Shown here in pieces: positions 1 through 64,000 of a DNA stretch of 64,000 nt. The stretch lies in assembly GCF_017068395.1 (NCBI RefSeq), contig NZ_CP070619.1, positions 5,890,001-5,954,000 of the forward strand, written 5' to 3'. The translations under genes and the position numbers were made by a program. Positions within the stretch are counted from its first letter, which is position 1, and every line of letters starts with the position of its first letter. A model generated the notes under the pieces. It saw only the letters and a list, made by a program, of their open reading frames with translations, did not search any database and was not told where the DNA came from. Source of the DNA: Rhodococcus pseudokoreensis (GTDB lineage Bacteria; Actinomycetota; Actinomycetes; Mycobacteriales; Mycobacteriaceae).

Positions 1-1
1 C

Positions 2-814
2 ACCGTCGTCAGGCACGCACTGGAGGGGGGAGCCCGCGAGATCATCGTCGGTCTCGGGGGCAGCGCGTCAACCGACGGCGGTGCCGGCTTGTTGCAGGCT
101 CTCGGCGTGCGTGTTCTCGACGCCGACGGCAGGGACGTCGCACCGGGCGGGGCGGCACTGCGCCACGCCGCCCGGGTCGACCTCACCGGCCTGCACCCGG
201 CGGCGCGGGCGGCGCATTTCCGGCTCGCCTGCGACGTCGACAACCCGCTCCTCGGCCCGAGCGGCGCCACCGCCGTGTACGCGGGCCAGAAGGGCGCGGC
301 GGCCGGACAATTCGTCGTTCTCGAGGACGCGATGACCCGGTGGGCGCAGGTCGTGCGCGCCGCGACGGGCCGTGACGACACCCGGGCCGCGGGGGCGGGC
401 GCCGCGGGCGGGGCGGCGTTCGGCGCGATCTCGGTTCTGGGTGCGGACATCCGGCCCGGCATCGACACGGTCCTCGGTCTCGTCGACTTCCGCGGGCGGC
501 TCGCCGCCGCCGACCTCGTCATCACCGGCGAGGGGTCGCTGGACGCGCAGAGCCTGCACGGCAAGGCCCCGATCGGCGTCGCGACCGAGGCGCGGGCGGC
601 GGGACTTCCCGTCCTCGCCGTCTGCGGTCGAAACCAGCTCAGCGACATGCAATTACACAGCTCCGGCATCTCCGCGGCCTACGCGCTCGCGGACCTGGAA
701 CCGGACCTTCACCGATCGATCGGACATGCCGCGGAACTCCTGCGCCGGATCGGCCGCACGATCGCCGCATCGTCCGACGAACTCGCAACACTCAGCACAC
801 GAGGAGAATCATGA
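2..814 (+). CDS. glxK: glycerate kinase (5' partial)
   Basis: C-terminal 270 codons of a glycerate kinase; the start lies upstream of the window. Reading frame 2 opens with a glycine-rich GLGGSASTDGG motif typical of the GlxK/GarK fold, followed by a DVDNPLLGPSGA segment and a GEGSLDAQSLHGK segment, both strongly conserved in the family. The enzyme phosphorylates glycerate with ATP in the cytosol, the last step by which glyoxylate carboligase-derived tartronate semialdehyde enters glycolysis. The stop overlaps the allantoicase start (ATGA), so the two are translationally coupled, tying glycerate formation to ureide breakdown. Confidence 0.9.
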   Translation, partial: TVVRHALEGGAREIIVGLGGSASTDGGAGLLQALGVRVLDADGRDVAPGGAALRHAARVDLTGLHPAARAAHFRLACDVDNPLLGPSGATAVYAGQKGAAAGQFVVLEDAMTRWAQVVRAATGRDDTRAAGAGAAGGAAFGAISVLGADIRPGIDTVLGLVDFRGRLAAADLVITGEGSLDAQSLHGKAPIGVATEARAAGLPVLAVCGRNQLSDMQLHSSGISAAYALADLEPDLHRSIGHAAELLRRIGRTIAASSDELATLSTRGES

Positions 815-1866
815 CTTCCGATTTCACTGTCCTGCCCGACCTCGCCTCCCGAGCCCTCGGCGGGAGTGTCTCCGCCGCCAACGACGAACTGTTCGCCCAG
901 CGGGAGAACCTCATCAAGGCGGAGGCTCCGTTCTTCGATCCCGCGGACTTCGGGCACAAGGGCAAGGTCTACGACGGCTGGGAGACCCGTCGCCGCCGCG
1001 ACGACGGCCACGACTACGCGATCGTCCGCCTCGGTTCCGCCGGCATCATCCACGGCGTCGTCGTGGACACCGCGTACTTCAAGGGCAACTACCCGCCCTT
1101 CGTCTCCATCGAGGCGGCGTCGATCGAGGGCTACCCCTCCATCGAGGACGTCATGAAGGCCGACTGGCAGACCATCGTCGAGAAGTCCCCGGCCGAGGGA
1201 CACAAGGAGAACACGTATCCGGTCGCCGACCGGCACCGCTGGACGCACGTACGCCTCTCGATCTACCCCGACGGCGGCGTCGCGCGTCTGCGCGTACACG
1301 GTGAGGTCGTGCCCGACCCCCGGTTCCTGGACGGGACCGTGGACCTGCTGGCCGCGGAGAACGGTGGCCGCCTCGTCGGCTGCTCCGACGCGTTCTACGC
1401 CTCGCCCGCCAACATCATCCTTCCCGGCCGGGCCCGGAACATGGGGGAGGGCTGGGAGAACTCCCGGCGTCGCGGGGGCGGCAACGACTTCGCCGTGTTC
1501 TCGCTCGCCGCGGCGGGCCGTCCCCGGCACGTCGAGATCGACACCAGCTACTACGTGGGGAACGCGCCGGGCTGGGTGCGGCTGAGCACCGCCGACGCGC
1601 GCACCGCCGACATCGCGGACGAGGGCGCGTGGACCGAACTGCTGGCGCGCACCGCCGTGCAACCCGACACGCGGCACCGGTTCGTGCTGGACGCCGCCGC
1701 CGCGGCCACCCACCTGCGACTCGACGTCTACCCCGACGGTGGTCTGTCCCGGCTGCGGCTGTTCGGCGATCTCGACGAGACGGCACTGGCGGAGACGCGA
1801 CGCACCTGGTGGGACGCGCTTCCGCAGACCCATCAGGCGCTCGTCGCCGATCAGGCGCCCCGCTGA
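811..1866 (+). CDS. alc: allantoicase
   Basis: 351-residue protein made of two tandem allantoicase (jelly-roll) repeats, about residues 30-185 and 205-340. The repeats share visible landmarks: KVYDGWETRRRR with VVVDTAYFKGN in the first, and MGEGWENSRRRGG with VEIDTSYYVGN in the second. The enzyme hydrolyses allantoate to ureidoglycolate and urea in the cytosol. The ATG overlaps the glycerate kinase stop by 4 bp and sits behind GAGGAG. Malic enzyme follows after 44 bp. Length matches the bacterial family. The ureidoglycolate-cleaving enzyme expected next in the pathway is not in this window. Confidence 0.95.
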   Translation: MTSDFTVLPDLASRALGGSVSAANDELFAQRENLIKAEAPFFDPADFGHKGKVYDGWETRRRRDDGHDYAIVRLGSAGIIHGVVVDTAYFKGNYPPFVSIEAASIEGYPSIEDVMKADWQTIVEKSPAEGHKENTYPVADRHRWTHVRLSIYPDGGVARLRVHGEVVPDPRFLDGTVDLLAAENGGRLVGCSDAFYASPANIILPGRARNMGEGWENSRRRGGGNDFAVFSLAAAGRPRHVEIDTSYYVGNAPGWVRLSTADARTADIADEGAWTELLARTAVQPDTRHRFVLDAAAAATHLRLDVYPDGGLSRLRLFGDLDETALAETRRTWWDALPQTHQALVADQAPR

Positions 1867-1910
1867 CCGAGCGCACTCCCTACTCCTTCGACGAACCCGA
1901 GGAAACACCC

Positions 1911-3300
<1,390 letters not shown>

Positions 3301-3308
<8 letters not shown>

Positions 3309-4644
3309 TCCGCTCGATCTGCTGTTCCGCGCCCCGCGGGTGATCACCGCGGCGGGGGAGGTCGCGCGCAGCGTGGGCGTGCGCGACGGCAGGATCGTCG
3401 TCATCGAACCGTTCGGTGCCCAACTCGACGCCGAGGTCGTCGTCGAACTGGGCGACGACGAGGTGCTGATACCGGGTCTCGTCGATACCCACGTGCACGT
3501 CAACGAGCCGGGCCGCACCGAATGGGAGGGTTTCGCGAGCGCGACCCGAGCGGCGGCCGCAGGCGGCGTGACCACGATCGTCGACATGCCGCTCAACAGC
3601 ATCCCGCCGACCGTCGACGCCGCGGCGCTGGACGTCAAACGACGGGTCGCGTCCGATCAGGCGTACGTCGACGTCGGGTTCTGGGGTGGCGCCGTGCCGG
3701 GCAACGTCCCGGACCTGCGTGCCCTGCACGACGCGGGCGTGTTCGGGTTCAAGTGCTTCCTGCTGCACTCCGGCGTCGACGAGTTCCCGCCGTTGGATCC
3801 GGCGGAGCTCGAACTGGCGCTGAAGGAGATCGCGAGTTTCGGCGCGATGATGATCGTGCATGCGGAGGACGCACACGCGATCGACCGCGCGACGTCACCG
3901 GGCGGCGAGAACTATGCCGACTTCCTCGACTCGCGGCCGCGGGGCGCCGAGAATCTCGCCATCGCGGAGGTCATCGAGCTGGCGCGGTGGACCGGGTGCC
4001 GGGTGCACATCCTGCACCTGTCCAGCTCCGACGCGCTGCCGATGATCGCGTCGGCCCGCAAGGACGGCGTGAAACTCACGGTGGAGACGTGCCCGCACTA
4101 CCTGTCGTTCGTCTCCGAGGAAATCCCCTCGGGAGCAACGCAATTCAAATGCTGCCCACCGATCCGTGAGGCCGGGAACCGGGAACTGCTGTGGCAGGGC
4201 CTCGCCGACGGCGTGATCGACTGCGTCGTCACCGACCACTCCCCGTGCACGGTCGACCTCAAACGATTCGACATCGGCGACTTCGGTGTCGCGTGGGGCG
4301 GCATCGCCTCGCTGCAGGTGTCGCTGTCCGCGGTGTGGTCGGAGGCCAAGCGGCGGGGACACAGCCTCAACGACGTGGTCCGGTGGATGGCGGAGAACCC
4401 CGCCGAGCAGGTCGGGCTGAACACGAAAGGGCATATCGCGCTCGGGTACGCGGCGGACTTCGCGGTGTTCGCGCCGGAGGAGGCCTTCGTCGTCGACGTG
4501 GCCGCCCTGCAGCACAAGAATCCCGTCTCCGCGTACGACCGGCGTGCCCTCGCCGGCGTCGTGCGCAGTACCTGGCTGGCCGGAAAACGGATCGACCTCG
4601 ACGAGGCGCCCCGCGGACGGCTGCTCAGCCGCGGACTGGCCTGA
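3301..4644 (+). CDS. allB: allantoinase
   Basis: 447-residue amidohydrolase that opens allantoin to allantoate. Metal-binding features are visible: [11 protein letters not shown] (His64, His66), the FKCFLLHSG lysine near residue 150 that would be carboxylated, [16 protein letters not shown] and the late VVTDHSPC aspartate. This arrangement is the allantoinase/dihydropyrimidinase type, and the neighbours (allantoicase, ureide permease, racemase) settle the substrate. The ATG at 3301 overlaps the end of the malic enzyme gene by 8 bp. An upstream in-frame extension to 3100 lies wholly inside malic enzyme and was rejected. Confidence 0.95.
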
Positions 4645-4675
4645 CCCTGCCGCGACCCCGCCCGTTGCCGCACTG

Positions 4676-4689
4676 GAATCGAAATATTC
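4676..4689. promoter_or_regulatory. weak dyad GAAT-N6-ATTC before ureide permease gene
   Basis: The 150-bp gap between allB and the NCS1 transporter gene contains GAAT-cgaaat-ATTC, centred about 110 bp before the chosen start. It is the only obvious dyad in the gap and could be an operator for a ureide-responsive regulator. The arms are only 4 bp, so chance occurrence is quite possible. Confidence 0.25.
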
Positions 4690-4794
4690 AGTGCGACAGC
4701 GGGTTTGTCGTGTTCGAGGCGGTGCGCGACCAAGATATATCCTGCGGAAATCATTGACCGGCCACTGTTGCCTGGCTCACACTTGGAGGGACCA

Positions 4795-6375
4795 ATGGAA
4801 CAAGCTTTCCGTGATACGGAAGTTCGTTCGCCGCCACGCAAGGACAGGCACATGCTCATAGACGACACAGTCTCGCGGCACACCACCACCGTCGACCACA
4901 CTGCCGCCGCCGGCCGTCACACGACGACGAGTCCGAAGCTCTACAACGCGGACCTGGCACCGACGAAGGCCGCAGGCCGTCGCTGGGGTTCCTACAGCAT
5001 CTTCACGCTGTGGACCAACGACGTACACAACATCGCCAACTACTCGTTCGCCATCGGCCTGTTCGCACTCGGGCTCGGCGGCGGCCACATGATCCTGTCG
5101 CTCATGATCGGCGCGGTCATCGTCTGCGTCGCCATGACCTACGCCGGATTCATGGGGCAGAAGACGGGCGTGCCCTTTCCCGTGATGAGCCGGATCAGCT
5201 TCGGCATCCGCGGCGCCCAGATACCGGCGGTCGTCCGCGCGATCATCGCGATCGTCTGGTTCGGAATCCAGACCTACCTCGCGTCGATCGTCTTCCGGAT
5301 CTTCCTCGTCGCGGTGGCCCCGTCCCTCGGCCGCTTCGACCAGAACTCGATCCTCGGACTGTCCAGCCTCGGATGGATCTGCTTCATCGGGATCTGGGCC
5401 ATTCAGATCGTCGTCCTCGTCTACGGGATGGAGGCCGTCCGCAAGTTCGAGAGCCTGGCGGGCCCGCTGATCCTGGTCACCGTCGGCTCCCTGGCACTGT
5501 GGATGCTGTTCCGCACCGACTTCTCCGTCGCCTGGGCATCCGACAAGCCCGCCTCGGGTGGGGAGATGTGGCGGCAGGTCTTCGCGGGCGCGGCCCTGTG
5601 GATGTCGATCTACGGCACCCTGATCCTCAACTTCTGCGACTTCTCGCGACGCTCCCCGTCCAAGACCGCCGTCGTGCGCGGCAACTTCTGGGGCCTGTTC
5701 GTCAACGTTCTCGCGTTCGCCGTCATCGCGTTCATCCTGTGCGGCGCCCAGTTCCAGATCGACGGGACGATCATCGACAGCCCCACCGACATCGTCGCGG
5801 CGATCCCGAACACCCTGTTCCTGTCGCTGGCCTGCCTCTCCCTCGTCATCGTCACGATGGCCGTCAACGTCATGGCGAACTTCGTCGCACCGTCGTACGT
5901 CCTGTCGAACCTCGCCCCCGAGAAGATCAGCTTCCGCAAGGCCGGCATCATCAGCGCCTGCATCGGCGTTGTCCTGCTGCCCTGGAACCTCTACGACAGC
6001 CCGGTGGTGATCAACTACTTTCTCGGTGGCCTCGGCGCCGTCCTCGGACCGCTGTTCGGCATCATCTTCGTCGACTACTGGTTCATCCGCCGCACGAAGG
6101 TCGACGTGCCCGCCCTCTACTCGGACAGCCCGACCGGAACCTACTACTACCGCAAGGGATTCAACCTGCGAGCGGTGTACGCCCTCGTACCCGCCGCCAC
6201 CGTCAGCACCCTGTTCGCGATCGTCCCCGCCTTCCATCTTTTCGCCCCCTTCTCGTGGTTCATCGGAGCGGGCCTGGCGGCAGCCATCTACGCCGTCGTC
6301 GGCGACCGCACCCGGCAGTACGTGGACGTCTCCGGCGAGTCGATCGCCGTGGACAGCGGCCACGGCGACCACTGA
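4795..6375 (+). CDS. NCS1-family allantoin/hydantoin permease
   Basis: 526-residue membrane transporter of the nucleobase:cation symporter-1 family, with about 12 hydrophobic segments. Family landmarks are visible: WTNDVHNIANYSFAIGLFALGLGG near TM1, the MTYAGFMGQKTGVPFPVMSRISFGIRG stretch around TM3 (shown in parts here: GVPFPVMSRISFG), and NFVAPSYVLSNLAP. Context (allB, alc, racemase) argues for allantoin as the imported substrate, with other ureides or hydantoins possible. The ATG at 4795 follows TTGGAGGGACCA; a second ATG at 4852 also has AAGGACAGG upstream and would remove a 19-residue polar N-terminus. Thirteen bases separate it from the racemase gene. Confidence 0.85.
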   Translation: MEQAFRDTEVRSPPRKDRHMLIDDTVSRHTTTVDHTAAAGRHTTTSPKLYNADLAPTKAAGRRWGSYSIFTLWTNDVHNIANYSFAIGLFALGLGGGHMILSLMIGAVIVCVAMTYAGFMGQKTGVPFPVMSRISFGIRGAQIPAVVRAIIAIVWFGIQTYLASIVFRIFLVAVAPSLGRFDQNSILGLSSLGWICFIGIWAIQIVVLVYGMEAVRKFESLAGPLILVTVGSLALWMLFRTDFSVAWASDKPASGGEMWRQVFAGAALWMSIYGTLILNFCDFSRRSPSKTAVVRGNFWGLFVNVLAFAVIAFILCGAQFQIDGTIIDSPTDIVAAIPNTLFLSLACLSLVIVTMAVNVMANFVAPSYVLSNLAPEKISFRKAGIISACIGVVLLPWNLYDSPVVINYFLGGLGAVLGPLFGIIFVDYWFIRRTKVDVPALYSDSPTGTYYYRKGFNLRAVYALVPAATVSTLFAIVPAFHLFAPFSWFIGAGLAAAIYAVVGDRTRQYVDVSGESIAVDSGHGDH

Positions 6376-6387
6376 CAGGAGATTTCG

Positions 6388-7113
6388 ATGCGCATTCTCG
6401 TCGTCAACGTCAACACCACCACGTCCATCACGGACGCCATCGCCAAGCAGGCCGAGGCCGCGGCAGCACCCGGAACCGAGATCGTCGGGCTCACACCGGA
6501 GATCGGTGCCGAATCCGTCGAAGGGAACTTCGAGAGCTATCTCGCCGCGATCGCGGTGATGGACCGGGTGCGGTCGTACCCCGAACCCTACGACGCGGTG
6601 ATCCAGGCCGGATACGGCGAACACGGCCGGGAGGGTCTGCAGGAACTGCTCGACGTACCCGTCGTCGACATCACCGAGGCCTCCGCGAGCATCGCGATGA
6701 TGCTGGGGCACAAGTACTCCGTGGTCACCACCCTCGACCGCACCGTCCCGCTCATCGAAGACCGGCTCCGCCTCGCCGGCCTCGACACCAAGTGCGCGAG
6801 CGTGCGTGCCAGCGGTCTGCCCGTCCTCGCACTGGAAACCGACCCCGAACGCACGATCGAGGCGATCGTCGACGAGGCCGAAGCGGCCGTGCGCGAAGAC
6901 AAGGCCGAGGTGATCTGCCTCGGCTGCGGCGGCATGGCCGGACTCGACGACCGAATCCGCGAACGCACCGGCGTGCCGGTGGTCGACGGAGTCAGTGCCG
7001 CTGTGAAATTGGCGGAATCTCTTGTAGGGTTGGGACTCTCGACCTCGAAGGTGCGCACGTACGCGCCCCCGCGCCCCAAGCGGATCACGGGATGGCCGCT
7101 CGCGAAGCCCTAA
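6388..7113 (+). CDS. Asp/Glu-hydantoin racemase family protein, likely allantoin racemase
   Basis: 241 residues. The N-terminus ILVVNVNTTTSITDAI and the C-terminal LGCGGMAGL place it in the hydantoin/allantoin racemase family, which interconverts the two enantiomers so that stereospecific allantoinase can use all substrate. The motif around the second catalytic cysteine (CLGCGGM) is present. At the position of the usual first cysteine (ACFGDPG in hydantoin racemases) this protein has AGYGEHG, so that Cys is missing. It follows the permease by 13 bp with AGGAGATTTCG as ribosome binding site. Function is inferred mainly from context. Confidence 0.75.
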   Translation: MRILVVNVNTTTSITDAIAKQAEAAAAPGTEIVGLTPEIGAESVEGNFESYLAAIAVMDRVRSYPEPYDAVIQAGYGEHGREGLQELLDVPVVDITEASASIAMMLGHKYSVVTTLDRTVPLIEDRLRLAGLDTKCASVRASGLPVLALETDPERTIEAIVDEAEAAVREDKAEVICLGCGGMAGLDDRIRERTGVPVVDGVSAAVKLAESLVGLGLSTSKVRTYAPPRPKRITGWPLAKP

Positions 7114-7173
7114 TCATGCACACCGCCCTCACCCCGGGCAGACACCCAGGCGCCCGACCCCGCGCCCGCAACG

Positions 7174-10047
7174 ATGGAGTATCCCTTGCTCGAACAGTCC
7201 AGCACGTCCGCCGACCGCCCCCGCGCGGGCTCCCGCGTCATCCGTGAGGGTGTTGCGTCGTATCTGCCGGATATCGATCCGGATGAGACCACGGAGTGGT
7301 TGGAATCGTTCGATGGTTTGTTGGACCGGTCCGGTCCGACTCGTGCCCGGTATCTGATGTTGCGGATGCTCGAGCGGGCCGGGGAGAAGCACGTCGCGCT
7401 GCCGGCGTTGACGTCGACCGATTATGTGAACACCATCCCGACGGAGAACGAGCCGTGGTTCCCCGGTGATGAGGAGGTCGAGCGCCGGTACCGGGCGTTC
7501 ATCCGGTGGAACGCGGCGGTGATGGTGACCCGCGCGCAGCGCCCCGGGGTCGGTGTCGGTGGCCACATCTCGACGTACGCGTCGTCGGCGGCCCTGTACG
7601 AGGTGGGGTTCAACCACTTCTTCCGCGGCAAGGACCACCCCGGTGGCGGCGATCAGATCTTCATCCAGGGCCACGCCTCCCCCGGCATCTACGCCCGCGC
7701 CTTCCTGGAGGGGCGGATCCCGGCGGAGCGGATGGACGGGTTCCGGCAGGAACACTCGCACGCCGACCAGGGCGGCGGGCTGCCGTCGTACCCGCACCCC
7801 CGCCTGCTCCCGGATTTCTGGGAGTTCCCGACCGTGTCGATGGGGTTGGGCCCGATGAACGCGATCTACCAGGCCCGGTTCAACCACTACCTGCACGACC
7901 GTGGCATCAAGGACACCGCCGACCAGCACGTGTGGGCGTTTTTGGGTGACGGCGAGATGGACGAACCCGAATCCCGCGGTCTCGCACATGTGGCGGCCAC
8001 CGAAGGCCTCGACAATTTGACGTTCGTGGTGAACTGCAACCTGCAGCGCCTCGACGGCCCGGTCCGCGGCAACGGCAAGATCATCCAGGAGTTGGAGTCG
8101 TTCTTCCGCGGCGCCGGCTGGAACGTGATCAAGGTGGTCTGGGGCCGCGAGTGGGACGCCCTGCTGCACGCGGACCGCGACGGTGCCCTGGTGAACCTGA
8201 TGAACGTCACCCCGGACGGGGACTACCAGACGTACAAGGCCAACGACGGCGGGTACGTGCGGGAGCACTTCTTCGGGAGGGACCCGCGGACCAAGGAACT
8301 GGTGGCGAACCTGTCCGATCAGGACATCTGGAACCTCAAACGCGGCGGCCACGACTACCGCAAGATCTACGCCGCCTACGCGGCGGCGATGGCGCACAAG
8401 GGTCAGCCGACGGTGATCCTGGCGCACACCATCAAGGGCTACACCCTGGGCAAGCACTTCGAGGGCCGCAACGCCACCCACCAGATGAAGAAGCTGACCC
8501 TCGACGATCTGAAGAATTTCCGGGATTTGCAGCGGATCCCGATCTCCGACGCCGAGTTGGAGAAGGACCCGAAGATGCCGCCGTACTACCACCCCGGCCC
8601 CGACGCCCCGGAGATCCAGTACATGCTGGACCGCCGCAAAGCCTTGGGTGGGTTCCTACCTGAGCGGCGGACCTCGCCGGCGCCGTTGCCGCAGCCGGCG
8701 GACTCCACCTACGACGTGGTCCGGAAGGGTTCCGGCAAGCAGCAGGTCGCGACCACCATGGCGTTGGTGCGGATCATGAAGGAGCTGCTGCGGGACAAGG
8801 AGATCGGGAAGCGGATCGTGCCGATCATCCCGGACGAGGCCCGCACCTTCGGGATGGACTCCTGGTTCCCCTCGCTCAAGATCTACAACCGCAACGGGCA
8901 GCTGTACACCGCGGTGGATGCGGAGCTGATGCTGGCGTACAAGGAGTCCGAGATCGGGCAGATCCTGCACGAGGGCATCAACGAGGCCGGCTCGACGGCC
9001 TCGTTCACCGCGGTCGGTACCTCCTACGCCACCCACGGTGAGCCGATGATCCCGCTGTACATCTTCTACTCGATGTTCGGGTTCCAGCGCACCGGCGACG
9101 GCCTGTGGGCGGCCGCGGATCAGATGGCCCGCGGCTTCGTGCTCGGTGCCACCGCCGGCCGCACCACCCTCACCGGCGAAGGGTTGCAGCACGCCGACGG
9201 GCACTCGCTGCTGCTGGCCTCGACCAACCCCGCCGCGGTGGCCTACGATCCGGCGTTCTCCTACGAGATCGCGCACATCGTCAAGGACGGACTGCGCCGC
9301 ATGTACGGCGGCACCGAGGGTGTGGACGGGTTCGGTGGTGAGGACATCTTCTACTACATCACCCTCTACAACGAGCCCTACTCCCAGCCCGCCGAACCGG
9401 AGAACCTGAACGTCGAGGGCCTCCTCAAGGGCATGTACCTGTTCAAGAAGTCCGCGGCATCGGGCAGCTCCGCCCCATTGAACGGGCACTCCGCAGGCTC
9501 CGCGCAGTCCAACGGGCATTCCGCAGGCTCCACGCCCAGGGCCCAGATCCTGGTCTCCGGTGTCACCATGCCCGAGGGTCTGCGGGCGCAGGAACTGCTC
9601 GCCGACGAGTGGGGTGTGGCCGCCGACGTGTGGTCGGTCACCTCCTGGGGTGAACTGCGCCGCGAGGGCATCGAACGCGAACAGCAGGCGCTGCGGGATC
9701 CGGGCACCGACGCCCCGCTGCCGTATGTCACCCAGGCGCTGTCGGATGCGGCCGGCCCGTTCGTGGCGGCGTCGGACTGGATGCGCGCCGTCGCCGACCA
9801 GATCCGCCAGTGGGTGCCCGGGTCGTACACCACCCTCGGCACCGACGGGTTCGGGTTCTCCGACACCCGCCCCGCCGCCCGCCGGTACTTCAACGTCGAC
9901 GCCGAATCCATCGTCGTCGCCGTCCTGTCCGCCCTCGCCGGCGAAGGCACCCTCGACCGCTCCAAGGCCGTCGAAGCCGCCACGAAGTACCGCATCGACG
10001 ACGTCCGCGCCGCCGCCGTCTCCTACGCCGACACCGGCAGCGCCTAG
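7174..10047 (+). CDS. aceE: pyruvate dehydrogenase E1 component, homodimeric type
   Basis: 957 residues, slightly longer than the roughly 910-930 usual for actinobacterial AceE. It converts pyruvate with ThDP to an acetyl group for the lipoyl domain of E2. The ThDP region [14 protein letters not shown] is near residues 250-263, and [22 protein letters not shown] and [20 protein letters not shown] are characteristic. Extra length comes partly from a low-complexity linker around residues 765-790 containing a duplicated NGHSAGS unit. The ATG at 7174 has no clear Shine-Dalgarno sequence; a TTG at 7186 is an alternative. Its place between ureide genes and pyruvate kinase/malate synthase is unusual for aceE and suggests a pathway-dedicated copy. 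Confidence 0.93.
9481..9540 (+). repeat. 30-bp tandem repeat inside aceE
   Basis: Two adjacent 30-bp units, 9481-9510 and 9511-9540, encode [10 protein letters not shown] and [10 protein letters not shown]. The first 19 bases differ at one position only. The unit adds a flexible Ser/Gly/Asn linker in the C-terminal part of the E1 protein without breaking the frame. Confidence 0.85.
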
Positions 10048-10065
10048 AACGGAATCGAAAATCCT

Positions 10066-11538
10066 ATGACAGCAACAGTTTCCGAAGATATCCTGGTGGT
10101 CGGCCGGCAGGGCACTGCGTCGGCCCGGCGCGCGAAGATCGTCTGCACCCTCGGGCCCGCGACGGCCACCGGCGATCGCATCCGCGAACTCGTCGACTGT
10201 GGAATGGACATCGCCCGGCTCAACTTCAGCCACGGCGACCATACCGATCACGAAGCGAACTACCACCGGGTGCGCGACGCATCCGGTTGCACCGGCCGGG
10301 CGGTGGGCATCCTCGCCGACCTCCAGGGGCCCAAGATCAGGTTGGGGCGCTTCGCGGAAGGCCGCACCGTCTGGGCCGACGGCGACGTCGTGCGGATCAC
10401 CGTCGACGAATGCGAGGGCACTCACGACCGCGTGTCGACCACCTACAAGCAGTTGGCCGAGGACGCCAGGCCGGGCGACCGGTTGCTCGTCGACGACGGC
10501 AAGATCGGACTGATAGTCACCGGCGTCGACGGCAACGACGTGGTGTGCCGGGTCACCGAGGGCGGTCCGGTCAGCAACAACAAGGGGGTGTCGCTGCCGG
10601 GGATGGACGTGTCCGTTCCGGCCCTGTCGGACAAGGACATCGCCGACCTCGAGTTCGCACTGCGTCTCGGTGTCGACCTCATCGCCCTGTCGTTCGTGCG
10701 GTCGGCGGCCGACATCGAACTCGTCCATGCCGTGATGGACCGGGTCGGCCGCAGGGTCCCCGTGATCGCGAAACTCGAGAAACCGGAGGCCATCGACAAC
10801 CTCGACGCGATCGTGCTCGCATTCGATGCGGTGATGGTCGCCCGCGGCGACCTGGGCGTCGAACTGCCCCTCGAACAGGTGCCGCTCGCGCAGAAGCGAG
10901 CCATCCAGGTCGCCCGCGAGAACGCGAAACCCGTGATCGTCGCGACGCAGATGCTGGAATCGATGATCGAGAATTCGCGGCCGACCCGCGCCGAGGCGTC
11001 CGACGTGGCCAATGCCGTTCTCGACGGTGCCGACGCAGTGATGCTGTCGGGCGAAACTTCCGTCGGCAAGCATGTGATGGAGACGGTCCGCACCATGGGC
11101 CGCATCATCAGCGCGGTGGAGGAGAAGTCCACGCACGTTCCGCCGCTGGGGCACGTGCCGCGCACGAAGGGCGGGGTCCTGTCCTACGCGGCCCGCGACA
11201 TCGGGGAACGATTGGGCGCCGCGGCCCTCGTCGCGTTCACCCAGTCGGGCGACACGGTGCGCCGGATGGCGCGCCTGCACACACCGTTGCCGTTGCTGGC
11301 GTTCACCCCGCTCCCGGAAGTGCGTGCTCAACTCGCGCTGACGTGGGGGACCGAGACGTTCCTCGTCGACCCCGTCGCATCGACCGACGAGATGATCCAC
11401 CAGGTCGACCACGCGCTCCTCGGCCTGGGCCGGTACCAGCGGGGCGATCTGGTCGTCATCGTCGCGGGATCGCCGCCGGGCACCATCGGCTCGACCAACC
11501 TGATCCACGTCCACCGAATCGGCGAGGAAGACCACTGA
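10066..11538 (+). CDS. pyk: pyruvate kinase
   Basis: 490 residues, the usual length. It transfers phosphate from phosphoenolpyruvate to ADP. Visible signatures: RRAKIVCTLGPAT at the N-terminus, DIARLNFSHG, ADLQGPKIRLG, the active-site segment VIAKLEKPEAIDNLD, MVARGDLGVELP and KPVIVATQMLESMIENSRPTRAE, with the regulatory C-domain beginning near residue 350. It starts 18 bp after aceE. With glycerate kinase at the other end of the cluster, it closes the lower-glycolytic route from glycerate to pyruvate. Whether it is the only pyruvate kinase of the cell cannot be seen here. Confidence 0.95.
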   Translation: MTATVSEDILVVGRQGTASARRAKIVCTLGPATATGDRIRELVDCGMDIARLNFSHGDHTDHEANYHRVRDASGCTGRAVGILADLQGPKIRLGRFAEGRTVWADGDVVRITVDECEGTHDRVSTTYKQLAEDARPGDRLLVDDGKIGLIVTGVDGNDVVCRVTEGGPVSNNKGVSLPGMDVSVPALSDKDIADLEFALRLGVDLIALSFVRSAADIELVHAVMDRVGRRVPVIAKLEKPEAIDNLDAIVLAFDAVMVARGDLGVELPLEQVPLAQKRAIQVARENAKPVIVATQMLESMIENSRPTRAEASDVANAVLDGADAVMLSGETSVGKHVMETVRTMGRIISAVEEKSTHVPPLGHVPRTKGGVLSYAARDIGERLGAAALVAFTQSGDTVRRMARLHTPLPLLAFTPLPEVRAQLALTWGTETFLVDPVASTDEMIHQVDHALLGLGRYQRGDLVVIVAGSPPGTIGSTNLIHVHRIGEEDH

Positions 11539-11613
11539 ACGGATGTGAAGTTGTAACCGTACGGCCGTCCGCTATTGACAGAACTCGATGGACACGGTTT
11601 TCTCTATGTCAAG

Positions 11614-11635
11614 ATACGAAACTGTGTTTTCGCAT
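11614..11635. promoter_or_regulatory. dyad ATnCGAAA-N6-TTTCGnAT upstream of glcB
   Basis: The gap between pyk and glcB contains a good inverted repeat: ATACGAAA, six bases, TTTCGCAT. It lies 38 bp before the malate synthase start codon, a position suited to an operator. The cognate regulator is not identifiable from the window. Separate regulation of glcB from the upstream genes is plausible. Confidence 0.4.
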
Positions 11636-11673
11636 CGTGGAAGTTTTGCCAAGTGCGGAAGGTGAGTCATTTC

Positions 11674-13854
11674 ATGACTGAGCGTGTTGAGGTCGGCGGT
11701 CTGCAGGTCGCGAAGGTGCTCTACGACTTCGTGAACGAGGAGGCGTTGCCGGGGACTGGGATCGACGTCGACGGTTTCTGGTCGGGTGCGGTGAAGGTGT
11801 TCGAGGACCTGGCGCCGAAGAACCGGGCCCTGCTCGCCACCCGCGACGAGCTGCAGGCGCAGATCGACCGCTGGCACCGCGACCACACCGGCACCCCCGA
11901 CCCGGCCGAGTACCGGCAGTTCCTGGCCTCGATCGGCTACCTGGTGCCCGCCCCGGCCCCGTTCGAGGTGTCCACGGCGAACGTGGACACCGAGATCACC
12001 TCGACCGCCGGCCCGCAGCTGGTGGTCCCGGTCCTCAACGCCCGCTTCGCCCTGAACGCGTCCAACGCCCGCTGGGGGTCGCTGTACGACGCCCTGTACG
12101 GCACCAACGCCATCGGTGAGGACGGCGGCGCGCAGCCGGGCACCTCCTACAACAAGGTCCGCGGCGACAAGGTCATCGCCTGGGCCCGCACCTTCCTCGA
12201 CACCGCCGCCCCCCTCACCGGCGGCTCGCACGCCGACGCCACCGGCTACCGCGTCGACGGGGACACCCTGCGGGTGGAGTTGGCGGACGGCACCGTCACC
12301 GCCCTGGCCGACCCCGGCAAGTTCGTCGGCTACCTCGGCGACCCGGCCACCCCCACCAGCGTGCTGCTGCGCAACCACGGCCTGCACGCCGACATCCAGA
12401 TCGACCCCACCTCCCCGATCGGCCAGACGGACCGGGCCGGGATCAAGGACGTCGTCCTCGAATCCGCGGTCACCACCATCATGGACTTCGAGGACTCCGT
12501 CGCCGCCGTCGACGCCGACGACAAGGTCATCGGCTACCGCAACTGGCTGGGCCTGAACCGCGGTGACCTGACCGAGGAGCTGACCAAGGACGGGAAGGCG
12601 TTCACCCGCCGGCTGAACCCGGACCGCACCTACACCGCCCCCGACGGCACCGACCTGACGTTGCACGGGCGGTCGCTGCTGTTCGTCCGCAACGTCGGGC
12701 ACCTGATGACCACCCCGGCGATCCTGCACCCGGACGGCACCGAGGTCCCCGAGGGCATCCTCGACGCCCTGCTCACCTCCCTCTGCGCCATCCACGGCCT
12801 CACCCGGTCGGAGGCGTCGGGGCCGCTGGACAACTCCCGCACCGGATCGATCTACATCGTCAAACCCAAACAGCACGGCCCCGACGAGGTCGCGTTCACC
12901 ACCGAACTGTTCGGCCGCGTCGAACAGGTCCTGAACCTGCCCGCCAACACGTTGAAGGTGGGGATCATGGACGAGGAACGGCGCACCACCGTCAACCTCG
13001 CCGCCTGCATCCACGAAGCCGCCGAGCGGGTGGTGTTCATCAACACCGGGTTCCTCGACCGCACCGGCGACGAGATCCACACCTCGATGGAGGCCGGGGC
13101 GATGATCCGCAAGGCCGCCATGAAGCAGCAGACCTGGATCACCGCCTACGAGGACTGGAACGTCGATGTCGGACTGGCCGCCGGCCTGCAGGGGAAGGCG
13201 CAGATCGGCAAGGGCATGTGGGCGATGACCGAACTGATGGCCGAGATGCTCGAGCAGAAGATCGGCCACCCGAAGGCCGGCGCGAACACCGCGTGGGTGC
13301 CGTCCCCGACCGGGGCCACCCTGCACGCCACCCACTACCACCAGGTCGACGTGTTCGCCGTCCAGGACCGGCTCAAGGGGGCGCCGCGGGCCACCCTCGA
13401 GCAGATCCTCACCATCCCCCTCGCCCCGAACACCGACTGGACCGAGCAGCAGAAGCAGGGGGAACTCGACAACAACTGCCAGTCCATCCTCGGCTACGTG
13501 GTCCGGTGGATCGACGCCGGCGTCGGCTGCTCCAAGGTCCCCGACATCCACGACGTCGCGCTGATGGAGGACCGCGCCACCCTGCGCATCTCCAGCCAGT
13601 TGCTGGCGAACTGGATCCGGCACGATGTGGTGACCGCCGACCAGGTCGTCGCCTCGCTGCAGCGGATGGCGCCGGTGGTGGACCGGCAGAACGAGGGTGA
13701 TCCGACGTATCGGCCGCTGGCCCCGGACTTCGACACCAACATCGCGTTCCAGGCCGCGAAGGAACTCATCCTCGACGGCACCGCGCAGCCCTCCGGCTAC
13801 ACCGAACCGATCCTGCACCGCCGCCGCCGCGAATACAAAGCCGCCAACGCCTGA
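11674..13854 (+). CDS. glcB: malate synthase G
   Basis: 726 residues, the typical length of monomeric malate synthase G, which condenses glyoxylate with acetyl-CoA to malate. Typical segments are the N-terminal [21 protein letters not shown] region, [30 protein letters not shown] (catalytic-loop Asp/Glu), [14 protein letters not shown] and [16 protein letters not shown]. The ATG at 11674 has GGAAGGTGAG upstream; extension to 11575 is unsupported. It ends just before a palindromic repeat shared with convergent rskA. Here it would take glyoxylate from ureide breakdown, with acetyl-CoA from the upstream AceE, rather than only serving the glyoxylate shunt. Confidence 0.96.
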
Positions 13855-13858
13855 CCCC

Positions 13859-13904
13859 CACGTGAGTGGCAAAGCGTGCGGGAGCACACTTTGCCACTCA
13901 CGTG
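13859..13904. repeat. palindromic repeat family A, copy 1 (likely bidirectional terminator)
   Basis: Left arm CACGTGAGTGGCAAAGCGTG, loop CGGGAG, and a right arm matching the reverse complement at 19 of 20 positions. It sits between the convergent ends of glcB and rskA, 4 bp after the glcB stop and directly against the rskA stop. Related copies lie at 21627-21672 and 60648-60693. The position favours a transcription-stopping role, though there is no U-tract. Confidence 0.8.
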
Positions 13905-14642
13905 TCAGGTGAGGTTCACCGTCGCGAAGATGTCGCCCGTGGGCTGGGTGGAACCGCCGGGCGGTTCCACACTGAACCCGAGCGCCGTCGACTGATCGAT
14001 GTCGTTCACGACCGCGGTCGTCGACGGTGCCACGTCGTCGGCCTCCATGATCCCGGCGGACACCGGTTCGTGGGACGGCCCGAGCAGCCACATCTGATAG
14101 ACCGAACCGGGCTCGGGCGGTGGGACGTCGTTCATGACCAGCAGTCCGGCGTCGACGTCTTTGGAGTACACGACGGTCGCCGAACCGCCACCGGCGATCG
14201 GCGCTGCCGCCGTGCGAACGTCGTCGGCGGCGAGGATCTGCGCGGGCACGGGTTGGGTTTCGTCGCTCTGCAACTGCTGGGCGACGGTGATGCCACCGAC
14301 GGCGAGGACGATCACCGCGGCCGCCGCACTGAGAGCGCCGAGGAGACGCCTGCGTCTGCGGGCACGAACCTCGTCGAGAGCCACCGGCGCGGGTGCCGAG
14401 GCGGTGCCGGGCAGGGCTTCGAGGATGCGCCCGAGCAGGTAGTCGGGTGGGTCGACCGCGGTGGACGCGGACTGGGCGGCCATCGTCTCCTGCACCCCGC
14501 GCACAGCGTTGTCGAACTCCAGGCGAACATGCGGCGGTGCACTCTGGATCGCGGTGTCGATCTCGAGGCGCTGCTGATCGTCGACGGCGTCGAGTGCATA
14601 CACCTGAGCGAGGTCGAGGATGTCGTGCTGGGACTCATCCAT
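13905..14642 (-). CDS. rskA: anti-sigma-K factor
   Basis: 245-residue single-span membrane protein. The N-terminal anti-sigma domain (about 1-80, with LAQVYALDAVDDQQRLEID) is followed by an Arg-rich stop-transfer and a membrane span around 100-122, then an extracytoplasmic RskA domain (VYQMWLLGP, SVEPPGGSTQPTGDIFATVNL). It is expected to hold SigK inactive at the membrane until regulated proteolysis. Its start overlaps the sigK stop by 8 bp, the usual sigma/anti-sigma coupling. Gene order matches the mycobacterial sigK-rskA pair. Confidence 0.92.
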   Translation of the reverse strand: MDESQHDILDLAQVYALDAVDDQQRLEIDTAIQSAPPHVRLEFDNAVRGVQETMAAQSASTAVDPPDYLLGRILEALPGTASAPAPVALDEVRARRRRRLLGALSAAAAVIVLAVGGITVAQQLQSDETQPVPAQILAADDVRTAAAPIAGGGSATVVYSKDVDAGLLVMNDVPPPEPGSVYQMWLLGPSHEPVSAGIMEADDVAPSTTAVVNDIDQSTALGFSVEPPGGSTQPTGDIFATVNLT

Positions 14643-15213
14643 CGAACTGCACCCCCAGACATTGCTTGAGCCTGATCAATCCGTCTCGAATTCGTGACTT
14701 CACCGTGGGAAGTGCCACCGACAACCGCTCCGACACTTCCCGGTAGGTCAGCCCCCCGTAATACGCGAGGACCACGGTCCGCTGCTGCACTTCGGTGAGC
14801 GTGCCGAGGCAGTCGACGACGTCGCTGGTGTCGCCGCGCCGGGTGACTTCCTCCGACACCGCGTCGAACGGTCCGTACCAACTCGAGGCGCCGTAGGCGG
14901 CTTCGCGTTCGGATCCGGACTGCTCGGACCGCACCCGGTCGACGGCGCGGCGGTGGGCGAGGGTGATCAGCCACGACAGCGGCGACCCCTGCTTCGGATC
15001 GAATTTCGCCGCGTTGTTCCAGACCTGCAGGTACACCTCCTGCGTGGTTTCCTCGCTGTATCCGGGATCGCGCAGCACCCGCAGCACCATGCCGTACACC
15101 CGCGCGCTGGTGCGTTCGTAGAAGTCGCTGAACGCATCCCGCTCGCCGCGCGCGATACGCGCCAGCAACGCCGTCAGCGTCACGTTCTCCGTGTCCCTGT
15201 CGACGCCGGTCAT
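14635..15213 (-). CDS. sigK: ECF RNA polymerase sigma factor SigK
   Basis: 192-residue ECF sigma factor. Region 2 (about 28-95) contains YSEETTQEVYLQVWNNAAKFD and WLITLAHRRAVDRVR; region 4 (about 138-186) contains LTEVQQRTVVLAYYGGLTYREVSERL and LPTVKSRIRDGLIRLK. Identification as SigK rests on its partner RskA and on the surrounding genes (FAD oxidoreductase, DUF1365, CFA-like methyltransferase, DUF1295), the same order as in mycobacteria. The start at 15213 gives the standard length; a longer frame to 15741 runs through the upstream gene. A 98-bp gap precedes it and holds no SigK-type promoter, so transcription probably comes from the promoter at 21583-21609. Confidence 0.93.
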   Translation of the reverse strand: MTGVDRDTENVTLTALLARIARGERDAFSDFYERTSARVYGMVLRVLRDPGYSEETTQEVYLQVWNNAAKFDPKQGSPLSWLITLAHRRAVDRVRSEQSGSEREAAYGASSWYGPFDAVSEEVTRRGDTSDVVDCLGTLTEVQQRTVVLAYYGGLTYREVSERLSVALPTVKSRIRDGLIRLKQCLGVQFDG

Positions 15214-15311
15214 CGGCCCATTCCGTTCATCAATCCAAAGCCTAATAGCAGGCTGCGGCCGATGTGACCAGGACAGGACCCGGGGAGGGGCGAGCGATGC
15301 CGGCACGGTGC

Positions 15312-16112
15312 TCACCGCTTCGGCGGCAGGGGAAGGAAGTAACTGGTTCGCTGCTGGTATTCGGGGTAGCCCGCGCGCTGCGACATCGACTTCTCGAGCA
15401 GCCTCGCTCCCGTCGCGAACACCAGGAAATACGTCATGACCACGGGGGACAGCACGGTGACGGCGCCGGGCCACACGCTCGCCGCAATCAGCCACAGCCC
15501 CCACCACACGCAGGAGTCGCCGAAGTAGTTCGGGTGCCGCGTCCACGCCCACAGCCCGACGTCCATGATCTCGCCCTTGTGGGACGGGTCGGCCTTGAAC
15601 GTCTTCAACTGGTGGTCGCCGACCGATTCGAACACGACGCCGATCACCCACAGCAGGACACCGAGCACCACGGCCACCGCGCCGACTCCGGATGCCGGAC
15701 CGAGCACGGCCGACACCTGCAGCGGCAGCGAGACGAACCACTGCGCGAGACCCTGGGTGAGGAAGATCTTCCTGATGACGACGCCCGGCGAGTCGCCGCC
15801 GGCGCGGTCGAGCATCTCCTCGTACCGCGGGTCCTCACCCTTCCCGGCGGACTTGGTGTACATGTGCCAGGTCAGCCGCAGACCCCACACCGCGACGAGC
15901 ACGAACATCAGCCACCGGCGGAGCGCGTCGCCGTCGCCGAGGACGGCGGCCACGAGCGCCACCAGCACGAAGCCGAGGCCCCACGTCACGTCGACGACGT
16001 TGTAGCGTCCGATCCTGCGGCCGACGAGGAACGTCGCGGCCTGCAGGACCGCGAGCACGAGCAGGCTCGCCGCGGTGACGGCGCCGAAATCCGACCAGTC
16101 GAACCCGTTCAT
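15312..16112 (-). CDS. DUF1295 family membrane protein (steroid-5-alpha-reductase-like fold)
   Basis: 266 residues with about six membrane spans and the DUF1295 signatures YNVVDVTWGLGFV, LRLTWHMY, GLWAWTRHPNYFGDSCVWWGLWL and PEYQQRTSYFLPLPP. The family resembles isoprenylcysteine methyltransferase/5-alpha-reductase proteins that handle lipids with a soluble cofactor. Its reaction is not known; partners in the operon suggest lipid modification in the membrane. The ATG overlaps the preceding methyltransferase stop (ATGA). It corresponds in position to the DUF1295 gene just upstream of sigK in mycobacteria. Confidence 0.88.
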   Translation of the reverse strand: MNGFDWSDFGAVTAASLLVLAVLQAATFLVGRRIGRYNVVDVTWGLGFVLVALVAAVLGDGDALRRWLMFVLVAVWGLRLTWHMYTKSAGKGEDPRYEEMLDRAGGDSPGVVIRKIFLTQGLAQWFVSLPLQVSAVLGPASGVGAVAVVLGVLLWVIGVVFESVGDHQLKTFKADPSHKGEIMDVGLWAWTRHPNYFGDSCVWWGLWLIAASVWPGAVTVLSPVVMTYFLVFATGARLLEKSMSQRAGYPEYQQRTSYFLPLPPKR

Positions 16113-17461
16113 CGGAGCACGCCGGAACCTGTGGAATCGACCCGCACCGCGGGGGTGGAGTCGACCTGCACCGCGGGGGTGGAATCGACCCGGGCGGCCG
16201 GCATCAGCGACTGACCCGCCGCGGTCGGCTTCACGGCCAGGATCTGATCGACACCCATGCGGCCCTGCGCGAAGCTCATCCCGCCGCCGACGAGGTACAG
16301 CCGCCACACCCGCGCCATCTCGAGCCCGACCATCGCGACGACGTCGTCCCAGCGGGACTCGAACTGCTCCAGCCACGCGTCGACGGTCCAGACGTAGTGC
16401 TCGCGAAGACCATGCACGTCGCGTACCTCGAGCCCGGCTCGTTCGAGGTACGCGACGCTCTCGCCGACCGGACGCATGGTCATGTCGGGAGCTATGAACG
16501 ACTCGATGAACGGGCCGCCGCCGGGATGGCGTCCGGTGCGCGACATCTGCTGGATCAGCACCCGCGCACCGGGCTTCGCGTTGTCGTAGAGGGCCTGCGC
16601 GTACCGGGCGTAGTTCTTCTCGCCCACGTGCTCACCCATTTCGAGGGAAGCGACGGCGTCGAACGGCCCGTCGGGGACCTCCCGGTAGTCCTGCAGCCGG
16701 ATCTCGACGCGGTCCTGCAACCCGCGTTCGGCGATCCGGTCGTCGATGAAGGCCTTCTGCTCGCGGGAGATCGTGACCCCGACGACCCGGGCGCCGTACG
16801 CGGATGCGGCGTGTAGGCTCAGCGAACCCCAGCCGCAGCCGACGTCGAGCAACCGCATGCCGGGTTCGAGTCCGATCTTGCGGCACACCAGGTCCAGCTT
16901 GTCCCGCTGCGCGTCCTCGAGCCGGTAGTCCGGATCATGTGGTGCGCCTGGCGCATTCCGGGTGAAGTACGCGCAGGAGTAGGCCATCTGCGGGTCCAGG
17001 ATCATCGAGTAGAAATCGTTGGAGAGGTCGTAGTGGTGGCTGATGGCGGCGCGGTCGCGGAGCACGCTGTGCAGCCGGCCGCGGATGTTCGCCTGCGTGG
17101 CGGGTGCGGGGAGGGGGCCGCCCACGACGCCCAGTTTCGCGGCGACGCGCAGCACCTTCGCGATGGTCGACGGGCTCGGCCGCACTCCGCTCAGCCCACG
17201 CTCGCGGGCCACCGCCCACACGTGGGCCAGGGCCTCGCCCAGGTCGCCCTCGACGTCGATCTCACCGGTCACGTAGGCCTGCGCCGCCCCGAGTTCGCCC
17301 GGGCTCCACAGCAATCGGCGCAGGGCGTCGGGACTGCGCAGCACCACCCTCGGCGCCGTCGCCGGGCCGGCGGTGCTGCCGTCCCACGCGGTCAGGTGCA
17401 CGGGCAGTTCGCCGCGGACGAGCGGACGCAACGCCTTGTCGAGTTCGGCGGCAACGGTCAC
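16109..17461 (-). CDS. cyclopropane-fatty-acid-synthase-like SAM methyltransferase, copy 2
   Basis: 450 residues. The CFA/UfaA1-type catalytic half shows HYDLSNDFYSMILDPQMAYSCAYF, the SAM-binding MRLLDVGCGWGSLSLHAA, EKNYARYAQALYDNAKPG and a C-terminal ESRWDDVVAMVG/MSFAQGRMGVDQ segment. It should methylate or cyclopropanate unsaturated acyl chains of phospholipids. The N-terminal part contains an SCP2-like stretch common in this class. GTG start overlaps the previous stop (GTGA). The C-terminus carries a threefold VDSTPAV-type repeat. It is a second, diverged copy next to another CFA-like gene, whereas the mycobacterial sigK operon has one. Confidence 0.88.
   Translation of the reverse strand: MTVAAELDKALRPLVRGELPVHLTAWDGSTAGPATAPRVVLRSPDALRRLLWSPGELGAAQAYVTGEIDVEGDLGEALAHVWAVARERGLSGVRPSPSTIAKVLRVAAKLGVVGGPLPAPATQANIRGRLHSVLRDRAAISHHYDLSNDFYSMILDPQMAYSCAYFTRNAPGAPHDPDYRLEDAQRDKLDLVCRKIGLEPGMRLLDVGCGWGSLSLHAASAYGARVVGVTISREQKAFIDDRIAERGLQDRVEIRLQDYREVPDGPFDAVASLEMGEHVGEKNYARYAQALYDNAKPGARVLIQQMSRTGRHPGGGPFIESFIAPDMTMRPVGESVAYLERAGLEVRDVHGLREHYVWTVDAWLEQFESRWDDVVAMVGLEMARVWRLYLVGGGMSFAQGRMGVDQILAVKPTAAGQSLMPAARVDSTPAVQVDSTPAVRVDSTGSGVLR
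16127..16198 (-). repeat. 24-bp tandem repeat at 3' end of methyltransferase copy 2
   Basis: Three consecutive, near-identical 24-bp units whose plus-strand form is GTGGAATCGACCCGCACCGC with slight variants. On the coding strand they read as an 8-residue motif, VDSTPAVQ, VDSTPAVR, VDSTGSG. The repeat forms the protein's extreme C-terminus just before its stop and likely arose by slippage. Confidence 0.8.
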
Positions 17462-18861
17462 GGTCGTGCTCCCGTCTTGTCGAGGACGAGCTGCTGGACG
17501 TCGATGTAGCCGGAGCGGAACCCGGCCTCCGAGTAGCAGAGGTAGAAATGCCACATCCGGCGGAACGTCTCGTCGAATCCGAGTTCCTCCGCCTGCGCGC
17601 TGTGTGCGGCGAACCGCTCCTTCCACAGCCGCAGCGTCTCCGCGTAGTGCTGTCCCATGCTCAGGCGTTCCCGCACCCGCAGCCCGGTGTGCTCGGCGGT
17701 GACGGATTCGATGGCCTCGGTCGACGGGAGGAATCCGCCGGGGAAGATGTACTTGTGCACCCAGGTGTAGGTGTTGCGGGTCTGCAACATCCGGTCGTGC
17801 GGCATGGTGATCGCCTGCAGCGCAACCCTTCCGCCCGGCGCGAGGAGTTTGTCGAGTACCCGGAAGTAGGTGGCCCAGTACTGGTGCCCGACCGCTTCGA
17901 TCATCTCGACGGACACGATGGCGTCGTATTCGCCGTCGACGTTGCGGTAGTCGAGCAGGTCGATCTGCACGGCGTCCGAGTGTCCAGCCTCGGCGACGCG
18001 GCGGCGGGCCAGGCTCTGCTGCTCGCTGGACAGCGTCACGGAGCGGACCACGGCGCCGCGTTCCGCCGCCCGGATGCACAACTCGCCCCAGCCGGTCCCG
18101 ATCTCGAGCAACCGGGTGCCCGCGCCGACGCCGGCCTCGTCGAGCAGCCGATCGATCTTGCGGCGCTGCGCGTCCGCGAAGTCGTCCCACTTCGGCGTGA
18201 CCTGTGGGACGGGCGCCCGCAGGACGGTCACGTCCCGGACCTGCCCCACACGGGTCGGTGTCGACGGGAACAGCGCGCTCGAGTACGTCAGCGTCTCGTC
18301 GAGGAACGTCTCGAACATCTCGTTGGACAGGTCGTAGTGCCGGGAGATGTTCGAGCGGGTGTTCTGCTCGGTGTTGCGTTCCTGCGCGGGGTGTTTGGCG
18401 ACATACAGTGCGCGCAACCGCTGCAGCGGGCGGGGAATGAGCGTCGCCATCCGGGAGGCGAACACGCTGAGCACCGCGGCGAGATCCGGCGACGTCCAGT
18501 CGCCGGCCATGTAGGACTCGCCGAATCCGATCAGGCCACTCGTTCCGACCCTACGGGCGAACGCATCGGGATTGCGGATGATCATGCGGGGCAGGATCTC
18601 CTGCTCCCGGCGCGCCCCCACCAGGGCGCCGTCGGGATACTCGATGCGGACGTCGAGGTCGGCGGCCGCGCGGCGGAACAGCCGGTCGGCGACCTTCGCC
18701 GACGCCGCGGCACGCACACCGGTCGGCACGTCGGCCAGCCCGGGCCAGATCCGGTTGTCGATCCGCGGGTCCTCGACGGTGAACTCCCCGTCGATGAACC
18801 CCTCGTCGGCCGTGTTCACGGCAGGCGACCCGTCCGTGTCGATGTCCTTGTTCCTTCTCAC
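17458..18861 (-). CDS. cyclopropane-fatty-acid-synthase-like SAM methyltransferase, copy 1 (UfaA1-like)
   Basis: 467 residues. Order of features: N-terminal domain with IRNPDAFARRVGTSGLIGFGESYMAGDW (about 95-125), HYDLSNEMFETFLDETLTYSSALF, SAM motif TRLLEIGTGWGELCIRAA, VSVEMIEAVGHQYWATYF and a YIFPGGFLPS segment. It belongs with UfaA1/CFA enzymes acting on membrane acyl chains using S-adenosylmethionine. The GTG start overlaps the stop of the DUF1365 gene (GTGA), and its own stop overlaps the next methyltransferase. A longer frame to 19638 is a shadow. It is the positional counterpart of ufaA1 in the mycobacterial sigK operon. Confidence 0.9.
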   Translation of the reverse strand: MRRNKDIDTDGSPAVNTADEGFIDGEFTVEDPRIDNRIWPGLADVPTGVRAAASAKVADRLFRRAAADLDVRIEYPDGALVGARREQEILPRMIIRNPDAFARRVGTSGLIGFGESYMAGDWTSPDLAAVLSVFASRMATLIPRPLQRLRALYVAKHPAQERNTEQNTRSNISRHYDLSNEMFETFLDETLTYSSALFPSTPTRVGQVRDVTVLRAPVPQVTPKWDDFADAQRRKIDRLLDEAGVGAGTRLLEIGTGWGELCIRAAERGAVVRSVTLSSEQQSLARRRVAEAGHSDAVQIDLLDYRNVDGEYDAIVSVEMIEAVGHQYWATYFRVLDKLLAPGGRVALQAITMPHDRMLQTRNTYTWVHKYIFPGGFLPSTEAIESVTAEHTGLRVRERLSMGQHYAETLRLWKERFAAHSAQAEELGFDETFRRMWHFYLCYSEAGFRSGYIDVQQLVLDKTGARP

Positions 18862-19598
18862 TGAACTGTCTCCTTCTGACGGCCGTCGGGCCGGGCCATG
18901 ACGGGGAGTCCACGGGCCCACAACGTGATTCCCTGGATGCGGATACGAGCCGACACCACGAGAGGTGCCAGGGGAGTGCGTAGTTGAGTCCTCAGAACGG
19001 TTCGGCTGGTGGCCGGTTGCCGCGTCCCTCGCACCGTCGCGGTGAACGGTCCGTGCCCGTCCCGGTGGAGAACGACGTTCAGGGAGAGCGTGTCGCCGGG
19101 CTCGGGGAACCGCATGTCGTAGCGGCCGCTCACGTCGTTGAACGGTGAGACGTAGAACTGCTTGTCCACCTCGGCGCGGTCGTCGCCGTCGGGCCGGATC
19201 AGGTAGCCGTGCCGCTGACCGTACGTGTTGTGCACCTCGGCGATCACGCATCGCAGGCTGCCGTCGGCGTCGTGGCACCAGTACACACTGAGCGGGTTGA
19301 ACACGTAGCCGAGCACCCGCGCGTTGACCAGAGCCGTGACCCGGCCGCCGCGGAGGTCGACTCCGTGCCCGGCGAGGAACGCATCCACCCTGCTGCGCAG
19401 CGTGTCCGCGGCGGCGGCAGGATCCGGTTCGAAGTGGTCCGCGGCGCGGAATCGGGCGAACGGTCCGAGCCACCGGGGGAGGCGCGGAAGGGCGTCCACG
19501 TCGACGTACCAACTGTAGCTCGTGTACTCGAAACTGTTGCGGACCGGTTCGGTGCGCGCGTGCCGGATCCTCGTCGAGTAGATCGCCGGCGCGGTCAT
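18858..19598 (-). CDS. DUF1365 domain protein
   Basis: 246 residues covering one full DUF1365 domain: IRHARTEPVRNSFEYTSYSW near the N-terminus, the GYVFNPLSVYWCHDADGSL core around 115-133, EVHNTYGQRHGYL and KQFYVSPFNDVSGRYDMRF. The biochemical activity of the domain is not established. It almost always occurs beside an FAD oxidoreductase and a CFA-like methyltransferase, as here, suggesting a role in acyl-chain modification. The ATG overlaps the oxidoreductase stop (ATGA). Confidence 0.9.
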   Translation of the reverse strand: MTAPAIYSTRIRHARTEPVRNSFEYTSYSWYVDVDALPRLPRWLGPFARFRAADHFEPDPAAAADTLRSRVDAFLAGHGVDLRGGRVTALVNARVLGYVFNPLSVYWCHDADGSLRCVIAEVHNTYGQRHGYLIRPDGDDRAEVDKQFYVSPFNDVSGRYDMRFPEPGDTLSLNVVLHRDGHGPFTATVRGTRQPATSRTVLRTQLRTPLAPLVVSARIRIQGITLWARGLPVMARPDGRQKETVQ

Positions 19599-20935
19599 GA
19601 CACCGTCTCCCGTTCGTGGGGCCGGGCCGTCCGCGCATCCCACGAGCCGCCGATGCGTTCGGCGGCGCGCAGTCCCGAGAGCGCCCCGTCCTCGTGGAAC
19701 CCCCAGCCGTGGTAGGCGCCGGCGAAAGCGAACGTGCCGGAACCGAGTTCGCGCAACCGCGACTGCGCCGCGACGGAATCGGGGGTGTACACGGGATGTT
19801 CGTACGTCATCTCCGCCACGACCTTCGACGGGTCGACGAGGTGCTGCCCGCCGAGAGTGACGAGGAACCGCCGGTCGCGCACGGTGTCGAGGCGCATGAG
19901 CCGGGTCATGTCGTAGGTGACGACGACACCGGCCGCGTCGGTGCTGTCGGCGGGAGTCAGATAGTTCCAGGAGGCCCGGGCGTGCTCGGCGCGGGGCAGC
20001 AGCGACTCATCGGTGTGCAACTGTGCGTGGTTCACCGAATACGGCATGGCGCCCAGGATCTCCGCCTCGAGATCGGAGGCGTCGCCGAGCATGGCGAGCG
20101 CCTGGCGCGGGTGCACGGCCACCACGACGGCGTCGAAGTACCGGACGTCGCCGCGGCCGTCGACCACGCACGTGCCGCCGTCCGGGGTGCGCTCCACCTG
20201 CTGCACGGGGGTGTCGAGAAGAATCTCGTCGACGTGTGCCGCGACCTTCTCGACGTAGCGGGCGGACCCGCCGGTCACGGTGCGCCAGGTGGGTGAACCG
20301 AAGACGGTGAGCATTCCGTGGTGGTCGAGGAAGGTGAACAGGTAGCGGGCCGGGTACTGCGCGGCCGTCGCGGGATCGCACGACCACACCGCCGCGACGA
20401 GCGGGGTCATGAAGTGCTCGACGAAGTACGGGCTGAAACCGTTGCGGCCCAGGAATTCACCCAGCGGTTCCTGCCCGCCCGACTCGCCGGCCGGGGTGTC
20501 GAGCACGGTCCGGGCGCACCGGTGGAACCGGAGGACCTCGCCGAGCATGCGCCAGTAACGCGGCCGGGCCAGGTTGCGTGTGGTCGGGAACAGCCCGCGC
20601 AGGCCTTTCGCACCCGCGTACTCGAGCCCGGTCACGTCGGACCGGATCGACATCGACATGTCGGAATCCTGGGTGGCGACGTCGAGTTCGGCGAACAGCC
20701 GCAGCAGGGTGGGGTAGGTACGGTCGTTGTGCACGATGAAGCCGGTGTCGACATCCACCTCGGTGCCCGAGTCCAGCGTCAGGTGGTGGGTGTGGGCGTG
20801 GCCGCCGAGACGGGCGTCGGACTCGTAGAGGGTGACGCGGTCGTAGCGCGACAGAACGTAGGCGGCGGTCAACCCCGCGACGCCGCTGCCGATCACGGCG
20901 ACGTTCCTGCGTTCCAGCTTCTCCGAATCATGCAT
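19595..20935 (-). CDS. FAD-dependent amine-oxidase-type oxidoreductase
   Basis: 446 residues. The dinucleotide-binding motif VAVIGSGVAGLTAAYVLSRYDRVTLYES lies near residues 11-40, and the C-terminal FAD signature FAFAGAYHGWGFHEDGALSGLRAAERIG near 405-435. It matches the NAD/FAD-binding protein at the head of the mycobacterial sigK operon. Substrate unknown; co-occurrence with two acyl-chain methyltransferases and DUF1365 suggests oxidation or reduction of modified fatty acyl chains. It starts 8 bp inside the upstream hydrolase gene. An N-terminal extension to 20974 was rejected for lack of a ribosome binding site. Confidence 0.88.
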   Translation of the reverse strand: MHDSEKLERRNVAVIGSGVAGLTAAYVLSRYDRVTLYESDARLGGHAHTHHLTLDSGTEVDVDTGFIVHNDRTYPTLLRLFAELDVATQDSDMSMSIRSDVTGLEYAGAKGLRGLFPTTRNLARPRYWRMLGEVLRFHRCARTVLDTPAGESGGQEPLGEFLGRNGFSPYFVEHFMTPLVAAVWSCDPATAAQYPARYLFTFLDHHGMLTVFGSPTWRTVTGGSARYVEKVAAHVDEILLDTPVQQVERTPDGGTCVVDGRGDVRYFDAVVVAVHPRQALAMLGDASDLEAEILGAMPYSVNHAQLHTDESLLPRAEHARASWNYLTPADSTDAAGVVVTYDMTRLMRLDTVRDRRFLVTLGGQHLVDPSKVVAEMTYEHPVYTPDSVAAQSRLRELGSGTFAFAGAYHGWGFHEDGALSGLRAAERIGGSWDARTARPHERETVS

Positions 20936-21575
20936 GGCGACCTGCTTTCCGGTCTGTCGGTGCGGCGACGACACCTTCTGCGGCGAAGGCGTCGAGAACG
21001 AAGTCGGCGGTGATGCGGTGCCACCACCGCGGCCGGGTGAGCATGAAGTGGCCGGCTCCGGAGAGCGGATGCCAGGAGGCGTTCACCCCGCGCGCCAGCG
21101 CCTGTTCGGTTTGGACCCGGGAGGCGACGGGGTCCGTCCAGCGGTCGGCGGTTCCGTGCGCGACCATCAGACTGCGGTCGGCGGGCACCAGATCGCCGTC
21201 GGATTCGGGCCACCAGGGTGCGAGGGCCGCGATCGCCCGCACGTTGTCGAGGCCGGCGAGATGCGCGGCTACGCGGCCGCCCATCGAATGCCCGACGACG
21301 GCGACCGGGACGTCCCCGAACCGCAGTCGGGCCCGCTCGAGGGCCATCCGGGCGTCGTGCACCGGGCTGGCCTCGGGGGCGTTCCATCCGCGGACCCGGT
21401 ACTGCAGTCGCTGCACGGCGATGCCGTGGGGTCCGAGCGTCGACCGCAGGGACCGGGCCAACCAGATCATGCGCAGGTTCGACAGGTGCCAGCAGCGCGA
21501 CGGATCCTGACTGCGTGGTTTGCCGCCGGGCAGTACGAGCACGTATGCCGGGGCGGTCGGTGAGCCTCTGTCCAT
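20928..21575 (-). CDS. alpha/beta hydrolase, first gene of the sigK operon
   Basis: 215 residues with the alpha/beta-hydrolase fold: a YVLVLPGGKP oxyanion segment near the start, the nucleophile elbow VGHSMGGRVAAHLAG near residue 100, AHGTADRWTDP for the acid and GAGHFMLTRPRWWH for the catalytic His. Substrate unknown; a lipid ester is plausible. The ATG at 21573-21575 lies exactly 7 bases after the -10 element of a SigK-type promoter, so the message may begin at the start codon (leaderless). Its 3' end overlaps the oxidoreductase gene by 8 bp. Confidence 0.82.
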   Translation of the reverse strand: MDRGSPTAPAYVLVLPGGKPRSQDPSRCWHLSNLRMIWLARSLRSTLGPHGIAVQRLQYRVRGWNAPEASPVHDARMALERARLRFGDVPVAVVGHSMGGRVAAHLAGLDNVRAIAALAPWWPESDGDLVPADRSLMVAHGTADRWTDPVASRVQTEQALARGVNASWHPLSGAGHFMLTRPRWWHRITADFVLDAFAAEGVVAAPTDRKAGRHA

Positions 21576-21582
21576 ATCAATT

Positions 21583-21609
21583 ATTCGGAGCTGACTTTGA
21601 ATCGGATGG
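21583..21609 (-). promoter_or_regulatory. SigK-type promoter of the sigK operon
   Basis: Minus strand reads CCATCC (-35, 21604-21609), 15 bases, CCGAAT (-10, 21583-21588). The motif pair and spacing are identical to the two promoters at 22457-22534, and resemble the published mycobacterial SigK promoter as I recall it. It makes the sigma factor operon autoregulated. Confidence 0.75.
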
Positions 21610-21626
21610 GCGGACCCCGGCACCCG

Positions 21627-21672
21627 CACGTGAGTGGGAAAGCGTGCCGGATCACGCTTTCCCGCTCACGTG
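21627..21672. repeat. palindromic repeat family A, copy 2
   Basis: Left arm CACGTGAGTGGGAAAGCGTG, loop CCGGAT, right arm matching the reverse complement at 19 of 20 positions. It lies 68 bp beyond the fasciclin gene stop and just upstream of the sigK operon promoter. A compensating change versus copy 1 (GGC/GCC to GGG/CCC) keeps the stem paired, implying the structure itself is selected. Confidence 0.8.
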
Positions 21673-21740
21673 GGGCAGCCCGGCGACATCGGTGTGGAAC
21701 CGATGCCGCCGGGCGCGGTGAAACCTCGAGACGTGGGTGC

Positions 21741-22406
21741 CTACTGGGGCATCAGGACGGAGTCGACCATGTACACCGTGGCGTTGGCGGTCTGGACGCC
21801 GCCGCAGATGACGCCTGCGTCGTTGACCTTCAGGTCGTCACCCGAACCGGTGACGGTGACCGTGCCGCCCTCGACGGTGGTGTGCTCGCCGGCGATGTCG
21901 CTCGGCGCGATCTGGCCGGGGACCACGTGGTACGTCAGGACCTTGGTGAGCAGGGCCGGGTCGGTCTTGAGGGTCTCGATCGTGGCCGGGTCGACCTTCG
22001 CGAACGCGGCATCCACCGGCGCGAAGACCGTGAACTGCCCGCTGTTCAGCGTGTCGACGAGGTTGACCTGCGGGTTGAGCTGACCGGACACCGCGGCGGT
22101 GAGCGTGGTGAGCATGGGGTTGTTGGACGCGGCCGTCGCAACCGGATCCTGCGCCATGCCACTGACCGAACCGGCACCGTCCGGCACCGTCTTCGCGTAC
22201 TCGGCGCAGCCCGGACCGACCAGGTTGGCGGCAGGATCGGCCATCGCGGACGAGGTCATCGAACCGGACGACATCGACTCGGACGTCATCGCCTCCGAAG
22301 CGGAGCCGCTGCTGGACGAGCCGCTGTCGTCCGACGAACACGCCGCGCCCAGCAGGACCAGCGACGTGCTCGCGGCGACTGCCAGGACTCGTGTGGTGAT
22401 CTTCAT
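21741..22406 (-). CDS. fasciclin-domain lipoprotein, MPT70/MPT83-like
   Basis: 221 residues. A signal peptide with lipobox LLGAAC places the lipidated cysteine at residue 23, followed by a Ser/Met-rich linker (about 24-55) and one fasciclin domain (about 85-221) with [33 protein letters not shown] and [11 protein letters not shown]. Such proteins sit on the outer face of the membrane and are the major SigK-controlled antigens in mycobacteria. A SigK-type promoter lies 51 bp upstream of its start. The longer frame to 22736 crosses the divergent promoter region and is not coding. Confidence 0.92.
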
Positions 22407-22456
22407 CAGAAATTGCCTCTCTCCGGTGTGGGTGCGGGGGAGCACCATCGACAGGC

Positions 22457-22483
22457 ATTCGGAGCAGTCCCCGAAGCGGATGG
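22457..22483 (-). promoter_or_regulatory. SigK-type promoter of the fasciclin gene
   Basis: Minus strand: CCATCC (22478-22483), 15-base spacer, CCGAAT (22457-22462). The predicted transcript has a leader of roughly 45 bases with GGAGAGAGG before the start codon. It is divergent from the lipocalin promoter, with only 24 bp between the two -35 boxes. Confidence 0.75.
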
Positions 22484-22507
22484 GTCGAAGGTTTTCCGCG
22501 GATCGAC

Positions 22508-22534
22508 CCATCCGATCCGGGTGGGGCGCCGAAT
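22508..22534 (+). promoter_or_regulatory. SigK-type promoter of the lipocalin gene
   Basis: Plus strand: CCATCC (22508-22513), 15-base spacer, CCGAAT (22529-22534). Distance to the lipocalin ATG is 33 bp, with GAAAGGGCAGAG as ribosome binding site. Mirror image of the fasciclin promoter, giving the intergenic region its palindromic look. Confidence 0.75.
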
Positions 22535-22567
22535 GCCCTGAAAGGGCACGAACGCGAAAGGGCAGAG

Positions 22568-23170
22568 ATGACATTTTCGAAGGCACGTGGATTCGCCGCA
22601 GGACTGTTGGCGGCCGCAGCGTCCGTGGTGCTGGTGGCCACGCCGGCCCAGGCTCAACCCGGTGCGCTCGCCCCGGTTCCGTCCCTCGACATCCAGAGGT
22701 ACCTCGGCACGTGGTATCAGTTGGCCGCTGTGCCACAGCCGTTCAATCTCGACTGCGCGCGGGACACGAGGGCGACGTACGGACTGCTCGACCCGTCGAA
22801 CGTCAGCGTCGCCAACTCGTGCACCACGTGGGCGGGTGGGGCGAACGGAATCAGGGGCAACGCGCGCGTCAACGATCCGGTCACCAATGCGCAGCTCCAC
22901 GTGAGTTTCCCGGACGTGCCGTTCCAGAGTTCGGCGGACGGACCCACCAATTATGTGGTCACGTACATCGCCGACGACTATTCGTGGGCGCTCGTCGGTG
23001 ACCCGGCCCGGCTGTCGGGTTTCGTGCTCTCCCGCACCCCCGCGGTCGACGACGCGGGGTGGAAACAGATCCGGCAGGTGGTGGAATCGCGTGGCTACAA
23101 TTCGTGCCTGTTGCTGACGTCCCCGACCACCGGTGGCAGAGAGGGGATTCAGCCGCTCTGCACGGTCTGA
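22568..23170 (+). CDS. secreted lipocalin family protein
   Basis: 200 residues. Sec signal peptide with hydrophobic core [13 protein letters not shown] and likely cleavage after AQA at residue 29. The lipocalin signature GTWYQLA is at 47-53, followed by [22 protein letters not shown] and the second conserved stretch [20 protein letters not shown] [17 protein letters not shown] near 122-140. Bacterial lipocalins (Blc-type) bind lipids at the cell envelope. It is preceded by a SigK-type promoter and so probably belongs to the SigK regulon. Its 3' end overlaps the convergent SDR gene by 22 bp. Confidence 0.85.
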
Positions 23171-24630
23171 CGGGCTGCCGACCCGGTGATGTTCTCCATC
23201 ATGCCTTTGAAGATGATTCCGTGGAACGGCAGGATCGAGTACCAGTACAGCCGCCCGGCCAGACCCTTCGGGAAGAAGATGGCGCGCTGATCGAGCCGGG
23301 ACCGGTCGGGATCCACACTGTGGACGGTCCATTCGAGCCACGCCCCGCCCGGTGCCCGCATCTCGGCGCGCAGCCGGAGCAGCGACCCCCGGTCGATGCG
23401 TTCGACTCGCCAGAAGTCCAGGGGGTCACCGGTGTTGAGCTGCTTGGGGTTCCGGCGTCCACGCGTGAGCCCGACGCCGCCGACGACGCGGTCGAGCCAG
23501 CCGCGCACGGACCACGCGAGGGGGAACGAGTACCAGCCGTTCTCACCGCCGATGCTCTCGACGACGGTCCACAGAGTTGCGGCGTCGGCGTCGCAGTCCT
23601 TGGTGCGTTCGTCGGTGTAGACGACCTCACCAGCCCAGTCGGGGTCGGACGGTAGCGGATCGGAGGGGGCGCCGACCGGGGACGCACTGGCCCACGTCGT
23701 CTCCACCTCGCCGTTGTCGATGCGCCGCAACGCTAATCGGACGGCGTCCGGGTACGTCGTCAGGCCCGCCTTCGGCGGCGGGATGACGTCGTCGATGTCG
23801 TGCTCGCCTGCGACGGCGTCGTTGTGGAGCGATTCGATCAGTGCCCGCCCGAGTGAGCGCGGGATCGGGGTGACCAGCCCGATCCACAGGCCTGCGAGTT
23901 TCGGGGTCAGCACCGGGAGGACGAGGATGCGACGCTGACGCAGACCGGCGACCTCGGCGTACGTCTGCATCATCTCGCCGTAACGGAGGACGTCGGGGCC
24001 ACCGATGTCGAACGTCCGACTCTGCGGCAACGGCGCGTCGGCCGCGGCGACGAGGTAGTGCAGCACGTCGCGGACGGCGATCGGCTGGATCTTGTTGTTC
24101 ACCCACCGCGGCGTCGTCATCACGGGGAGCCGGTTGGTGAGGTGGCGGATCATCTCGAACGATGCCGAACCGGAGCCGATGACCACCCCGGCCTGCAGAA
24201 CCATTGTGGGGACACCGGAGTCGATGAGGATCCGTCCCACCTGGGTGCGGGACCGCAGGTGCGGCGAGAGATCCGCCGAATCGGGATGCAGTCCGCCGAG
24301 GTAGACGATCCGGCCGACACCGGCCGTGCGGGCCGCCTCGGCGACGTTCTCCGCGCTGATGCGTTCGGCCTTCTCGAACTCGTCCGACCCGCCCATCGAG
24401 TGCACGAGGTAGTAGACGACGTCCATGTCCGCGAAAGCGGCAGAAAGGGATTCGGGGTCACTCAGATCGCCGCGAGCGATGTCGACGTCGGACGCCCACG
24501 GAACGTCGGTCAGTTTCTCCGGTGAACGCACCAGCACCCGCACCCGGTGGCCGGCTTGCGCGAGCCGGGGAGCGAGGCGTCCGCCGATGTATCCGGTGGC
24601 GCCGGTGACCAGTACACGTAACTGCGTCAT
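23149..24630 (-). CDS. SDR NAD(P)H-binding protein fused to DUF2867
   Basis: 493 residues. The N-terminal half is an extended/atypical SDR: LRVLVTGATGYIGGRLAPRLAQ with the nucleotide motif near residues 4-20, VYYLVHSMGG and IVYLGGLHPD. The C-terminal half (about 335-490) matches DUF2867, with WYSFPLAWSVRGWLDRVVGGVGLTRGRR, LDFWRVERID and FFPKGLAGRLYWYSILPFHGIIFKGM. Substrate unknown. Start chosen at MTQLRVL (24630); MGMTQ at 24636 is equally possible. It is divergent from the TIGR01777-type gene 60 bp away, and the two could share a promoter region. Confidence 0.85.
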   Translation of the reverse strand: MTQLRVLVTGATGYIGGRLAPRLAQAGHRVRVLVRSPEKLTDVPWASDVDIARGDLSDPESLSAAFADMDVVYYLVHSMGGSDEFEKAERISAENVAEAARTAGVGRIVYLGGLHPDSADLSPHLRSRTQVGRILIDSGVPTMVLQAGVVIGSGSASFEMIRHLTNRLPVMTTPRWVNNKIQPIAVRDVLHYLVAAADAPLPQSRTFDIGGPDVLRYGEMMQTYAEVAGLRQRRILVLPVLTPKLAGLWIGLVTPIPRSLGRALIESLHNDAVAGEHDIDDVIPPPKAGLTTYPDAVRLALRRIDNGEVETTWASASPVGAPSDPLPSDPDWAGEVVYTDERTKDCDADAATLWTVVESIGGENGWYSFPLAWSVRGWLDRVVGGVGLTRGRRNPKQLNTGDPLDFWRVERIDRGSLLRLRAEMRAPGGAWLEWTVHSVDPDRSRLDQRAIFFPKGLAGRLYWYSILPFHGIIFKGMMENITGSAARQTVQSG

Positions 24631-24689
24631 TCCCACACGCTACCCGTCGTTGTCACCGCCGCGCGGCCTGTCGCGACTATGGTCGGGTC

Positions 24690-26042
24690 ATGGGCATCGT
24701 GCATTCGAGCGTGGTCGAGGCCTCGCGGGACGAGTTGTTCGCATGGCACACGAGGGCCGGGGCGTTCACCCGGCTCTCACCGCCGTGGCAGCCGCTCAGT
24801 CTCGCGAAGGAATCCGAGTCTCTGGAATCGGGTCGTGCCGAATTGCGCATGCCCGGCGGGCTGACGTGGGTCGCGCAGCACGACGCGAAGGAATACGACC
24901 CTCCGCACCGGTTCGTCGACTATTCGGCCGCCCTGCCGCTACGACTGCTGGTGCCGTGGCGGCACACGCACACGTTCGACGTCGTGTCCGAGGGCCGGAC
25001 GCGGGTCACGGACCGGGTCGACACCATCGTGCCCGGTCAGTTCCTCCGGTCGACGTTCGTCTACCGGCACCGCCAACTCGCCGACGACCTGGCCCGGCAC
25101 CACTGGGCGTCCACGCTCCTGCCCGGTCCCCTCACGATCGCGGTGACGGGGAGTTCGGGGCTCGTCGGCTCCGCCCTGACCGCGTTCCTCAGCACGGGCG
25201 GGCACCGGGTGATCCGTCTCGTGCGCCGCGCCCCGAGCACCCCCGACGACCGGCGCTGGAACCCGGATGCGCCTGCCGCGGATCTGCTCGACGGAGTCGA
25301 CGCGGTGATCCACCTGGCAGGCGCGTCCATCGCGGGACGGTTCACCGACGGTCATCGCCGGGCGATCAGGGACAGCCGTATCGAACCCACGCGGCGGCTC
25401 GCGGAGGTGGCGGCCGCGTCTGGGAAGGGGCCGAAGACGTTCGTCAGTGCGTCGGCGATCGGGTACTACGGGCCCGACCGTGGCGACGAGGTGCTGCACG
25501 AGCAGGATGCGCGGGGCGACGGCTTCCTCGCCGACGTCGTCGCGGACTGGGAGGACGCGGCGGCGCCGGCAGCGGACGCCGGACTGCGGGTGGTGCACGT
25601 CCGCACGGGGATCGTCCAGTCCCCGAGCGGCGGTGTGCTGCGCCTGCAGCGGCCGCTGTTCGAGGTCGGACTCGGAGGTCGCCTGGGCGCCGGAACGCAG
25701 TGGCTGTCGTGGATCGACATCGACGATCTGATCGACGTCTACCATCGAGCCGTCGTGGATTCGGGGTTGAGTGGCCCGGTGAACGCGGTGGCACCGAATC
25801 CTGTTCGCAACGAGGAGTACACCGCCGTCCTGGCGTCGGTGCTGCACCGACCGGCGTTTCTCCCGGTGCCCGATTTCGGTCCGAAACTGCTGCTCGGGGA
25901 GCAGGGTGCGCGCGAGCTCGCCCTGGCCGATCAGCGGGTTGCCCCCGGCAAGCTCGAGAGCCGCGACCACCGGTTCCGGCGGCCCGACCTCGACACGGCG
26001 CTGCGCCACCAGCTCGGCCGGTTCAAGACGGACGAGGGGTAG
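24690..26042 (+). CDS. TIGR01777 family protein with N-terminal SRPBCC domain
   Basis: 450 residues. A ligand-binding SRPBCC-like domain (about 1-145: SVVEASRDELFAWHTRAGAFTRLSPPW, LRLLVPWRHTHTF) is followed by an epimerase-like SDR (about 148-450) with IAVTGSSGLVGSALTAFL, HLAGASIAGRFT, SASAIGYYG and the DUF1731-like tail. The family is widespread with no firm substrate. The fusion is common in actinobacteria, so the length is normal. The ATG at 24690 is the first good start after the divergent promoter gap. It converges on the MFS gene with 21 bp between stops. Confidence 0.87.
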   Translation: MGIVHSSVVEASRDELFAWHTRAGAFTRLSPPWQPLSLAKESESLESGRAELRMPGGLTWVAQHDAKEYDPPHRFVDYSAALPLRLLVPWRHTHTFDVVSEGRTRVTDRVDTIVPGQFLRSTFVYRHRQLADDLARHHWASTLLPGPLTIAVTGSSGLVGSALTAFLSTGGHRVIRLVRRAPSTPDDRRWNPDAPAADLLDGVDAVIHLAGASIAGRFTDGHRRAIRDSRIEPTRRLAEVAAASGKGPKTFVSASAIGYYGPDRGDEVLHEQDARGDGFLADVVADWEDAAAPAADAGLRVVHVRTGIVQSPSGGVLRLQRPLFEVGLGGRLGAGTQWLSWIDIDDLIDVYHRAVVDSGLSGPVNAVAPNPVRNEEYTAVLASVLHRPAFLPVPDFGPKLLLGEQGARELALADQRVAPGKLESRDHRFRRPDLDTALRHQLGRFKTDEG

Positions 26043-26063
26043 CGCAGCGCAACCGGCGATCGG

Positions 26064-27390
26064 TCAGGTGGTCGCCAGCACCGGCGGGGTGTGTACCGGG
26101 GCCTTGGTGGAGATCTTCGCCGCCGCCGCGGCGAGGAGGCAGATGCCGGCGATCGCCGTGGCGGCCAGCACCCAGTTGTCGTCGCCGCCGATCAGCGCGT
26201 AACAGATGGTGGGTGCGAACCCGGTCAGCAGGAAGCTCAACTGGGTGGACACCGCGACGCCGGTGTATCGCACGTTCGGGGTGAACATCTTCGGCGAAGA
26301 ACGACGGCCACAGCGCGTTCGGGGCGGAGTACACGACGCCCTTGAGCGCCACCGTCGCGATGACGATGAGAACGGTACTGCCGGTGGCGATCGCACCGAG
26401 GAATCCGTAGACGCCGACCGCGCAGAGCAGGCAGCCGCTGGCGTACACCACTTTTCGGCCGATGCGGTCCGCGATGAAGCCGAACAGCGGATGGAAGAAC
26501 AGGGCAACCACCTGGCTGGCCGCGATCGCGGAGAGCATCGTCGAGCGATCGACGCCGTGTTCCTGCGTCGCGTAGGACAGGCCGAAGACGATGACGATCG
26601 TCGAGATGACCGTGTTGAACGCGGCGACGAAGACGATCACGGTCGCGCGGAGCTGAGTGCGCAGGAGGGTCGTCACCGGGAATTCGGCTACGGCGTCTTC
26701 CTTTTCGGCCTCGACGAATTCGGGAGACTCGTCCACTCCGCGCCGCACGAGCAGGGTGATGAACACCATGATGAAGCTGAGCAGGAACGGGATCCGCCAT
26801 CCCCAGGTCAGCAGTTGCTCCTCCGGGAGCGCTCCCACCGGAATGAAGATCAACGTGGCCAGGATCGAACCGGTCGCGGCTCCGTTGAGGAGCCAACTCG
26901 TGTAGAAGCCGCGACTCTTCTCGGGGGAGTGTTCCATGGTGAGCAGGCTGGCCCCGACCTGCTCGCCGCCTGCGGAAATTCCCTGCATCAGTCGGCACAC
27001 GACGAGGAGGGCCGGGGCGGCGGCGCCGATGGTCGCGTGGGTGGGCAGCAGTCCGATGGCGAACGTCGACGCGCCCATCAGGAGCAGCGTGAAGAGCAGC
27101 ACGTTCTTGCGGCCGATCCGATCGCCGGCGTGCCCGAACAGCAGGGCGCCGACGGGCCGCGCGATATACGCCGCCCCGAACGTCGCGAGCGACGCGAGCG
27201 TGCCTGCGGCGGAATCGCTGTTGGGGAAGAAGATCTTGCCGAACACCAGGGCGGCGGCGGTGCCGTAGACGAAGAAGTCGTAGTACTCGACGACGCTGCC
27301 GAGGAAACTTCCGAGTGCGGCTCTGCGGGCCATCTTCTTGCTGGGGTGCGGTGTCGGTTCCGCGGCGAGGGGACGTTCGGGGGTGGGCAT
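26064..27390 (-). pseudogene. MFS transporter, metabolite:H+ symporter type, with a +1 frameshift
   Basis: A 441-residue MHS-type transporter split by one extra base. The first frame gives SFLGSVVEYYDFFVYGTAAALVFG, IARPVGALLFGHAGDRIGRK and LMQGISAGGEQVGASLL, then breaks after WPSFFAED. The second frame resumes with MFTPNVRYTGVAVSTQLSF, exactly the family's usual continuation, and ends at LATT. Removing one C at about 26289 (plus strand) restores a complete 12-span protein. It is the last gene after the SDR and TIM-barrel genes, presumably the uptake system for their substrate. A base-calling error is as likely as true loss. Confidence 0.8.
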
Positions 27391-27455
27391 CGGGAGTGGT
27401 CCTTTGGCTGTGTCACCCGGCGGTGGGTGAGGCGGCGGTGTGGTGGCGGGGCCGG

Positions 27456-28226
27456 TCACGGCGCGGCAGCGAGTTGGGCTCCACCGCAGACGTGCAGGAC
27501 TTCGCCCGAGACGAACCGGGCCTTGTCGGAGGCGAGGAATTCGACGGCGTCGACGATGTCGTCTGCTGTCGCGAGGCGGCCCAGCGGCGACATCCTGGTG
27601 TGCTTGTCGACGAAGAGAGCGAACTCCTCGTCCGTGCGACCGCCCTTCGTGAACGGGGTGACGACCATGCTGGGAGCGACGGCATTGGCCGTCACACCGA
27701 GCGGTCCGAGTTCGACTGCGAGGGAACGGGTGAGGCCGACGACTCCGGCTTTGGACGTGACGTAGGCGGTGGGGCCGCCGCTCAACCAGGTGCGTGAGGT
27801 GATGTTGACGATGCGCCCGGTTCCGGTGCGAGTCCAGATCGGGATGGCGGAGCGGCACAGCGACATCGGACCGCGGAGGTTCACCGCCATCGCGGTGTCC
27901 CATTCGGTGTCGTCGACGTCTCCGAGTCGTGCCCGCGGGTTGACGGCCGCGTTGTTGACCAGGCGGTCCAGCCGGCCGAACTCTTCGTCGATTCGCTTGA
28001 CGGCGAGGCGGATCGATTCGTCGTCGGAGATGTCGACCACCCAGCCGTGGACCTGTGCACCGGTCTCCTCGGACAGTTGCCGGGCCACGGTCTGCACGGC
28101 CTCCGCGTTGTTGTCGAGGAGGATGACGGTGTCGCCGCCCCGGGCGAATCGGCGGCTGATCGCCGAGCCGAGGGCGCCTGCGCCTCCCGTCACGACGGAG
28201 AGTGGGAAACGGTGAAGCTCGTTCAT
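27456..28226 (-). CDS. SDR family oxidoreductase (classical type)
   Basis: 256 residues, the standard length. Classical SDR signatures: VVTGGAGALGSAISRRFA (cofactor binding, residues 11-28), NNAAVNPRARLGD, the catalytic Ser/Tyr/Lys set in NITSRTWLSGGPTAYVTSKAG, and GRLATADDIVDAVEFLASDKARFVSGEVLHVCGG at the C-terminus. An acidic residue after the second beta-strand (LLDNNAE) suggests NAD rather than NADP. It lies 29 bp downstream of the TIM-barrel isomerase and before the MFS transporter, in a cluster divergent from a LysR gene. Probably dehydrogenates a polyol or sugar-acid-like compound; the substrate is unknown. Confidence 0.88.
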   Translation of the reverse strand: MNELHRFPLSVVTGGAGALGSAISRRFARGGDTVILLDNNAEAVQTVARQLSEETGAQVHGWVVDISDDESIRLAVKRIDEEFGRLDRLVNNAAVNPRARLGDVDDTEWDTAMAVNLRGPMSLCRSAIPIWTRTGTGRIVNITSRTWLSGGPTAYVTSKAGVVGLTRSLAVELGPLGVTANAVAPSMVVTPFTKGGRTDEEFALFVDKHTRMSPLGRLATADDIVDAVEFLASDKARFVSGEVLHVCGGAQLAAAP

Positions 28227-28255
28227 GATGGTCCTGCCTGGATGTGTGGGTGGAT

Positions 28256-29107
28256 TCAGAGTGGTTGCGTCAGAGGGGTTTCGAAGTCGGCGTGCTGCCG
28301 CAGGAACTCGGCGTTGAACTGCATCCGCTCGTGAACGGGCCGGGAGTCGCTGAAGTCTTCGACGGACACCCACCCGCGGTAGCCGGCTTCGGCGAGCAGG
28401 CCGAGAACCCGGGGGATGTCGGCGACGCCGTCGTCCATGGGTGACCACCGGTGGGTCCACACCCCGCCCCCGGCCGGCCCGACGTACTGGGCGTTCTTCA
28501 CGTGGACGTGGGCGAGGTGGTCGCCGAGAATCTGCAGGGCCATCCGGTGGTCTTCGTACCCTTCCACCACCAGATTCCCGACGTCGTAGATCACGCCCAC
28601 CCGGTCGGGTGGCAGATGGCCGATGAGCTGATGGGCGAGTGAGACGCTGGGGCAGATGGAACGCTGGTGGATCTCGAGCAGCGCCTGCACGTCGTACCGC
28701 GCGGCCAGGGTCGCGACGTGATCGAAGAACTCCCGTGCTTCGGCGAACAGCCGGTGGAAACCGCTGTCGTCCATCCACGGCGCGCGCAGCCGGATGCTCG
28801 GAACCGCATTGTCCCGGGCGATCCGCATCATGTCCTTGACGCCGGCGGCGTCACCGGAGTCGACGTACGGGCTGAGTGCGACGACCTCCAACTCCGCGGT
28901 CCGGGTGCGCGTGCAGATGTCGGAGACGGCCCGAGGCTCGGGAGCGACGGTGCAGCGGTTGTTGGTGAGGAAGTGCGGGGTGCCGGAGTCGCCGATGTCG
29001 TGCGCGATGCGCCATTCGATGCCCGCGTAGCCCGCCTCGGCCGCCGCGTCGATCGCTTCGGCCGGGGACAGGGACGGCAGGCATGCGGAATAGATCCCGA
29101 GCTTCAT
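28256..29107 (-). CDS. sugar phosphate isomerase/epimerase family TIM barrel
   Basis: 283 residues of the AP-endonuclease-2-like xylose isomerase fold: MKLGIYSACLPSLSPAEAIDAAAEAGYAGIEWR at the start, the metal-ligand Glu in LLEIHQRSICPS (about residue 152), YDVGNLVVEGY, HVHVKNAQYVG and SVEDFSDSRP. Such proteins isomerise or epimerise sugars, inosose or hydroxypyruvate. The partners (SDR, MFS symporter, LysR) point to catabolism of one imported compound. The start at 29107 is favoured by GTAGGAGACCG; the frame extends to 29164 without support. Confidence 0.83.
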   Translation of the reverse strand: MKLGIYSACLPSLSPAEAIDAAAEAGYAGIEWRIAHDIGDSGTPHFLTNNRCTVAPEPRAVSDICTRTRTAELEVVALSPYVDSGDAAGVKDMMRIARDNAVPSIRLRAPWMDDSGFHRLFAEAREFFDHVATLAARYDVQALLEIHQRSICPSVSLAHQLIGHLPPDRVGVIYDVGNLVVEGYEDHRMALQILGDHLAHVHVKNAQYVGPAGGGVWTHRWSPMDDGVADIPRVLGLLAEAGYRGWVSVEDFSDSRPVHERMQFNAEFLRQHADFETPLTQPL

Positions 29108-29213
29108 CGGTCTCCTACGGGTGAGTGGGTCTTCGGAGGGCGGTTCGTCCTCGACTGCATCCATTAGAGACCGCCATCACAGCGCTTGTCCAAGCCCTGT
29201 TGAGCACATCGCT

Positions 29214-29230
29214 TATGCCCTGAAGGCATA
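29214..29230. promoter_or_regulatory. candidate LysR operator TATGCC-N5-GGCATA
   Basis: Perfect inverted repeat TATGCC, five bases, GGCATA in the 170-bp divergent gap between the LysR gene and the isomerase-SDR-MFS cluster, 47 bp before the LysR start. Position and 17-bp dyad are typical of LysR-type regulator sites. Confidence 0.6.
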
Positions 29231-29277
29231 GCTGGTGTCGTATCCTGGTCGAACGACTGCAGTGGAGGAAACCGACC

Positions 29278-30141
29278 GTGGAGTTTCGCCATCTTCATTA
29301 CTTCCTGGCTATAGCCGAGGAAGGATCGTTCAACCGCGCCGCCGATCGGCTTCGGATCTCGCAACCGTCGCTCAGCCGGCAGGTGCAGGCGCTGGAACGG
29401 GAGCTGGGGCAGTCCCTGTTCGACAGAACGGCCCGCGGAGCCACCCCGACCGTCGCGGGTGATGCGCTTCTCCAGCACGCGCGGCAGTTGCTGGCGCTCG
29501 AGGCGTCGACTCAGGAGGTGGTGTCGGGTGCGACCAAGATCCGGGAGGTCGTCACCATCGGCGTCCCGCCCGGTACGTCCAGCGAATGGCTCGTGAACCT
29601 GGTCGGGCGACTCGACGACGAGGTGCCGGGGTGCGCGCTGCAACTCGTCGAGGCGAACAGCACGAACCAACTGCGCATGCTTCGTGAGGGGCGGCTCGAC
29701 CTGTGCATGGTGCACCAGGCGCCGCCCAGCGATTGCTCGTCGTGGAAGCTCCGCGAAGAGCCGTTCGGCCTCGCCGTGCGCCCCGGTCACGCGCTGGCGT
29801 CGGCGGCGTCCTGTTCGCTGCGGGACCTCGACGGGCTGCGGGTGCTCGTCCACAGCCGCGACCAGGTCCCCACCCAGCAGGACGGGTTGATGAGCGCGGC
29901 GGTGGAGGCCGGTGTCCGACCGTACTGGCAATTCGCGCAGTTCGTCGAGCACGCGCTCGCCGGTGCGGCGGCGGCGAAAGCGGACGCCGTCCTGGTGAGC
30001 CGGTACACGGCGGAGAAACAGATGCCGGGGTGGCCCTGGCATCCGCTGACCGAGTTACCGCTGGCGATGACCACGTGGCTGGTCTGCCAGCGGCACACGA
30101 GGGCCGTGGTCAGCGACGTGACCACGGCCATCATGTCCTGA
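29278..30141 (+). CDS. LysR family transcriptional regulator
   Basis: 287 residues with GTG start behind GTGGAGGAAACC. The winged HTH is at residues 1-60 (FRHLHYFLAIAEEGSFNRAADRLRISQPSLSRQVQALERELGQSLFDR), and the effector-binding domain from about 90 (VVTIGVPPGTSSEW). It is divergent from the TIM-barrel/SDR/MFS cluster and is expected to activate it when a pathway compound binds; a matching dyad lies between them at 29214-29230. The effector is unknown. Confidence 0.92.
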   Translation: MEFRHLHYFLAIAEEGSFNRAADRLRISQPSLSRQVQALERELGQSLFDRTARGATPTVAGDALLQHARQLLALEASTQEVVSGATKIREVVTIGVPPGTSSEWLVNLVGRLDDEVPGCALQLVEANSTNQLRMLREGRLDLCMVHQAPPSDCSSWKLREEPFGLAVRPGHALASAASCSLRDLDGLRVLVHSRDQVPTQQDGLMSAAVEAGVRPYWQFAQFVEHALAGAAAAKADAVLVSRYTAEKQMPGWPWHPLTELPLAMTTWLVCQRHTRAVVSDVTTAIMS

Positions 30142-30161
30142 GACCCGCGAGGGTGGTTCTC

Positions 30162-30518
30162 TCAGCGATCCAGCCCCGCGTCGTACGCCGCCACGACCCG
30201 TTTCGGGGCGGTGAGACGCCACGCCTCCTCGACGAGTTCGGCCAGTTCTTCGGAGTCGACGCGGTCGAGGACGACGTCGATCCAGCCCCACCGGCCGAAG
30301 AACGGTGCGACCAGGAACACGTCGGGATCCTCCTGCAGCAGCGCGGCCTGCGTTTCCTTCGTCGCCTTGAGGCAGACGGTGGGGGCGCCGTACCCGACGA
30401 GACCGAACATCTTCTTGCGCACGCGGAACGTCGGTTGGTCGCCCCAGTTCGCGATCACGACCTCGTGCGCCTCCGGCAATGCCAGCATCATCGCGCGGAC
30501 GTCGTGTTCGGTGGGCAT
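30162..30518 (-). CDS. MmcQ/YjbR family protein
   Basis: 118 residues covering one MmcQ/YjbR domain (CyaY-like fold): EHDVRAMMLALPEAHEV, FRVRKKMFGLVGYGAPTVCLKAT and GWIDVVLDRVDSEELAELVEEAWRLTAPKR. The family is described as DNA-binding-like but has no clear function. It ends 20 bp from the LysR stop (convergent). Start at 30518 gives the normal size; the longer frame overlaps the acyl-CoA dehydrogenase-like gene and is a shadow. Confidence 0.85.
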   Translation of the reverse strand: MPTEHDVRAMMLALPEAHEVVIANWGDQPTFRVRKKMFGLVGYGAPTVCLKATKETQAALLQEDPDVFLVAPFFGRWGWIDVVLDRVDSEELAELVEEAWRLTAPKRVVAAYDAGLDR

Positions 30519-30594
30519 CACAGCTCCTGGTCCGGCGGTCGGTGGTTCGAAGACCTTTATAGTCCCGATCACCGACAGCCCGGACCGCGGCAGG

Positions 30595-31710
30595 TCAGAC
30601 GAAGGCGAACTCGTCCCCGGCGTGGAACTTGGCGAGCGATTCGGAGACCGACCGCCGCGACGGCGGGTGGAACGCGAACGCGTGGACGGCGGCGGTGAGG
30701 TAGCCGATGTCGGAGGACTTGATGAACGCGATCCCGCCCAGTGATTCGACGGCCGCCGAGGACGCGCGGACCAGTACGTCGCGAATCGCGATGCGCGAGA
30801 AGAGGAGACGAACCGAGATGTCCTGCCCGCGTTCGCCCTGGTCCACCGCGCGGGCGATGTTCTCGACGGCGCCCATGGCGTTCTCGATGTCGGCGGCGGC
30901 GCGCACGTACCCCTCGTAGTCGTCCTTGCCAGCCGCCAGCAGTCGTTCGAGCAGCGCGCTCGCCGCACCCAGGTAGTTGGCGGTAACGAGCATCCCGAAC
31001 CACAGGTATCCGGTCATCTCGTGTTGCCCGTCCGGGTCGTCGGTGCCGTTGAGCAGGACGAGGTCGGCCGGGATCTCGACGTCCTCGAGGTGTACCTCGT
31101 CGCTTTCAGCTCCGGCGAGGATCCAGCTCTCCCAGAACGGCCGCACCGTGATCCCCGGCGTGTTGGCCGGGATCAGCGCGATCGCCCTCTCCCCGGTGTC
31201 GACCTCGACGCTCGCGGTGAGCAGGTCCATCGACCCCGACAGGCTGCACGGCTTCTTGCTGCCGTTGACGATGTAGCTCGAGCCCTTCTTCCGGGCGGTC
31301 ATAGTGGGTATGAACACGCTGCCACCGGTGACGCCCTCGGAGAAGCCGGAGGCGACGACGGCGCGCTGTTCGACGAGGCTCTTGATCAGGGCGCGGTCGT
31401 CGTCCGTGGCCTCCTGCGCGAACTCGTTGAGGGTGGCGAGCGACAGATGATGCATCGTGGTGGCGGCGCCGAGCGAGGGCGACCTGCTGCCGATGGCCCG
31501 TTGGACGCGCACGGACTCCAGCGCGGAGGCGCCCAGCCCACCGGACTCCTTCGGGATGGTCAGTGCGGTACCGCCTGCTTCCCGGAAGCGCCCGATCGCC
31601 CCGCTGTCTCTGCCCTCCAGGGTGAGCAGTGGCGTCTCGTCCAGGTAGGCGGCGAGGTCGGGCAGGTAGGACTGCAGCGCTGCGTGTTCGCGGGCCATCA
31701 ATGCGGTCAT
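30595..31710 (-). CDS. acyl-CoA dehydrogenase-like flavoprotein
   Basis: 371 residues. The acyl-CoA dehydrogenase fold is recognisable from PKESGGLGASALESVRVQRAIGSRSPSLGAA, the central beta-domain VASGFSEGVTGGSVFIPTMTARKKGSSYIVNGSKKPCSLSG (seen in parts: SYIVNGSKKPCSLSG) and the C-terminal helical bundle. It lacks the Glu-containing C-terminal motif of classical enzymes, so it may be a flavin-dependent hydroxylase/monooxygenase relative. Its promoter region contains a divergent ECF-like promoter pair and an extra dyad in the leader at 31738-31754. Substrate unknown. Confidence 0.75.
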   Translation of the reverse strand: MTALMAREHAALQSYLPDLAAYLDETPLLTLEGRDSGAIGRFREAGGTALTIPKESGGLGASALESVRVQRAIGSRSPSLGAATTMHHLSLATLNEFAQEATDDDRALIKSLVEQRAVVASGFSEGVTGGSVFIPTMTARKKGSSYIVNGSKKPCSLSGSMDLLTASVEVDTGERAIALIPANTPGITVRPFWESWILAGAESDEVHLEDVEIPADLVLLNGTDDPDGQHEMTGYLWFGMLVTANYLGAASALLERLLAAGKDDYEGYVRAAADIENAMGAVENIARAVDQGERGQDISVRLLFSRIAIRDVLVRASSAAVESLGGIAFIKSSDIGYLTAAVHAFAFHPPSRRSVSESLAKFHAGDEFAFV

Positions 31711-31737
31711 GACACTCCTCGAATGTATTCGCGGACA

Positions 31738-31754
31738 TTTCGGTTTTCCCGAAA
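31738..31754. promoter_or_regulatory. dyad TTTCGG-N5-CCGAAA in the leader of the flavoprotein gene
   Basis: Perfect 6-5-6 inverted repeat, 28 bp before the start of the acyl-CoA dehydrogenase-like gene. It could be an operator or a short hairpin covering translation initiation. Confidence 0.35.
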
Positions 31755-31784
31755 CATCGATGGAACAGGGATATCCATAGGGAC

Positions 31785-31850
31785 ATTCGGAGCGAGATGC
31801 AGTCGTGGTTTGGTCGGCGCCACCAAACCGCATCGGCCACCGCTCCGAAT
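31785..31850. promoter_or_regulatory. divergent ECF-like promoter pair in a 66-bp palindrome
   Basis: Outer arms ATTCGGAGCG and CGCTCCGAAT are perfect; inner arms GGTTTGGT and ACCAAACC are also perfect. Read as promoters, the plus strand has CAAACC (31824-31829), 15 bases, CCGAAT; the minus strand has CAAACC (31807-31812), 16 bases, CCGAAT. The -10 equals that of the SigK promoters, while the -35 differs. It would drive the flavoprotein gene leftward and the alpha-oxoamine synthase gene rightward. Confidence 0.45.
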
Positions 31851-31895
31851 CAACGGAGTAATCCCGATCATGCACACCGCGAGGAGTTGGTATCG

Positions 31896-33128
31896 ATGGC
31901 TGTGAACAGGTTGATCAAGAGGCTGGGTGGCGACGACCGGGTGGATCTGCTCCGGGCAGTTCGCGAGTCCGACGTGAGTCCGTACTTCCGGGTGATGGAG
32001 TCCGCCACCGCACCGGTCGTCCAGGTGGAAGGCGCCGACCGGATCATGCTCGGTTCCAACAACTATCTCGGTCTCGCCGATCATCCCGCCATCCGTCGGG
32101 GAGCGCAGGACGCCCTCGACACGTTCGGCGGCGCGATCACCGGAAGCCGGCTGCTGAACGGCACCATGGACCTGCACCTCGACCTCGAGTCGGAGATCGC
32201 CGAATGGCACGGCACCGAGGACGCGATGGTCTTCACCACCGGCTATCAAACGAATCTGGGCACCATCAGTGCCGTCGTCGGGAAGGGCGACGTCGTCGCC
32301 GTCGACGCCGCCGCCCACGCGTCGATCCGGGACGGCTGTGCCCTGTCCGGCGCGACGATCCGCAAGTTCCGTCACAACGACGTCGCCCACCTGGAAGCCA
32401 TTCTCGGGGAAACGGCCGATGACGACGGCGCGGTGCTGGTGATCGTGGACGGGTTGTATTCGATGGAGGGCGATCTCGCCCCACTCGGCGCGGTCTCCGA
32501 ACTCTGCGACCGGTACGGCGCGGCCCTGATGGTGGACGAGGCGCACAGCCTCGGCATCTTCGGCGAGCAGCGGACCGGCGCCGCCGAACTGCTCGGCATC
32601 GACGGCCACACCGACATCCGGATGGCCTCGCTGTCCAAAAGTCCCAGCTCCACAGGAGGATTCATCGCGGGATCCCGCGATCTCCTCGACTCGTTGCGGG
32701 TGAACGCCCGCGCCTTCCTCTTCACGACGTCCGGTGTTCCCGCCGCGGTGGGAGCGTCCCTCGCCGCGGTGCGGCTGATCCGCAGCGAGGAGGGGGAACA
32801 ACGCGCGCGGCGGGCGCTGGACAACGCCGCCGTCCTCCGGTCCGGACTGGCGGACAACGGACTCGACGTGGGTGCGCTGTCTCCACTTCCCGGCGGCGGT
32901 GAGACGGTGACGCCCATCGTGTCCGTCCACATCGGCGACGACCTCGAGGCGATGGGCCTCTGGCGCACGCTGTTCGACAGGGGCGTGTTCACCAGTGCCG
33001 CACTCTATCCCGCCGTCCCGCGATCGGGTGCGATGCTCCGGCTCTGCGTCATGGCCACCCACACCGACGCCCAGCTGCGGCGGGCGGTGGACGTGATCTC
33101 CGAGACCGTCACGGAAGCCGCGGCCTGA
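31896..33128 (+). CDS. alpha-oxoamine synthase family PLP enzyme (8-amino-7-oxononanoate synthase-like)
   Basis: 410 residues, PLP fold type I. Landmarks: SNNYLGLADHP (54-64), GGAITGSRLLNGT, the cofactor Asp/His in VDEAHSLGIFGEQ (213-225) and the Schiff-base lysine in ASLSKSPSSTGGF (Lys248). Family members condense an acyl-CoA with an amino acid (Ala, Gly or Ser). No other biotin gene is nearby, so a role in a special lipid or metabolite is more likely than BioF. The ATG at 31896 has GAGGAG 9 bp upstream. Its stop overlaps the next start (TGATG), giving tight coupling to the epimerase fusion. Confidence 0.83.
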   Translation: MAVNRLIKRLGGDDRVDLLRAVRESDVSPYFRVMESATAPVVQVEGADRIMLGSNNYLGLADHPAIRRGAQDALDTFGGAITGSRLLNGTMDLHLDLESEIAEWHGTEDAMVFTTGYQTNLGTISAVVGKGDVVAVDAAAHASIRDGCALSGATIRKFRHNDVAHLEAILGETADDDGAVLVIVDGLYSMEGDLAPLGAVSELCDRYGAALMVDEAHSLGIFGEQRTGAAELLGIDGHTDIRMASLSKSPSSTGGFIAGSRDLLDSLRVNARAFLFTTSGVPAAVGASLAAVRLIRSEEGEQRARRALDNAAVLRSGLADNGLDVGALSPLPGGGETVTPIVSVHIGDDLEAMGLWRTLFDRGVFTSAALYPAVPRSGAMLRLCVMATHTDAQLRRAVDVISETVTEAAA

Positions 33129-34696
33129 TGAAGTTGGCGGTCACCGGGGCGACGAGCGATTTCGGCGCCGCGATCCTGCCCGTGCTGCTGGACGATCCGG
33201 AGATCGACACGGTGATCGGGCTCGGCAGGCGGGAGCTGACGATCGAACATCCGAAACTCGAGTTCGTCCGGATGGATATCCGCGACCCGGGCATCGAGGA
33301 CGTGTTCCGCGGCTGCGAGGCCGTCGTTCACCTGGCGTTCGTGGTGGAGGAGATCCGGGACAAGGCGGTCACCCACGACATCAACCTGAGGGGTTCGCGC
33401 AACGTCGTCGACTCCGCCTACCGGGCCGGAGTGCTCCGCGTCGTGATCGCGTCGAGCATCAACGCGTACGGACCGGAACTGCGCCCGAAGCCCGTGACCG
33501 AAGACGTCTATCCCGCAGGGGATCCCGACCGGTACTACTTCCACGACAAGGCGGAGGTCGAGCATTACGCCGAGTGGTGGCTGCGCCGCCATCCGGGGGA
33601 GATGGCGATCTCGATGCTGCGCCCCACCTATATCATCGGGCCCGACTTCTCCAACGACGGCATCGACCAGCTCACCGGTCCGGTCGGCGCGTTCCCGCGC
33701 GCCGACGAGGCCGCGTATCAGTTTCTGCACCAGCGGGACATGGCCGACGCGTTCCATCGCGCCGTGAAGCAGGACCTGGTCGGACCGTACAACCTCGGTC
33801 CGAAGGACTGGGTGGGTGTCCGCGAACTCGCGGCGATGCAGGGACAGCGGATGTTCGACGTGGCCGAACGACCTGCGGTCGTGGCCGCGAATGTCCTGTT
33901 CCGACTCGGCCTCACCGCGTTCTCCGGTCAGTGGGTGACCGCGGGCGAGACCGTCGTCGATTCGACGCGGCTCGCCGAGGCGACGGGCTGGACGCCCTCG
34001 CTGACGGCCCGGGAGTCGGCGGCCGTCATGATCCTGCTGCAGGGGAAGCCCCTGTTGCGCAGAGAGGATGCCCTCGAACGCCGCGTCGCCTGCGAGGCCG
34101 CGCTCGAGCCGGCCTCCGAATTCGTCGGCGTCGACGGCCGCGGACTCGAACACGTCCAGATTCCCGCGGCCACCGGAGCCGTGCACGCCGAGGTCCACTC
34201 CGCACGGTCGGGCGGTGCCACTGTGGACTCGGGCGGCGCAGCCACCGTGGAGTCGGGCGGCGCAGCCACCGTCGTACTGCCCGCGCCGCCCGGACTCCAC
34301 GCGCGGTACCTCACGCCGCTCGCCGTGGAGTTGGCGGAGAACGGCGTGAACGTCGTCGTTGCGGACCTTCCCGGGCACGGGTTGAGCACCGGCAAACGCG
34401 GTCTTGCGACGGCGGCCGGGGTGCACGACGCCCTGGCGGTCGCGCTCGGATACGCGCGGATCCGGTTCGGCGGCACTGCGCACGTGGTCCGGGTGGGCGA
34501 CGAGCCCCCGTCGGTGTCGAGGCCGGGACGGTGGCGGTCGTGGGTCGCCCGGTCGCGGACCCGGGTGGTCGTCAACCCGGCCGACGGACTGCTCCCCCGC
34601 AAACTGGATTACCAGGGTGGGCTCGAGCACCTCCCGCACGCATACTCCGCCCGCGACGTCACCTCGGTCGTCCACACGGATCGAGTCGACTCGTAG
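33128..34696 (+). CDS. NAD-dependent epimerase/dehydratase fused to an alpha/beta-hydrolase-like domain
   Basis: 522 residues. The N-terminal SDR (about 1-320) has LAVTGATSDFGAAILPVL, VHLAFVVEEIRDKAV and ASSINAYGPE with a following Tyr/Lys pair (YYFHDK). A linker at about 355-385 consists of SGGA(A)TV units. The C-terminal part (about 385-522) resembles the first half of an alpha/beta hydrolase (VLPAPPGLHARYLTPLAVELAENGVNVVVADLPGHG) but lacks a clear GxSxG elbow, so this half may be inactive or binding only. It is translationally coupled to the oxoamine synthase. The pair could reduce and process a 3-ketoamine product; substrate unknown. Confidence 0.78.
   Translation: MKLAVTGATSDFGAAILPVLLDDPEIDTVIGLGRRELTIEHPKLEFVRMDIRDPGIEDVFRGCEAVVHLAFVVEEIRDKAVTHDINLRGSRNVVDSAYRAGVLRVVIASSINAYGPELRPKPVTEDVYPAGDPDRYYFHDKAEVEHYAEWWLRRHPGEMAISMLRPTYIIGPDFSNDGIDQLTGPVGAFPRADEAAYQFLHQRDMADAFHRAVKQDLVGPYNLGPKDWVGVRELAAMQGQRMFDVAERPAVVAANVLFRLGLTAFSGQWVTAGETVVDSTRLAEATGWTPSLTARESAAVMILLQGKPLLRREDALERRVACEAALEPASEFVGVDGRGLEHVQIPAATGAVHAEVHSARSGGATVDSGGAATVESGGAATVVLPAPPGLHARYLTPLAVELAENGVNVVVADLPGHGLSTGKRGLATAAGVHDALAVALGYARIRFGGTAHVVRVGDEPPSVSRPGRWRSWVARSRTRVVVNPADGLLPRKLDYQGGLEHLPHAYSARDVTSVVHTDRVDS
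34208..34276 (+). repeat. SGGAATV-encoding tandem repeat
   Basis: Three consecutive units of 21, 24 and 24 bp encode SGGATVD, SGGAATVE and SGGAATVV in the linker between the two domains of the epimerase fusion. The second and third units are identical for their first 20 bases (TCGGGCGGCGCAGCCACCGT). Confidence 0.8.
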
Positions 34697-34739
34697 AGTG
34701 ACTCCTGACCACGTCGACGCCGTGAACAGGAGTGAACCG

Positions 34740-35177
34740 ATGACCAGCGAAGTACCTGGGACCAATGAAGTGCCCGGGACACGGAGTCCCGCCGTCGAGG
34801 CCGGTCTGACGGTGCGGCGTGAGGTGATGGGTCCCGACTTCGTCGAGCGGGCGCTCACCCGGACCGCGGGCACCGACAGCGAGCAGTTGCAGGAGTTCGT
34901 CACCGAGCACGTCTGGGACGCCGTGTGGAATCGGCCCGGGCTGGACCGGCGCAGCCGCAGCCTCCTCAACCTCGGGATGCTGATCGCGCTGCGGGCGCAC
35001 GGTGAGCTGAAGGGGCACGTGCGGGGTGCACTGCGAAACGGTCTGACCCGCACCGAGATCGTCGAAGCGGTGATCCACGCGAGCGCCTACTGCGGTGCCC
35101 CCGCCGGCCTGTCGGCGATGGCGGTGGTGCAGGAGGCGCTCGACGCGGAACTGGGACCGCTCGAATCCCAGGACTGA
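34740..35177 (+). CDS. carboxymuconolactone decarboxylase family protein
   Basis: 145 residues with the CMD domain: RREVMGPDFVERALTRT, NRPGLDRRSRSLLNLGMLIALRAHGELKGHVRGAL and the catalytic-region HASAYCGAPAGLSAM. The size and the VWDAVWNRPGLDRRSRSL motif resemble 4-carboxymuconolactone decarboxylase (PcaC), but no protocatechuate ring-cleavage gene is nearby, so a PcaC role is uncertain. The N-terminus has a duplicated EVPGT unit. The ATG has AGGAGTGAACCG upstream. It follows the epimerase fusion by 43 bp and may be in the same operon. Confidence 0.82.
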   Translation: MTSEVPGTNEVPGTRSPAVEAGLTVRREVMGPDFVERALTRTAGTDSEQLQEFVTEHVWDAVWNRPGLDRRSRSLLNLGMLIALRAHGELKGHVRGALRNGLTRTEIVEAVIHASAYCGAPAGLSAMAVVQEALDAELGPLESQD

Positions 35178-35186
35178 CGACCCGGC

Positions 35187-36383
35187 TCAGCCCGTCACGC
35201 CGGTGATCTCGTTCGGGGTCTCCGGCAGGTCGGCCTGCCCGGACACGGCCCACGTGTCGAGGTCGATCGTGTGGATCTTCTCGTTCGCGGGATCGGTCAC
35301 GTAGGCCGTGTGGTCCTGCACGTACAGCGCGGGACGCGGCGACTGCCACCGGTCCGGCTCGGTCCACGGATCGAGGACGTCGACGGTGCGGCTCACGGCC
35401 TTGGTGTTCGGGTCGATCACGTGCAGGGCGCCGTCGGTGCCGAGGACGAGGGCCTCACCGTGCGGGGCGCGTCCGAGTGACCGGAACGTGTAGCTGGTGC
35501 CCAGGTCGACGAGGGTGAGCTGTCCCGTTGCGGTGTCGGTGAGGGAGACCCGTTCAGGGCGTTCGAGTTCGGCGTCGGGGTCGGTCTTGTAGTCGCCCAG
35601 CAGGATCGGGGAGTTCTCGTCGCCGGCCTGGTTGCCGATGCGACCGTAGGGGTCGGGGCTCGTCACCTTGGTGATGACGCCGTCCCGGTAGATCAGCAGG
35701 CCGTTCTGGCATCCCACGACTACTGTCTCGTCGGCGGCGACGGCCTCCCCGTGCACGCCGGGGCAGTCCTCGTTGCGCGCGATCTCCTTGCGGGCGCGGT
35801 CGAGTACGACGATGCCGGTGCGCTCGTCCTCGTTGCCGACGGTGGTGAGCAGGCTGCCGTCGGAGAGTTCCACGGCCACACCGTGATGCGCTTCCGGGGT
35901 CGTGAATTCGGTGGTGGCCGGGGTGCCCTGAGACAGTGCGGCCGGGTCGAACACGCGCACCAGTCCGGTGCCGTCGTCGAACAGCACGGTCTTGCCGCCG
36001 TGCCGGACGACGTGCCCGGGCGTCTTCGCGTCGAACGCGACGTCGGTGAGTGCGGGTGTGGCGGTGTAGTGGCTGCCGCCGTCCGTCCAGGTTCCGGTGT
36101 CGAGAGCGGTGAAACTGTTGCCGGTGCTGATCAGCACGTGCCGGTCGTCGCCGGCGGGGTTGAGCCGGGTGAAGCCGTCCACCTCGGCCGAACCGACCAC
36201 GTCGAGGCTCTGCGCGTCGAGGACGAGCACCCCGCCGTCGTAGCTCAGTGCCAGTCGCGGCGTGGCCGAATCGGTGGTGGACGCTTCGGCCGTGCCGGAG
36301 TCGGTGGAGCAGGACGTGAGAAGTGCCGCCGAGAGTGCCACGGCGGCAACGACGGTGGGTCGGGGTCTACGCAAAAGGGTCAC
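35187..36383 (-). CDS. AztD-like zinc metallochaperone lipoprotein, copy 1
   Basis: 398-residue secreted beta-propeller. Signal peptide VTLLRRPRPTVVAAVALSAALLTSC ends in a lipobox with Cys near residue 25. Propeller blades carry repeated GGVLVLDAQSLDVVGSA/GALHVIDPNTKAVSRTVD/EKIHTIDLDTWAVSGQA motifs and His positions such as GGSHYTATPAL, AHHGVAVEL and CPGVHGEAVA that could hold zinc. AztD proteins hand zinc to the AztC binding protein outside the membrane. GTG start chosen at 36383. It follows the AztC-like gene by 67 bp, with a dyad between them. Confidence 0.82.
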   Translation of the reverse strand: MTLLRRPRPTVVAAVALSAALLTSCSTDSGTAEASTTDSATPRLALSYDGGVLVLDAQSLDVVGSAEVDGFTRLNPAGDDRHVLISTGNSFTALDTGTWTDGGSHYTATPALTDVAFDAKTPGHVVRHGGKTVLFDDGTGLVRVFDPAALSQGTPATTEFTTPEAHHGVAVELSDGSLLTTVGNEDERTGIVVLDRARKEIARNEDCPGVHGEAVAADETVVVGCQNGLLIYRDGVITKVTSPDPYGRIGNQAGDENSPILLGDYKTDPDAELERPERVSLTDTATGQLTLVDLGTSYTFRSLGRAPHGEALVLGTDGALHVIDPNTKAVSRTVDVLDPWTEPDRWQSPRPALYVQDHTAYVTDPANEKIHTIDLDTWAVSGQADLPETPNEITGVTG

Positions 36384-36402
36384 CCATGAGAAGTACCCCT
36401 TG

Positions 36403-36419
36403 TTGCAAACGGTTGTCAA
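36403..36419. promoter_or_regulatory. Zur-like dyad before AztD copy 1
   Basis: TTGCAAACGGTTGTCAA is a 17-bp imperfect palindrome (13 of 17 self-complementary positions) in the 67-bp gap upstream of the first AztD-like gene. It may give that gene its own metal-responsive promoter. It is less like known Zur boxes than the site at 39505-39525. Confidence 0.35.
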
Positions 36420-36450
36420 AGTCGTAAGTGTGCATGTGGCGATGCATCGA

Positions 36451-37371
36451 CTACGACAACCCCCGCGCGATCGCCAGGGAATTCGAATCCATCATCTCGA
36501 TGTACGTACCCGCACCCGAGCCTGGTTCACCCAGTGACTCCGTGAACAGCGAGACGACGTCGACCGGAACGCGGGCCTCCGACGCCAGCACGTGTGCGAG
36601 GCGGTCGGGCTGGGAGGAGTCGACGAAGATCGCGGGCACCCTCGCCGCCGTGACGGTCGCGGCCAGGTCCGACAGGTCCGACGCGCTGGGCGACGCCAGG
36701 GTGGTCCCACTGGGAATTACCGCCCCGATCGTGTCGAAGCCGAAACGCTCTGCCAGATAACCGAACACGTGATGGTTGGTCACCAGCTTGCGCTGATCGG
36801 GTGGGACGGTCGCGAATCTGTCCGTCATCCGGGTGGTGAGTTCCTCGAGTTCCCGGGCGTAGCCGTCGGCGTTCGTGCGGACGGCGTCCGCGTCGATGTC
36901 CGGCACGTGTTCGATCACCGCGTCGCGGATCAGGGCGACCGCGTCCCGCATGCGGTCCGGATCGGTCCACACGTGCGGATCCATGGTGCCCGAGGACTTT
37001 CCGGAGCGATACTCGATGGGCCGCACGGCCTCACCGATCTGCAGGATCGGGACGCCCTCCGCGCGCGCGGTGTCGACGGTCTTGCCGATTCTCTCCTCGA
37101 GGCCGAGTCCGTTCGACACGAGGAGGTCGGCGCGTTCCACCCGCGCGGCATCCGAGGCGGAGATCTCGAACGAATGGGGATCGGCGCCCCTCGGCATCAG
37201 CACCGTCACGTCGGCCCGGTCGCCGACGACGTTCTGCACCACGTCACCGAGGATGTTCGTGGTCACCACGACGACGGGCCCGTCGGACGAGGCCGACGTG
37301 CACGCGGTCACCGGCAGTGCCGCGAGTGCGGTCAGGAGGGCCAGCGGCAGCAGGCGCCGCATCCTCGTCAC
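36451..37371 (-). CDS. aztC: zinc ABC transporter substrate-binding lipoprotein, AztC-like
   Basis: 306 residues of the cluster A-I metal-binding protein family. Signal peptide MRRLLPLALLTALAALPVTAC with lipobox Cys. Metal-site histidines appear in RGADPHSFEISASD, TMDPHVWTDPDRM and TNHHVFGYLAERFGFD, with a late Asp in IFVDSSQPD. There is no His-rich loop as found in ZnuA, consistent with AztC, which relies on AztD for loading. The GTG start overlaps the stop of the AztD-2 gene (GTGA); the Met three codons on is an alternative. Confidence 0.87.
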   Translation of the reverse strand: MTRMRRLLPLALLTALAALPVTACTSASSDGPVVVVTTNILGDVVQNVVGDRADVTVLMPRGADPHSFEISASDAARVERADLLVSNGLGLEERIGKTVDTARAEGVPILQIGEAVRPIEYRSGKSSGTMDPHVWTDPDRMRDAVALIRDAVIEHVPDIDADAVRTNADGYARELEELTTRMTDRFATVPPDQRKLVTNHHVFGYLAERFGFDTIGAVIPSGTTLASPSASDLSDLAATVTAARVPAIFVDSSQPDRLAHVLASEARVPVDVVSLFTESLGEPGSGAGTYIEMMDSNSLAIARGLS

Positions 37372-38624
37372 AGCCCGACCACGCCGAGAGTGGACGCGGA
37401 CACTCCGACGTCGAGGGTGCGCGCGACCCGGGCGTTGTCCCGGAAGTCGATCTCGGCCACCGTCTTCGACGCGGGATCCGACACGTACGCGCGGGTGCCG
37501 CCGACGACGATCACCGGTGGGGTCGCGGACACGTCGCTCGGGTCGTAGGGGTGTGCCAGGACGCGGGACGACGCGGTCTCCGCGCCGGACTGCGCGTCGT
37601 ACACGCGGAAGGTGCCGTCGGCGAGGACGGCGAACACCGAGCGTCCGTCGCCCGCGAGCGCGACGTCCAGCGCCCGATCCGGGGTCCGGACGTGCGTCCA
37701 CCCGCGGGTGCGCGCATCGAAGACCAGCAGTCCGTCGTTGGTGGCGGCGGGCCCCGCGGTGGCGACGTGGAGCGGCAGTTCGGGGTGCCCGCGGAGCGCG
37801 GTGGGACGGGTGACGGCACCGATGCCCGCCGGGTACGGGACCTTCTCCGTCGTCCAGGTGCCGTCGGCGGTGGTCGCGACGAACAGTCCGTCCTCGCACG
37901 CCCCCAGGACGTGCGTGTCGGATGCGGCCGCGCCGCTCAGGTTCGGGCAGGCGGTGTCGAGGCTCTGCTGGAACCCGCCGTCCGCGGTGTGGAGTTCGAG
38001 CGGGCCGGTGCCGTTCGCCGCCGAGATCACGAATCCGTCGGCGATCGGCAGGGCTACACCGTGATGTGGCGCATCGGCCCGGACGACCGTGTCGACGTCG
38101 ATGCTGTCCTTGCGGAGCGCGGCGAAGTCGATGACGCGGGCGACACCGTCGCGGTCGAAGAACGTCGCGACCCTGTCGTCGCCCTCGATCACCCGACCGG
38201 GGCCGTCGCCCTCGAGAGCGCCGAGTTCGACCGGGTCCTTCGTGTACGAGTGGGTGTGGTCCCCGTGGTCGATGGTCCAGGTGCCGGCGTCCACGACGTG
38301 CACGGCGCCGCCGGTGCCGTCGACGGCGAACGCGTACCGGTCCTTCACCGTCGTCACGTGTGCCGGGTTGTCGAACTCGAACGAACGGAGGGTCTCGCCG
38401 GTCGTGAGGTCGAGGACGTTCACGCGGCCGGAGTCGGCGTCCGACACGACGAGCCGGGGTTCGGGCCCCTCCACCTCGGTGGATCCGGCCTCGGCGGCGA
38501 GGTCGCTACCCGGTTGGCCGCGGCCGCCGGGGGAGGCCGCCTCCTCCGGCGGGGACGCGCAGGCGCCGACGGTCAGTGCGGCGACCACGGCAATCGCTGC
38601 GCGGGTGAGGGTGGTGTTCGGCAT
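37368..38624 (-). CDS. aztD: AztD-like zinc metallochaperone lipoprotein, copy 2
   Basis: 418 residues. Signal peptide MPNTTLTRAAIAVVAALTVGAC with lipobox Cys at 22, then a beta-propeller (about 55-418) with SGRVNVLDLTTGETLRSFEF and DGLLVFDARTRGWTHV blades. The histidine-rich segment IDHGDHTHSYTKDP (near 118-131) and APHHGVALPIADG are the likely zinc-binding stretches characteristic of AztD. It lies between permease and AztC genes and is coupled to both (14-bp gap before, GTGA overlap after). Start supported by GGAGAGCCCCGA. Confidence 0.87.
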   Translation of the reverse strand: MPNTTLTRAAIAVVAALTVGACASPPEEAASPGGRGQPGSDLAAEAGSTEVEGPEPRLVVSDADSGRVNVLDLTTGETLRSFEFDNPAHVTTVKDRYAFAVDGTGGAVHVVDAGTWTIDHGDHTHSYTKDPVELGALEGDGPGRVIEGDDRVATFFDRDGVARVIDFAALRKDSIDVDTVVRADAPHHGVALPIADGFVISAANGTGPLELHTADGGFQQSLDTACPNLSGAAASDTHVLGACEDGLFVATTADGTWTTEKVPYPAGIGAVTRPTALRGHPELPLHVATAGPAATNDGLLVFDARTRGWTHVRTPDRALDVALAGDGRSVFAVLADGTFRVYDAQSGAETASSRVLAHPYDPSDVSATPPVIVVGGTRAYVSDPASKTVAEIDFRDNARVARTLDVGVSASTLGVVGL

Positions 38625-38638
38625 TCGGGGCTCTCCAT

Positions 38639-39493
38639 CTATCGAACGGCTATCGGGGTGGGTGACACGGCAGGTCGGAGTCGTCGCGATGCCGACCGGA
38701 TGACGGCGGCGACGAAGAATTGGAGGACGGCGAGCCCGGCGATCGTCGCGCCCGCGGCGGTGTCGGCGTTCCACGACACGATCAGTCCCGTGAGTGTCGC
38801 GGACCAGCCGAGCAGTACGGCAATGGCCATCGTGGCGCCGATCGACCTGCCGAACAGCGCCGCGGTGGCCGACGGCGCGACGAGGAGTCCGAACACGAGC
38901 AGGGTGCCGACGATGCGGAACGACGCCACCACCGCGAGGACCACCAGCGCGAGCAGGGCGAGGTGCGCCCACCGCGGCCGCAGCCCCAGGGTGTGGGCCT
39001 TGCGCTCGTCGAAGACGAGGGCGACGAACGGGCGGTACGCGATCACCGAGACGATCCCGGCGACCGTGGCCGCCGCGGTGAGCCAGACCAGGTCGCCGAC
39101 TGTCGCGGACAGGACGTCACCGAACAGGAAGGCGGTGAGATCGACCGCGAACGATCGTGCGCGCGAGACGATCACGACCCCCAGCGCGAGCATGCCGACG
39201 AACAGCAGGCCGATCCCGGTGTCCTCGGACAGTCGCGAGTTCTTCGAGACCCACGCGACGCCGAGGATCATGACGACCGCGCTGGCGGCCGCGCCGACGA
39301 GGAGGTTGGCGCCCGCGAGATAGGCGACGGCCACGCCGGGCAGCATGCCGTGCGAAATGGCCTCGCTCATGAAGGCCATGCCCCGCAACACGACCCACGT
39401 GCCGACGAGTCCGCAGAGGACGGACACCAGCATGCCCGCGAGCAGTGCGCGCTGGACGAAGGACACCGTCAGGGGGTCGAGTAGCCATTCCAC
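38639..39493 (-). CDS. aztB: zinc ABC transporter permease, AztB-like
   Basis: 284-residue integral membrane protein of the ABC-3 family with about eight spans. Family motifs: GLVGTWVVLRGMAFMSEAISHGMLPGVAVAYL near the N-terminus, SEDTGIGLLFVGMLALGV and VASFRIVGTLLVFGLLVAPSATA. It forms the channel for zinc import with the AztA ATPase. GTG start at 39493, only 18 bp from the divergent aztA start, with a Zur-like dyad between and over the aztA start. Confidence 0.9.
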   Translation of the reverse strand: MEWLLDPLTVSFVQRALLAGMLVSVLCGLVGTWVVLRGMAFMSEAISHGMLPGVAVAYLAGANLLVGAAASAVVMILGVAWVSKNSRLSEDTGIGLLFVGMLALGVVIVSRARSFAVDLTAFLFGDVLSATVGDLVWLTAAATVAGIVSVIAYRPFVALVFDERKAHTLGLRPRWAHLALLALVVLAVVASFRIVGTLLVFGLLVAPSATAALFGRSIGATMAIAVLLGWSATLTGLIVSWNADTAAGATIAGLAVLQFFVAAVIRSASRRLRPAVSPTPIAVR

Positions 39494-39504
39494 TCTGCTA
39501 ATCT

Positions 39505-39525
39505 AACGATAATGATTGTCGTAAG
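39505..39525. promoter_or_regulatory. Zur-like operator between aztB and aztA
   Basis: Core ACGATAATGATTGTCGT at 39506-39522 is a 17-bp near-perfect palindrome of the kind bound by Fur-family zinc regulators (AATGATT core). It covers the aztA ATG and sits 12 bp from the aztB start, so binding would shut both divergent transcripts. At least one of the transcripts must have a very short or no leader. Confidence 0.65.
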
Positions 39526-40192
39526 CGAAATCGCGGTCCGATACGGTGCGACCCCGGCGTTGAACGGTGTGAGTGTGTGTCTCACGCCGGGCACCGTCAC
39601 GGCCGTCGTGGGGCACAACGGTTCGGGGAAGTCGACACTCCTGCAGTGCCTCGCCGGCATCGCGCGGGTCACGTCGGGGCGGATCGACGGCACCGACGGA
39701 CTGCGCACGGCGTATGTGCCGCAACGGAATGCGGTGAGCGAGCAGCTACCGCTGACCGTGGGCGAGGTGGTGGCCATGGGGGCCTGGCAACGGCGCGGAT
39801 TGTGGCGGCGGCTCACCCTCGGCGACCGCGACGCCGTCGACGCGGCACTGTCCAGGCTGGGTCTCGCGGATCTCGGCGCGCGGCCGATCGGCGCGCTCTC
39901 GGGCGGGCAGCGTCAACGCGCCCTGCTCGCGCAGGCCCTCGTGCAACGCGGCGACCTGCTGCTCCTCGACGAGCCCACCACCGGACTCGACGCGCACGCC
40001 CGCGCGGTGATCGGCGACGTCGTCGAAGAAGAGGCCGCGCGGGGTGCGATCGTCGTGACGGCCACGCACGAATCCCGCGATGCGGACCGCGCCGACCAGG
40101 TGCTCACCCTGTCGTCGGGGATGCTGGTGCCGAGCGGAACTCAGCCCACCTCGACGATGACGAGTTTGTTGCCGTCCGGATCGCGGAAGTAG
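39512..40192 (+). CDS. aztA: zinc ABC transporter ATP-binding protein, AztA-like
   Basis: 226 residues. Walker A GHNGSGKST at 34-42, Q-loop YVPQRNAV near 72, signature LSGGQRQRALLAQAL, Walker B DLLLLDEPTTGLD and the switch His in ATHESRD. It powers zinc uptake through AztB. It is divergent from aztB-aztD-aztC-aztD. Its last 17 codons overlap the 3' end of the convergent VOC gene by 52 bp. The ATG is inside the Zur-like palindrome. Confidence 0.9.
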   Translation: MIVVSEIAVRYGATPALNGVSVCLTPGTVTAVVGHNGSGKSTLLQCLAGIARVTSGRIDGTDGLRTAYVPQRNAVSEQLPLTVGEVVAMGAWQRRGLWRRLTLGDRDAVDAALSRLGLADLGARPIGALSGGQRQRALLAQALVQRGDLLLLDEPTTGLDAHARAVIGDVVEEEAARGAIVVTATHESRDADRADQVLTLSSGMLVPSGTQPTSTMTSLLPSGSRK

Positions 40193-40533
40193 AACATGGG
40201 CGGCACGTAGTCACCCATCCGCAGGACCGCCGCATCCACGTCGACGCCGCTCGCCGACAGGGTGGCATGGTCGGCGTCGGCGTCCGAGGTGGTGAGCCGG
40301 ATACCGGTCTCGACGCCCACCGGGACACCGTCGCGGGTCGGCACGAGTGCGATCGACGTGGCCGAACCCGGCGGCGCCACCTCCACCCACCGCTGGCCGG
40401 GGCCGAACTCCGCATCCATGCGACGCTCGAAACCGAGTGTGCCCACATAGAATTCGAGCGACCGATCCTGATCGGTCACGGGAACCGCGACCGTGTGCAC
40501 CCCGTTGATGTGGGTCTTGCTGTCTTCGGTCAT
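40141..40533 (-). CDS. VOC family (glyoxalase/bleomycin-resistance fold) protein
   Basis: 130 residues with one pair of beta-alpha-beta-beta-beta units: HTVAVPVTDQDRSLEFYVGTLGFERRMD at the N-terminus and MFYFRDPDGNKLVIVEV at the C-terminus, containing the usual metal-ligand Glu positions. The family includes glyoxalases, dioxygenases and resistance proteins; the substrate is not evident. Start set at MTEDSKT (40533); ATG at 40542 is an alternative. It overlaps aztA at its 3' end. Confidence 0.82.
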   Translation of the reverse strand: MTEDSKTHINGVHTVAVPVTDQDRSLEFYVGTLGFERRMDAEFGPGQRWVEVAPPGSATSIALVPTRDGVPVGVETGIRLTTSDADADHATLSASGVDVDAAVLRMGDYVPPMFYFRDPDGNKLVIVEVG

Positions 40534-40558
40534 GCCGTCCACCTCCCGTCGGCAGGCG

Positions 40559-41032
40559 TCACGCCTGCTCGGCTGCCTTCTCGAGTTCGGCGACGTCGAG
40601 TTTGCGCATCTTCAGCATCGCCTGCATGGCACGCTGCGCCTTCGCGTCGTCGGGGTCGCGCATGAGTTCGTACAGCCGCTCCGGGACCACCTGCCAGGAC
40701 ACCCCGAAACGGTCCTTGACCCAACCGCATTGGCTTTCCTCGCCGCCGTCGGTGAAGGCGTCCCAGTACCGGTCCACTTCTTCCTGATCGGCACACAGGA
40801 TCTCGAAGGAGATGGCCTCGTCGAACGTGAACTGCGGGCCGCCGTTGAGCGCGATGAACGGCTGTCCGTTGATCTCGAAGGACACGGTCAGCACCTGCCC
40901 CTCCGGGCCGGGGGTGTTCGGGCCGTAGTGGGTGACCTCCGTGATCCGCGAGTTCGGGAACAGGGACGTGTAGAACTTCGCGGCCTCTTCGCCTTTTGTG
41001 TCGAACCAGAGACAGGGGGTGATGGGTTTCAT
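40559..41032 (-). CDS. VOC family protein, PhnB/3-demethylubiquinone methyltransferase-like
   Basis: 157 residues of the PhnB-like VOC subgroup: KPITPCLWFDTKGEEAAKFYTSLFPNSRI, FEINGQPFIALNGGPQFTFDEAISFEI, CGWVKDRFGVSWQVVP and a C-terminal helix DDAKAQRAMQAMLKMRKLDVAELEKA. Despite the historical name these are not methyltransferases; the function is unknown. It is followed after 25 bp by the second VOC gene, so the two likely share a transcript. Confidence 0.87.
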   Translation of the reverse strand: MKPITPCLWFDTKGEEAAKFYTSLFPNSRITEVTHYGPNTPGPEGQVLTVSFEINGQPFIALNGGPQFTFDEAISFEILCADQEEVDRYWDAFTDGGEESQCGWVKDRFGVSWQVVPERLYELMRDPDDAKAQRAMQAMLKMRKLDVAELEKAAEQA

Positions 41033-41122
41033 GGCGCATTCCTCTCGCGGGTCCTCGTCGGTTCATCCTCGCCGATATAGACCGCGCCTACGCCCGAAAC
41101 TCATCGGACCGCTGTCAGGAGT

Positions 41123-42400
41123 TCAGCGCACCGTCCGGGTGGACGAGATGGCGATCGCTCCGAACAGCCCGACCAGGGCGAATGCGTAGAAACCCCACGG
41201 GACCGCATAGCCGGCGCCCAGCAGGACACCGCCGAGGATCGGGCCGCAGATCGCGCCGACCCGGCCCACCCCGGCCGACCAGCCGAGGGCGGTCGCGCGG
41301 ATCTGCGGCGGGTGGTTGGCGCTCGTGAACGCGTAGACGAGAACCTGCGCGCTGAACACGAAGCAGCCGGCGAGGAACACCAGGGCGTAGATGCCGAACG
41401 ACACCTTGACGCTGAGCAGGGCGAGGAACACCGCGGCGCCCGCGAACCAGATGATCGCCGCGGTGCGCGGCCCGATCTTGTTGGCGACGCCGCCCGCGAT
41501 CAGCAGTCCGACCACCGCGCCGGCGTTGAGGATCAGCAGGAACGTCAGCGACGCGCCGAGGTCGTAGCCCGCCTCGCGCATGATCGTCGGCAGCCACGTG
41601 TTGAGGCCGTAGACGAGCAGGAGTCCCATGAACGAGGTGACCCAGATGGCGATGCTGTTGCGCAGGAACGGCCGCGAGAACAGGGCGCGCACCGGATTGG
41701 CGGAGGCGGCGACGGGGGCGTCGGCGGCGGGGGCCGCTTCCAGTTCCAGGCCGTACTGCTTCGCGATGGCCTCGGCCTCGGCACGTTTGCCGTGCGACAG
41801 CAGGTACGAGGGCGACTCGGGGAGATAGCGCAGCATCAGCGGAATCAGGACCACCGCGGGCAGCGCGCCGACGACGAACATCGAACGCCAGCCGAACGGT
41901 TCGATCAGGACGATCGCCAGCGCCGCCGTCGCGACCGCACCCACGTGATATCCGGTCATCAGCAGCGTCGACGCGGAACCGCCGCCCTGCTTCTTCGAGA
42001 ATTCGTTGACCAGGGCGAGCGCGGTCGGCAGCGCGCCGCCGAGACCGACCCCGGCGAGGAAGCGGAACAGTCCGAACAGGAACGGGTTGGGCGCGACCGC
42101 GCAGAGGAGCGTGAGGATCGAGAACGCGGCCACCGCGTACAGCAGGGCGCGCCTGCGTCCGATGACGTCGGTGAGCGTGCCGATGACCAGCGCGCCGATG
42201 GTCATGCCGACCAGGCCGAACGTCGAGATGAACGTGATCGCACCCGTCGACAGATTCCAGTCGCTGTATTCGCGGAGCGAGGGGATGACGGCACCGAGGA
42301 CGACCAGGTCGAAACCGTCGAGCAGCACGGCCACCCAGCAGAGGGGCGCGACCCAGAGGGCGGTGGAGGCGCGGGCGGCGCTTCGTTGGGAAGTGGTCAT
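41123..42400 (-). CDS. pcaK: MFS aromatic acid:H+ symporter, probably 4-hydroxybenzoate uptake
   Basis: 425 residues with 12 predicted spans. AAHS signatures: LDGFDLVVLGAVIPSLREYSDW (TM1 with the DGFD motif), GLVGMTIGALVIGTLTDVIGRRR, FRFLAGVGLGGALPTALALVNEF and LPESPSYLL in the central loop. The family imports benzoate, 4-hydroxybenzoate and protocatechuate. The nearby pobA and IclR regulator support 4-hydroxybenzoate; the symbol is inferred from that context. A strong IclR-type dyad at 42433-42447 lies 33 bp upstream. Confidence 0.85.
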   Translation of the reverse strand: MTTSQRSAARASTALWVAPLCWVAVLLDGFDLVVLGAVIPSLREYSDWNLSTGAITFISTFGLVGMTIGALVIGTLTDVIGRRRALLYAVAAFSILTLLCAVAPNPFLFGLFRFLAGVGLGGALPTALALVNEFSKKQGGGSASTLLMTGYHVGAVATAALAIVLIEPFGWRSMFVVGALPAVVLIPLMLRYLPESPSYLLSHGKRAEAEAIAKQYGLELEAAPAADAPVAASANPVRALFSRPFLRNSIAIWVTSFMGLLLVYGLNTWLPTIMREAGYDLGASLTFLLILNAGAVVGLLIAGGVANKIGPRTAAIIWFAGAAVFLALLSVKVSFGIYALVFLAGCFVFSAQVLVYAFTSANHPPQIRATALGWSAGVGRVGAICGPILGGVLLGAGYAVPWGFYAFALVGLFGAIAISSTRTVR

Positions 42401-42432
42401 GATGTCCTCGACTCGAGCGGTGTGCGCAAGGT

Positions 42433-42447
42433 GTTCGCAATACGAAC
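42433..42447. promoter_or_regulatory. IclR/PcaR-type operator GTTCG-N5-CGAAC
   Basis: Perfect 5-5-5 inverted repeat GTTCGCAATACGAAC, 33 bp before the aromatic acid transporter start. Sites recognised by PcaR/PobR-type IclR regulators have this half-site and spacing as I recall. The 229-bp gap to the divergent acyltransferase gene holds no other clear signal. Confidence 0.55.
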
Positions 42448-42629
42448 CCTAGTTCTGTAGGCGCACTCATTGTGTGGCGCGCCATAGTTGCCTGTCAAAC
42501 ATGGCCACTCCACATGTGGGCGGTCCGCCGACCCTGGGCGTGCGCCCAATGCCGCCACGGGTTGGTCAAGGCTTGGTAAACCCGTGTGGATAATCGACCG
42601 GGTACCGAGTCGATGAGCCAGGACGGACT

Positions 42630-44693
42630 GTGAGAACCAACCACCAGGTGGCTACCAGCCGTCCGCGCGGCGCCGCGTCACCGTCGACGGCGAGCGCCTA
42701 CCGGTACGACCTCGACGGACTGCGCGGCATCGCGATCGCGCTCGTGGTCGTCTATCACGTGTGGTTCGGGCGGGTGTCCGGCGGCGTCGACATCTTCCTG
42801 GTGCTGTCCGGCTTCTTCTTCACCGGCATGCTCGTGCGCCGGGTGGGCGTTGATTCCGGTCCGTCGATCCCCGCTGTCCTGCGGCGCACCGCCCGGCGAC
42901 TGCTGCCCGCGCTGGTGGTGGTGACGGCCGCGACGGCCGTCGTCACCGTCGTCCAACGGCCCTTCACACAGTGGTCCGGGATCGCCGATCAACTTCTCGC
43001 GTCGCTGCTGTACGGGCAGAACTGGCAACTGGCCCGGACGGCGTCCGACTACGCCGCCGCCGACGCTTCGGTCAGTCCGCTGCAGCACCTGTGGTCGATG
43101 TCCGTGCAGGGCCAGTTCTACGTGCTCGCACTCGCGGTGGTCGCGGGAGTGGCCTGGATGTGCCGGCGCCGGATCGGTCTCGTGCGTCCCCTGCTCGGTT
43201 GCATCCTCGGTGCGGGGTTCCTGGTGTCGTTCGGCTACGCCGCGACGCTGTCGCAGGACCGCCAGTCGTGGGCGTACTTCGACACGTTCGCGCGACTGTG
43301 GGAGTTGCTCGCGGGCGCACTGCTCGCGCTCGTCGTGCACCGGGTCGACCTGCCCCGCGGGTGGCGGGTGGTTCTCGCGGTGTCAGGCTTCGCCGTCGTG
43401 CTCGGGTGCGGATTCCTCGTCGACGGCGCCGGCTTGTTCCCGGGACCGGCGGCCCTGATCCCGGTGGGCGCGGCGGTCGCGCTGATCCTCGCCGGAACCG
43501 GCCCGTCCGACCAGCCGGGGGTCGTGACGATGCTGGCGTCCCGGCCGTTCGTCGAACTCGGTGGCCTGGCCTATTCGCTGTACCTGTGGCACTGGCCGAT
43601 CCTCATCTTCTACCTCACCTGGCGGGAGCGACCCGCGGTCGGAGCGCTCGGCGGGCTCGCGGTCATCCTGGTGTCGCTGGTGCTGGCGTGGCTCACCCAG
43701 CGGCTGATCGAAATGCGGTTCCAGGGCGGGGCCCGTCCGGGACGCGCGCTCACCGCGCTGGTCGCGCTGCTCGGCGTCGCCGTCGTCGGCTCGGCGTCCG
43801 GGTGGCACGCGTACCTCGTCCGCAACCCCGAGACGACCGCCCGGGTCGGCGAGCTGGACCCGTGGCTGTACCCGGGCGCGGCGTCGCTGACGGACGGTGT
43901 GTTCGCGCCGCGCGCCGACATGCGTCCCACCCTGCTCGAGGCGCCGGGCGACCTGCCGCAGCCGACCCTCGACGGCTGCATTTCCGATCTGAGCACCCGC
44001 GACGTCGTCACCTGCGTGTACGGCGACCCGTCCGCCGATCGGACGATCGCGGTGGTGGGTAGTTCCCACGCCGAACACTGGGTGCCCGCGCTCGACCGCA
44101 TCGGGCAACAGCGCGGCGTCCGCGTCGAGACGTACCTGAAGATGGGGTGCCCGCTGACGGTCGCGGACGTCCCGTTGCTGGCCGGCGAGCCGTATCCCGA
44201 CTGCGGTGACTGGTCCCGCGACGTCCTCGACCGGCTGCGTGATCACCGGCCGGACTGGGTGTTCTCGACGTCCTCGCGTCCCAACGACGAGGGGGCCGGC
44301 GACGTCACCCCCGACGACTACGTGGGCCTGTGGAAGCGACTCGCCGATTTCGGGCTCCCGTTCCTGGGTATCCGCGACACGCCGTGGCTGCACCACGACG
44401 GCGTCCCGTATTCGGCCGTCGACTGCCTGGCCGACGGCGGCGACCCCGACAGTTGCGGACTGCCCCGCGACGACGTGCTGGCCCCGGACAATCCGACGGT
44501 CGAGGCGGCCCGCGACCTGCCGTCGGTGCATCCGCTCGACCTCACCGACGCCGTCTGTGACGTGGCGATCTGCCGTGCGGTGCAGGGAAACATCCTCGTC
44601 TACCACGATTCGCACCACCTCTCGGCGACGTACGTCCGGAGCCTCGCCCCCGAACTCGACCGGCAGGTCGGCATGGCCACCCGCTGGTGGTGA
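42630..44693 (+). CDS. OafA/YrhL-type acyltransferase with C-terminal SGNH domain
   Basis: 687 residues. The acyltransferase-3 membrane domain (about 20-390) begins with YRYDLDGLRGIAIALVVVYHVWFGRVSGGVDIFLVLSGFFFTG (key parts: DLDGLRGIA, GGVDIFLVLSGFF) and has around ten spans; PLQHLWSMSVQGQFY contains the conserved Arg/Gln-region core. The extracytoplasmic SGNH-like domain (about 440-687) shows VVGSSHAEHWVPALD and a C-terminal HDSHHLSATYVRSLAPEL carrying the Asp/His pair. It likely O-acetylates a cell-envelope glycan. GTG start. No functional link to flanking aromatic genes is apparent. Confidence 0.88.
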   Translation: MRTNHQVATSRPRGAASPSTASAYRYDLDGLRGIAIALVVVYHVWFGRVSGGVDIFLVLSGFFFTGMLVRRVGVDSGPSIPAVLRRTARRLLPALVVVTAATAVVTVVQRPFTQWSGIADQLLASLLYGQNWQLARTASDYAAADASVSPLQHLWSMSVQGQFYVLALAVVAGVAWMCRRRIGLVRPLLGCILGAGFLVSFGYAATLSQDRQSWAYFDTFARLWELLAGALLALVVHRVDLPRGWRVVLAVSGFAVVLGCGFLVDGAGLFPGPAALIPVGAAVALILAGTGPSDQPGVVTMLASRPFVELGGLAYSLYLWHWPILIFYLTWRERPAVGALGGLAVILVSLVLAWLTQRLIEMRFQGGARPGRALTALVALLGVAVVGSASGWHAYLVRNPETTARVGELDPWLYPGAASLTDGVFAPRADMRPTLLEAPGDLPQPTLDGCISDLSTRDVVTCVYGDPSADRTIAVVGSSHAEHWVPALDRIGQQRGVRVETYLKMGCPLTVADVPLLAGEPYPDCGDWSRDVLDRLRDHRPDWVFSTSSRPNDEGAGDVTPDDYVGLWKRLADFGLPFLGIRDTPWLHHDGVPYSAVDCLADGGDPDSCGLPRDDVLAPDNPTVEAARDLPSVHPLDLTDAVCDVAICRAVQGNILVYHDSHHLSATYVRSLAPELDRQVGMATRWW

Positions 44694-44709
44694 CCGGGAT
44701 ACTGACGGC

Positions 44710-45447
44710 ATGTCCGAAGACGACCGGAGCATGCTGGGACGGGCCTTCCTGGTGCTGGGGTCGTTCACGTCGGAGCGTCCGCGGCTGTCGCAGTCGGAGC
44801 TGAGCCGTCGCACCGGACTGCCGCTGCCCACCGTGCACCGGCTGTGCCGTCAGCTGGTCGCGAACGGTGCGCTCGAACGCGTCGACGACGGGCACTACGA
44901 GATCGGGGTGCGGCTGTGGGAGTTGGGTGCGCTCGCGCCCCGCGCCCACGGGCTGCGGCAGGTGGCGTTGCCGTACCTCGAGGACCTGTACGAGGCGACA
45001 CGGGAGAACGTGCAACTCGTGGTCCGGGAGGATCTCGAGGCGCTGTACATCGAACGGCTGTCGGCGCGCGGGGCCGTGACCGTCGTCGGCAGGGCCGGCG
45101 GCCGGCTGCCGCTGCACGCGTCGAGCGGCGGCCTCGTGCTGCTGGCGTTCGGCGGCAAGGACCTGCTCGACGACGTCCTCGCGGCGGGCCTCGAGCGCTT
45201 CACCCCGTCGACCATCACCACCGAACATCGCCTGCGCAGCACCCTCGACGACATTCGCCGGACCGGGTGGGTCACGTGCCGCGAACATCTCAACGTCGGA
45301 ACGCTGGCCGTGGCCGCGCCGGTGTCGCGGTCGACGGGTGAGGTGGTGGCCGCCGTGTCCGTCGTGGTTCCGGCGGACAAGGATCCCGCGCCCCTGATCC
45401 CCGCCGTGCGGGCGGCGGCGCGGGGCATTTCCCGGGGCGTCGCATAG
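44710..45447 (+). CDS. IclR family regulator, PobR-like
   Basis: 245 residues. N-terminal winged HTH (about 8-70: ERPRLSQSELSRRTGLPLPTVHRLCRQLVANGALERVD) and C-terminal IclR effector domain with GGRLPLHASSGGLVLLAFG and AVAAPVSRSTGEVVAAVSVVVP. It precedes pobA by 91 bp and is expected to respond to 4-hydroxybenzoate or a derivative. A perfect 19-bp palindrome directly after its stop and the GTTCG-N5-CGAAC site by the transporter are its candidate targets. The ATG at 44710 is 16 bp after the acyltransferase stop. Confidence 0.85.
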   Translation: MSEDDRSMLGRAFLVLGSFTSERPRLSQSELSRRTGLPLPTVHRLCRQLVANGALERVDDGHYEIGVRLWELGALAPRAHGLRQVALPYLEDLYEATRENVQLVVREDLEALYIERLSARGAVTVVGRAGGRLPLHASSGGLVLLAFGGKDLLDDVLAAGLERFTPSTITTEHRLRSTLDDIRRTGWVTCREHLNVGTLAVAAPVSRSTGEVVAAVSVVVPADKDPAPLIPAVRAAARGISRGVA

Positions 45448-45451
45448 CTTG

Positions 45452-45470
45452 TCTTTCACTCAGTGAAAGA
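45452..45470. promoter_or_regulatory. perfect 19-bp palindrome upstream of pobA
   Basis: TCTTTCACTCAGTGAAAGA, symmetric about 45461, lies just past the IclR gene stop and 68 bp before the pobA start. It may be an operator, or a terminator hairpin for the IclR gene. Confidence 0.5.
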
Positions 45471-45502
45471 GGGGGTGTTGCGATCACACACCGCGCAGCA
45501 CA

Positions 45503-45516
45503 GTGACTGGTGTCAC
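45503..45516. promoter_or_regulatory. dyad GTGAC-N4-GTCAC before pobA
   Basis: GTGACTGGTGTCAC, perfect 5-bp arms, 22 bp before the pobA ATG. Close enough to the start to act as a repressor site or to overlap the promoter. Confidence 0.35.
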
Positions 45517-45538
45517 GAACTACGCGAGGAGTCAGCTC

Positions 45539-46717
45539 ATGAACACACAGGTCGGGATCGTCGGCGGGGGCCCCGCAGGACTGATGCTCTCCCATCTCCT
45601 GCACCTGAAGGGCATCGATTCCGTCGTGCTCGAAAGCCGCACCCGCGAGGAGGTGGAGGGCACCATCCGGGCCGGTGTGCTCGAGCAGAACACCGTCGAC
45701 CTCATGGTCGACACCGGACTCGGCGACCGCGTCAAGCGTGAAGGACTCACCCACCACGGCATCGAACTGCGATTCGGCGGCCGCGGCCACCGCATCGACT
45801 TCGACGAACTGACGAACGGCCGCGCCGTCACCGTCTACCCGCAGCACGAGGTCCTCAAAGACCTCATCGCCCGCCGCCTCGAGGACGACGGCGACATCCG
45901 CTTCGGCGTCTCCGACGTGCAGGTGCACGGCCACACCACCGACAACCCGAAGATCACGTACGTCGACGCCGACGGCAACGAGCAGACCCTGACGTGCGCA
46001 CTCGTCGCGGGCTGTGATGGCTCCCGCACCTCCACCCGCGGCCTCATCCCCGAGACCACCGTCCGTACCGACCACTTCCGGCAGTACCCGTTCGCCTGGT
46101 TCGGCATCCTCGCCGAGGCCCCGCCGTCGTCCGAGGAACTGATCTACGCCAACCACCCGCGCGGCTTCGCCCTCATCAGCACCCGCACCCCCGACGTCCA
46201 GCGGCACTACCTGCAGGTCGACCCCGAAGACTCCGTCGACAACTGGTCCGACGACCGCATCTGGTCCGAACTGCACGCCCGCGTCGACGGCGAAGGCGCG
46301 GAAATCAAGGACGGCAAGATCTTCCAGAAGTCGATCCTGCAGTTCCGCAGCTTCGTGTGCGAACCCATGCAGCACGGCAACCTCTTCCTCGCCGGCGACG
46401 CCGCCCACACCGTGCCCCCCACCGGCGCGAAGGGCATGAACCTCGCCATCGCCGACGTGTACTTCCTGTCCGAGGCGATGTCCGAGTACTTCGCCACCCG
46501 CAGCCGCGCCGGACTCGAGGGCTACACCGACAGCGTCCTCCCGCGCGTGTGGCGGACCCAGCACTTCTCCTGGTGGATGTCCTCGATGCTGCACCGCCTC
46601 CCCGACGACACCGGATTCGGCCACAAGCGGCAGGTCGCCGAACTCGACATGGTCACCCGCTCCGCCGCAGGCCGCGCCCTCATCGCGGAGAACTACGTCG
46701 GCACTCCTTTGCGCTGA
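45539..46717 (+). CDS. pobA: 4-hydroxybenzoate 3-monooxygenase
   Basis: 392 residues, the usual length. Flavoprotein aromatic hydroxylase with GxGxxG VGIVGGGPAGLMLSHLLH (residues 5-22), the DG motif CDGSRTSTRG near 160, and GDAAHTVPPTGAKGMNLAIAD near 285-305 for FAD ribityl binding. It makes protocatechuate from 4-hydroxybenzoate using NAD(P)H and oxygen. LESRTREEVEGTIRAGVLEQNTVDL with its conserved Arg residues is typical of PobA. Start behind GCGAGGAGTC. The gene ends 4 bp before a family B palindrome. Confidence 0.96.
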   Translation: MNTQVGIVGGGPAGLMLSHLLHLKGIDSVVLESRTREEVEGTIRAGVLEQNTVDLMVDTGLGDRVKREGLTHHGIELRFGGRGHRIDFDELTNGRAVTVYPQHEVLKDLIARRLEDDGDIRFGVSDVQVHGHTTDNPKITYVDADGNEQTLTCALVAGCDGSRTSTRGLIPETTVRTDHFRQYPFAWFGILAEAPPSSEELIYANHPRGFALISTRTPDVQRHYLQVDPEDSVDNWSDDRIWSELHARVDGEGAEIKDGKIFQKSILQFRSFVCEPMQHGNLFLAGDAAHTVPPTGAKGMNLAIADVYFLSEAMSEYFATRSRAGLEGYTDSVLPRVWRTQHFSWWMSSMLHRLPDDTGFGHKRQVAELDMVTRSAAGRALIAENYVGTPLR

Positions 46718-46721
46718 CGCG

Positions 46722-46767
46722 CCCGTGAGTACTTATTAACGTCCGGCGGTTAACAAGTACTCACGGG
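46722..46767. repeat. palindromic repeat family B, copy 1
   Basis: Left arm CCGTGAGTACTTATTAAC (46723-46740), 8-base loop GTCCGGCG, right arm GTTAACAAGTACTCACGG (46749-46766); 17 of 18 pairs, plus one outer C-G pair. It separates convergent pobA and the tetR-type gene, whose stop codon lies in the right arm. Related copies at 52960-53001 and 54145-54186. Confidence 0.8.
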
Positions 46768-47375
46768 TGGCGGAGCCGCAAGAAGGGGGCGAAGAGCCGG
46801 GCCGTGTTCGCCGACGCCGCCGCGGTGTCTTCCGGCGGGTTGGCGATGAAACTCAACGCAAGCCGGACGATGGCGTGCGCGAGGATGTCCGCGTCTTCGG
46901 GGGAGGCGTCCACCCACGACCGCTGCAACGTCTCGGCGAGCCGTTCGGCCGCGGGGCGGATGATGATGTCGCTGTCCGTGGTGATCAGGCGCAGCAGATC
47001 CTCGGGCGCCTGCCCCTGGTGCAGCGACAATACCAGGGGATCGGCGCCGCTGAGTGCGAAGAACGTCGCATAGCCTTGCCGCAGAGCGGTTGTCACGTCG
47101 CCGGGGTTGTCGTACAGCGCGGACTCGATGACGGTGACGAGGCTGTCGGTCAGCCGCAGGGCGTATCCCTCCGCCAGGCCGCGCCGCGAGCGGAACTCCT
47201 TGTAGATCGTCTGCCTGCTCATGCCGGCGGCGACCGCGACGTCGGTCATGGTGATCGTCGGCCACGGACGTTCGAGGAGCAGTTCCCGCAGCGCATCGAG
47301 GGTTGTCTCCCGCATCAGCGACGTCGCGGCGAGCCGGTACCGGCTCTGTCGTTCGGCGCGGTCGTGTGCGGACAT
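46761..47375 (-). CDS. alkU: TetR family regulator of the alkane cluster (AlkU-like)
   Basis: 204 residues. The TetR HTH is at about 20-70 (LDALRELLLERPWPTITMTDVAVAAGMSRQTIYKEFRSRRGLAEGYAL), followed by an all-helical ligand domain. It is the last gene of the alkB-rubredoxin-rubredoxin-reductase cluster, 10 bp after the reductase, the place held by alkU in Rhodococcus alkB1 clusters. It is expected to repress the cluster. Its stop codon is part of the family B palindrome. Confidence 0.85.
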   Translation of the reverse strand: MSAHDRAERQSRYRLAATSLMRETTLDALRELLLERPWPTITMTDVAVAAGMSRQTIYKEFRSRRGLAEGYALRLTDSLVTVIESALYDNPGDVTTALRQGYATFFALSGADPLVLSLHQGQAPEDLLRLITTDSDIIIRPAAERLAETLQRSWVDASPEDADILAHAIVRLALSFIANPPEDTAAASANTARLFAPFLRLRHP

Positions 47376-47385
47376 GGGATCGATG

Positions 47386-48660
47386 CTAGCGGGCGGGTGT
47401 TACCAGGCCTTCCCGCTCACGGGCGGGCACGTCCGCCAGGGCGACCGACTCGTCTTCCAGGGCGGCGCGGTCGACCGTGCCGCCCCGGGCGATCATCGTG
47501 CGCACGGTCCGGAGGTCTTTCGGACGGCCGACGGCGATGGCGCCGACCGGAGTGCCTTCGCGCATCGCGACGGCCGTGAAGTCGCGATCCGCGACCGAAC
47601 CGCGGACCACGTAGTCGTCGTCGACACGGGTTGCACCGGCGAACTGCACGGTGTGGCCGTACTGCGTGGACCACCCCCAGGGAACGTCCGTGAACGATGC
47701 GGGTCTACCGAGGATGGAGCGGGCGGCGGCAATCCCTTGTGCCTGAGCGCCGTTCCAGTGTTCGGAGCGATATCTTTCGTCGCCGCGCGCCCCGGGAATG
47801 TTGGCGGCGTCGCCGGCGGCGAAGATGCCGTCGGCCGACGTGCGGAACATCCCGTCGACGGTGATGCCGTTGTGGACCCGGAGTCCCGCCGCAACGGCGA
47901 GCGTCACCTCGGGGACGGTGCCGACCGAGACGAGGACGGTCCCGGCACTCCAGATGCGACCGTCGGCCGCGGTGGCCAGGGCGGCGCCGTCGTCGCCCAC
48001 GTTCAGCGAGGCGAGCGTGACGTTCGTGCAGACGTCGACGTCGTTCTCGGAGTGCATGGAGGCGATCATCGTCGAGACGTCCGGCGGCACGATGCGACTG
48101 AGGAGCGACGGGTCCCGTTCGAGAACGGTTACGCCCGCGCCCAGCGACCGCGCCGTCGCGGCGACCTCGCATCCGATGAGGCCTCCGCCGATCACGAGCA
48201 GGGACCCGGTGCGTCGAATCGACTCCCGGAGCGAATCCGCATCGGCCATCGATCGAAGGGTGAAGACGTTTGCGCCGGAGGCACCGTCGAGGCGGCGCGC
48301 CCGGCCGCCGGTGGCGAGCAGCAGAGCACTGAAGTGCAGTGTCTCGCCGGACGAGAGCGTCACCACCTTCCGTCGTGCGTCGAGTTCGACCGCCGTTGCT
48401 CCGGTGATCAATTCGATATCCTGCTCTTGCCAGAACGAGTCCGGCTTCAGCGCGGTCTTCTCCGCGGCCGTGGCACCCGACAGGAGGTCCTTCGACACAG
48501 TGGGGCGCCGATACGGCGGCGTGGGTTCGTCTCCGATCAGGACGACGCGCCCGCGGAAACCCTCCGAGCGGAGCGTCTGCGCGGCGCTCGCCCCCGCGAT
48601 ACCCGACCCGACGATGACGACCGTCGACAGTGCGGTGGACGGATTCGGCACGGCACTCAT
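47386..48660 (-). CDS. rubB: rubredoxin reductase
   Basis: 424 residues. FAD motif [21 protein letters not shown] (14-34), NAD motif [28 protein letters not shown] near 148-175, and the second FAD motif [12 protein letters not shown] near 280. It reduces rubredoxin with NADH to supply electrons to AlkB. The start overlaps the stop of the second rubredoxin gene (ATGA). The longer frame to 48807 would read through the rubredoxin gene and was rejected. Confidence 0.93.
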
Positions 48661-48842
48661 GCCCGGCTGACCTCGACCATGTCGAAATCGGCCTTGGCGG
48701 CACCGCAGTCGGGGCACGACCAGTCGTCGGGAATGTCGTCCCACCGGGTGCCCGGCTCGATGCCGTCCTCCGGCCAGCCCTCGGCCTCGTCGTACTCGAA
48801 TCCGCATTGGGCGCAGCGGAAAAGCTTGAAATCGGTACTCAT
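48657..48842 (-). CDS. rubA2: rubredoxin 2
   Basis: 61 residues, one rubredoxin domain with the two Cys pairs [20 protein letters not shown] and [13 protein letters not shown] binding a single iron. It matches the AlkG2-type rubredoxins that pass electrons to AlkB. It is 1 bp from the first rubredoxin gene and overlaps the reductase by 4 bp. Too short for most automated gene calls. Confidence 0.95.
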
Positions 48843-48843
48843 G

Positions 48844-49011
48844 TCATGCCACCTTCGTTTCGAAATCGATCTTCTCGCGGACCCCGCAATCGGGGCAGCA
48901 CCAGTCGTCGGGCACATCGGCCCACGGGGTGCCGGCGGGGAATCCTTCACGGGGTGCGCCGGACGCTTCGTCGTAGACGTAGTCGCAGACCGGGCACTGG
49001 TAGGCGGCCAT
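48844..49011 (-). CDS. rubA1: rubredoxin 1
   Basis: 55 residues with [20 protein letters not shown] and [15 protein letters not shown], the two CxxC knuckles of a rubredoxin. Carries electrons in the alkane hydroxylase system; alkB clusters of Rhodococcus usually carry two types, only one of which typically supports AlkB. Start overlaps the alkB stop (ATGA). The long reading frame containing it (to 50310) is a shadow of alkB. Confidence 0.95.
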
Positions 49012-50243
49012 CACCGAACTCCGCCGTCGTACTTGGCCAGAACCTTCTCGCGCTTGCCGGGTTGGATGTTCACGCGGGTGATGTCGCCGTCGTAGTGGTC
49101 GAGCACCCGGTGGTCCATCACCTTGCGCCACAGCGGCGGGAAGTACGCGAGCGTGATCATGCTGGCGTATCCGCTGGGCAGGTTGGGGGCGCCGTCCATG
49201 CTCCGCAGCGTCTGGTACCGCCGGGTGGGGTTCGCGTGGTGGTCGCTGTGGCGCTGCAGGTGATACAGGAAGATGTTGGTCACGATGTGGTCGGAGTTCC
49301 AGCTGTGTGCGGGCGCGCAACGCTCGTAGCGGCCGCTGGCGGTCTTCTGGCGCATCAGGCCGTAGTGCTCGAGATAATTGACCGTTTCGAGGAGCGAGAA
49401 ACCGTAGACGGCCTGGATGATCAGGAACGGGATGACGACCGGACCGAATATCGCGACGAGTGCGCCGAACAGCACCACCGACATGAGCCACGCGTTGAGG
49501 ACGTCGTTGTGAATGCTCCACGTGCTCTTGTCGAGTCGATGCATCCGGGTCTTCTCCAGCTCCCACGACGACTTCAGGCTTCCCCACACGCTGCGGGGGA
49601 GGAACGCCCAGAAGCTTTCTCCGAAACGTGAACTCGCCGGGTCCTCGGGTGTCGCGACCCGGACGTGGTGGCCGCGGTTGTGCTCGATGTAGAAGTGGCC
49701 GTAGAAGGTCTGTGCGAGCGTGATCTTGGCCAGCCAGCGTTCGAGGTCGGTCTTCTTGTGACCCATCTCGTGGGCGGTGTTGATGCCGATGCCACCCATC
49801 ACGGCGACGCTGAACGCGACACCGATCTTCGACACCAGTCCGAGGCCGCCGTCGATGCCGAGCCAGGACAGGCTGTCCGCCGACCAGAGGTAGCACGCGA
49901 ACACCAGGCTTGCCAGCTGGAACGGGATGAACACGTAGGTGCAGTACCGGTAGTACCTGTCGTTCTCGAGCTGTTCCATCACTTCCTCGGGCGGGTTCTG
50001 GCCGTCGGGTCCGAAGAACCGGTCGAGGACCGGGAGCACGATGAACAGCAACAGCGCGCCGATCCACCACCACACCGGAGCCACCGCCGACCATCCGAGG
50101 TGGTTGAAGGCCCACACCAGTCCCGCGGCGAGGAACAGTGCGGTCGGGGGTATCAACCCCATCAGCCACAGGTAGCGCTTGCGGTCGCGCCAGGCTTCCG
50201 GGGGTGCTTCCTCTGTCGTCCTGCCGATATCCGACGTCGTCAC
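49011..50243 (-). CDS. alkB: alkane 1-monooxygenase
   Basis: 410 residues. Integral membrane diiron hydroxylase with about six spans and the three histidine boxes: HEMGHKK (158-164), EHNRGHH (187-193) and LQRHSDHH near 335. An additional NYLEHYGLMRQ motif is the AlkB signature. It oxidises medium-chain n-alkanes to primary alcohols. The GTG start at 50243 has a very strong GAGGAGG eight bases upstream; extension to 50324 is unsupported. First gene of the five-gene alkane cluster. Confidence 0.96.
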   Translation of the reverse strand: MTTSDIGRTTEEAPPEAWRDRKRYLWLMGLIPPTALFLAAGLVWAFNHLGWSAVAPVWWWIGALLLFIVLPVLDRFFGPDGQNPPEEVMEQLENDRYYRYCTYVFIPFQLASLVFACYLWSADSLSWLGIDGGLGLVSKIGVAFSVAVMGGIGINTAHEMGHKKTDLERWLAKITLAQTFYGHFYIEHNRGHHVRVATPEDPASSRFGESFWAFLPRSVWGSLKSSWELEKTRMHRLDKSTWSIHNDVLNAWLMSVVLFGALVAIFGPVVIPFLIIQAVYGFSLLETVNYLEHYGLMRQKTASGRYERCAPAHSWNSDHIVTNIFLYHLQRHSDHHANPTRRYQTLRSMDGAPNLPSGYASMITLAYFPPLWRKVMDHRVLDHYDGDITRVNIQPGKREKVLAKYDGGVR

Positions 50244-50341
50244 GGTCCGAACCTCCTCGTCCAGTAGCTGTCGCGGTATGAACCAGCTCACTCTCATTTG
50301 GACAGTACACGGACTTCGATCCAAGGTCTAGACAAAACTGA

Positions 50342-50355
50342 GGATTTGTAAATCC
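50342..50355. promoter_or_regulatory. perfect palindrome GGATTT-GT-AAATCC upstream of alkB
   Basis: 14-bp perfect dyad about 99 bp before the alkB start, in the 194-bp gap between alkB and a divergent small ORF. A candidate operator for the TetR-type regulator of the cluster; a second 8-bp palindrome GTCTAGAC lies a few bases away, nearer alkB. Confidence 0.45.
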
Positions 50356-50437
50356 CGACAGGGCGCCGCTCTAACGCCGGGGTCGTCCCGGCCGATAGAC
50401 AGTGCGACAACGTGTCACCGTGCGGAGGAGGCCCTCG

Positions 50438-50506
50438 ATGTTCCGCGATCCCGGACTGCCCGATTGGCTCGAATTCGTTCTCGGCCTGCTCGGGTACCGC
50501 TGGTAG
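50438..50506 (+). CDS. small ORF, 22 residues, divergent from alkB
   Basis: ATG behind a strong ribosome binding site (GCGGAGGAGG, 6 bases before the start) opens a 22-codon frame beginning MFRDPGLPDWLEF and ending LLGYRW, stop TAG. The peptide is amphipathic/hydrophobic with a central LEFVLGLL stretch, compatible with a small membrane peptide. Nothing is known that matches it by eye. The strong ribosome site is the main argument that it is real; it could also be a leader peptide. The convergent YrdB-like gene ends 4 bp beyond. Confidence 0.45.
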   Translation: MFRDPGLPDWLEFVLGLLGYRW

Positions 50507-50510
50507 TCCG

Positions 50511-50861
50511 CTAGTCCGGCGTGCGTGAGCGCGCAGCGAACGTCGCCGTCGCCACGACGGCGAAGACCAGCCCCCACCATGGGTGACCGGCGAATGCGAC
50601 GAGCGCGCCGGTCACCGCGAACAGAGCGGTCTGGGCGACCAGTCGCGCGGGGTTGGGTAGTCGTCGGCTCGACTTCGGGGCCATGGCGACACCCCAGATC
50701 ACGGCCGCGGCCACCGGGAGGAGCGCGGCGAGTACCACCTGGACGACCGTCGAGTTCGCGAGCGACCACCCCGCGACGGCGAGCAGGACCAGCATCGCGA
50801 TCTCACAGGCGAAGGCCACGACGTCGAGTACACCCACCCGTTGCGCGCCGGCTTCGCTCAT
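50511..50861 (-). CDS. YrdB/DUF2568 family small membrane protein
   Basis: 116 residues with about four spans: VLDVVAFACEIAMLVLLAVAGWSLA, VVQVVLAALLPVAAAVIWGVAMAP, ARLVAQTALFAVTGALVAFAGH and WWGLVFAVVATATFAA. The WGVAMAPKSSRRL loop after the second span is characteristic of DUF2568 (YrdB). Function unknown. It is divergent from the M13 peptidase gene, with 63 bp between the starts. Confidence 0.8.
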   Translation of the reverse strand: MSEAGAQRVGVLDVVAFACEIAMLVLLAVAGWSLANSTVVQVVLAALLPVAAAVIWGVAMAPKSSRRLPNPARLVAQTALFAVTGALVAFAGHPWWGLVFAVVATATFAARSRTPD

Positions 50862-50924
50862 CGGTCCAGCGTAAATGCGTACGTTGGAAGGGACGGCGAA
50901 TACGGGACGACGGAAGAGAGACTG

Positions 50925-52948
50925 GTGCAGTTCGGGTGCAGACGATGGTTCGCGGTGGTGGCGGCGGGGACGGCCCTGACGATGGGTGTCGCGAGTTGTT
51001 CGTCGCCGCCGGCCACGGACGCCGCGTTCGACACAGCCGAACTGGACTCCGCGATCAACCCCTGCGACGACCTCTACGGGACGGTCAACGACACCTGGAT
51101 CGCGGAGACCCCGATCCCGGACGACGAATCCAAGTACGGCGTCTTCAACCAGCTACGCGACAAGAGTCTGGACACGCAGCGGGGCATCGCCCAGAGCGCC
51201 GCGGAGAACCTCGGGAGTGAGGACGCGAACTCGGACCGGTCCAAGATCGGTGCGCTCTACGAGTCGGCCATGGACGAGAAGTTCATCGACGCAGCCGGTT
51301 TCGCCCCACTGGAACCGGAATTGGCTCGGATCGACGCCATCGGATCCGCTGCGGACGTCGCGACATTCCTCACCGAGGATGCCGTGGACGGCGGATCGAT
51401 CGTCTTCGGTCTCACTGCGGGTGCCGACTACCGGGATGCGACGAAGCAGATCGGATTCGTCGCCCCGACCGGAATCTCGCTGCCGTCCAAGGACTACTAC
51501 AGCGACCCGCAGTACGCGCCGATCCTCGACGCCTACCGCAGCTACCTCGGTACGTCACTCGACCTGATCGGTGCCGGCGCGGCGCAGGCCGATCAGGCCG
51601 TCGAACTCGAGAAGGCGCTGGCGGACGCGTCGCTGTCGCCCGAACAGGCACGCGATCCCGCGACGCAGTACAACCTCGTCACCGTCGATCAGGCGAACGC
51701 GACGACACCGGCATTCGACTGGCGGCGGTACCTCGCGGCGCAGGGGGTCTCGCCCGACGCGGGATTCTCCCTCGCCGCCACCCCTACTTCACTCGCGTGA
51801 ACGAACTCCTGGAACGCGCTCCCGTCGACCAGTGGAAGTCCTACCTGCGCGCGCAGGTGGTGTCCCGCTCCGCCGAGCGACTGTCGAAACCGTTTCGGGA
51901 CAACCAGTTCGAATTCGACAAGCAGATCTCGGGCAACACCGCGCAGAAGCCCCGCTGGAAGACCGCAGTCGCGGACGTGAACACCGCGATGGGTGAGGCG
52001 ATGGGCGAACTGTACGTGCAGGAGGCGTTCGACCCGGCAGCGAAGGACCGCGCCCAGCAACTGGTCCGGCACGTGCTGGACGCGCTGAAGGTACGCATCG
52101 AGAACGTGGATTGGATGAGCCCGGAAACCAAGCAGAAGGCACTCGACAAGTGGTCGGAACTGGTCCCCAAGATCGGGTACCCCGACACGTGGCGCGACTG
52201 GTCCGGTTTGCAGATCAGCCGCGGCGACTACTTCGGGAATCTCGCCGCGGCCGACAAGTTCAATCACGCCTACGATCTGGCGAAGATCGGGAAGACGTCC
52301 GACCGCACGCAGTGGGCGATGACCCCGCAGACCGTCAACGCGTACTACAACCCCAGCGACAACACGATCAATTTCCCCGCCGCGATCCTGCAGGCCCCGT
52401 TCTTCGACCCGAACGCCGACGACGCCCTCAACTTCGGCGGCATCGGCTCCGTCATCGGGCACGAGGCCACCCACGGGTTCGACGACCAGGGCAGCCAATT
52501 CGACGGCAAGGGCAACAACGTGAACTGGTGGACCCCCGCGGACAGCGAACAGTTCGCGGCCCGGACGGAGAAACTCGTCGACCAGTTCGACGGTTACACC
52601 CCGATCCCCGGCCGGCCCGACCTCCACGTCAACGGCAACCTGACGCTCGGTGAGAACATCGCCGACCTGGGCGGCGTCAACGCGTCGTACGACGCACTGA
52701 AGGCCGCGCTCGATTCCGACCCCGGGGCGGCGGAGGAGAAGATCGACGGCTACACGCCAGGTCAGCGGTTCTTCCTCAACTACGCCCGGGTGTGGCGCGA
52801 GAAGACCCGCGACGAGGCCATGATCACCCAGTTGGGCAGCGACCCGCACGCGCCGTCGGATCTCCGCGTCAACGGGGTCGTCCCGAACGTCCCGGGGTTC
52901 GGTGAGTCGTTCGACTGCCCGCCCGGCTCCCCGCTGGTGCACGAGTAG
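50925..52948 (+). pseudogene. M13 family zinc metallopeptidase with a frameshift
   Basis: A predicted lipoprotein peptidase of about 674 residues broken once. The first part (GTG at 50925, GGAAGAGAG upstream) has a signal peptide ending GVASC, then the M13 N-domain (NPCDDLYGTVNDTWIAETPIPDDESKYG). It runs into a stop at 51800. The second part, readable from about 51780 in another frame, continues YFTRVNELLERAPVDQWKSYL and carries the zinc motif IGHEATHGFDDQG and NLTLGENIADLGGV with the third ligand Glu. The shift lies at a short C-run near 51780-51784. Either part alone would be inactive. A sequencing slip is plausible. Confidence 0.82.
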
Positions 52949-52959
52949 CGCTCCGCGCC

Positions 52960-53001
52960 CGTGAGTACTTATCAACCACCGGCGGTTAACAAGTACTCAC
53001 G
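52960..53001. repeat. palindromic repeat family B, copy 2
   Basis: Left arm CGTGAGTACTTATCAAC, loop CACCGGCG, right arm GTTAACAAGTACTCACG; 15 of 17 pairs. It lies 11 bp after the M13 peptidase stop and 66 bp before the next gene, which runs in the same direction, so here it would act as a simple 3'-end hairpin. Confidence 0.8.
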
Positions 53002-53066
53002 AGCGCAGCACTAGAACCTGTTACATTCGCGGGAGGGGTACTGCTTCTGGAACGAGGAGAGAACTC

Positions 53067-54149
53067 ATGAGCTACCGCGTCGTCGAATGGTCCACCGGTA
53101 CGGTCGGGCGTCACGCCATCGCAGGCATCGACGCCCGCGACGACCTCGAACTGGTCGGCGTGTGGGTGTCCGACCCGGCGAAGGTCGGGAAGGACGCCGG
53201 CGAACTGGCGGGTCTCGGCCGCAACCTCGGGGTGACGGCGACCGACGACAAGGCTGCGCTCCTCGCGCTGAAACCGGACTGCATCGTGCACACCGCGATG
53301 ACGGACGACCGCATCTTCGACGCCATCGAGGACCTGATCTCCTTCCTCGAGGCCGGCATCAACGTCGTGTCCTCGGGCCCCGTCCTGTTGCAGTACCCGA
53401 TCGGGGTGGTCCCGGACGAACTCGTCGACCGCATCCACAGCGCGGGCGAACAGGGAGGCGCGAGTCTCCACGTCAACGGTATCGACCCCGGGTTCGCGAA
53501 CGACGTTCTCCCGCTGGCCATGACGAGCCTGTCGCAGCGGATCGACGAGGTGCGCTGCTCCGAGATCGCCGACTACTCCACCTACTACCAGCCGGTGGTG
53601 ATGAGCGAGATCTTCGGTTTCGGCAAACCCGTCGAGGAGACGCCGATGCTGTTCCAGCCGGGCGTGCTGTCGCTGGCGTGGGGGAGCGTCGTCCGCCAGA
53701 TCGCCGCGGGACTGGATCTCACCCTCGACGAACCGCTGGTCGAGAAGTTCGAACGGATCCCCGCCGAGCAGGACCTGGACATCCTGTCGTGCCACATCGC
53801 GAAGGGAACCGTGGCGACGGTGCGGTTCGAAGTCGTCGGCACCGTCGACGGGGTGCCGCGCGTGGTCCTCGAACACATCACCCGCACCCACCCCGACCAG
53901 CAACCGGACTGGCCGAAACCCACCCGCGGCGACGGGTGCTACCGCATCGACATCACGGGCGAACCGATGATGACGCTCGAATTCGACCACCACGGCGAGC
54001 ACGGCGACCACAACGTGTCGGGGATGATCGTCACCGCGATGCGCCTGGTGAACTCGGTACAGGCGGTGGTCGAGGCGAAGCCCGGCCTGGTGACCGCACT
54101 CGACCTGCCGCTCGTCACGGGTCGCGGCTTGTGCGCTCCGCACCCATGA
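53067..54149 (+). CDS. DapB-like NAD(P)-dependent dehydrogenase
   Basis: 360 residues. N-terminal Rossmann fold YRVVEWSTGTVGRHAIAGIDARDDLELVGVWV resembles dihydrodipicolinate reductase, and the rest matches the amine-dehydrogenase-like proteins often annotated near lipid and steroid genes in actinobacteria (GINVVSSGPVLLQYP, ASLHVNGIDPGFANDVLPL, GDHNVSGMIVTAMRLVN). A true lysine-pathway DapB is shorter (about 250), so this is a paralogue of unknown substrate. Start behind CGAGGAGAGAAC. Its stop codon falls within the left arm of a family B palindrome. Confidence 0.82.
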   Translation: MSYRVVEWSTGTVGRHAIAGIDARDDLELVGVWVSDPAKVGKDAGELAGLGRNLGVTATDDKAALLALKPDCIVHTAMTDDRIFDAIEDLISFLEAGINVVSSGPVLLQYPIGVVPDELVDRIHSAGEQGGASLHVNGIDPGFANDVLPLAMTSLSQRIDEVRCSEIADYSTYYQPVVMSEIFGFGKPVEETPMLFQPGVLSLAWGSVVRQIAAGLDLTLDEPLVEKFERIPAEQDLDILSCHIAKGTVATVRFEVVGTVDGVPRVVLEHITRTHPDQQPDWPKPTRGDGCYRIDITGEPMMTLEFDHHGEHGDHNVSGMIVTAMRLVNSVQAVVEAKPGLVTALDLPLVTGRGLCAPHP

Positions 54150-54186
54150 GTACTTGTTAACCGCCCGACGTTAATAAGTACTCACA
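54145..54186. repeat. palindromic repeat family B, copy 3
   Basis: Left arm CATGAGTACTTGTTAAC, loop CGCCCGAC, right arm GTTAATAAGTACTCACA. The stops of both convergent neighbours (DapB-like gene and HAD gene) lie inside its arms, so the element supplies both termination codons and probably the shared terminator. Confidence 0.8.
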
Positions 54187-54871
54187 GGCCGAAGGCACTC
54201 AAGGCATTCCGGAGACCGTCCGGGCGCTCCGCGAGGGGGACGGGTTCGACGAGCGCGAACGCGCAACCCACGTTCCGCGCGGCGCCGTCGGCTTCCTCGC
54301 TGTCGCCGATCATCAGAGTGCGTCCGGGTTCGGAACCGAGTGCGGCGAGGGCGTGCTCGAAGATTTTCGGGTCCGGTTTGATCGCCCCCACCTCGAACGA
54401 CAGCACGAACGCGTCGACGAGATGCTCGACCCCCAGATCCGCGAACGCGGGCCGGATGTCGAACGCGATGTTGCTCAGCACGGCGACCTTGATACCACGG
54501 TCCTTCAGCGACGCAAGCACTTCCGCGGTGTCGGGATACGGGCTCCAGCATCCCGGGTCGATCAGCCGCTTGTACAGTCCGACCGCCTGGTCCTCGTGCG
54601 CGACCCCGGATTTGCGCAGCACGTCGAGGTACGCCTGCCGGTGGAACCGTGGGTCGAGGTCGCGGTTGGTCCACGCGTGGTGTTCGGCGGCGTCCATCTC
54701 GACCGTCTGACCAACCGGCGCCGTCATGCGCCGCATCAATTCGGCCTGCTGGTGGAGGTCGAACGGTTCACCGTCGTGGTCGGTGAGGTCGGACATCCAG
54801 CTGTCGTCCTCCTCGAGCCGGAACAGCGTGCCGGAGAAGTCGAAGATCACTGCGTCGAGTTCGGAAGCCAT
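54182..54871 (-). CDS. HAD family hydrolase
   Basis: 229 residues. Motif I DAVIFDFSGTLFRLEED, where the second Asp of the usual DxD is replaced by Ser (DFSGT), motif II LSNIA, motif III lysine in GAIKPDPKIFEHAL and motif IV MIGDSEEADGAAR. The DxS pattern suggests a haloacid-dehalogenase/epoxide-hydrolase-like or other non-classical HAD rather than a standard phosphatase. Substrate unknown. It is monocistronic between the palindrome and a hairpin at 54895-54919. Confidence 0.85.
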   Translation of the reverse strand: MASELDAVIFDFSGTLFRLEEDDSWMSDLTDHDGEPFDLHQQAELMRRMTAPVGQTVEMDAAEHHAWTNRDLDPRFHRQAYLDVLRKSGVAHEDQAVGLYKRLIDPGCWSPYPDTAEVLASLKDRGIKVAVLSNIAFDIRPAFADLGVEHLVDAFVLSFEVGAIKPDPKIFEHALAALGSEPGRTLMIGDSEEADGAARNVGCAFALVEPVPLAERPDGLRNALSAFGL

Positions 54872-54894
54872 TTGTCCAGGCTAACGCGCGTTGC

Positions 54895-54919
54895 GTCCGG
54901 CTTCAGCGTGAAGCCGGAC
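54895..54919 (-). terminator. hairpin terminator after the ABM gene
   Basis: Perfect 11-bp stem GTCCGGCTTCA/TGAAGCCGGAC with a GCG loop, 4 bp past the stop of the minus-strand monooxygenase-fold gene. No U-tract follows, as is common in actinobacteria. Confidence 0.65.
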
Positions 54920-54923
54920 GGGG

Positions 54924-55247
54924 TCAGTCGACCTCGAGCTCACCCATCTGCGACCACTCGGTGCCGTCGATCTTGGTGTTGATGATCCGCGGCGTCCGGG
55001 CAAGGGCGGGCTTCAATACGCGCAGCGCATTCTGAAAATGCTCGCTCTGCACGTGGGCGACGGCGGCGTCGTCGTCGCGGAACGCTTCGACGAGGACGAA
55101 TAGGTTCGGATCGTCCACCGCCCGCGACCAGTAGAACCACAGGTTGCCCGGTTCGTTTCGGGTCGCGTCGGTGAACGGCTGCACCAGGTCGAGCCAGCCG
55201 TCCGCGTGGTCCGGTTTCACGGTGAAGTTGACGACAATGAAGATCAC
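54924..55247 (-). CDS. antibiotic biosynthesis monooxygenase (ABM) domain protein, putative quinol monooxygenase
   Basis: 107 residues forming one ferredoxin-like ABM domain: FIVVNFTVKPDHADGWLDLVQPFTDATRNEPGN and FVLVEAFRDDDAAVAHVQSEHFQNAL. The family (YgiN/LsrG/ActVA-Orf6-type) oxidises quinols or acts on small signals without cofactor. No biosynthetic cluster is near, so the role is unknown. It stands alone, with the symporter terminator upstream and its own hairpin downstream. Confidence 0.85.
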   Translation of the reverse strand: MIFIVVNFTVKPDHADGWLDLVQPFTDATRNEPGNLWFYWSRAVDDPNLFVLVEAFRDDDAAVAHVQSEHFQNALRVLKPALARTPRIINTKIDGTEWSQMGELEVD

Positions 55248-55322
55248 GGCTGCCTCACTTCTCGAGTTGTCCCGCGAAGAATCCTACGCGCGCGTGTGCC
55301 GGACTCGGACCCGCGCAACGGA

Positions 55323-55353
55323 CGATGCCCCCGCCGTCGCAGCGGGGGCATCG
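55323..55353 (-). terminator. hairpin terminator after the symporter gene
   Basis: 12-bp perfect GC-rich stem CGATGCCCCCGC/GCGGGGGCATCG with a 7-base loop, beginning 14 bp beyond the symporter stop. It lies between two minus-strand genes, so it ends the upstream actP transcript. Confidence 0.7.
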
Positions 55354-55367
55354 GTCGAGCGCGGACG

Positions 55368-56972
55368 CTAGTGCGTTTCGGCGAGTTCTGCACCGATTCC
55401 GGTTTCGGCGCGGACCAGCATTTCGGCGAACTTCTCGTCCCGGTCCGCCGAACGTCCGTGACGGCGTTCACCGGCGAGTGAGCCGATCACGGCCGCGGCC
55501 AACCCGAGCGGCATCGTGATGATCACCGGCAGCTGAATGGTCAACGGCGCCGGTCCGCTGCCCAGCCAGAGCGCCTCCGTGAACATCAGGCTGACCACGG
55601 TGGATGTCAATCCCACCGAGATGCCCCAGATGGCGCCGGTGCTGTTGAATCGCCGCCAGCCCAGGCTGAGCAGCAGGCTCGGCAGATGCGCACTGCCTGC
55701 GACCATGAAGGCCATCCCCATGAAGTACGTGATGTTGGTGGTGTTGCCAATCGCCATCGTCAATCCGACCGCGACGACGCTGAACGCGACCGCCGCGTAC
55801 CGCGCGACCTTCGCTTCCCGAGCATCCGCCGTGTCCGTGCCGGCGTCGGCGGACTTCCGGCGGGTGAGCGTGGGCCAGACGTCGTGGGCGAACGTGCCGG
55901 CCGCCGAGATCACCACACCGGCGACGACGGCGACGATGCTCGCGAATGCGACGGCGGCGACCATGGCCAGCGCGATCGATCCGCCGATGGTGCCGACGCC
56001 TCCGCCGAGTTCCGTGACCAGCGTGGGTGCGGCGAGGTTGCCGCCCGCGCCGACCTGATCCGCCCCGTCCGGGCCGAGGAGCGCCGCGGTGCCGAAGCCC
56101 ATCACGATGACGATCAGGTAGAACACGCTGCACAGCGCGACGGTCCAGCCGAGCGACTTCCGCGCCGTCGCGGCCTCGGGGACGGTGAAGAAGCGAATCA
56201 GGATGTGCGCCATGCCGGCCGTGCCGAGAGCGAACGCCAGGGAGTAGGAGATCAGGTTGATCGCGCCGGTCTGCCCGAAGATCAGACCCGGCGAGAGGAT
56301 GGCGTCCCCGGCAGCGGCGTTCGACGTCGCGGCCCCGAGCATGCCGGGGAGGCTGAAACCGAACTTCGCCAGGATTCCCAGGCACACCACGACCGCCAGG
56401 ATCGACAGGATGGACGACTTGATCACCTGAACCCACGTGGTCGCGAGCATGCCGCCGACGAAGACGTAGATGCCCATGAGCGAACCGGCCACCACGACGG
56501 ACAGGCCGAACGGGATCCCCGACACCGACTCGAGCAGCACCCCTGCCGCCACGAGTTGGGCGAGCAGCACGAATGTGCCGGTGACGATGGTGCTGAGCGC
56601 AACCACCACCCGGACCCGTCGTGCACCGGTCCGGAACACCAGAACGTCGGCGAGAGTGAACTTTCCGACGTTGCGCATCTTCTCGGCGAGGAGGAAGAGG
56701 ACGGGGAGGAAGGAGACCACCGACGTGCAGAGGATGACGGCGCCGTCGACGCCCTTGTAGAAGATCAATCCCGTGGTGCCGAGGAAACTGCCCGCGGAGA
56801 TGAATTCACCGGCGATCGCGAAACCGTTCTGCCACCCGGTGATCGAGCGGCCCGCGGCGAAGAATCCGGTGGCGCTGCGACTTCGGCGTGACGCGGCGAA
56901 CGTCACCCATAGGGTGAGGGAGATGACGGCGGCGCAGATGCCGATGGCGAGGAAATCGGCGTCGCCGGTCAT
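55368..56972 (-). CDS. actP: sodium:solute symporter, ActP-like (acetate/monocarboxylate)
   Basis: 534 residues with about 13 spans. SSS-family features: ATGFFAAGRSITGWQNGFAIAGEFISAGSFLG near the N-terminus, VLVFRTGARRVRVVVALST, and FALGTAGMAHILIRFFTVPEAATARKSLGWT, all typical of ActP. Transports acetate or related monocarboxylates with Na+ or H+. Its start overlaps the DUF485 gene by 4 bp, the usual yjcH-actP pairing. Gene symbol by resemblance; the exact substrate is not certain. Confidence 0.88.
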   Translation of the reverse strand: MTGDADFLAIGICAAVISLTLWVTFAASRRSRSATGFFAAGRSITGWQNGFAIAGEFISAGSFLGTTGLIFYKGVDGAVILCTSVVSFLPVLFLLAEKMRNVGKFTLADVLVFRTGARRVRVVVALSTIVTGTFVLLAQLVAAGVLLESVSGIPFGLSVVVAGSLMGIYVFVGGMLATTWVQVIKSSILSILAVVVCLGILAKFGFSLPGMLGAATSNAAAGDAILSPGLIFGQTGAINLISYSLAFALGTAGMAHILIRFFTVPEAATARKSLGWTVALCSVFYLIVIVMGFGTAALLGPDGADQVGAGGNLAAPTLVTELGGGVGTIGGSIALAMVAAVAFASIVAVVAGVVISAAGTFAHDVWPTLTRRKSADAGTDTADAREAKVARYAAVAFSVVAVGLTMAIGNTTNITYFMGMAFMVAGSAHLPSLLLSLGWRRFNSTGAIWGISVGLTSTVVSLMFTEALWLGSGPAPLTIQLPVIITMPLGLAAAVIGSLAGERRHGRSADRDEKFAEMLVRAETGIGAELAETH

Positions 56973-57316
56973 GACGCAAGCTCCTGATCACGTTGTGCGA
57001 TGGCCAGGACGGCGGCATCGGCGGCGGGTTGGATGAAGGTGCGGGAGAGCCGGAAGTACGCGTACACCAGCACCCAGGTGCCGGCGAACTGTGAGAACAC
57101 CACCCACAGCGACAGCGGAATGCCGAATGCCGTGTTGTCGCCCAGGAATTCGGGAAAGTAGGCGAATCCGACGAGGAAGCCGGCGAACATTACGATCGCG
57201 ATCAGGCCGAGCGCGGTGGTGACGGTCCGCCGCCGTCGCCGCAGTTCGACGAACTCGGGTAGCGCGAGGATCGGCGACCATGCTCTCGACGTCGTGGTGG
57301 GCGACTCGGTGGTCAT
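56969..57316 (-). CDS. DUF485 membrane protein
   Basis: 115 residues, two spans (ALGLIAIVMFAGFLVGFAYFPEFLG and LWVVFSQFAGTWVLVYAYFRLS) and the DUF485 pattern PEFVELRRRRRTVTTALG. YjcH-type partner of ActP-like symporters, of unknown mechanism. Both its start and its stop overlap neighbouring genes by 4 bp (ATGA). Confidence 0.88.
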   Translation of the reverse strand: MTTESPTTTSRAWSPILALPEFVELRRRRRTVTTALGLIAIVMFAGFLVGFAYFPEFLGDNTAFGIPLSLWVVFSQFAGTWVLVYAYFRLSRTFIQPAADAAVLAIAQRDQELAS

Positions 57317-57792
57317 GCGTTCACCGCCGCGCGCCGCGCCGACTCGAGGGCGAACCGGTTCTCGTCCCAGCCCTCGGCCAGCGGCCCGAAGTAGTGGAAA
57401 CGCACCTGCTTGACGCGATACAACCAGCGACCGTCGATCTTGACGGCCTCGTCGGTGTAACGGCCGGCGGCGATCGAGGCGGTGCCGTCGGTCACGCACG
57501 GCTGCCACAGGAACGAGCGGACGGTCGCGCGATCTCCGTCGAGGTCGATCTCCAGGTTGGTGATGAAGTGCCAGAACGCGGTGAGCCCACCGGAGGCGAG
57601 TCCGGCGAAGAATTCCCGCATCGCGCTCTTGCCCTTCGGGTTGGACAATCCGTCGAATTCGCCGTCGTCGGTGAACAGGTCCATCAGCGCGTCCCAGTTG
57701 CCGTCGTCGAGATGGCGGCAGTACTGCGCATCGAGGTATCGGATGGCCTCCAGGTCTTCCAGTCGGCCAATTCGTTCTTCGAGGGTGCTCAA
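57313..57792 (-). CDS. NTF2/SnoaL-like domain protein
   Basis: 159 residues of a cone-shaped NTF2-like fold: ERIGRLEDLEAIRYLDAQYCRHLDDGNWDALMDLFTDDGEFDG, then FWHFITNLEIDLDGDRATVRSFLWQPC and GRWLYRVKQVRFHYFGP. Related proteins are small isomerases, dehydratases or dioxygenase subunits. TTG start chosen because GGAGG lies 9 bases upstream; no ATG gives this frame. It is the first gene of a coupled NTF2-DUF485-ActP operon, an uncommon combination that suggests the imported acid is its substrate's precursor or product. Confidence 0.75.
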   Translation of the reverse strand: MSTLEERIGRLEDLEAIRYLDAQYCRHLDDGNWDALMDLFTDDGEFDGLSNPKGKSAMREFFAGLASGGLTAFWHFITNLEIDLDGDRATVRSFLWQPCVTDGTASIAAGRYTDEAVKIDGRWLYRVKQVRFHYFGPLAEGWDENRFALESARRAAVNA

Positions 57793-57833
57793 GGCGGCAT
57801 ACCTCCACGGTGCGATGTGCGGAATGTGCGAAT

Positions 57834-57849
57834 CGGTTATTAACAACCG
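57834..57849. promoter_or_regulatory. TetR-type dyad CGGTT-N6-AACCG
   Basis: CGGTTATTAACAACCG, perfect 5-bp arms, in the 203-bp gap between the NTF2-like gene (-) and the TetR gene (+). Overlapping bases 57843-57859 (ACAACCGTTCATGTGAT) recur with two changes at 58655-58671 before the acyl-CoA dehydrogenase gene. Confidence 0.5.
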
Positions 57850-57995
57850 TTCATGTGATGGGGACCATAATCGACGTTGTGTCGCGGGTCAAGGCCGAGC
57901 GTCGGCCCAACGACTGCCGTCCATGGGGCGGTGCTGAACTGCTATTTCCCGCCGGATCGTTGCTCGCGCCGCGCGCTGCCTCTACCCTCCGAGGG

Positions 57996-58601
57996 ATGAA
58001 CACTCGGTCAAGCGGTGCGGTGATTCCCCACGTCAGGCAGCGGATTCTGGACGCGGCGCTGGAGGAGTTCTACACCGCAGGCTTTCATGCCGCGACCATG
58101 CGAACCATCGCCAAACGTGCCGGGTGCAGCGCCGCCAACGTCTACAACCACTTCGACAACAAGGACGAACTCCTCGTCGAGATCCTGCGCGCGGCCAGCG
58201 ACGAGCAGTTCACCGCCACCCGGAACGCCCTGCGCAAGGCGGGTGCCGCGCCCGCGGAGCAGTGGACGGCCGCGGTCGTCGCGCACTCGCTGTACACCGC
58301 ACGCAACCAGCGCGCATGCCTGGTGGCCAACACCGAACTGCGCTATCTCGACGAGGTCGACCGCAAACGGGTCGTGGGTTCGCGCGACGCCCAGGAGCAC
58401 CTGTTCGTCGCCATCGCCGAGGCAGGGGTAGCGGGCGGTGACTTCGACGTCCCGCACGTCCACCAGGCGGTGACCGCCGTGCTGACCATGTGCGCAGGGA
58501 TCGCGCTCTGGTACCGGCCGGACGGCCCCCTGTCCGCGCAGGCGGTAGCGGATTCGTACGGCGTGTACGCGCTCAACCTGGTGGGGTACCGCCCCGCCTG
58601 A
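57996..58601 (+). CDS. TetR family transcriptional regulator
   Basis: 201 residues. HTH at about 15-62: RQRILDAALEEFYTAGFHAATMRTIAKRAGCSAANVYNHFDNKDELLVEIL. Ligand domain in the C-terminal two thirds. It lies between the NTF2-DUF485-ActP operon (divergent) and the acyl-CoA degradation operon (same strand), and related sequence motifs precede both, so it may control both through an acyl-CoA ligand. Start at MNTRSS after CCGAGGG; the longer frame to 57810 covers the operator and was rejected. Confidence 0.88.
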   Translation: MNTRSSGAVIPHVRQRILDAALEEFYTAGFHAATMRTIAKRAGCSAANVYNHFDNKDELLVEILRAASDEQFTATRNALRKAGAAPAEQWTAAVVAHSLYTARNQRACLVANTELRYLDEVDRKRVVGSRDAQEHLFVAIAEAGVAGGDFDVPHVHQAVTAVLTMCAGIALWYRPDGPLSAQAVADSYGVYALNLVGYRPA

Positions 58602-58654
58602 TTCGGACGGGTTCGGCATTGACGGTGCGATCCCGGCCGTGCTCTACTGGGTGA

Positions 58655-58671
58655 ACAAGCGTTAATGTGAT
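58655..58671. promoter_or_regulatory. second copy of the TetR-site-like motif before the acyl-CoA dehydrogenase gene
   Basis: ACAAGCGTTAATGTGAT matches the site at 57843-57859 at 15 of 17 positions. It lies 63 bp before the acyl-CoA dehydrogenase start, suiting a repressor site for the operon promoter. Confidence 0.5.
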
Positions 58672-58733
58672 TCGAGTGCGGAACCGCGAGTTCCCCGTTT
58701 CACGCGCCCCGTAGTTCGAGTGGAGGAGTATCC

Positions 58734-59927
58734 ATGACGCATCGGCCGTCGCAGCCGCGTACCGATTCACCGCGGTATCTGACCGAGGACCGCCTGGCGA
58801 TCCGGGATCTGGCTCGCGAGTTCGCGATGACGCAGGTGCTGCCGGTCGCGAACGAGTTGGATCCGGTGCAGGGCACGATCCCGGACACGTTGAAGAAGGC
58901 GATGGCCGAGGTCGGGTTCTTCGGGATCATGATCCCGGAGGAACACGGTGGTCTGGGGTTGGGGGTGTTCGAGTACTGCCTGGTGGCGGAGGAGTTGTCG
59001 CGGGCGTGGATGAGTGTGTCCGGGTTGCTGGCCCGCGGCAACGGGATGGGCGGCGGGTTCACCGCGGAGCAGGAGTCGGCGTTGCTGCCGAAGGTCGCCC
59101 GGGGTGAGTATCTGGGGGCGTACGCGTTGTCGGAGGCCGAGGCCGGGTCGGATGTGGCGAACATGTCCTGCCGCGCGACCCGTGACGGCGACGACTGGAT
59201 GGTCAGTGGCACGAAGATGTGGTGCACGTACGCCGACGAGGCCGATTATCTGGTGTTGTTCGCGCGCACCGACCCGCACAAGGATCCGGGCAAGCCGCAT
59301 CGGGGGATCAGTGCGTTCCTGATCGACAAGGACCGCGGTGGGTTCCCGGCCGGGGTCAGTGGGACGAAGATCCGCAAGATCGGGTATTTCGGGTGGAGTA
59401 CCTGGGAGCTGTCGTTCGACAATGTCCGGGTGCCGGCCACCGCGATGCTCGGCGAGGAGGGCAAGGGTTTCTACCTGGCGGTGTCCGGGTTGGAGGTGGG
59501 CCGGGCGCACACCGCGGCGCGGGCGATCGGGTTGGCGCGGGCGGCGTTGGAGGATTCGATCGCGTATCTGCACACCCGCCGGCAGTTCGGGCGCGAGTTG
59601 GCGGAGTTTCAGCATCTGCGGTTCAAGGTCGCCAAGATGGCCGCCGATATCGAGGCGGCGCGGCAGTTGATGTATGCGGTGGCCACCGATATCGATACCG
59701 GTCGGCGGTGTTCGCTGGAGGCGTCGATGTGCAAGCTGGTGGCGACGGAGATGGCCGAGCGGGTGACCAGTGAGGCGGTGCAGATCCACGGCGGCGCCGG
59801 GTACACCACCGACTTCCAGGTGGAGCGGCACTGGCGAGATGCCCGGTTGACGAAGATCTTCGAGGGCACCAGCGAGATCCAAATGCGGATCATCTCCGAC
59901 GAGCTGCTGGGGAGGGCCGCCGAATGA
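58734..59927 (+). CDS. acyl-CoA dehydrogenase
   Basis: 397 residues, full-length. N-terminal helical domain (LAIRDLAREFAMTQVLPVANELD), FAD-contact YALSEAEAGSDVANMSCRATRDGDDWMVSGTKMWCT (in parts: LSEAEAGSDVA), RGISAFLIDKDRGG, and the C-terminal IHGGAGYTTDFQVERHWRDARLTKIFEGTSEIQMRIISDELLGR. First step of beta-oxidation-type degradation of an acyl-CoA of unknown structure. The ATG has GTGGAGGAGTATCC upstream. It overlaps the following gene by 4 bp. Confidence 0.93.
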   Translation: MTHRPSQPRTDSPRYLTEDRLAIRDLAREFAMTQVLPVANELDPVQGTIPDTLKKAMAEVGFFGIMIPEEHGGLGLGVFEYCLVAEELSRAWMSVSGLLARGNGMGGGFTAEQESALLPKVARGEYLGAYALSEAEAGSDVANMSCRATRDGDDWMVSGTKMWCTYADEADYLVLFARTDPHKDPGKPHRGISAFLIDKDRGGFPAGVSGTKIRKIGYFGWSTWELSFDNVRVPATAMLGEEGKGFYLAVSGLEVGRAHTAARAIGLARAALEDSIAYLHTRRQFGRELAEFQHLRFKVAKMAADIEAARQLMYAVATDIDTGRRCSLEASMCKLVATEMAERVTSEAVQIHGGAGYTTDFQVERHWRDARLTKIFEGTSEIQMRIISDELLGRAAE

Positions 59928-60715
59928 GTGCATCCACGGTCGGCGATCGCACGGTGAGCGATGCCCGTCGAGTCTCCGAACTCGCACTGTCCCTGCCCGA
60001 ATCGTCGCTGACGGGAATCGCGGTGGCGGGGCTGCTCACCCCGCGACCGACTGTCGGAGCCACACGTGCCGGGCTGCAATGGAATTCGCAGTCCGCGGTG
60101 ACGGATGACGACGTCGTCCGCGTCGAATCCGTCGTCACGCGGGTCGAACAGTCGGCGGACGGAGCAGTTCTCGACCGCCACGTCCGACTCGTCGACGACG
60201 GCGGGTCGGTCCGCGAGCAGGGCATCGAGACATGGCGTCTGCCCGACCCCGCCGCAGTCCGATACGACCCGGCGGTCGACTTCTGCACCCCCGCCTGGGG
60301 AGAGATTCTCCGCGAATCGCTCTCCGCCGACCCTGCCTTCGCGTCCTCGCTGGCGACGTGGGACGGCACGGTGGGCCTGCGCTGCACCGACGCCTCGGGC
60401 GGCGCCCGCGAGGTGCACCTGCGGATCTACCGCGGCCGAATCATCGACGTCGCGCGCCGGGTCCCGGGTGGGGCCACGTTCACGCTCGTCGTCCCGGCCG
60501 TGACATGGGTCGACCTGATGGTCGCCGAACACAACGACTTCATGCGCCGCGCGATCAGCGGTGAATTCTCCTCCAGCGGCGACGGGTACGAGTACCTGCG
60601 ACTCACCAAGCCGCTCGACATCGTCATCGCCCATGCCCGCACCGCCGCACGTGAGTGGCGCCGCGTGCCGGAGCACACTTTGCCACTCACGTGCGGAAGG
60701 GAGGCCCGGTCGTGA
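59924..60715 (+). CDS. uncharacterised protein of the acyl-CoA operon
   Basis: 263 residues. I do not recognise a clear family. The N-terminal half (to about 115) has a beta-rich pattern like a hot-dog (VVRVESVVTRVEQSADGAVLDRHVRLVDDGG), and the C-terminal half resembles an SCP2-like lipid-binding fold (RIIDVARRVPGGATFTLVVPAVTWVDLMVAEHNDFMRRAISGEF). The last 21 residues (REWRRVPEHTLPLTCGREARS) are encoded by an inserted family A palindrome, so the original protein probably ended near residue 243. Start and stop both overlap neighbours (ATGA, GTGA), indicating tight coupling in the operon. Confidence 0.7.
   Translation: MSASTVGDRTVSDARRVSELALSLPESSLTGIAVAGLLTPRPTVGATRAGLQWNSQSAVTDDDVVRVESVVTRVEQSADGAVLDRHVRLVDDGGSVREQGIETWRLPDPAAVRYDPAVDFCTPAWGEILRESLSADPAFASSLATWDGTVGLRCTDASGGAREVHLRIYRGRIIDVARRVPGGATFTLVVPAVTWVDLMVAEHNDFMRRAISGEFSSSGDGYEYLRLTKPLDIVIAHARTAAREWRRVPEHTLPLTCGREARS
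60648..60693. repeat. palindromic repeat family A, copy 3, inside a coding region
   Basis: Left arm CACGTGAGTGGCGCCGCGTG, loop CCGGAG, right arm CACACTTTGCCACTCACGTG. The left arm has four changes (AAAG to GCCG) against copy 1. It lies within the 3' end of the uncharacterised gene and 19 bp before the hydrolase start, so the operon mRNA would carry this hairpin. Confidence 0.8.
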
Positions 60716-61560
60716 TCGAGGCCCGATACCTGGACATCGACGGCGCGCTCGGCTTCGTCGAAATCGTCACCCCCGACAATCGTCCGGACAGCGAAACACC
60801 CACCGTCCTGTGCCTGCACACCGCGGGGCAGAGCGGAGTCCAGTGGCGCCATGCCGCGTCCGCACTGGCAGACCGCGGCTATCGGGTGATCGTCCCCGAC
60901 CTTCCGGGGCACGGGCGTTCCGAACCCGCCGTCGACGGCCCGATCACCAGCATCGTGGTGTTCGCGGACTGGCTCGGGAAGGTCCTCGACGCCCTCGCCG
61001 TCGAACGCCCCTTCGTCATGGGATGTTCCATCGGGGGCAAGCTGACACTCGAACTCGCGACCCGCCCGACACGGCCGCTGGCCGGGGCGATCGCCATGGA
61101 GGCCGAGGCCGGTCCCGGCCGCGTCAACGTCGGCGGACTGCGCCGCGAACTCGAGGACGTCGCCGGACCCAGCCGCGCCGACCGCACGTACCTGGGCACC
61201 CTGGCGTCCATCGGGCGGTCCGTGCCCGAAACTCAGGCCCGCCTGATCGCGACGATGCACAAACGCGAGGACCCGGAGATCTCGTCCTCGGACCTCATCG
61301 CCTGGGGAACACACGACGTGCGGGACCGTCTCGCCGACATCACCTGCCCCATCAGGCTCGTCGCCGGAGCGCAGGACCCGTGGATCCAGGCCGGACTCGT
61401 CGAGCAGGCCGCCACACGAATCGAAGACGCCCGGCCGGGATCGACGACGTTCACCCTGCTCGACGACATCGGCCATTACCCCATGGAGGAGATCGACGAT
61501 TTCGCGTCGGTGGCGGACGGCTGGCTGACGGAACTGCGCACCGCGGCGGTGCTCTCGTGA
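60712..61560 (+). CDS. alpha/beta hydrolase
   Basis: 282 residues. Alpha/beta-hydrolase core: TVLCLHTAGQSGVQWRHAASALADRG, the PDLPGHGRS segment, the nucleophile elbow MGCSIGGKLTLELA (Ser near 106), VAGAQDPWIQAG for the acid and DDIGHYPMEEIDDF for the catalytic His. Likely cleaves an ester or ring-opened C-C bond in the degraded compound. GTG start overlaps the previous stop (GTGA); an upstream ATG at 60655 lies in the palindromic repeat and was rejected. It is coupled to the ligase by another GTGA overlap. Confidence 0.87.
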   Translation: MIEARYLDIDGALGFVEIVTPDNRPDSETPTVLCLHTAGQSGVQWRHAASALADRGYRVIVPDLPGHGRSEPAVDGPITSIVVFADWLGKVLDALAVERPFVMGCSIGGKLTLELATRPTRPLAGAIAMEAEAGPGRVNVGGLRRELEDVAGPSRADRTYLGTLASIGRSVPETQARLIATMHKREDPEISSSDLIAWGTHDVRDRLADITCPIRLVAGAQDPWIQAGLVEQAATRIEDARPGSTTFTLLDDIGHYPMEEIDDFASVADGWLTELRTAAVLS

Positions 61561-63263
61561 CGGCGCACGACACGGCAACGCGCCGTGACACCCTCACCGC
61601 GCTGCTCGACGAACTCGTGACCGCCGACCCTGCGGCCCCCGCCACGATCGACGTCGTCGACGGCGAACCGCTCGTCACTAGCCGCGCCGACCTCCGCGAC
61701 CGCGTCGAGGCACTGCAGTCGGAACTCGCAACAGTCGGTGTGCGCCGCGGCCAGTGCGTGGCCGTGCTGCTGCCGAACTGGTCCGATGCACTCGTCTGGC
61801 AGCTCGCCTCGTCGGCCGTCGGCGCACACGTCATCGGCGTCAACACCCGGTACAACACACACGAGATCGCGCACATCCTCACCTCGGCGCGACCCGCGGT
61901 GGTGGCGGTGGCCGACCACTTCCACGGCCTCGACCTGTTCGGGCGGCTCGGCGAGGCGCAGCAGTCCGTCGACCTCCCGGCCCCGGCGGTCGCCGTGGTG
62001 CGCGGCCCGGCGGCCGCGGGCGAGGCGCCCGATCCGGCGCGATTCGACCTCGGCGGCGGCGCCTGGACCGCGGGCAGCGCGGACACCGGCGGTATTCGGG
62101 TGCCGGAGACCCCCGACATGGCCACCACGACCGCCGCGGGCGAGCGGGCGGACCCCGCCGACCCGCTCGCCGTCGCGTTCACCACGTCCGGATCCACCGG
62201 CGTTCCGAAACTCGCCGCCCATCGGGAATCCGCGGTGGTCCGGCACGCACGCGCCGACGCAGTAGTACTCGACGTCCAGCCCGGCGACGTCACGCTCTGT
62301 GTGCTGCCCGTGTCGGGGGTGTTCGGATTCAGCACCGCCCTGGCGACTCTCGCCGGCGGCGGCGCCCTCCTGATGGAACCCGTCTTCGACGCCGCGGCCA
62401 CACTGGGTCGCATGCAGTCGCTGAAGGTGACCCACGTGGTCGGCGGCGACGACCTCTTCACCCGCCTCCTCGACACCTGGCACGGGGGTGACCGCGCCGA
62501 CCTGTCTTCGCTGAAACGGCTCGGGATCGCCGACTTCCTCGGCCGTTCGCACGAGGTGGCCGCATGGGTCCGGGACGAGTTCGACGCCGTCACGACGGGC
62601 GTCTTCGGGTCTTCCGAGGTGTTCGCTCTGATGCTGCTGTGGGATGGCACCGACCCGGAAGCCGTGCGCTGGAACGGCGGCGGGCGTCCGGTGGAACCCG
62701 CCATCGAAATCCGGATCGCCGACCCACTGGACGATTCCGTTCTCCCCGACGGCGAACAGGGGGAGCTTCAGGTACGCGGACCGAACGTCGTCGACGCGTA
62801 CCTCGGCAACCCGGACGCGGCCGCGCGCGCGTTCACGTCGGACGGATGGTTCCGCAGCGGTGACCTGGCCGTCGCGACCGGCGACGGCGGCTACACGTAC
62901 GTGTGCCGGATGGGCGACGTGCTCCGGTTGCGCGGATTCCTGGTGGATCCCGCCGAGATCGAGCACCGGATCGCCGAACACGACGGCGTCCACCTCACGA
63001 AGGTCGTCGGAGTCACCGGCACCGGCGGATACACCGAAGCCGTCGCGTTCGTCGTCCCGGCCGAGAACGCCGACGTCGACGCCTAAGAGCTCAAGTCCTG
63101 GTGCGCAGAGTCGTTGGCGGCGTTCAAGGTTCCCGCCGCCGTACACATCATCGAGGAAATGCCGACCACCGTGGGCGGTAACGGAGCCAAGATCCGAGCG
63201 GTCGAACTGCGCGAATGGGCGCAGCGCTGGACCGATCACGAAAGGGATTTCCGCAGTGCCTGA
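61557..63263 (+). pseudogene. AMP-forming acyl-CoA ligase with an internal TAA
   Basis: A 568-codon ANL-superfamily gene interrupted by TAA at 63084-63086 (codon 510). Upstream: A3 motif AFTTSGSTGVPKLAAH (near 200-215), FGSSEVFALMLLWDG, the A7 Asp region WFRSGDLAVATGDGGYTYVCRMGDVLRLRGF. After the stop the same frame continues ELKSWCAESLAAFKVPAAVHIIEEMPTTVGGNGAKIR to a TGA at 63261, restoring the normal C-terminal subdomain with the A10 catalytic lysine region. The truncated 509-residue product would lack that lysine. GTG start overlaps the hydrolase stop. It should activate the pathway acid as a CoA thioester. Confidence 0.85.
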
Positions 63264-64000
63264 AAACTCGAACGCCCAGGCCACCGACGTCGTCGTCTGT
63301 GAGCCCCTGCGCACCCCCGTCGGCCGGTACGGCGGCCAGTTCAAGGACGTTCCCGCCGCCGACCTCGGCGCCCGTGTGGTGTCCGAACTGCTCGACCGTA
63401 CCGGAGTGGATCCGGGCAGCATCGACGACGTGATCTTCGGTCAGTGCTACCCGAACGGTGAGGCACCCGCCATCGGCCGCGTCGTGGCCCTCGATGCGGG
63501 ACTGCCGGTGACGGTTCCCGGTCAGCAACTCGACCGTCGCTGCGGATCGGGTCTGCAGGCCGTGCTCGACGCCGCGATGCGGGTGCAGACGGGGATCGCC
63601 GAACTGGTGATCGCCGGTGGCGTCGAATCGATGAGCCGCGCCGAGTACTACACCGAGTCGATGCGCTGGGGAGCCAAGGGCGCCCCGGCAGCGCTCCACG
63701 ACCGGCTCGCCCGCGGGCGCGTCACCGCCGGCGGACGCAACTACCCGGTGCCCGGCGGCATGCTGGAGACGGCGGAGAACCTGCGCCGCAAGTACCGGAT
63801 CAGCCGTCGCGAACAGGACGAACTCGCGGTCAGCTCCCATCAGCGGGCGGTCGCCGCCATCGACTCGGGGAAGTTCGCGCAGGAGATCGTTCCGGTGGAA
63901 GTCCCGGTCCGCAAGGGTGATCCGCGGGTCATTGACCGGGACGAGCACCCACGCGCCGACACGACGTTCGAGTCACTCGCGCGTCTACGGCCCATCATGG
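63256..64000 (+). CDS. acetyl-CoA acetyltransferase (thiolase), 3' partial
   Basis: First 248 residues of a thiolase; the rest lies beyond the window. Thiolase-N features: [31 protein letters not shown], the nucleophilic cysteine in [21 protein letters not shown] (near 93) and [14 protein letters not shown]. It cleaves a 3-ketoacyl-CoA to acetyl-CoA, the last beta-oxidation step. The GTG at 63256 overlaps the original ligase end by 8 bp, itself evidence that the ligase once ran through to 63263. The C-terminal His and Cys motifs are not visible. Confidence 0.92.

What the first reader, a model, noticed from the sequence alone, without database searches (positions are those of the whole stretch)
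2..13854. Allantoin catabolism fused with a complete glyoxylate-oxidising dicarboxylic acid cycle
On one strand, with small gaps or overlaps, lie allantoicase, allantoinase, ureide permease and racemase mixed with glycerate kinase, malic enzyme, pyruvate dehydrogenase E1, pyruvate kinase and malate synthase G. Malate synthase (glyoxylate + acetyl-CoA), malic enzyme (malate to pyruvate) and PDH (pyruvate to acetyl-CoA) together form a closed cycle that oxidises glyoxylate fully to CO2. Glycerate kinase and pyruvate kinase would refill acetyl-CoA by the glycerate route. Having malic enzyme inside the allantoinase/allantoicase pair argues that the central-carbon genes are pathway-specific copies. 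I know of the cycle from classical glyoxylate biochemistry but not of its packaging in a ureide operon.
Basis: partly seen in the sequence, partly recalled or inferred. Interest (0 to 1): 0.82.

Follow-up and report, generated by a model that had tools for sequence, protein, structure and literature searches.

The report
Allantoin regulon with built-in malate cycle
In a group of soil bacteria, the genes for eating allantoin sit with extra copies of central-metabolism genes that could burn its glyoxylate end-product completely, and two of those extra copies are kept nearly identical to the housekeeping originals by repeated gene copying within each genome.

Summary
The gene content is real. Window 2-13854 is the distal part of a 20.4-kb cluster: iclR <-> dctA, phosphorylase, AH_C, hyi, glxR, gcl, glxK, allantoicase, malic enzyme, allantoinase, permease, allantoin racemase, aceE, pyk, malate synthase G (msg). 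The part upstream of the window completes the glycerate pathway. None of the four central-carbon genes is the genome's only copy. An operon-type cluster is found in 8 of 28 congeneric genomes (own included), with single-gene losses. Three transcription units are likelier than one: exact IclR-type operators precede two, a degenerate one the third.

The unexpected result: cluster aceE and msg are sisters of the housekeeping copy of the same genome (5 of 5 and 6 of 6 genomes tested; AU p 6.5e-102 and 5.5e-51). The neighbouring cluster pyk behaves as an ordinary orthologue, and cluster AceE keeps a private N-terminus and GHSAGS linker. This is recurrent gene conversion, which suggests selection for inducible dosage. 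The malate cycle, gcl-pyk operons and allantoin-induced glyoxylate use are known. aceE plus malic enzyme plus malate synthase in a ureide cluster, with concerted evolution, was not found in my searches. Expression, effector and flux are untested.

The parts
2..814 (+). glycerate kinase glxK (starts about 0.34 kb upstream of the window)
   Evidence: TIGR00045 376 bits on the full gene
811..1866 (+). allantoicase
   Evidence: TIGR02961 391 bits
1911..3308 (+). malic enzyme, 465 aa; residues 91-457 match short bacterial malic enzymes, with about 90 further N-terminal residues
   Evidence: PF00390 and PF03949; 2a9f E 9.8e-124
3301..4644 (+). allantoinase AllB
   Evidence: TIGR03178 567 bits
4754..4821 (+). 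putative second promoter region: TTGACC, CRP-like TGTTGCCTGGCTCAC (4766) and exact operator TTCCGTGATACGGAA (4807-4821)
   Evidence: conserved in alignment; operator in the genus; positions; not flagged by the consensus promoter scan
4795..6375 (+). NCS1 allantoin-type permease (start could be 4852, behind the operator)
   Evidence: PF02133 above cut-off; NF008476 278 bits, below its cut-off of 620
6388..7113 (+). allantoin racemase
   Evidence: PF01177; 5lfd E 1.3e-120
7174..10047 (+). aceE, PDH E1, cluster copy with private N-terminus and GHSAGS-repeat linker; gene-converted with the copy at C6:7666995-7669745
   Evidence: TIGR00759 1433 bits
10066..11538 (+). pyruvate kinase, cluster copy, ~80% nt identical to the other three copies, not converted
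   Evidence: NF004886 758 bits
11575..11642 (+). putative third promoter region: TTGACA and degenerate operator TTTCGCATCGTGGAA (11628-11642), aligned with the iclR-msg promoter of G007/G014
   Evidence: alignments; not flagged by the consensus promoter scan
11674..13854 (+). malate synthase G, cluster copy; gene-converted with the copy at C6:7978084-7980261
   Evidence: NF002825 1263 bits

Best explanation
This is a glyoxylate/ureide catabolic regulon. Allantoin enters through the permease, is racemised, and is opened by allantoinase and allantoicase to urea and ureidoglycolate, which yields glyoxylate. Glyoxylate then has two exits. (a) Glycerate pathway: Gcl, Hyi, GlxR and GlxK give phosphoglycerate, which enolase (not in the cluster) and the cluster's Pyk convert to pyruvate. 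(b) Malate cycle: malate synthase G, malic enzyme and PDH oxidise glyoxylate to CO2 and regenerate acetyl-CoA. AceE alone is supplied because E2/E3 are shared housekeeping parts. An IclR-family repressor, probably relieved by glyoxylate, controls the units from operators of the TTCCRTRATAYGGAA type. The aceE and malate synthase copies serve as inducible extra dosage and exchange sequence with the housekeeping genes by recurrent gene conversion. Shown by sequence: gene content, conservation, operator conservation, gene conversion. Inferred: pathway flux, effector, repression, dosage as the selected trait.
For: Annotation with curated models and solved relatives. Operon-type allantoicase with malic enzyme beside it in 8 of 28 congeneric genomes (own included); alc-mae-aceE-pyk-msg complete in 4 of these 8. 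Malic enzyme together with malate synthase A also lies in the ureide/gcl loci of five other actinobacteria (L051-L054, L064). Two of the three other pyk copies of this genome lie within 0.6 kb of gcl (L257) or a glycerate kinase-like gene (L262). Operator: of 18 exact sites in 28 genomes, 14 are at dctA or the permease of this cluster (dctA in G005 and G009 placed by distance only), 2 lie before malate synthase G beside an 87-90% identical iclR, 1 before another hyi-glxR-gcl locus, 1 unassigned. Gene conversion: cluster/housekeeping nt identity within a genome aceE 98.0-99.5%, msg 97.8-99.9%, against 91.9-95.2% and 89.6-95.0% for cluster copies between these genomes; site patterns; trees and AU tests; pyk control; homology of the two copies ends at the gene edges while housekeeping flanks align between species.
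Against: No expression or growth data. Single genes are missing or damaged in relatives (pyk absent in G009, aceE a remnant in G027, glxK damaged in G009 and G027, allB interrupted in G005), so the full set is not indispensable. No ureidoglycolate lyase of a known family was recognised among the cluster genes scanned. The operator before malate synthase is degenerate (3 mismatches; 7 sites with up to 3 mismatches in 78 kb). The consensus promoter scan flags neither internal promoter region and finds no excess over shuffles. The three Antrihabitans loci hold aceE-pyk but neither malic enzyme nor malate synthase, and in two of them (L030, L033) these genes do not group with the Rhodococcus cluster copies.
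Confidence: 0.72

Rival explanations
1. The central-carbon genes serve general C2/C4 acid catabolism (malate or other dicarboxylates through dctA, ethylene glycol, glycolate), and allantoin is only one of several inputs.
For: dctA heads the cluster. The same IclR type and operator type accompany hyi-glxR-gcl loci on contig C5 (1-mismatch site) and at C6:3.25 Mb (exact site), where my cluster queries found no ureide gene in the stretches fetched, and malate synthase in G007/G014, which show no allantoicase at E 1e-50.
Against: Allantoicase, malic enzyme and allantoinase are interleaved with gaps of 44 and -8 bp, and the permease and racemase lie in the same run as aceE-pyk.
Confidence: 0.4
2. 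The extra aceE and malate synthase are chance passengers: recent duplications or transpositions that happened to land here.
For: 98% nt identity to the housekeeping copies could be read as recent duplication.
Against: Same position in several species, no homology outside the genes, shared cluster-specific N-terminus and linker, shared cluster-type msg promoter, orthologous pyk between them. Independent insertion at one site in 5-6 lineages is implausible.
Confidence: 0.03
3. The cluster serves only detoxification and assimilation by the glycerate pathway; the malate-cycle genes have little flux, or malic enzyme and malate synthase work anaplerotically.
For: P. aeruginosa uses a gcl cluster with pykF for allantoin carbon (PMC12694930), and in C. 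[quoted passage not shown]
Against: That would not explain adding an aceE copy and a malic enzyme and keeping aceE under purifying selection (11-51 synonymous against 3-7 non-synonymous codon differences between copies). Malate synthase is less clear-cut (1-20 against 0-14).
Confidence: 0.25

Closest known systems
gcl cluster PA1498-PA1502 of Pseudomonas aeruginosa, allantoin-inducible (PMC12694930; abstract and passages seen)
   Same: Glyoxylate carboligase, Hyi, GlxR and a second pyruvate kinase in one cluster serving allantoin carbon (glycerate kinase as PA1499 is recalled; the P. putida gcl operon with ttuD and pykF is in a legend of PMC11166783)
   Different: 'Malic' and 'pyruvate dehydrogenase' do not occur in that paper, and malate synthase only as the separate glyoxylate-shunt enzyme or in a reference; other phylum
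Malate cycle of Cupriavidus necator (malate synthase + malic enzyme + PDH; PMC7486775, passages seen); older name dicarboxylic acid cycle (recalled)
   Same: The same three enzymes, oxidising glyoxylate to CO2
   Different: Shown there as a route by genetics, not as a gene cluster in the passages seen; here dedicated copies sit with ureide genes
AllR/IclR regulons (E. coli AllR, glyoxylate effector: start of the abstract of PMC10163214 in a listing; Streptomyces AllR regulon with a malate synthase: recalled, not seen)
   Same: IclR-family regulator beside allantoin and glyoxylate genes; short palindromic site with TTCC/GGAA ends
   Different: Best NCBIfam score is BhcR, 188 bits; all nine listed models are below their cut-offs; the site differs from the E. 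coli IclR and AllR motifs listed in PMC8222616 (passages)
Recurrent concerted evolution in prokaryotes (26 genes, among them tuf; PMC6053082, passages seen)
   Same: Paralogues in one genome more alike than orthologues, recurrently, in different contexts
   Different: aceE, pyruvate dehydrogenase and malate synthase do not occur in that paper's main text; here the pair is a housekeeping and a catabolic-cluster copy

Membership tests
Glycerate-pathway (gcl) operon | gcl, hyi, glxR and glycerate kinase contiguous | tested here: met
   gaps 8-37 bp
Malate (dicarboxylic acid) cycle | malate synthase and malic enzyme encoded | tested here: met
Malate (dicarboxylic acid) cycle | complete PDH complex in the cluster | tested here: not met
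   Only E1 (aceE) found among the cluster genes; E2/E3 must be supplied elsewhere (not searched for)
Malate (dicarboxylic acid) cycle | flux of glyoxylate carbon to CO2 by this route | not testable with these tools
   needs labelling and mutants
AllR/IclR-type regulon | IclR-family regulator gene at the cluster | tested here: met
   PF09339 and PF01614
AllR/IclR-type regulon | regulator is an AllR or IclR equivalog | tested here: not met
   AllR model 105 bits against cut-off 406; IclR 159 against 380
AllR/IclR-type regulon | common operator before the transcription units | tested here: met
   exact at dctA and at the permease, each in 7 of 8 genomes; degenerate before msg in 6 of 6 aligned
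AllR/IclR-type regulon | regulator binds it and responds to glyoxylate | not testable with these tools
   needs EMSA or reporter
Recurrent concerted evolution | same-genome paralogues closer than orthologues in several lineages | tested here: met
   aceE 5 of 5, msg 6 of 6 genomes with both copies resolved
Recurrent concerted evolution | duplication older than the lineages (shared position and private markers) | tested here: met

The most novel reading that the evidence does not exclude
A catabolic regulon carries its own inducible copies of central-metabolism genes whose coding sequences are continually refreshed from the housekeeping genome by gene conversion, while private promoters, N-terminus and a variable GHSAGS-repeat linker in AceE escape conversion. 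The linker then makes a specialised E1 that joins or leaves the shared PDH/ODH complex differently, steering pyruvate into a dedicated malate cycle during ureide growth.
Probability: 0.25. Interest if true: 0.78.

Novelty: new variant of a known kind. Interest (0 to 1): 0.6.

Why it matters
It gives a genomic case in which both exits of glyoxylate, assimilation and full oxidation, are tied to one substrate, and it makes an old biochemical idea testable with a few deletions. It also shows housekeeping and cluster copies of PDH E1 and malate synthase held nearly identical by repeated gene conversion while a neighbouring pyruvate kinase diverged. That helps separate selection for dosage from selection for new enzyme properties. 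Near-identical copies may also explain why assemblies break at these genes (the R. opacus ATCC 51881 contig ends 210 bp into aceE), so the arrangement is easily missed.

Tried and rejected
Recent duplication or transposition as the cause of the 98% identity was rejected. A single operon was set aside as unproven because two internal gaps hold conserved promoter-like sequence. The sigma-70 and terminator scan of 1-14200 was uninformative and partly against my reading: 1 promoter-like site against 0.8 expected, not at either internal gap, and 3 terminators against 5.6. An AllR-equivalog label for the regulator was rejected.

Literature: searches (161 papers, 20 listed; 1; 1; 1,061, 20 listed; 27, 20 listed; 32, 10 listed; concerted evolution; 19, 15 listed; 4; PDH/ODH complex; 1), 76 (49, 12 listed). 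No listed title or abstract start describes aceE, malic enzyme or malate synthase in an allantoin cluster. I opened six papers (passages or abstract only: PMC12694930, PMC7486775, PMC11166783, PMC6053082, PMC8222616, PMC7568260); the rest I saw as listings, and subscription papers are mostly missing. The R. jostii ethylene glycol paper was not held. Kornberg's dicarboxylic acid cycle and the Streptomyces AllR work are recalled.

Rows dropped: tblastn pieces under 35% of the query in the synteny table, so contig-end pieces such as aceE in L048 appear only. The allantoicase scan kept the best 80 of 136 confirmed stretches. In one search I took 17 aceE, 16 msg and 19 pyk sequences, not all matches; one search added four aceE sequences. 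G004 and G008 were left out of the conversion test because their copies lie at contig ends or were not resolved.
Full report
OBSERVATION. The window is bases 5890001-5954000 of contig C6 (8.73 Mb) of a 9.87-Mb genome in six contigs. The closest named allantoicase is that of Rhodococcus koreensis DSM 44498 (99%). Pfam and NCBIfam scans identify glycerate kinase (2-814, truncated by the window edge), allantoicase, malic enzyme, allantoinase, NCS1 permease, Asp/Glu/hydantoin racemase, homodimeric PDH E1 (aceE), pyruvate kinase and malate synthase G, all on the + strand. The racemase is closest to a solved allantoin racemase. Residues 91-457 of the 465-residue malic enzyme align with a short bacterial malic enzyme. 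AceE aligns with solved PDH E1 over residues 32-757 and 785-943, with an insert between.

SURROUNDINGS. Upstream, outside the window, lie gcl, glxR, hyi, a small AH_C-domain protein, a phosphorylase of the MTAP type and a dctA-type transporter, with a divergent IclR-family gene. Gaps in the series dctA to malate synthase are -17 to 60 bp except 150 bp before the permease and 135 bp before malate synthase. Downstream, rskA and sigK are convergent, so the cluster ends at 13854.

COPIES. The genome has two AceE proteins of this type (99% identical; three further matches are only 29-30% identical), four pyruvate kinases (the other three 87-88%), two malate synthases of this fold (98% identical) and four malic enzymes (the other three 54-56%). 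Two of the three other pyruvate kinase copies lie within 0.6 kb of a related gene: on contig C5 behind hyi-glxR-gcl, and at C6:5.23 Mb behind a 44% identical glycerate kinase. The third (L263) showed none of my cluster genes in 8 kb.

CONSERVATION. Of 28 congeneric genomes searched (own included), 8 have an operon-type allantoicase (>=92%) with the malic enzyme beside it. Cluster aceE is whole in 5, cut short at a contig end in G008, seen as a 3' part with pyk on a separate contig in G004, and a remnant in G027. Cluster-type pyk is present in 6 (in G004 on that separate contig), absent in G009 and unseen in G008. Cluster malate synthase is present in 6 and unseen in G004 and G008. Four (G000, G005, G006, G026) have all five of alc-mae-aceE-pyk-msg; in G005 the allantoinase gene is interrupted. 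Among the best 80 of 136 allantoicase stretches, aceE and pyk occur in 5: R. koreensis, R. wratislaviensis and three Antrihabitans. Malic enzyme occurs in 10: four Rhodococcus and six other actinobacteria (L051-L054, L058, L064: Cellulosimicrobium, Georgenia, Occultella, Cellulomonas). In five of those six a malate synthase A is also in the locus, beside the malic enzyme in Cellulosimicrobium and within 1 kb of allantoicase in Georgenia and Cellulomonas. Malate synthase A occurs in 13 of the 80 loci in all, and a 61% malate synthase G in one more, Dactylosporangium L089. So malate synthase, with or without malic enzyme, has joined ureide clusters elsewhere; aceE has not in the loci seen, except in Antrihabitans.

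ANTRIHABITANS. The three loci (L028, L030, L033) have aceE-pyk behind the ureide genes but no malic enzyme; their single malate synthase G is on another contig, and each genome has a second aceE. A. cavernicola (L028) shares the GHSAGS insert, and its pyk groups with the Rhodococcus cluster copies (90/85); its two aceE copies are sisters (100/100) but clearly diverged. The cluster genes of L030 and L033 group with each other and not with the Rhodococcus cluster copies, so they may have been gained separately.

REGULATION. The palindrome TTCCRTRATAYGGAA has 18 exact matches in the 28 genomes. Seven lie before dctA (five seen in alignment, G005 and G009 placed by distance) and seven at the start of the permease. 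In the eighth genome the permease site has one mismatch (G026), and G027 has a one-mismatch site 6.6 kb upstream of allantoicase that I did not examine. Two lie 33 bp before the single malate synthase G of G007 and G014. One lies before a second hyi-glxR-gcl locus (C6:3.25 Mb). One (C5:65372) is unassigned. With up to one mismatch there are 43 rows, against 8 for the reversed control pattern; the palindrome is counted on both strands. In G007 and G014, which show no allantoicase at E 1e-50, malate synthase is divergent from an IclR gene 90% and 87% identical to the cluster's. The cluster's malate synthase promoter holds a degenerate operator in six of six copies aligned and aligns with the G007/G014 promoter, while the housekeeping promoter does not resemble it. 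A CRP-like TGTGA-N6-TCAC site lies before dctA and a looser one before the permease. The consensus promoter scan flagged neither internal region. My reading is three units controlled by one IclR-type repressor; this is inference from sequence.

CONCERTED EVOLUTION. Nucleotide identity of cluster and housekeeping aceE within a genome is 98.0, 98.7, 99.5, 99.2 and 98.7% (G000, G006, G009, G005, G026), against 91.9-95.2% for cluster copies compared between these genomes. For malate synthase it is 98.3, 97.8, 99.8, 99.9, 98.8 and 99.6% (G027 added), against 89.6-95.0%. Sites at which the two copies of one genome agree against those of the other number 84-178 in aceE (10 genome pairs) and 64-222 in malate synthase (15 pairs). 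Sites at which like-positioned copies agree number 1-7 and 0-3. Maximum-likelihood trees pair the copies within each genome with bootstrap 97-100 in 5 of 5 (aceE) and 6 of 6 (msg) genomes. Holding the cluster copies together is rejected, p 6.5e-102 and 5.5e-51. Pyruvate kinase, between them, is the control: the six Rhodococcus cluster copies stand apart from ten other copies with 100/100 support, and cluster and other Rhodococcus copies are 79-84% identical. Homology between the two loci stops close to the gene edges, while the housekeeping loci align across their flanks between species. Cluster AceE keeps an N-terminus shared by 5 of 5 Rhodococcus cluster copies (only faintly in A. cavernicola) and a GHSAGS-repeat insert in those five and A. 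cavernicola. The insert is absent from 9 of 9 housekeeping copies and from 2 of 2 other Antrihabitans cluster copies aligned. The duplication is therefore older than the species, and the coding sequences have been homogenised repeatedly. Differences between the aceE copies are mostly synonymous (11-51 against 3-7 codons per genome); those of malate synthase less so (1-20 against 0-14).

MECHANISM. Glyoxylate needs acetyl-CoA to enter malate synthase. Malic enzyme and PDH return it, giving full oxidation; gcl, glycerate kinase and pyruvate kinase supply pyruvate and biomass. The same three-enzyme cycle is described as the malate cycle in Cupriavidus (passages of PMC7486775). [quoted passage not shown] The Rhodococcus cluster would solve exactly that. 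Only E1 of PDH is present. In Corynebacterium one E2-E3 core is reported to associate with both E1p and E1o, E1p more weakly (abstract of PMC7568260), so raising AceE alone could raise pyruvate oxidation. That step is inference.

LIMITS. No expression, growth or flux data. Single-gene losses in relatives show that the complete set is optional. No recognised ureidoglycolate lyase is among the cluster genes scanned.

Noticed in passing
L006:9614-10042 (about 4.4-4.0 kb before the window): A 142-aa AH_C/GGACT-like protein lies directly upstream of hyi, or of allantoicase where hyi is absent (L031, L037). It matches in 35 of 80 allantoicase loci; a candidate for the missing ureidoglycolate step.
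   Followed up: partly
L052:1912-3168, L051:3037-4743 and similar: DUF6986 (PF22484, weakly HpcH/HpaI-like) matches in 34 of 80 allantoicase loci, nearly complementary to the AH_C protein: 2 loci have both (L052, L058), 13 neither.
   Followed up: partly
G000:C5:52000-58000 (L257) and G000:C6:3253000-3259000 (L259): Two further hyi-glxR-gcl loci with iclR homologues (79% and 64%), the first with pyk and a one-mismatch operator, the second with an exact operator.
   Followed up: partly
G000:C6:7864013 and C6:5233634; G009:C5:766680 and C5:2905370: Non-cluster pyruvate kinase pairs are also 97.8% and 99.4% identical within a genome, perhaps another converting pair.
   Followed up: no
L194 (G005), L195 (G009), L196 (G027): Decay in relatives: allantoinase interrupted by about 1.8 kb (G005), internal loss in glycerate kinase (G009), remnants of glycerate kinase and aceE (G027).
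   Followed up: no
L264 (G000:C6:3370000-3384000): A second ureide locus with a 61% allantoicase, a PuuE-type allantoinase and a distant NCS1/racemase pair (36-37%); no central-carbon gene of the cluster matched in this 14 kb.
   Followed up: partly
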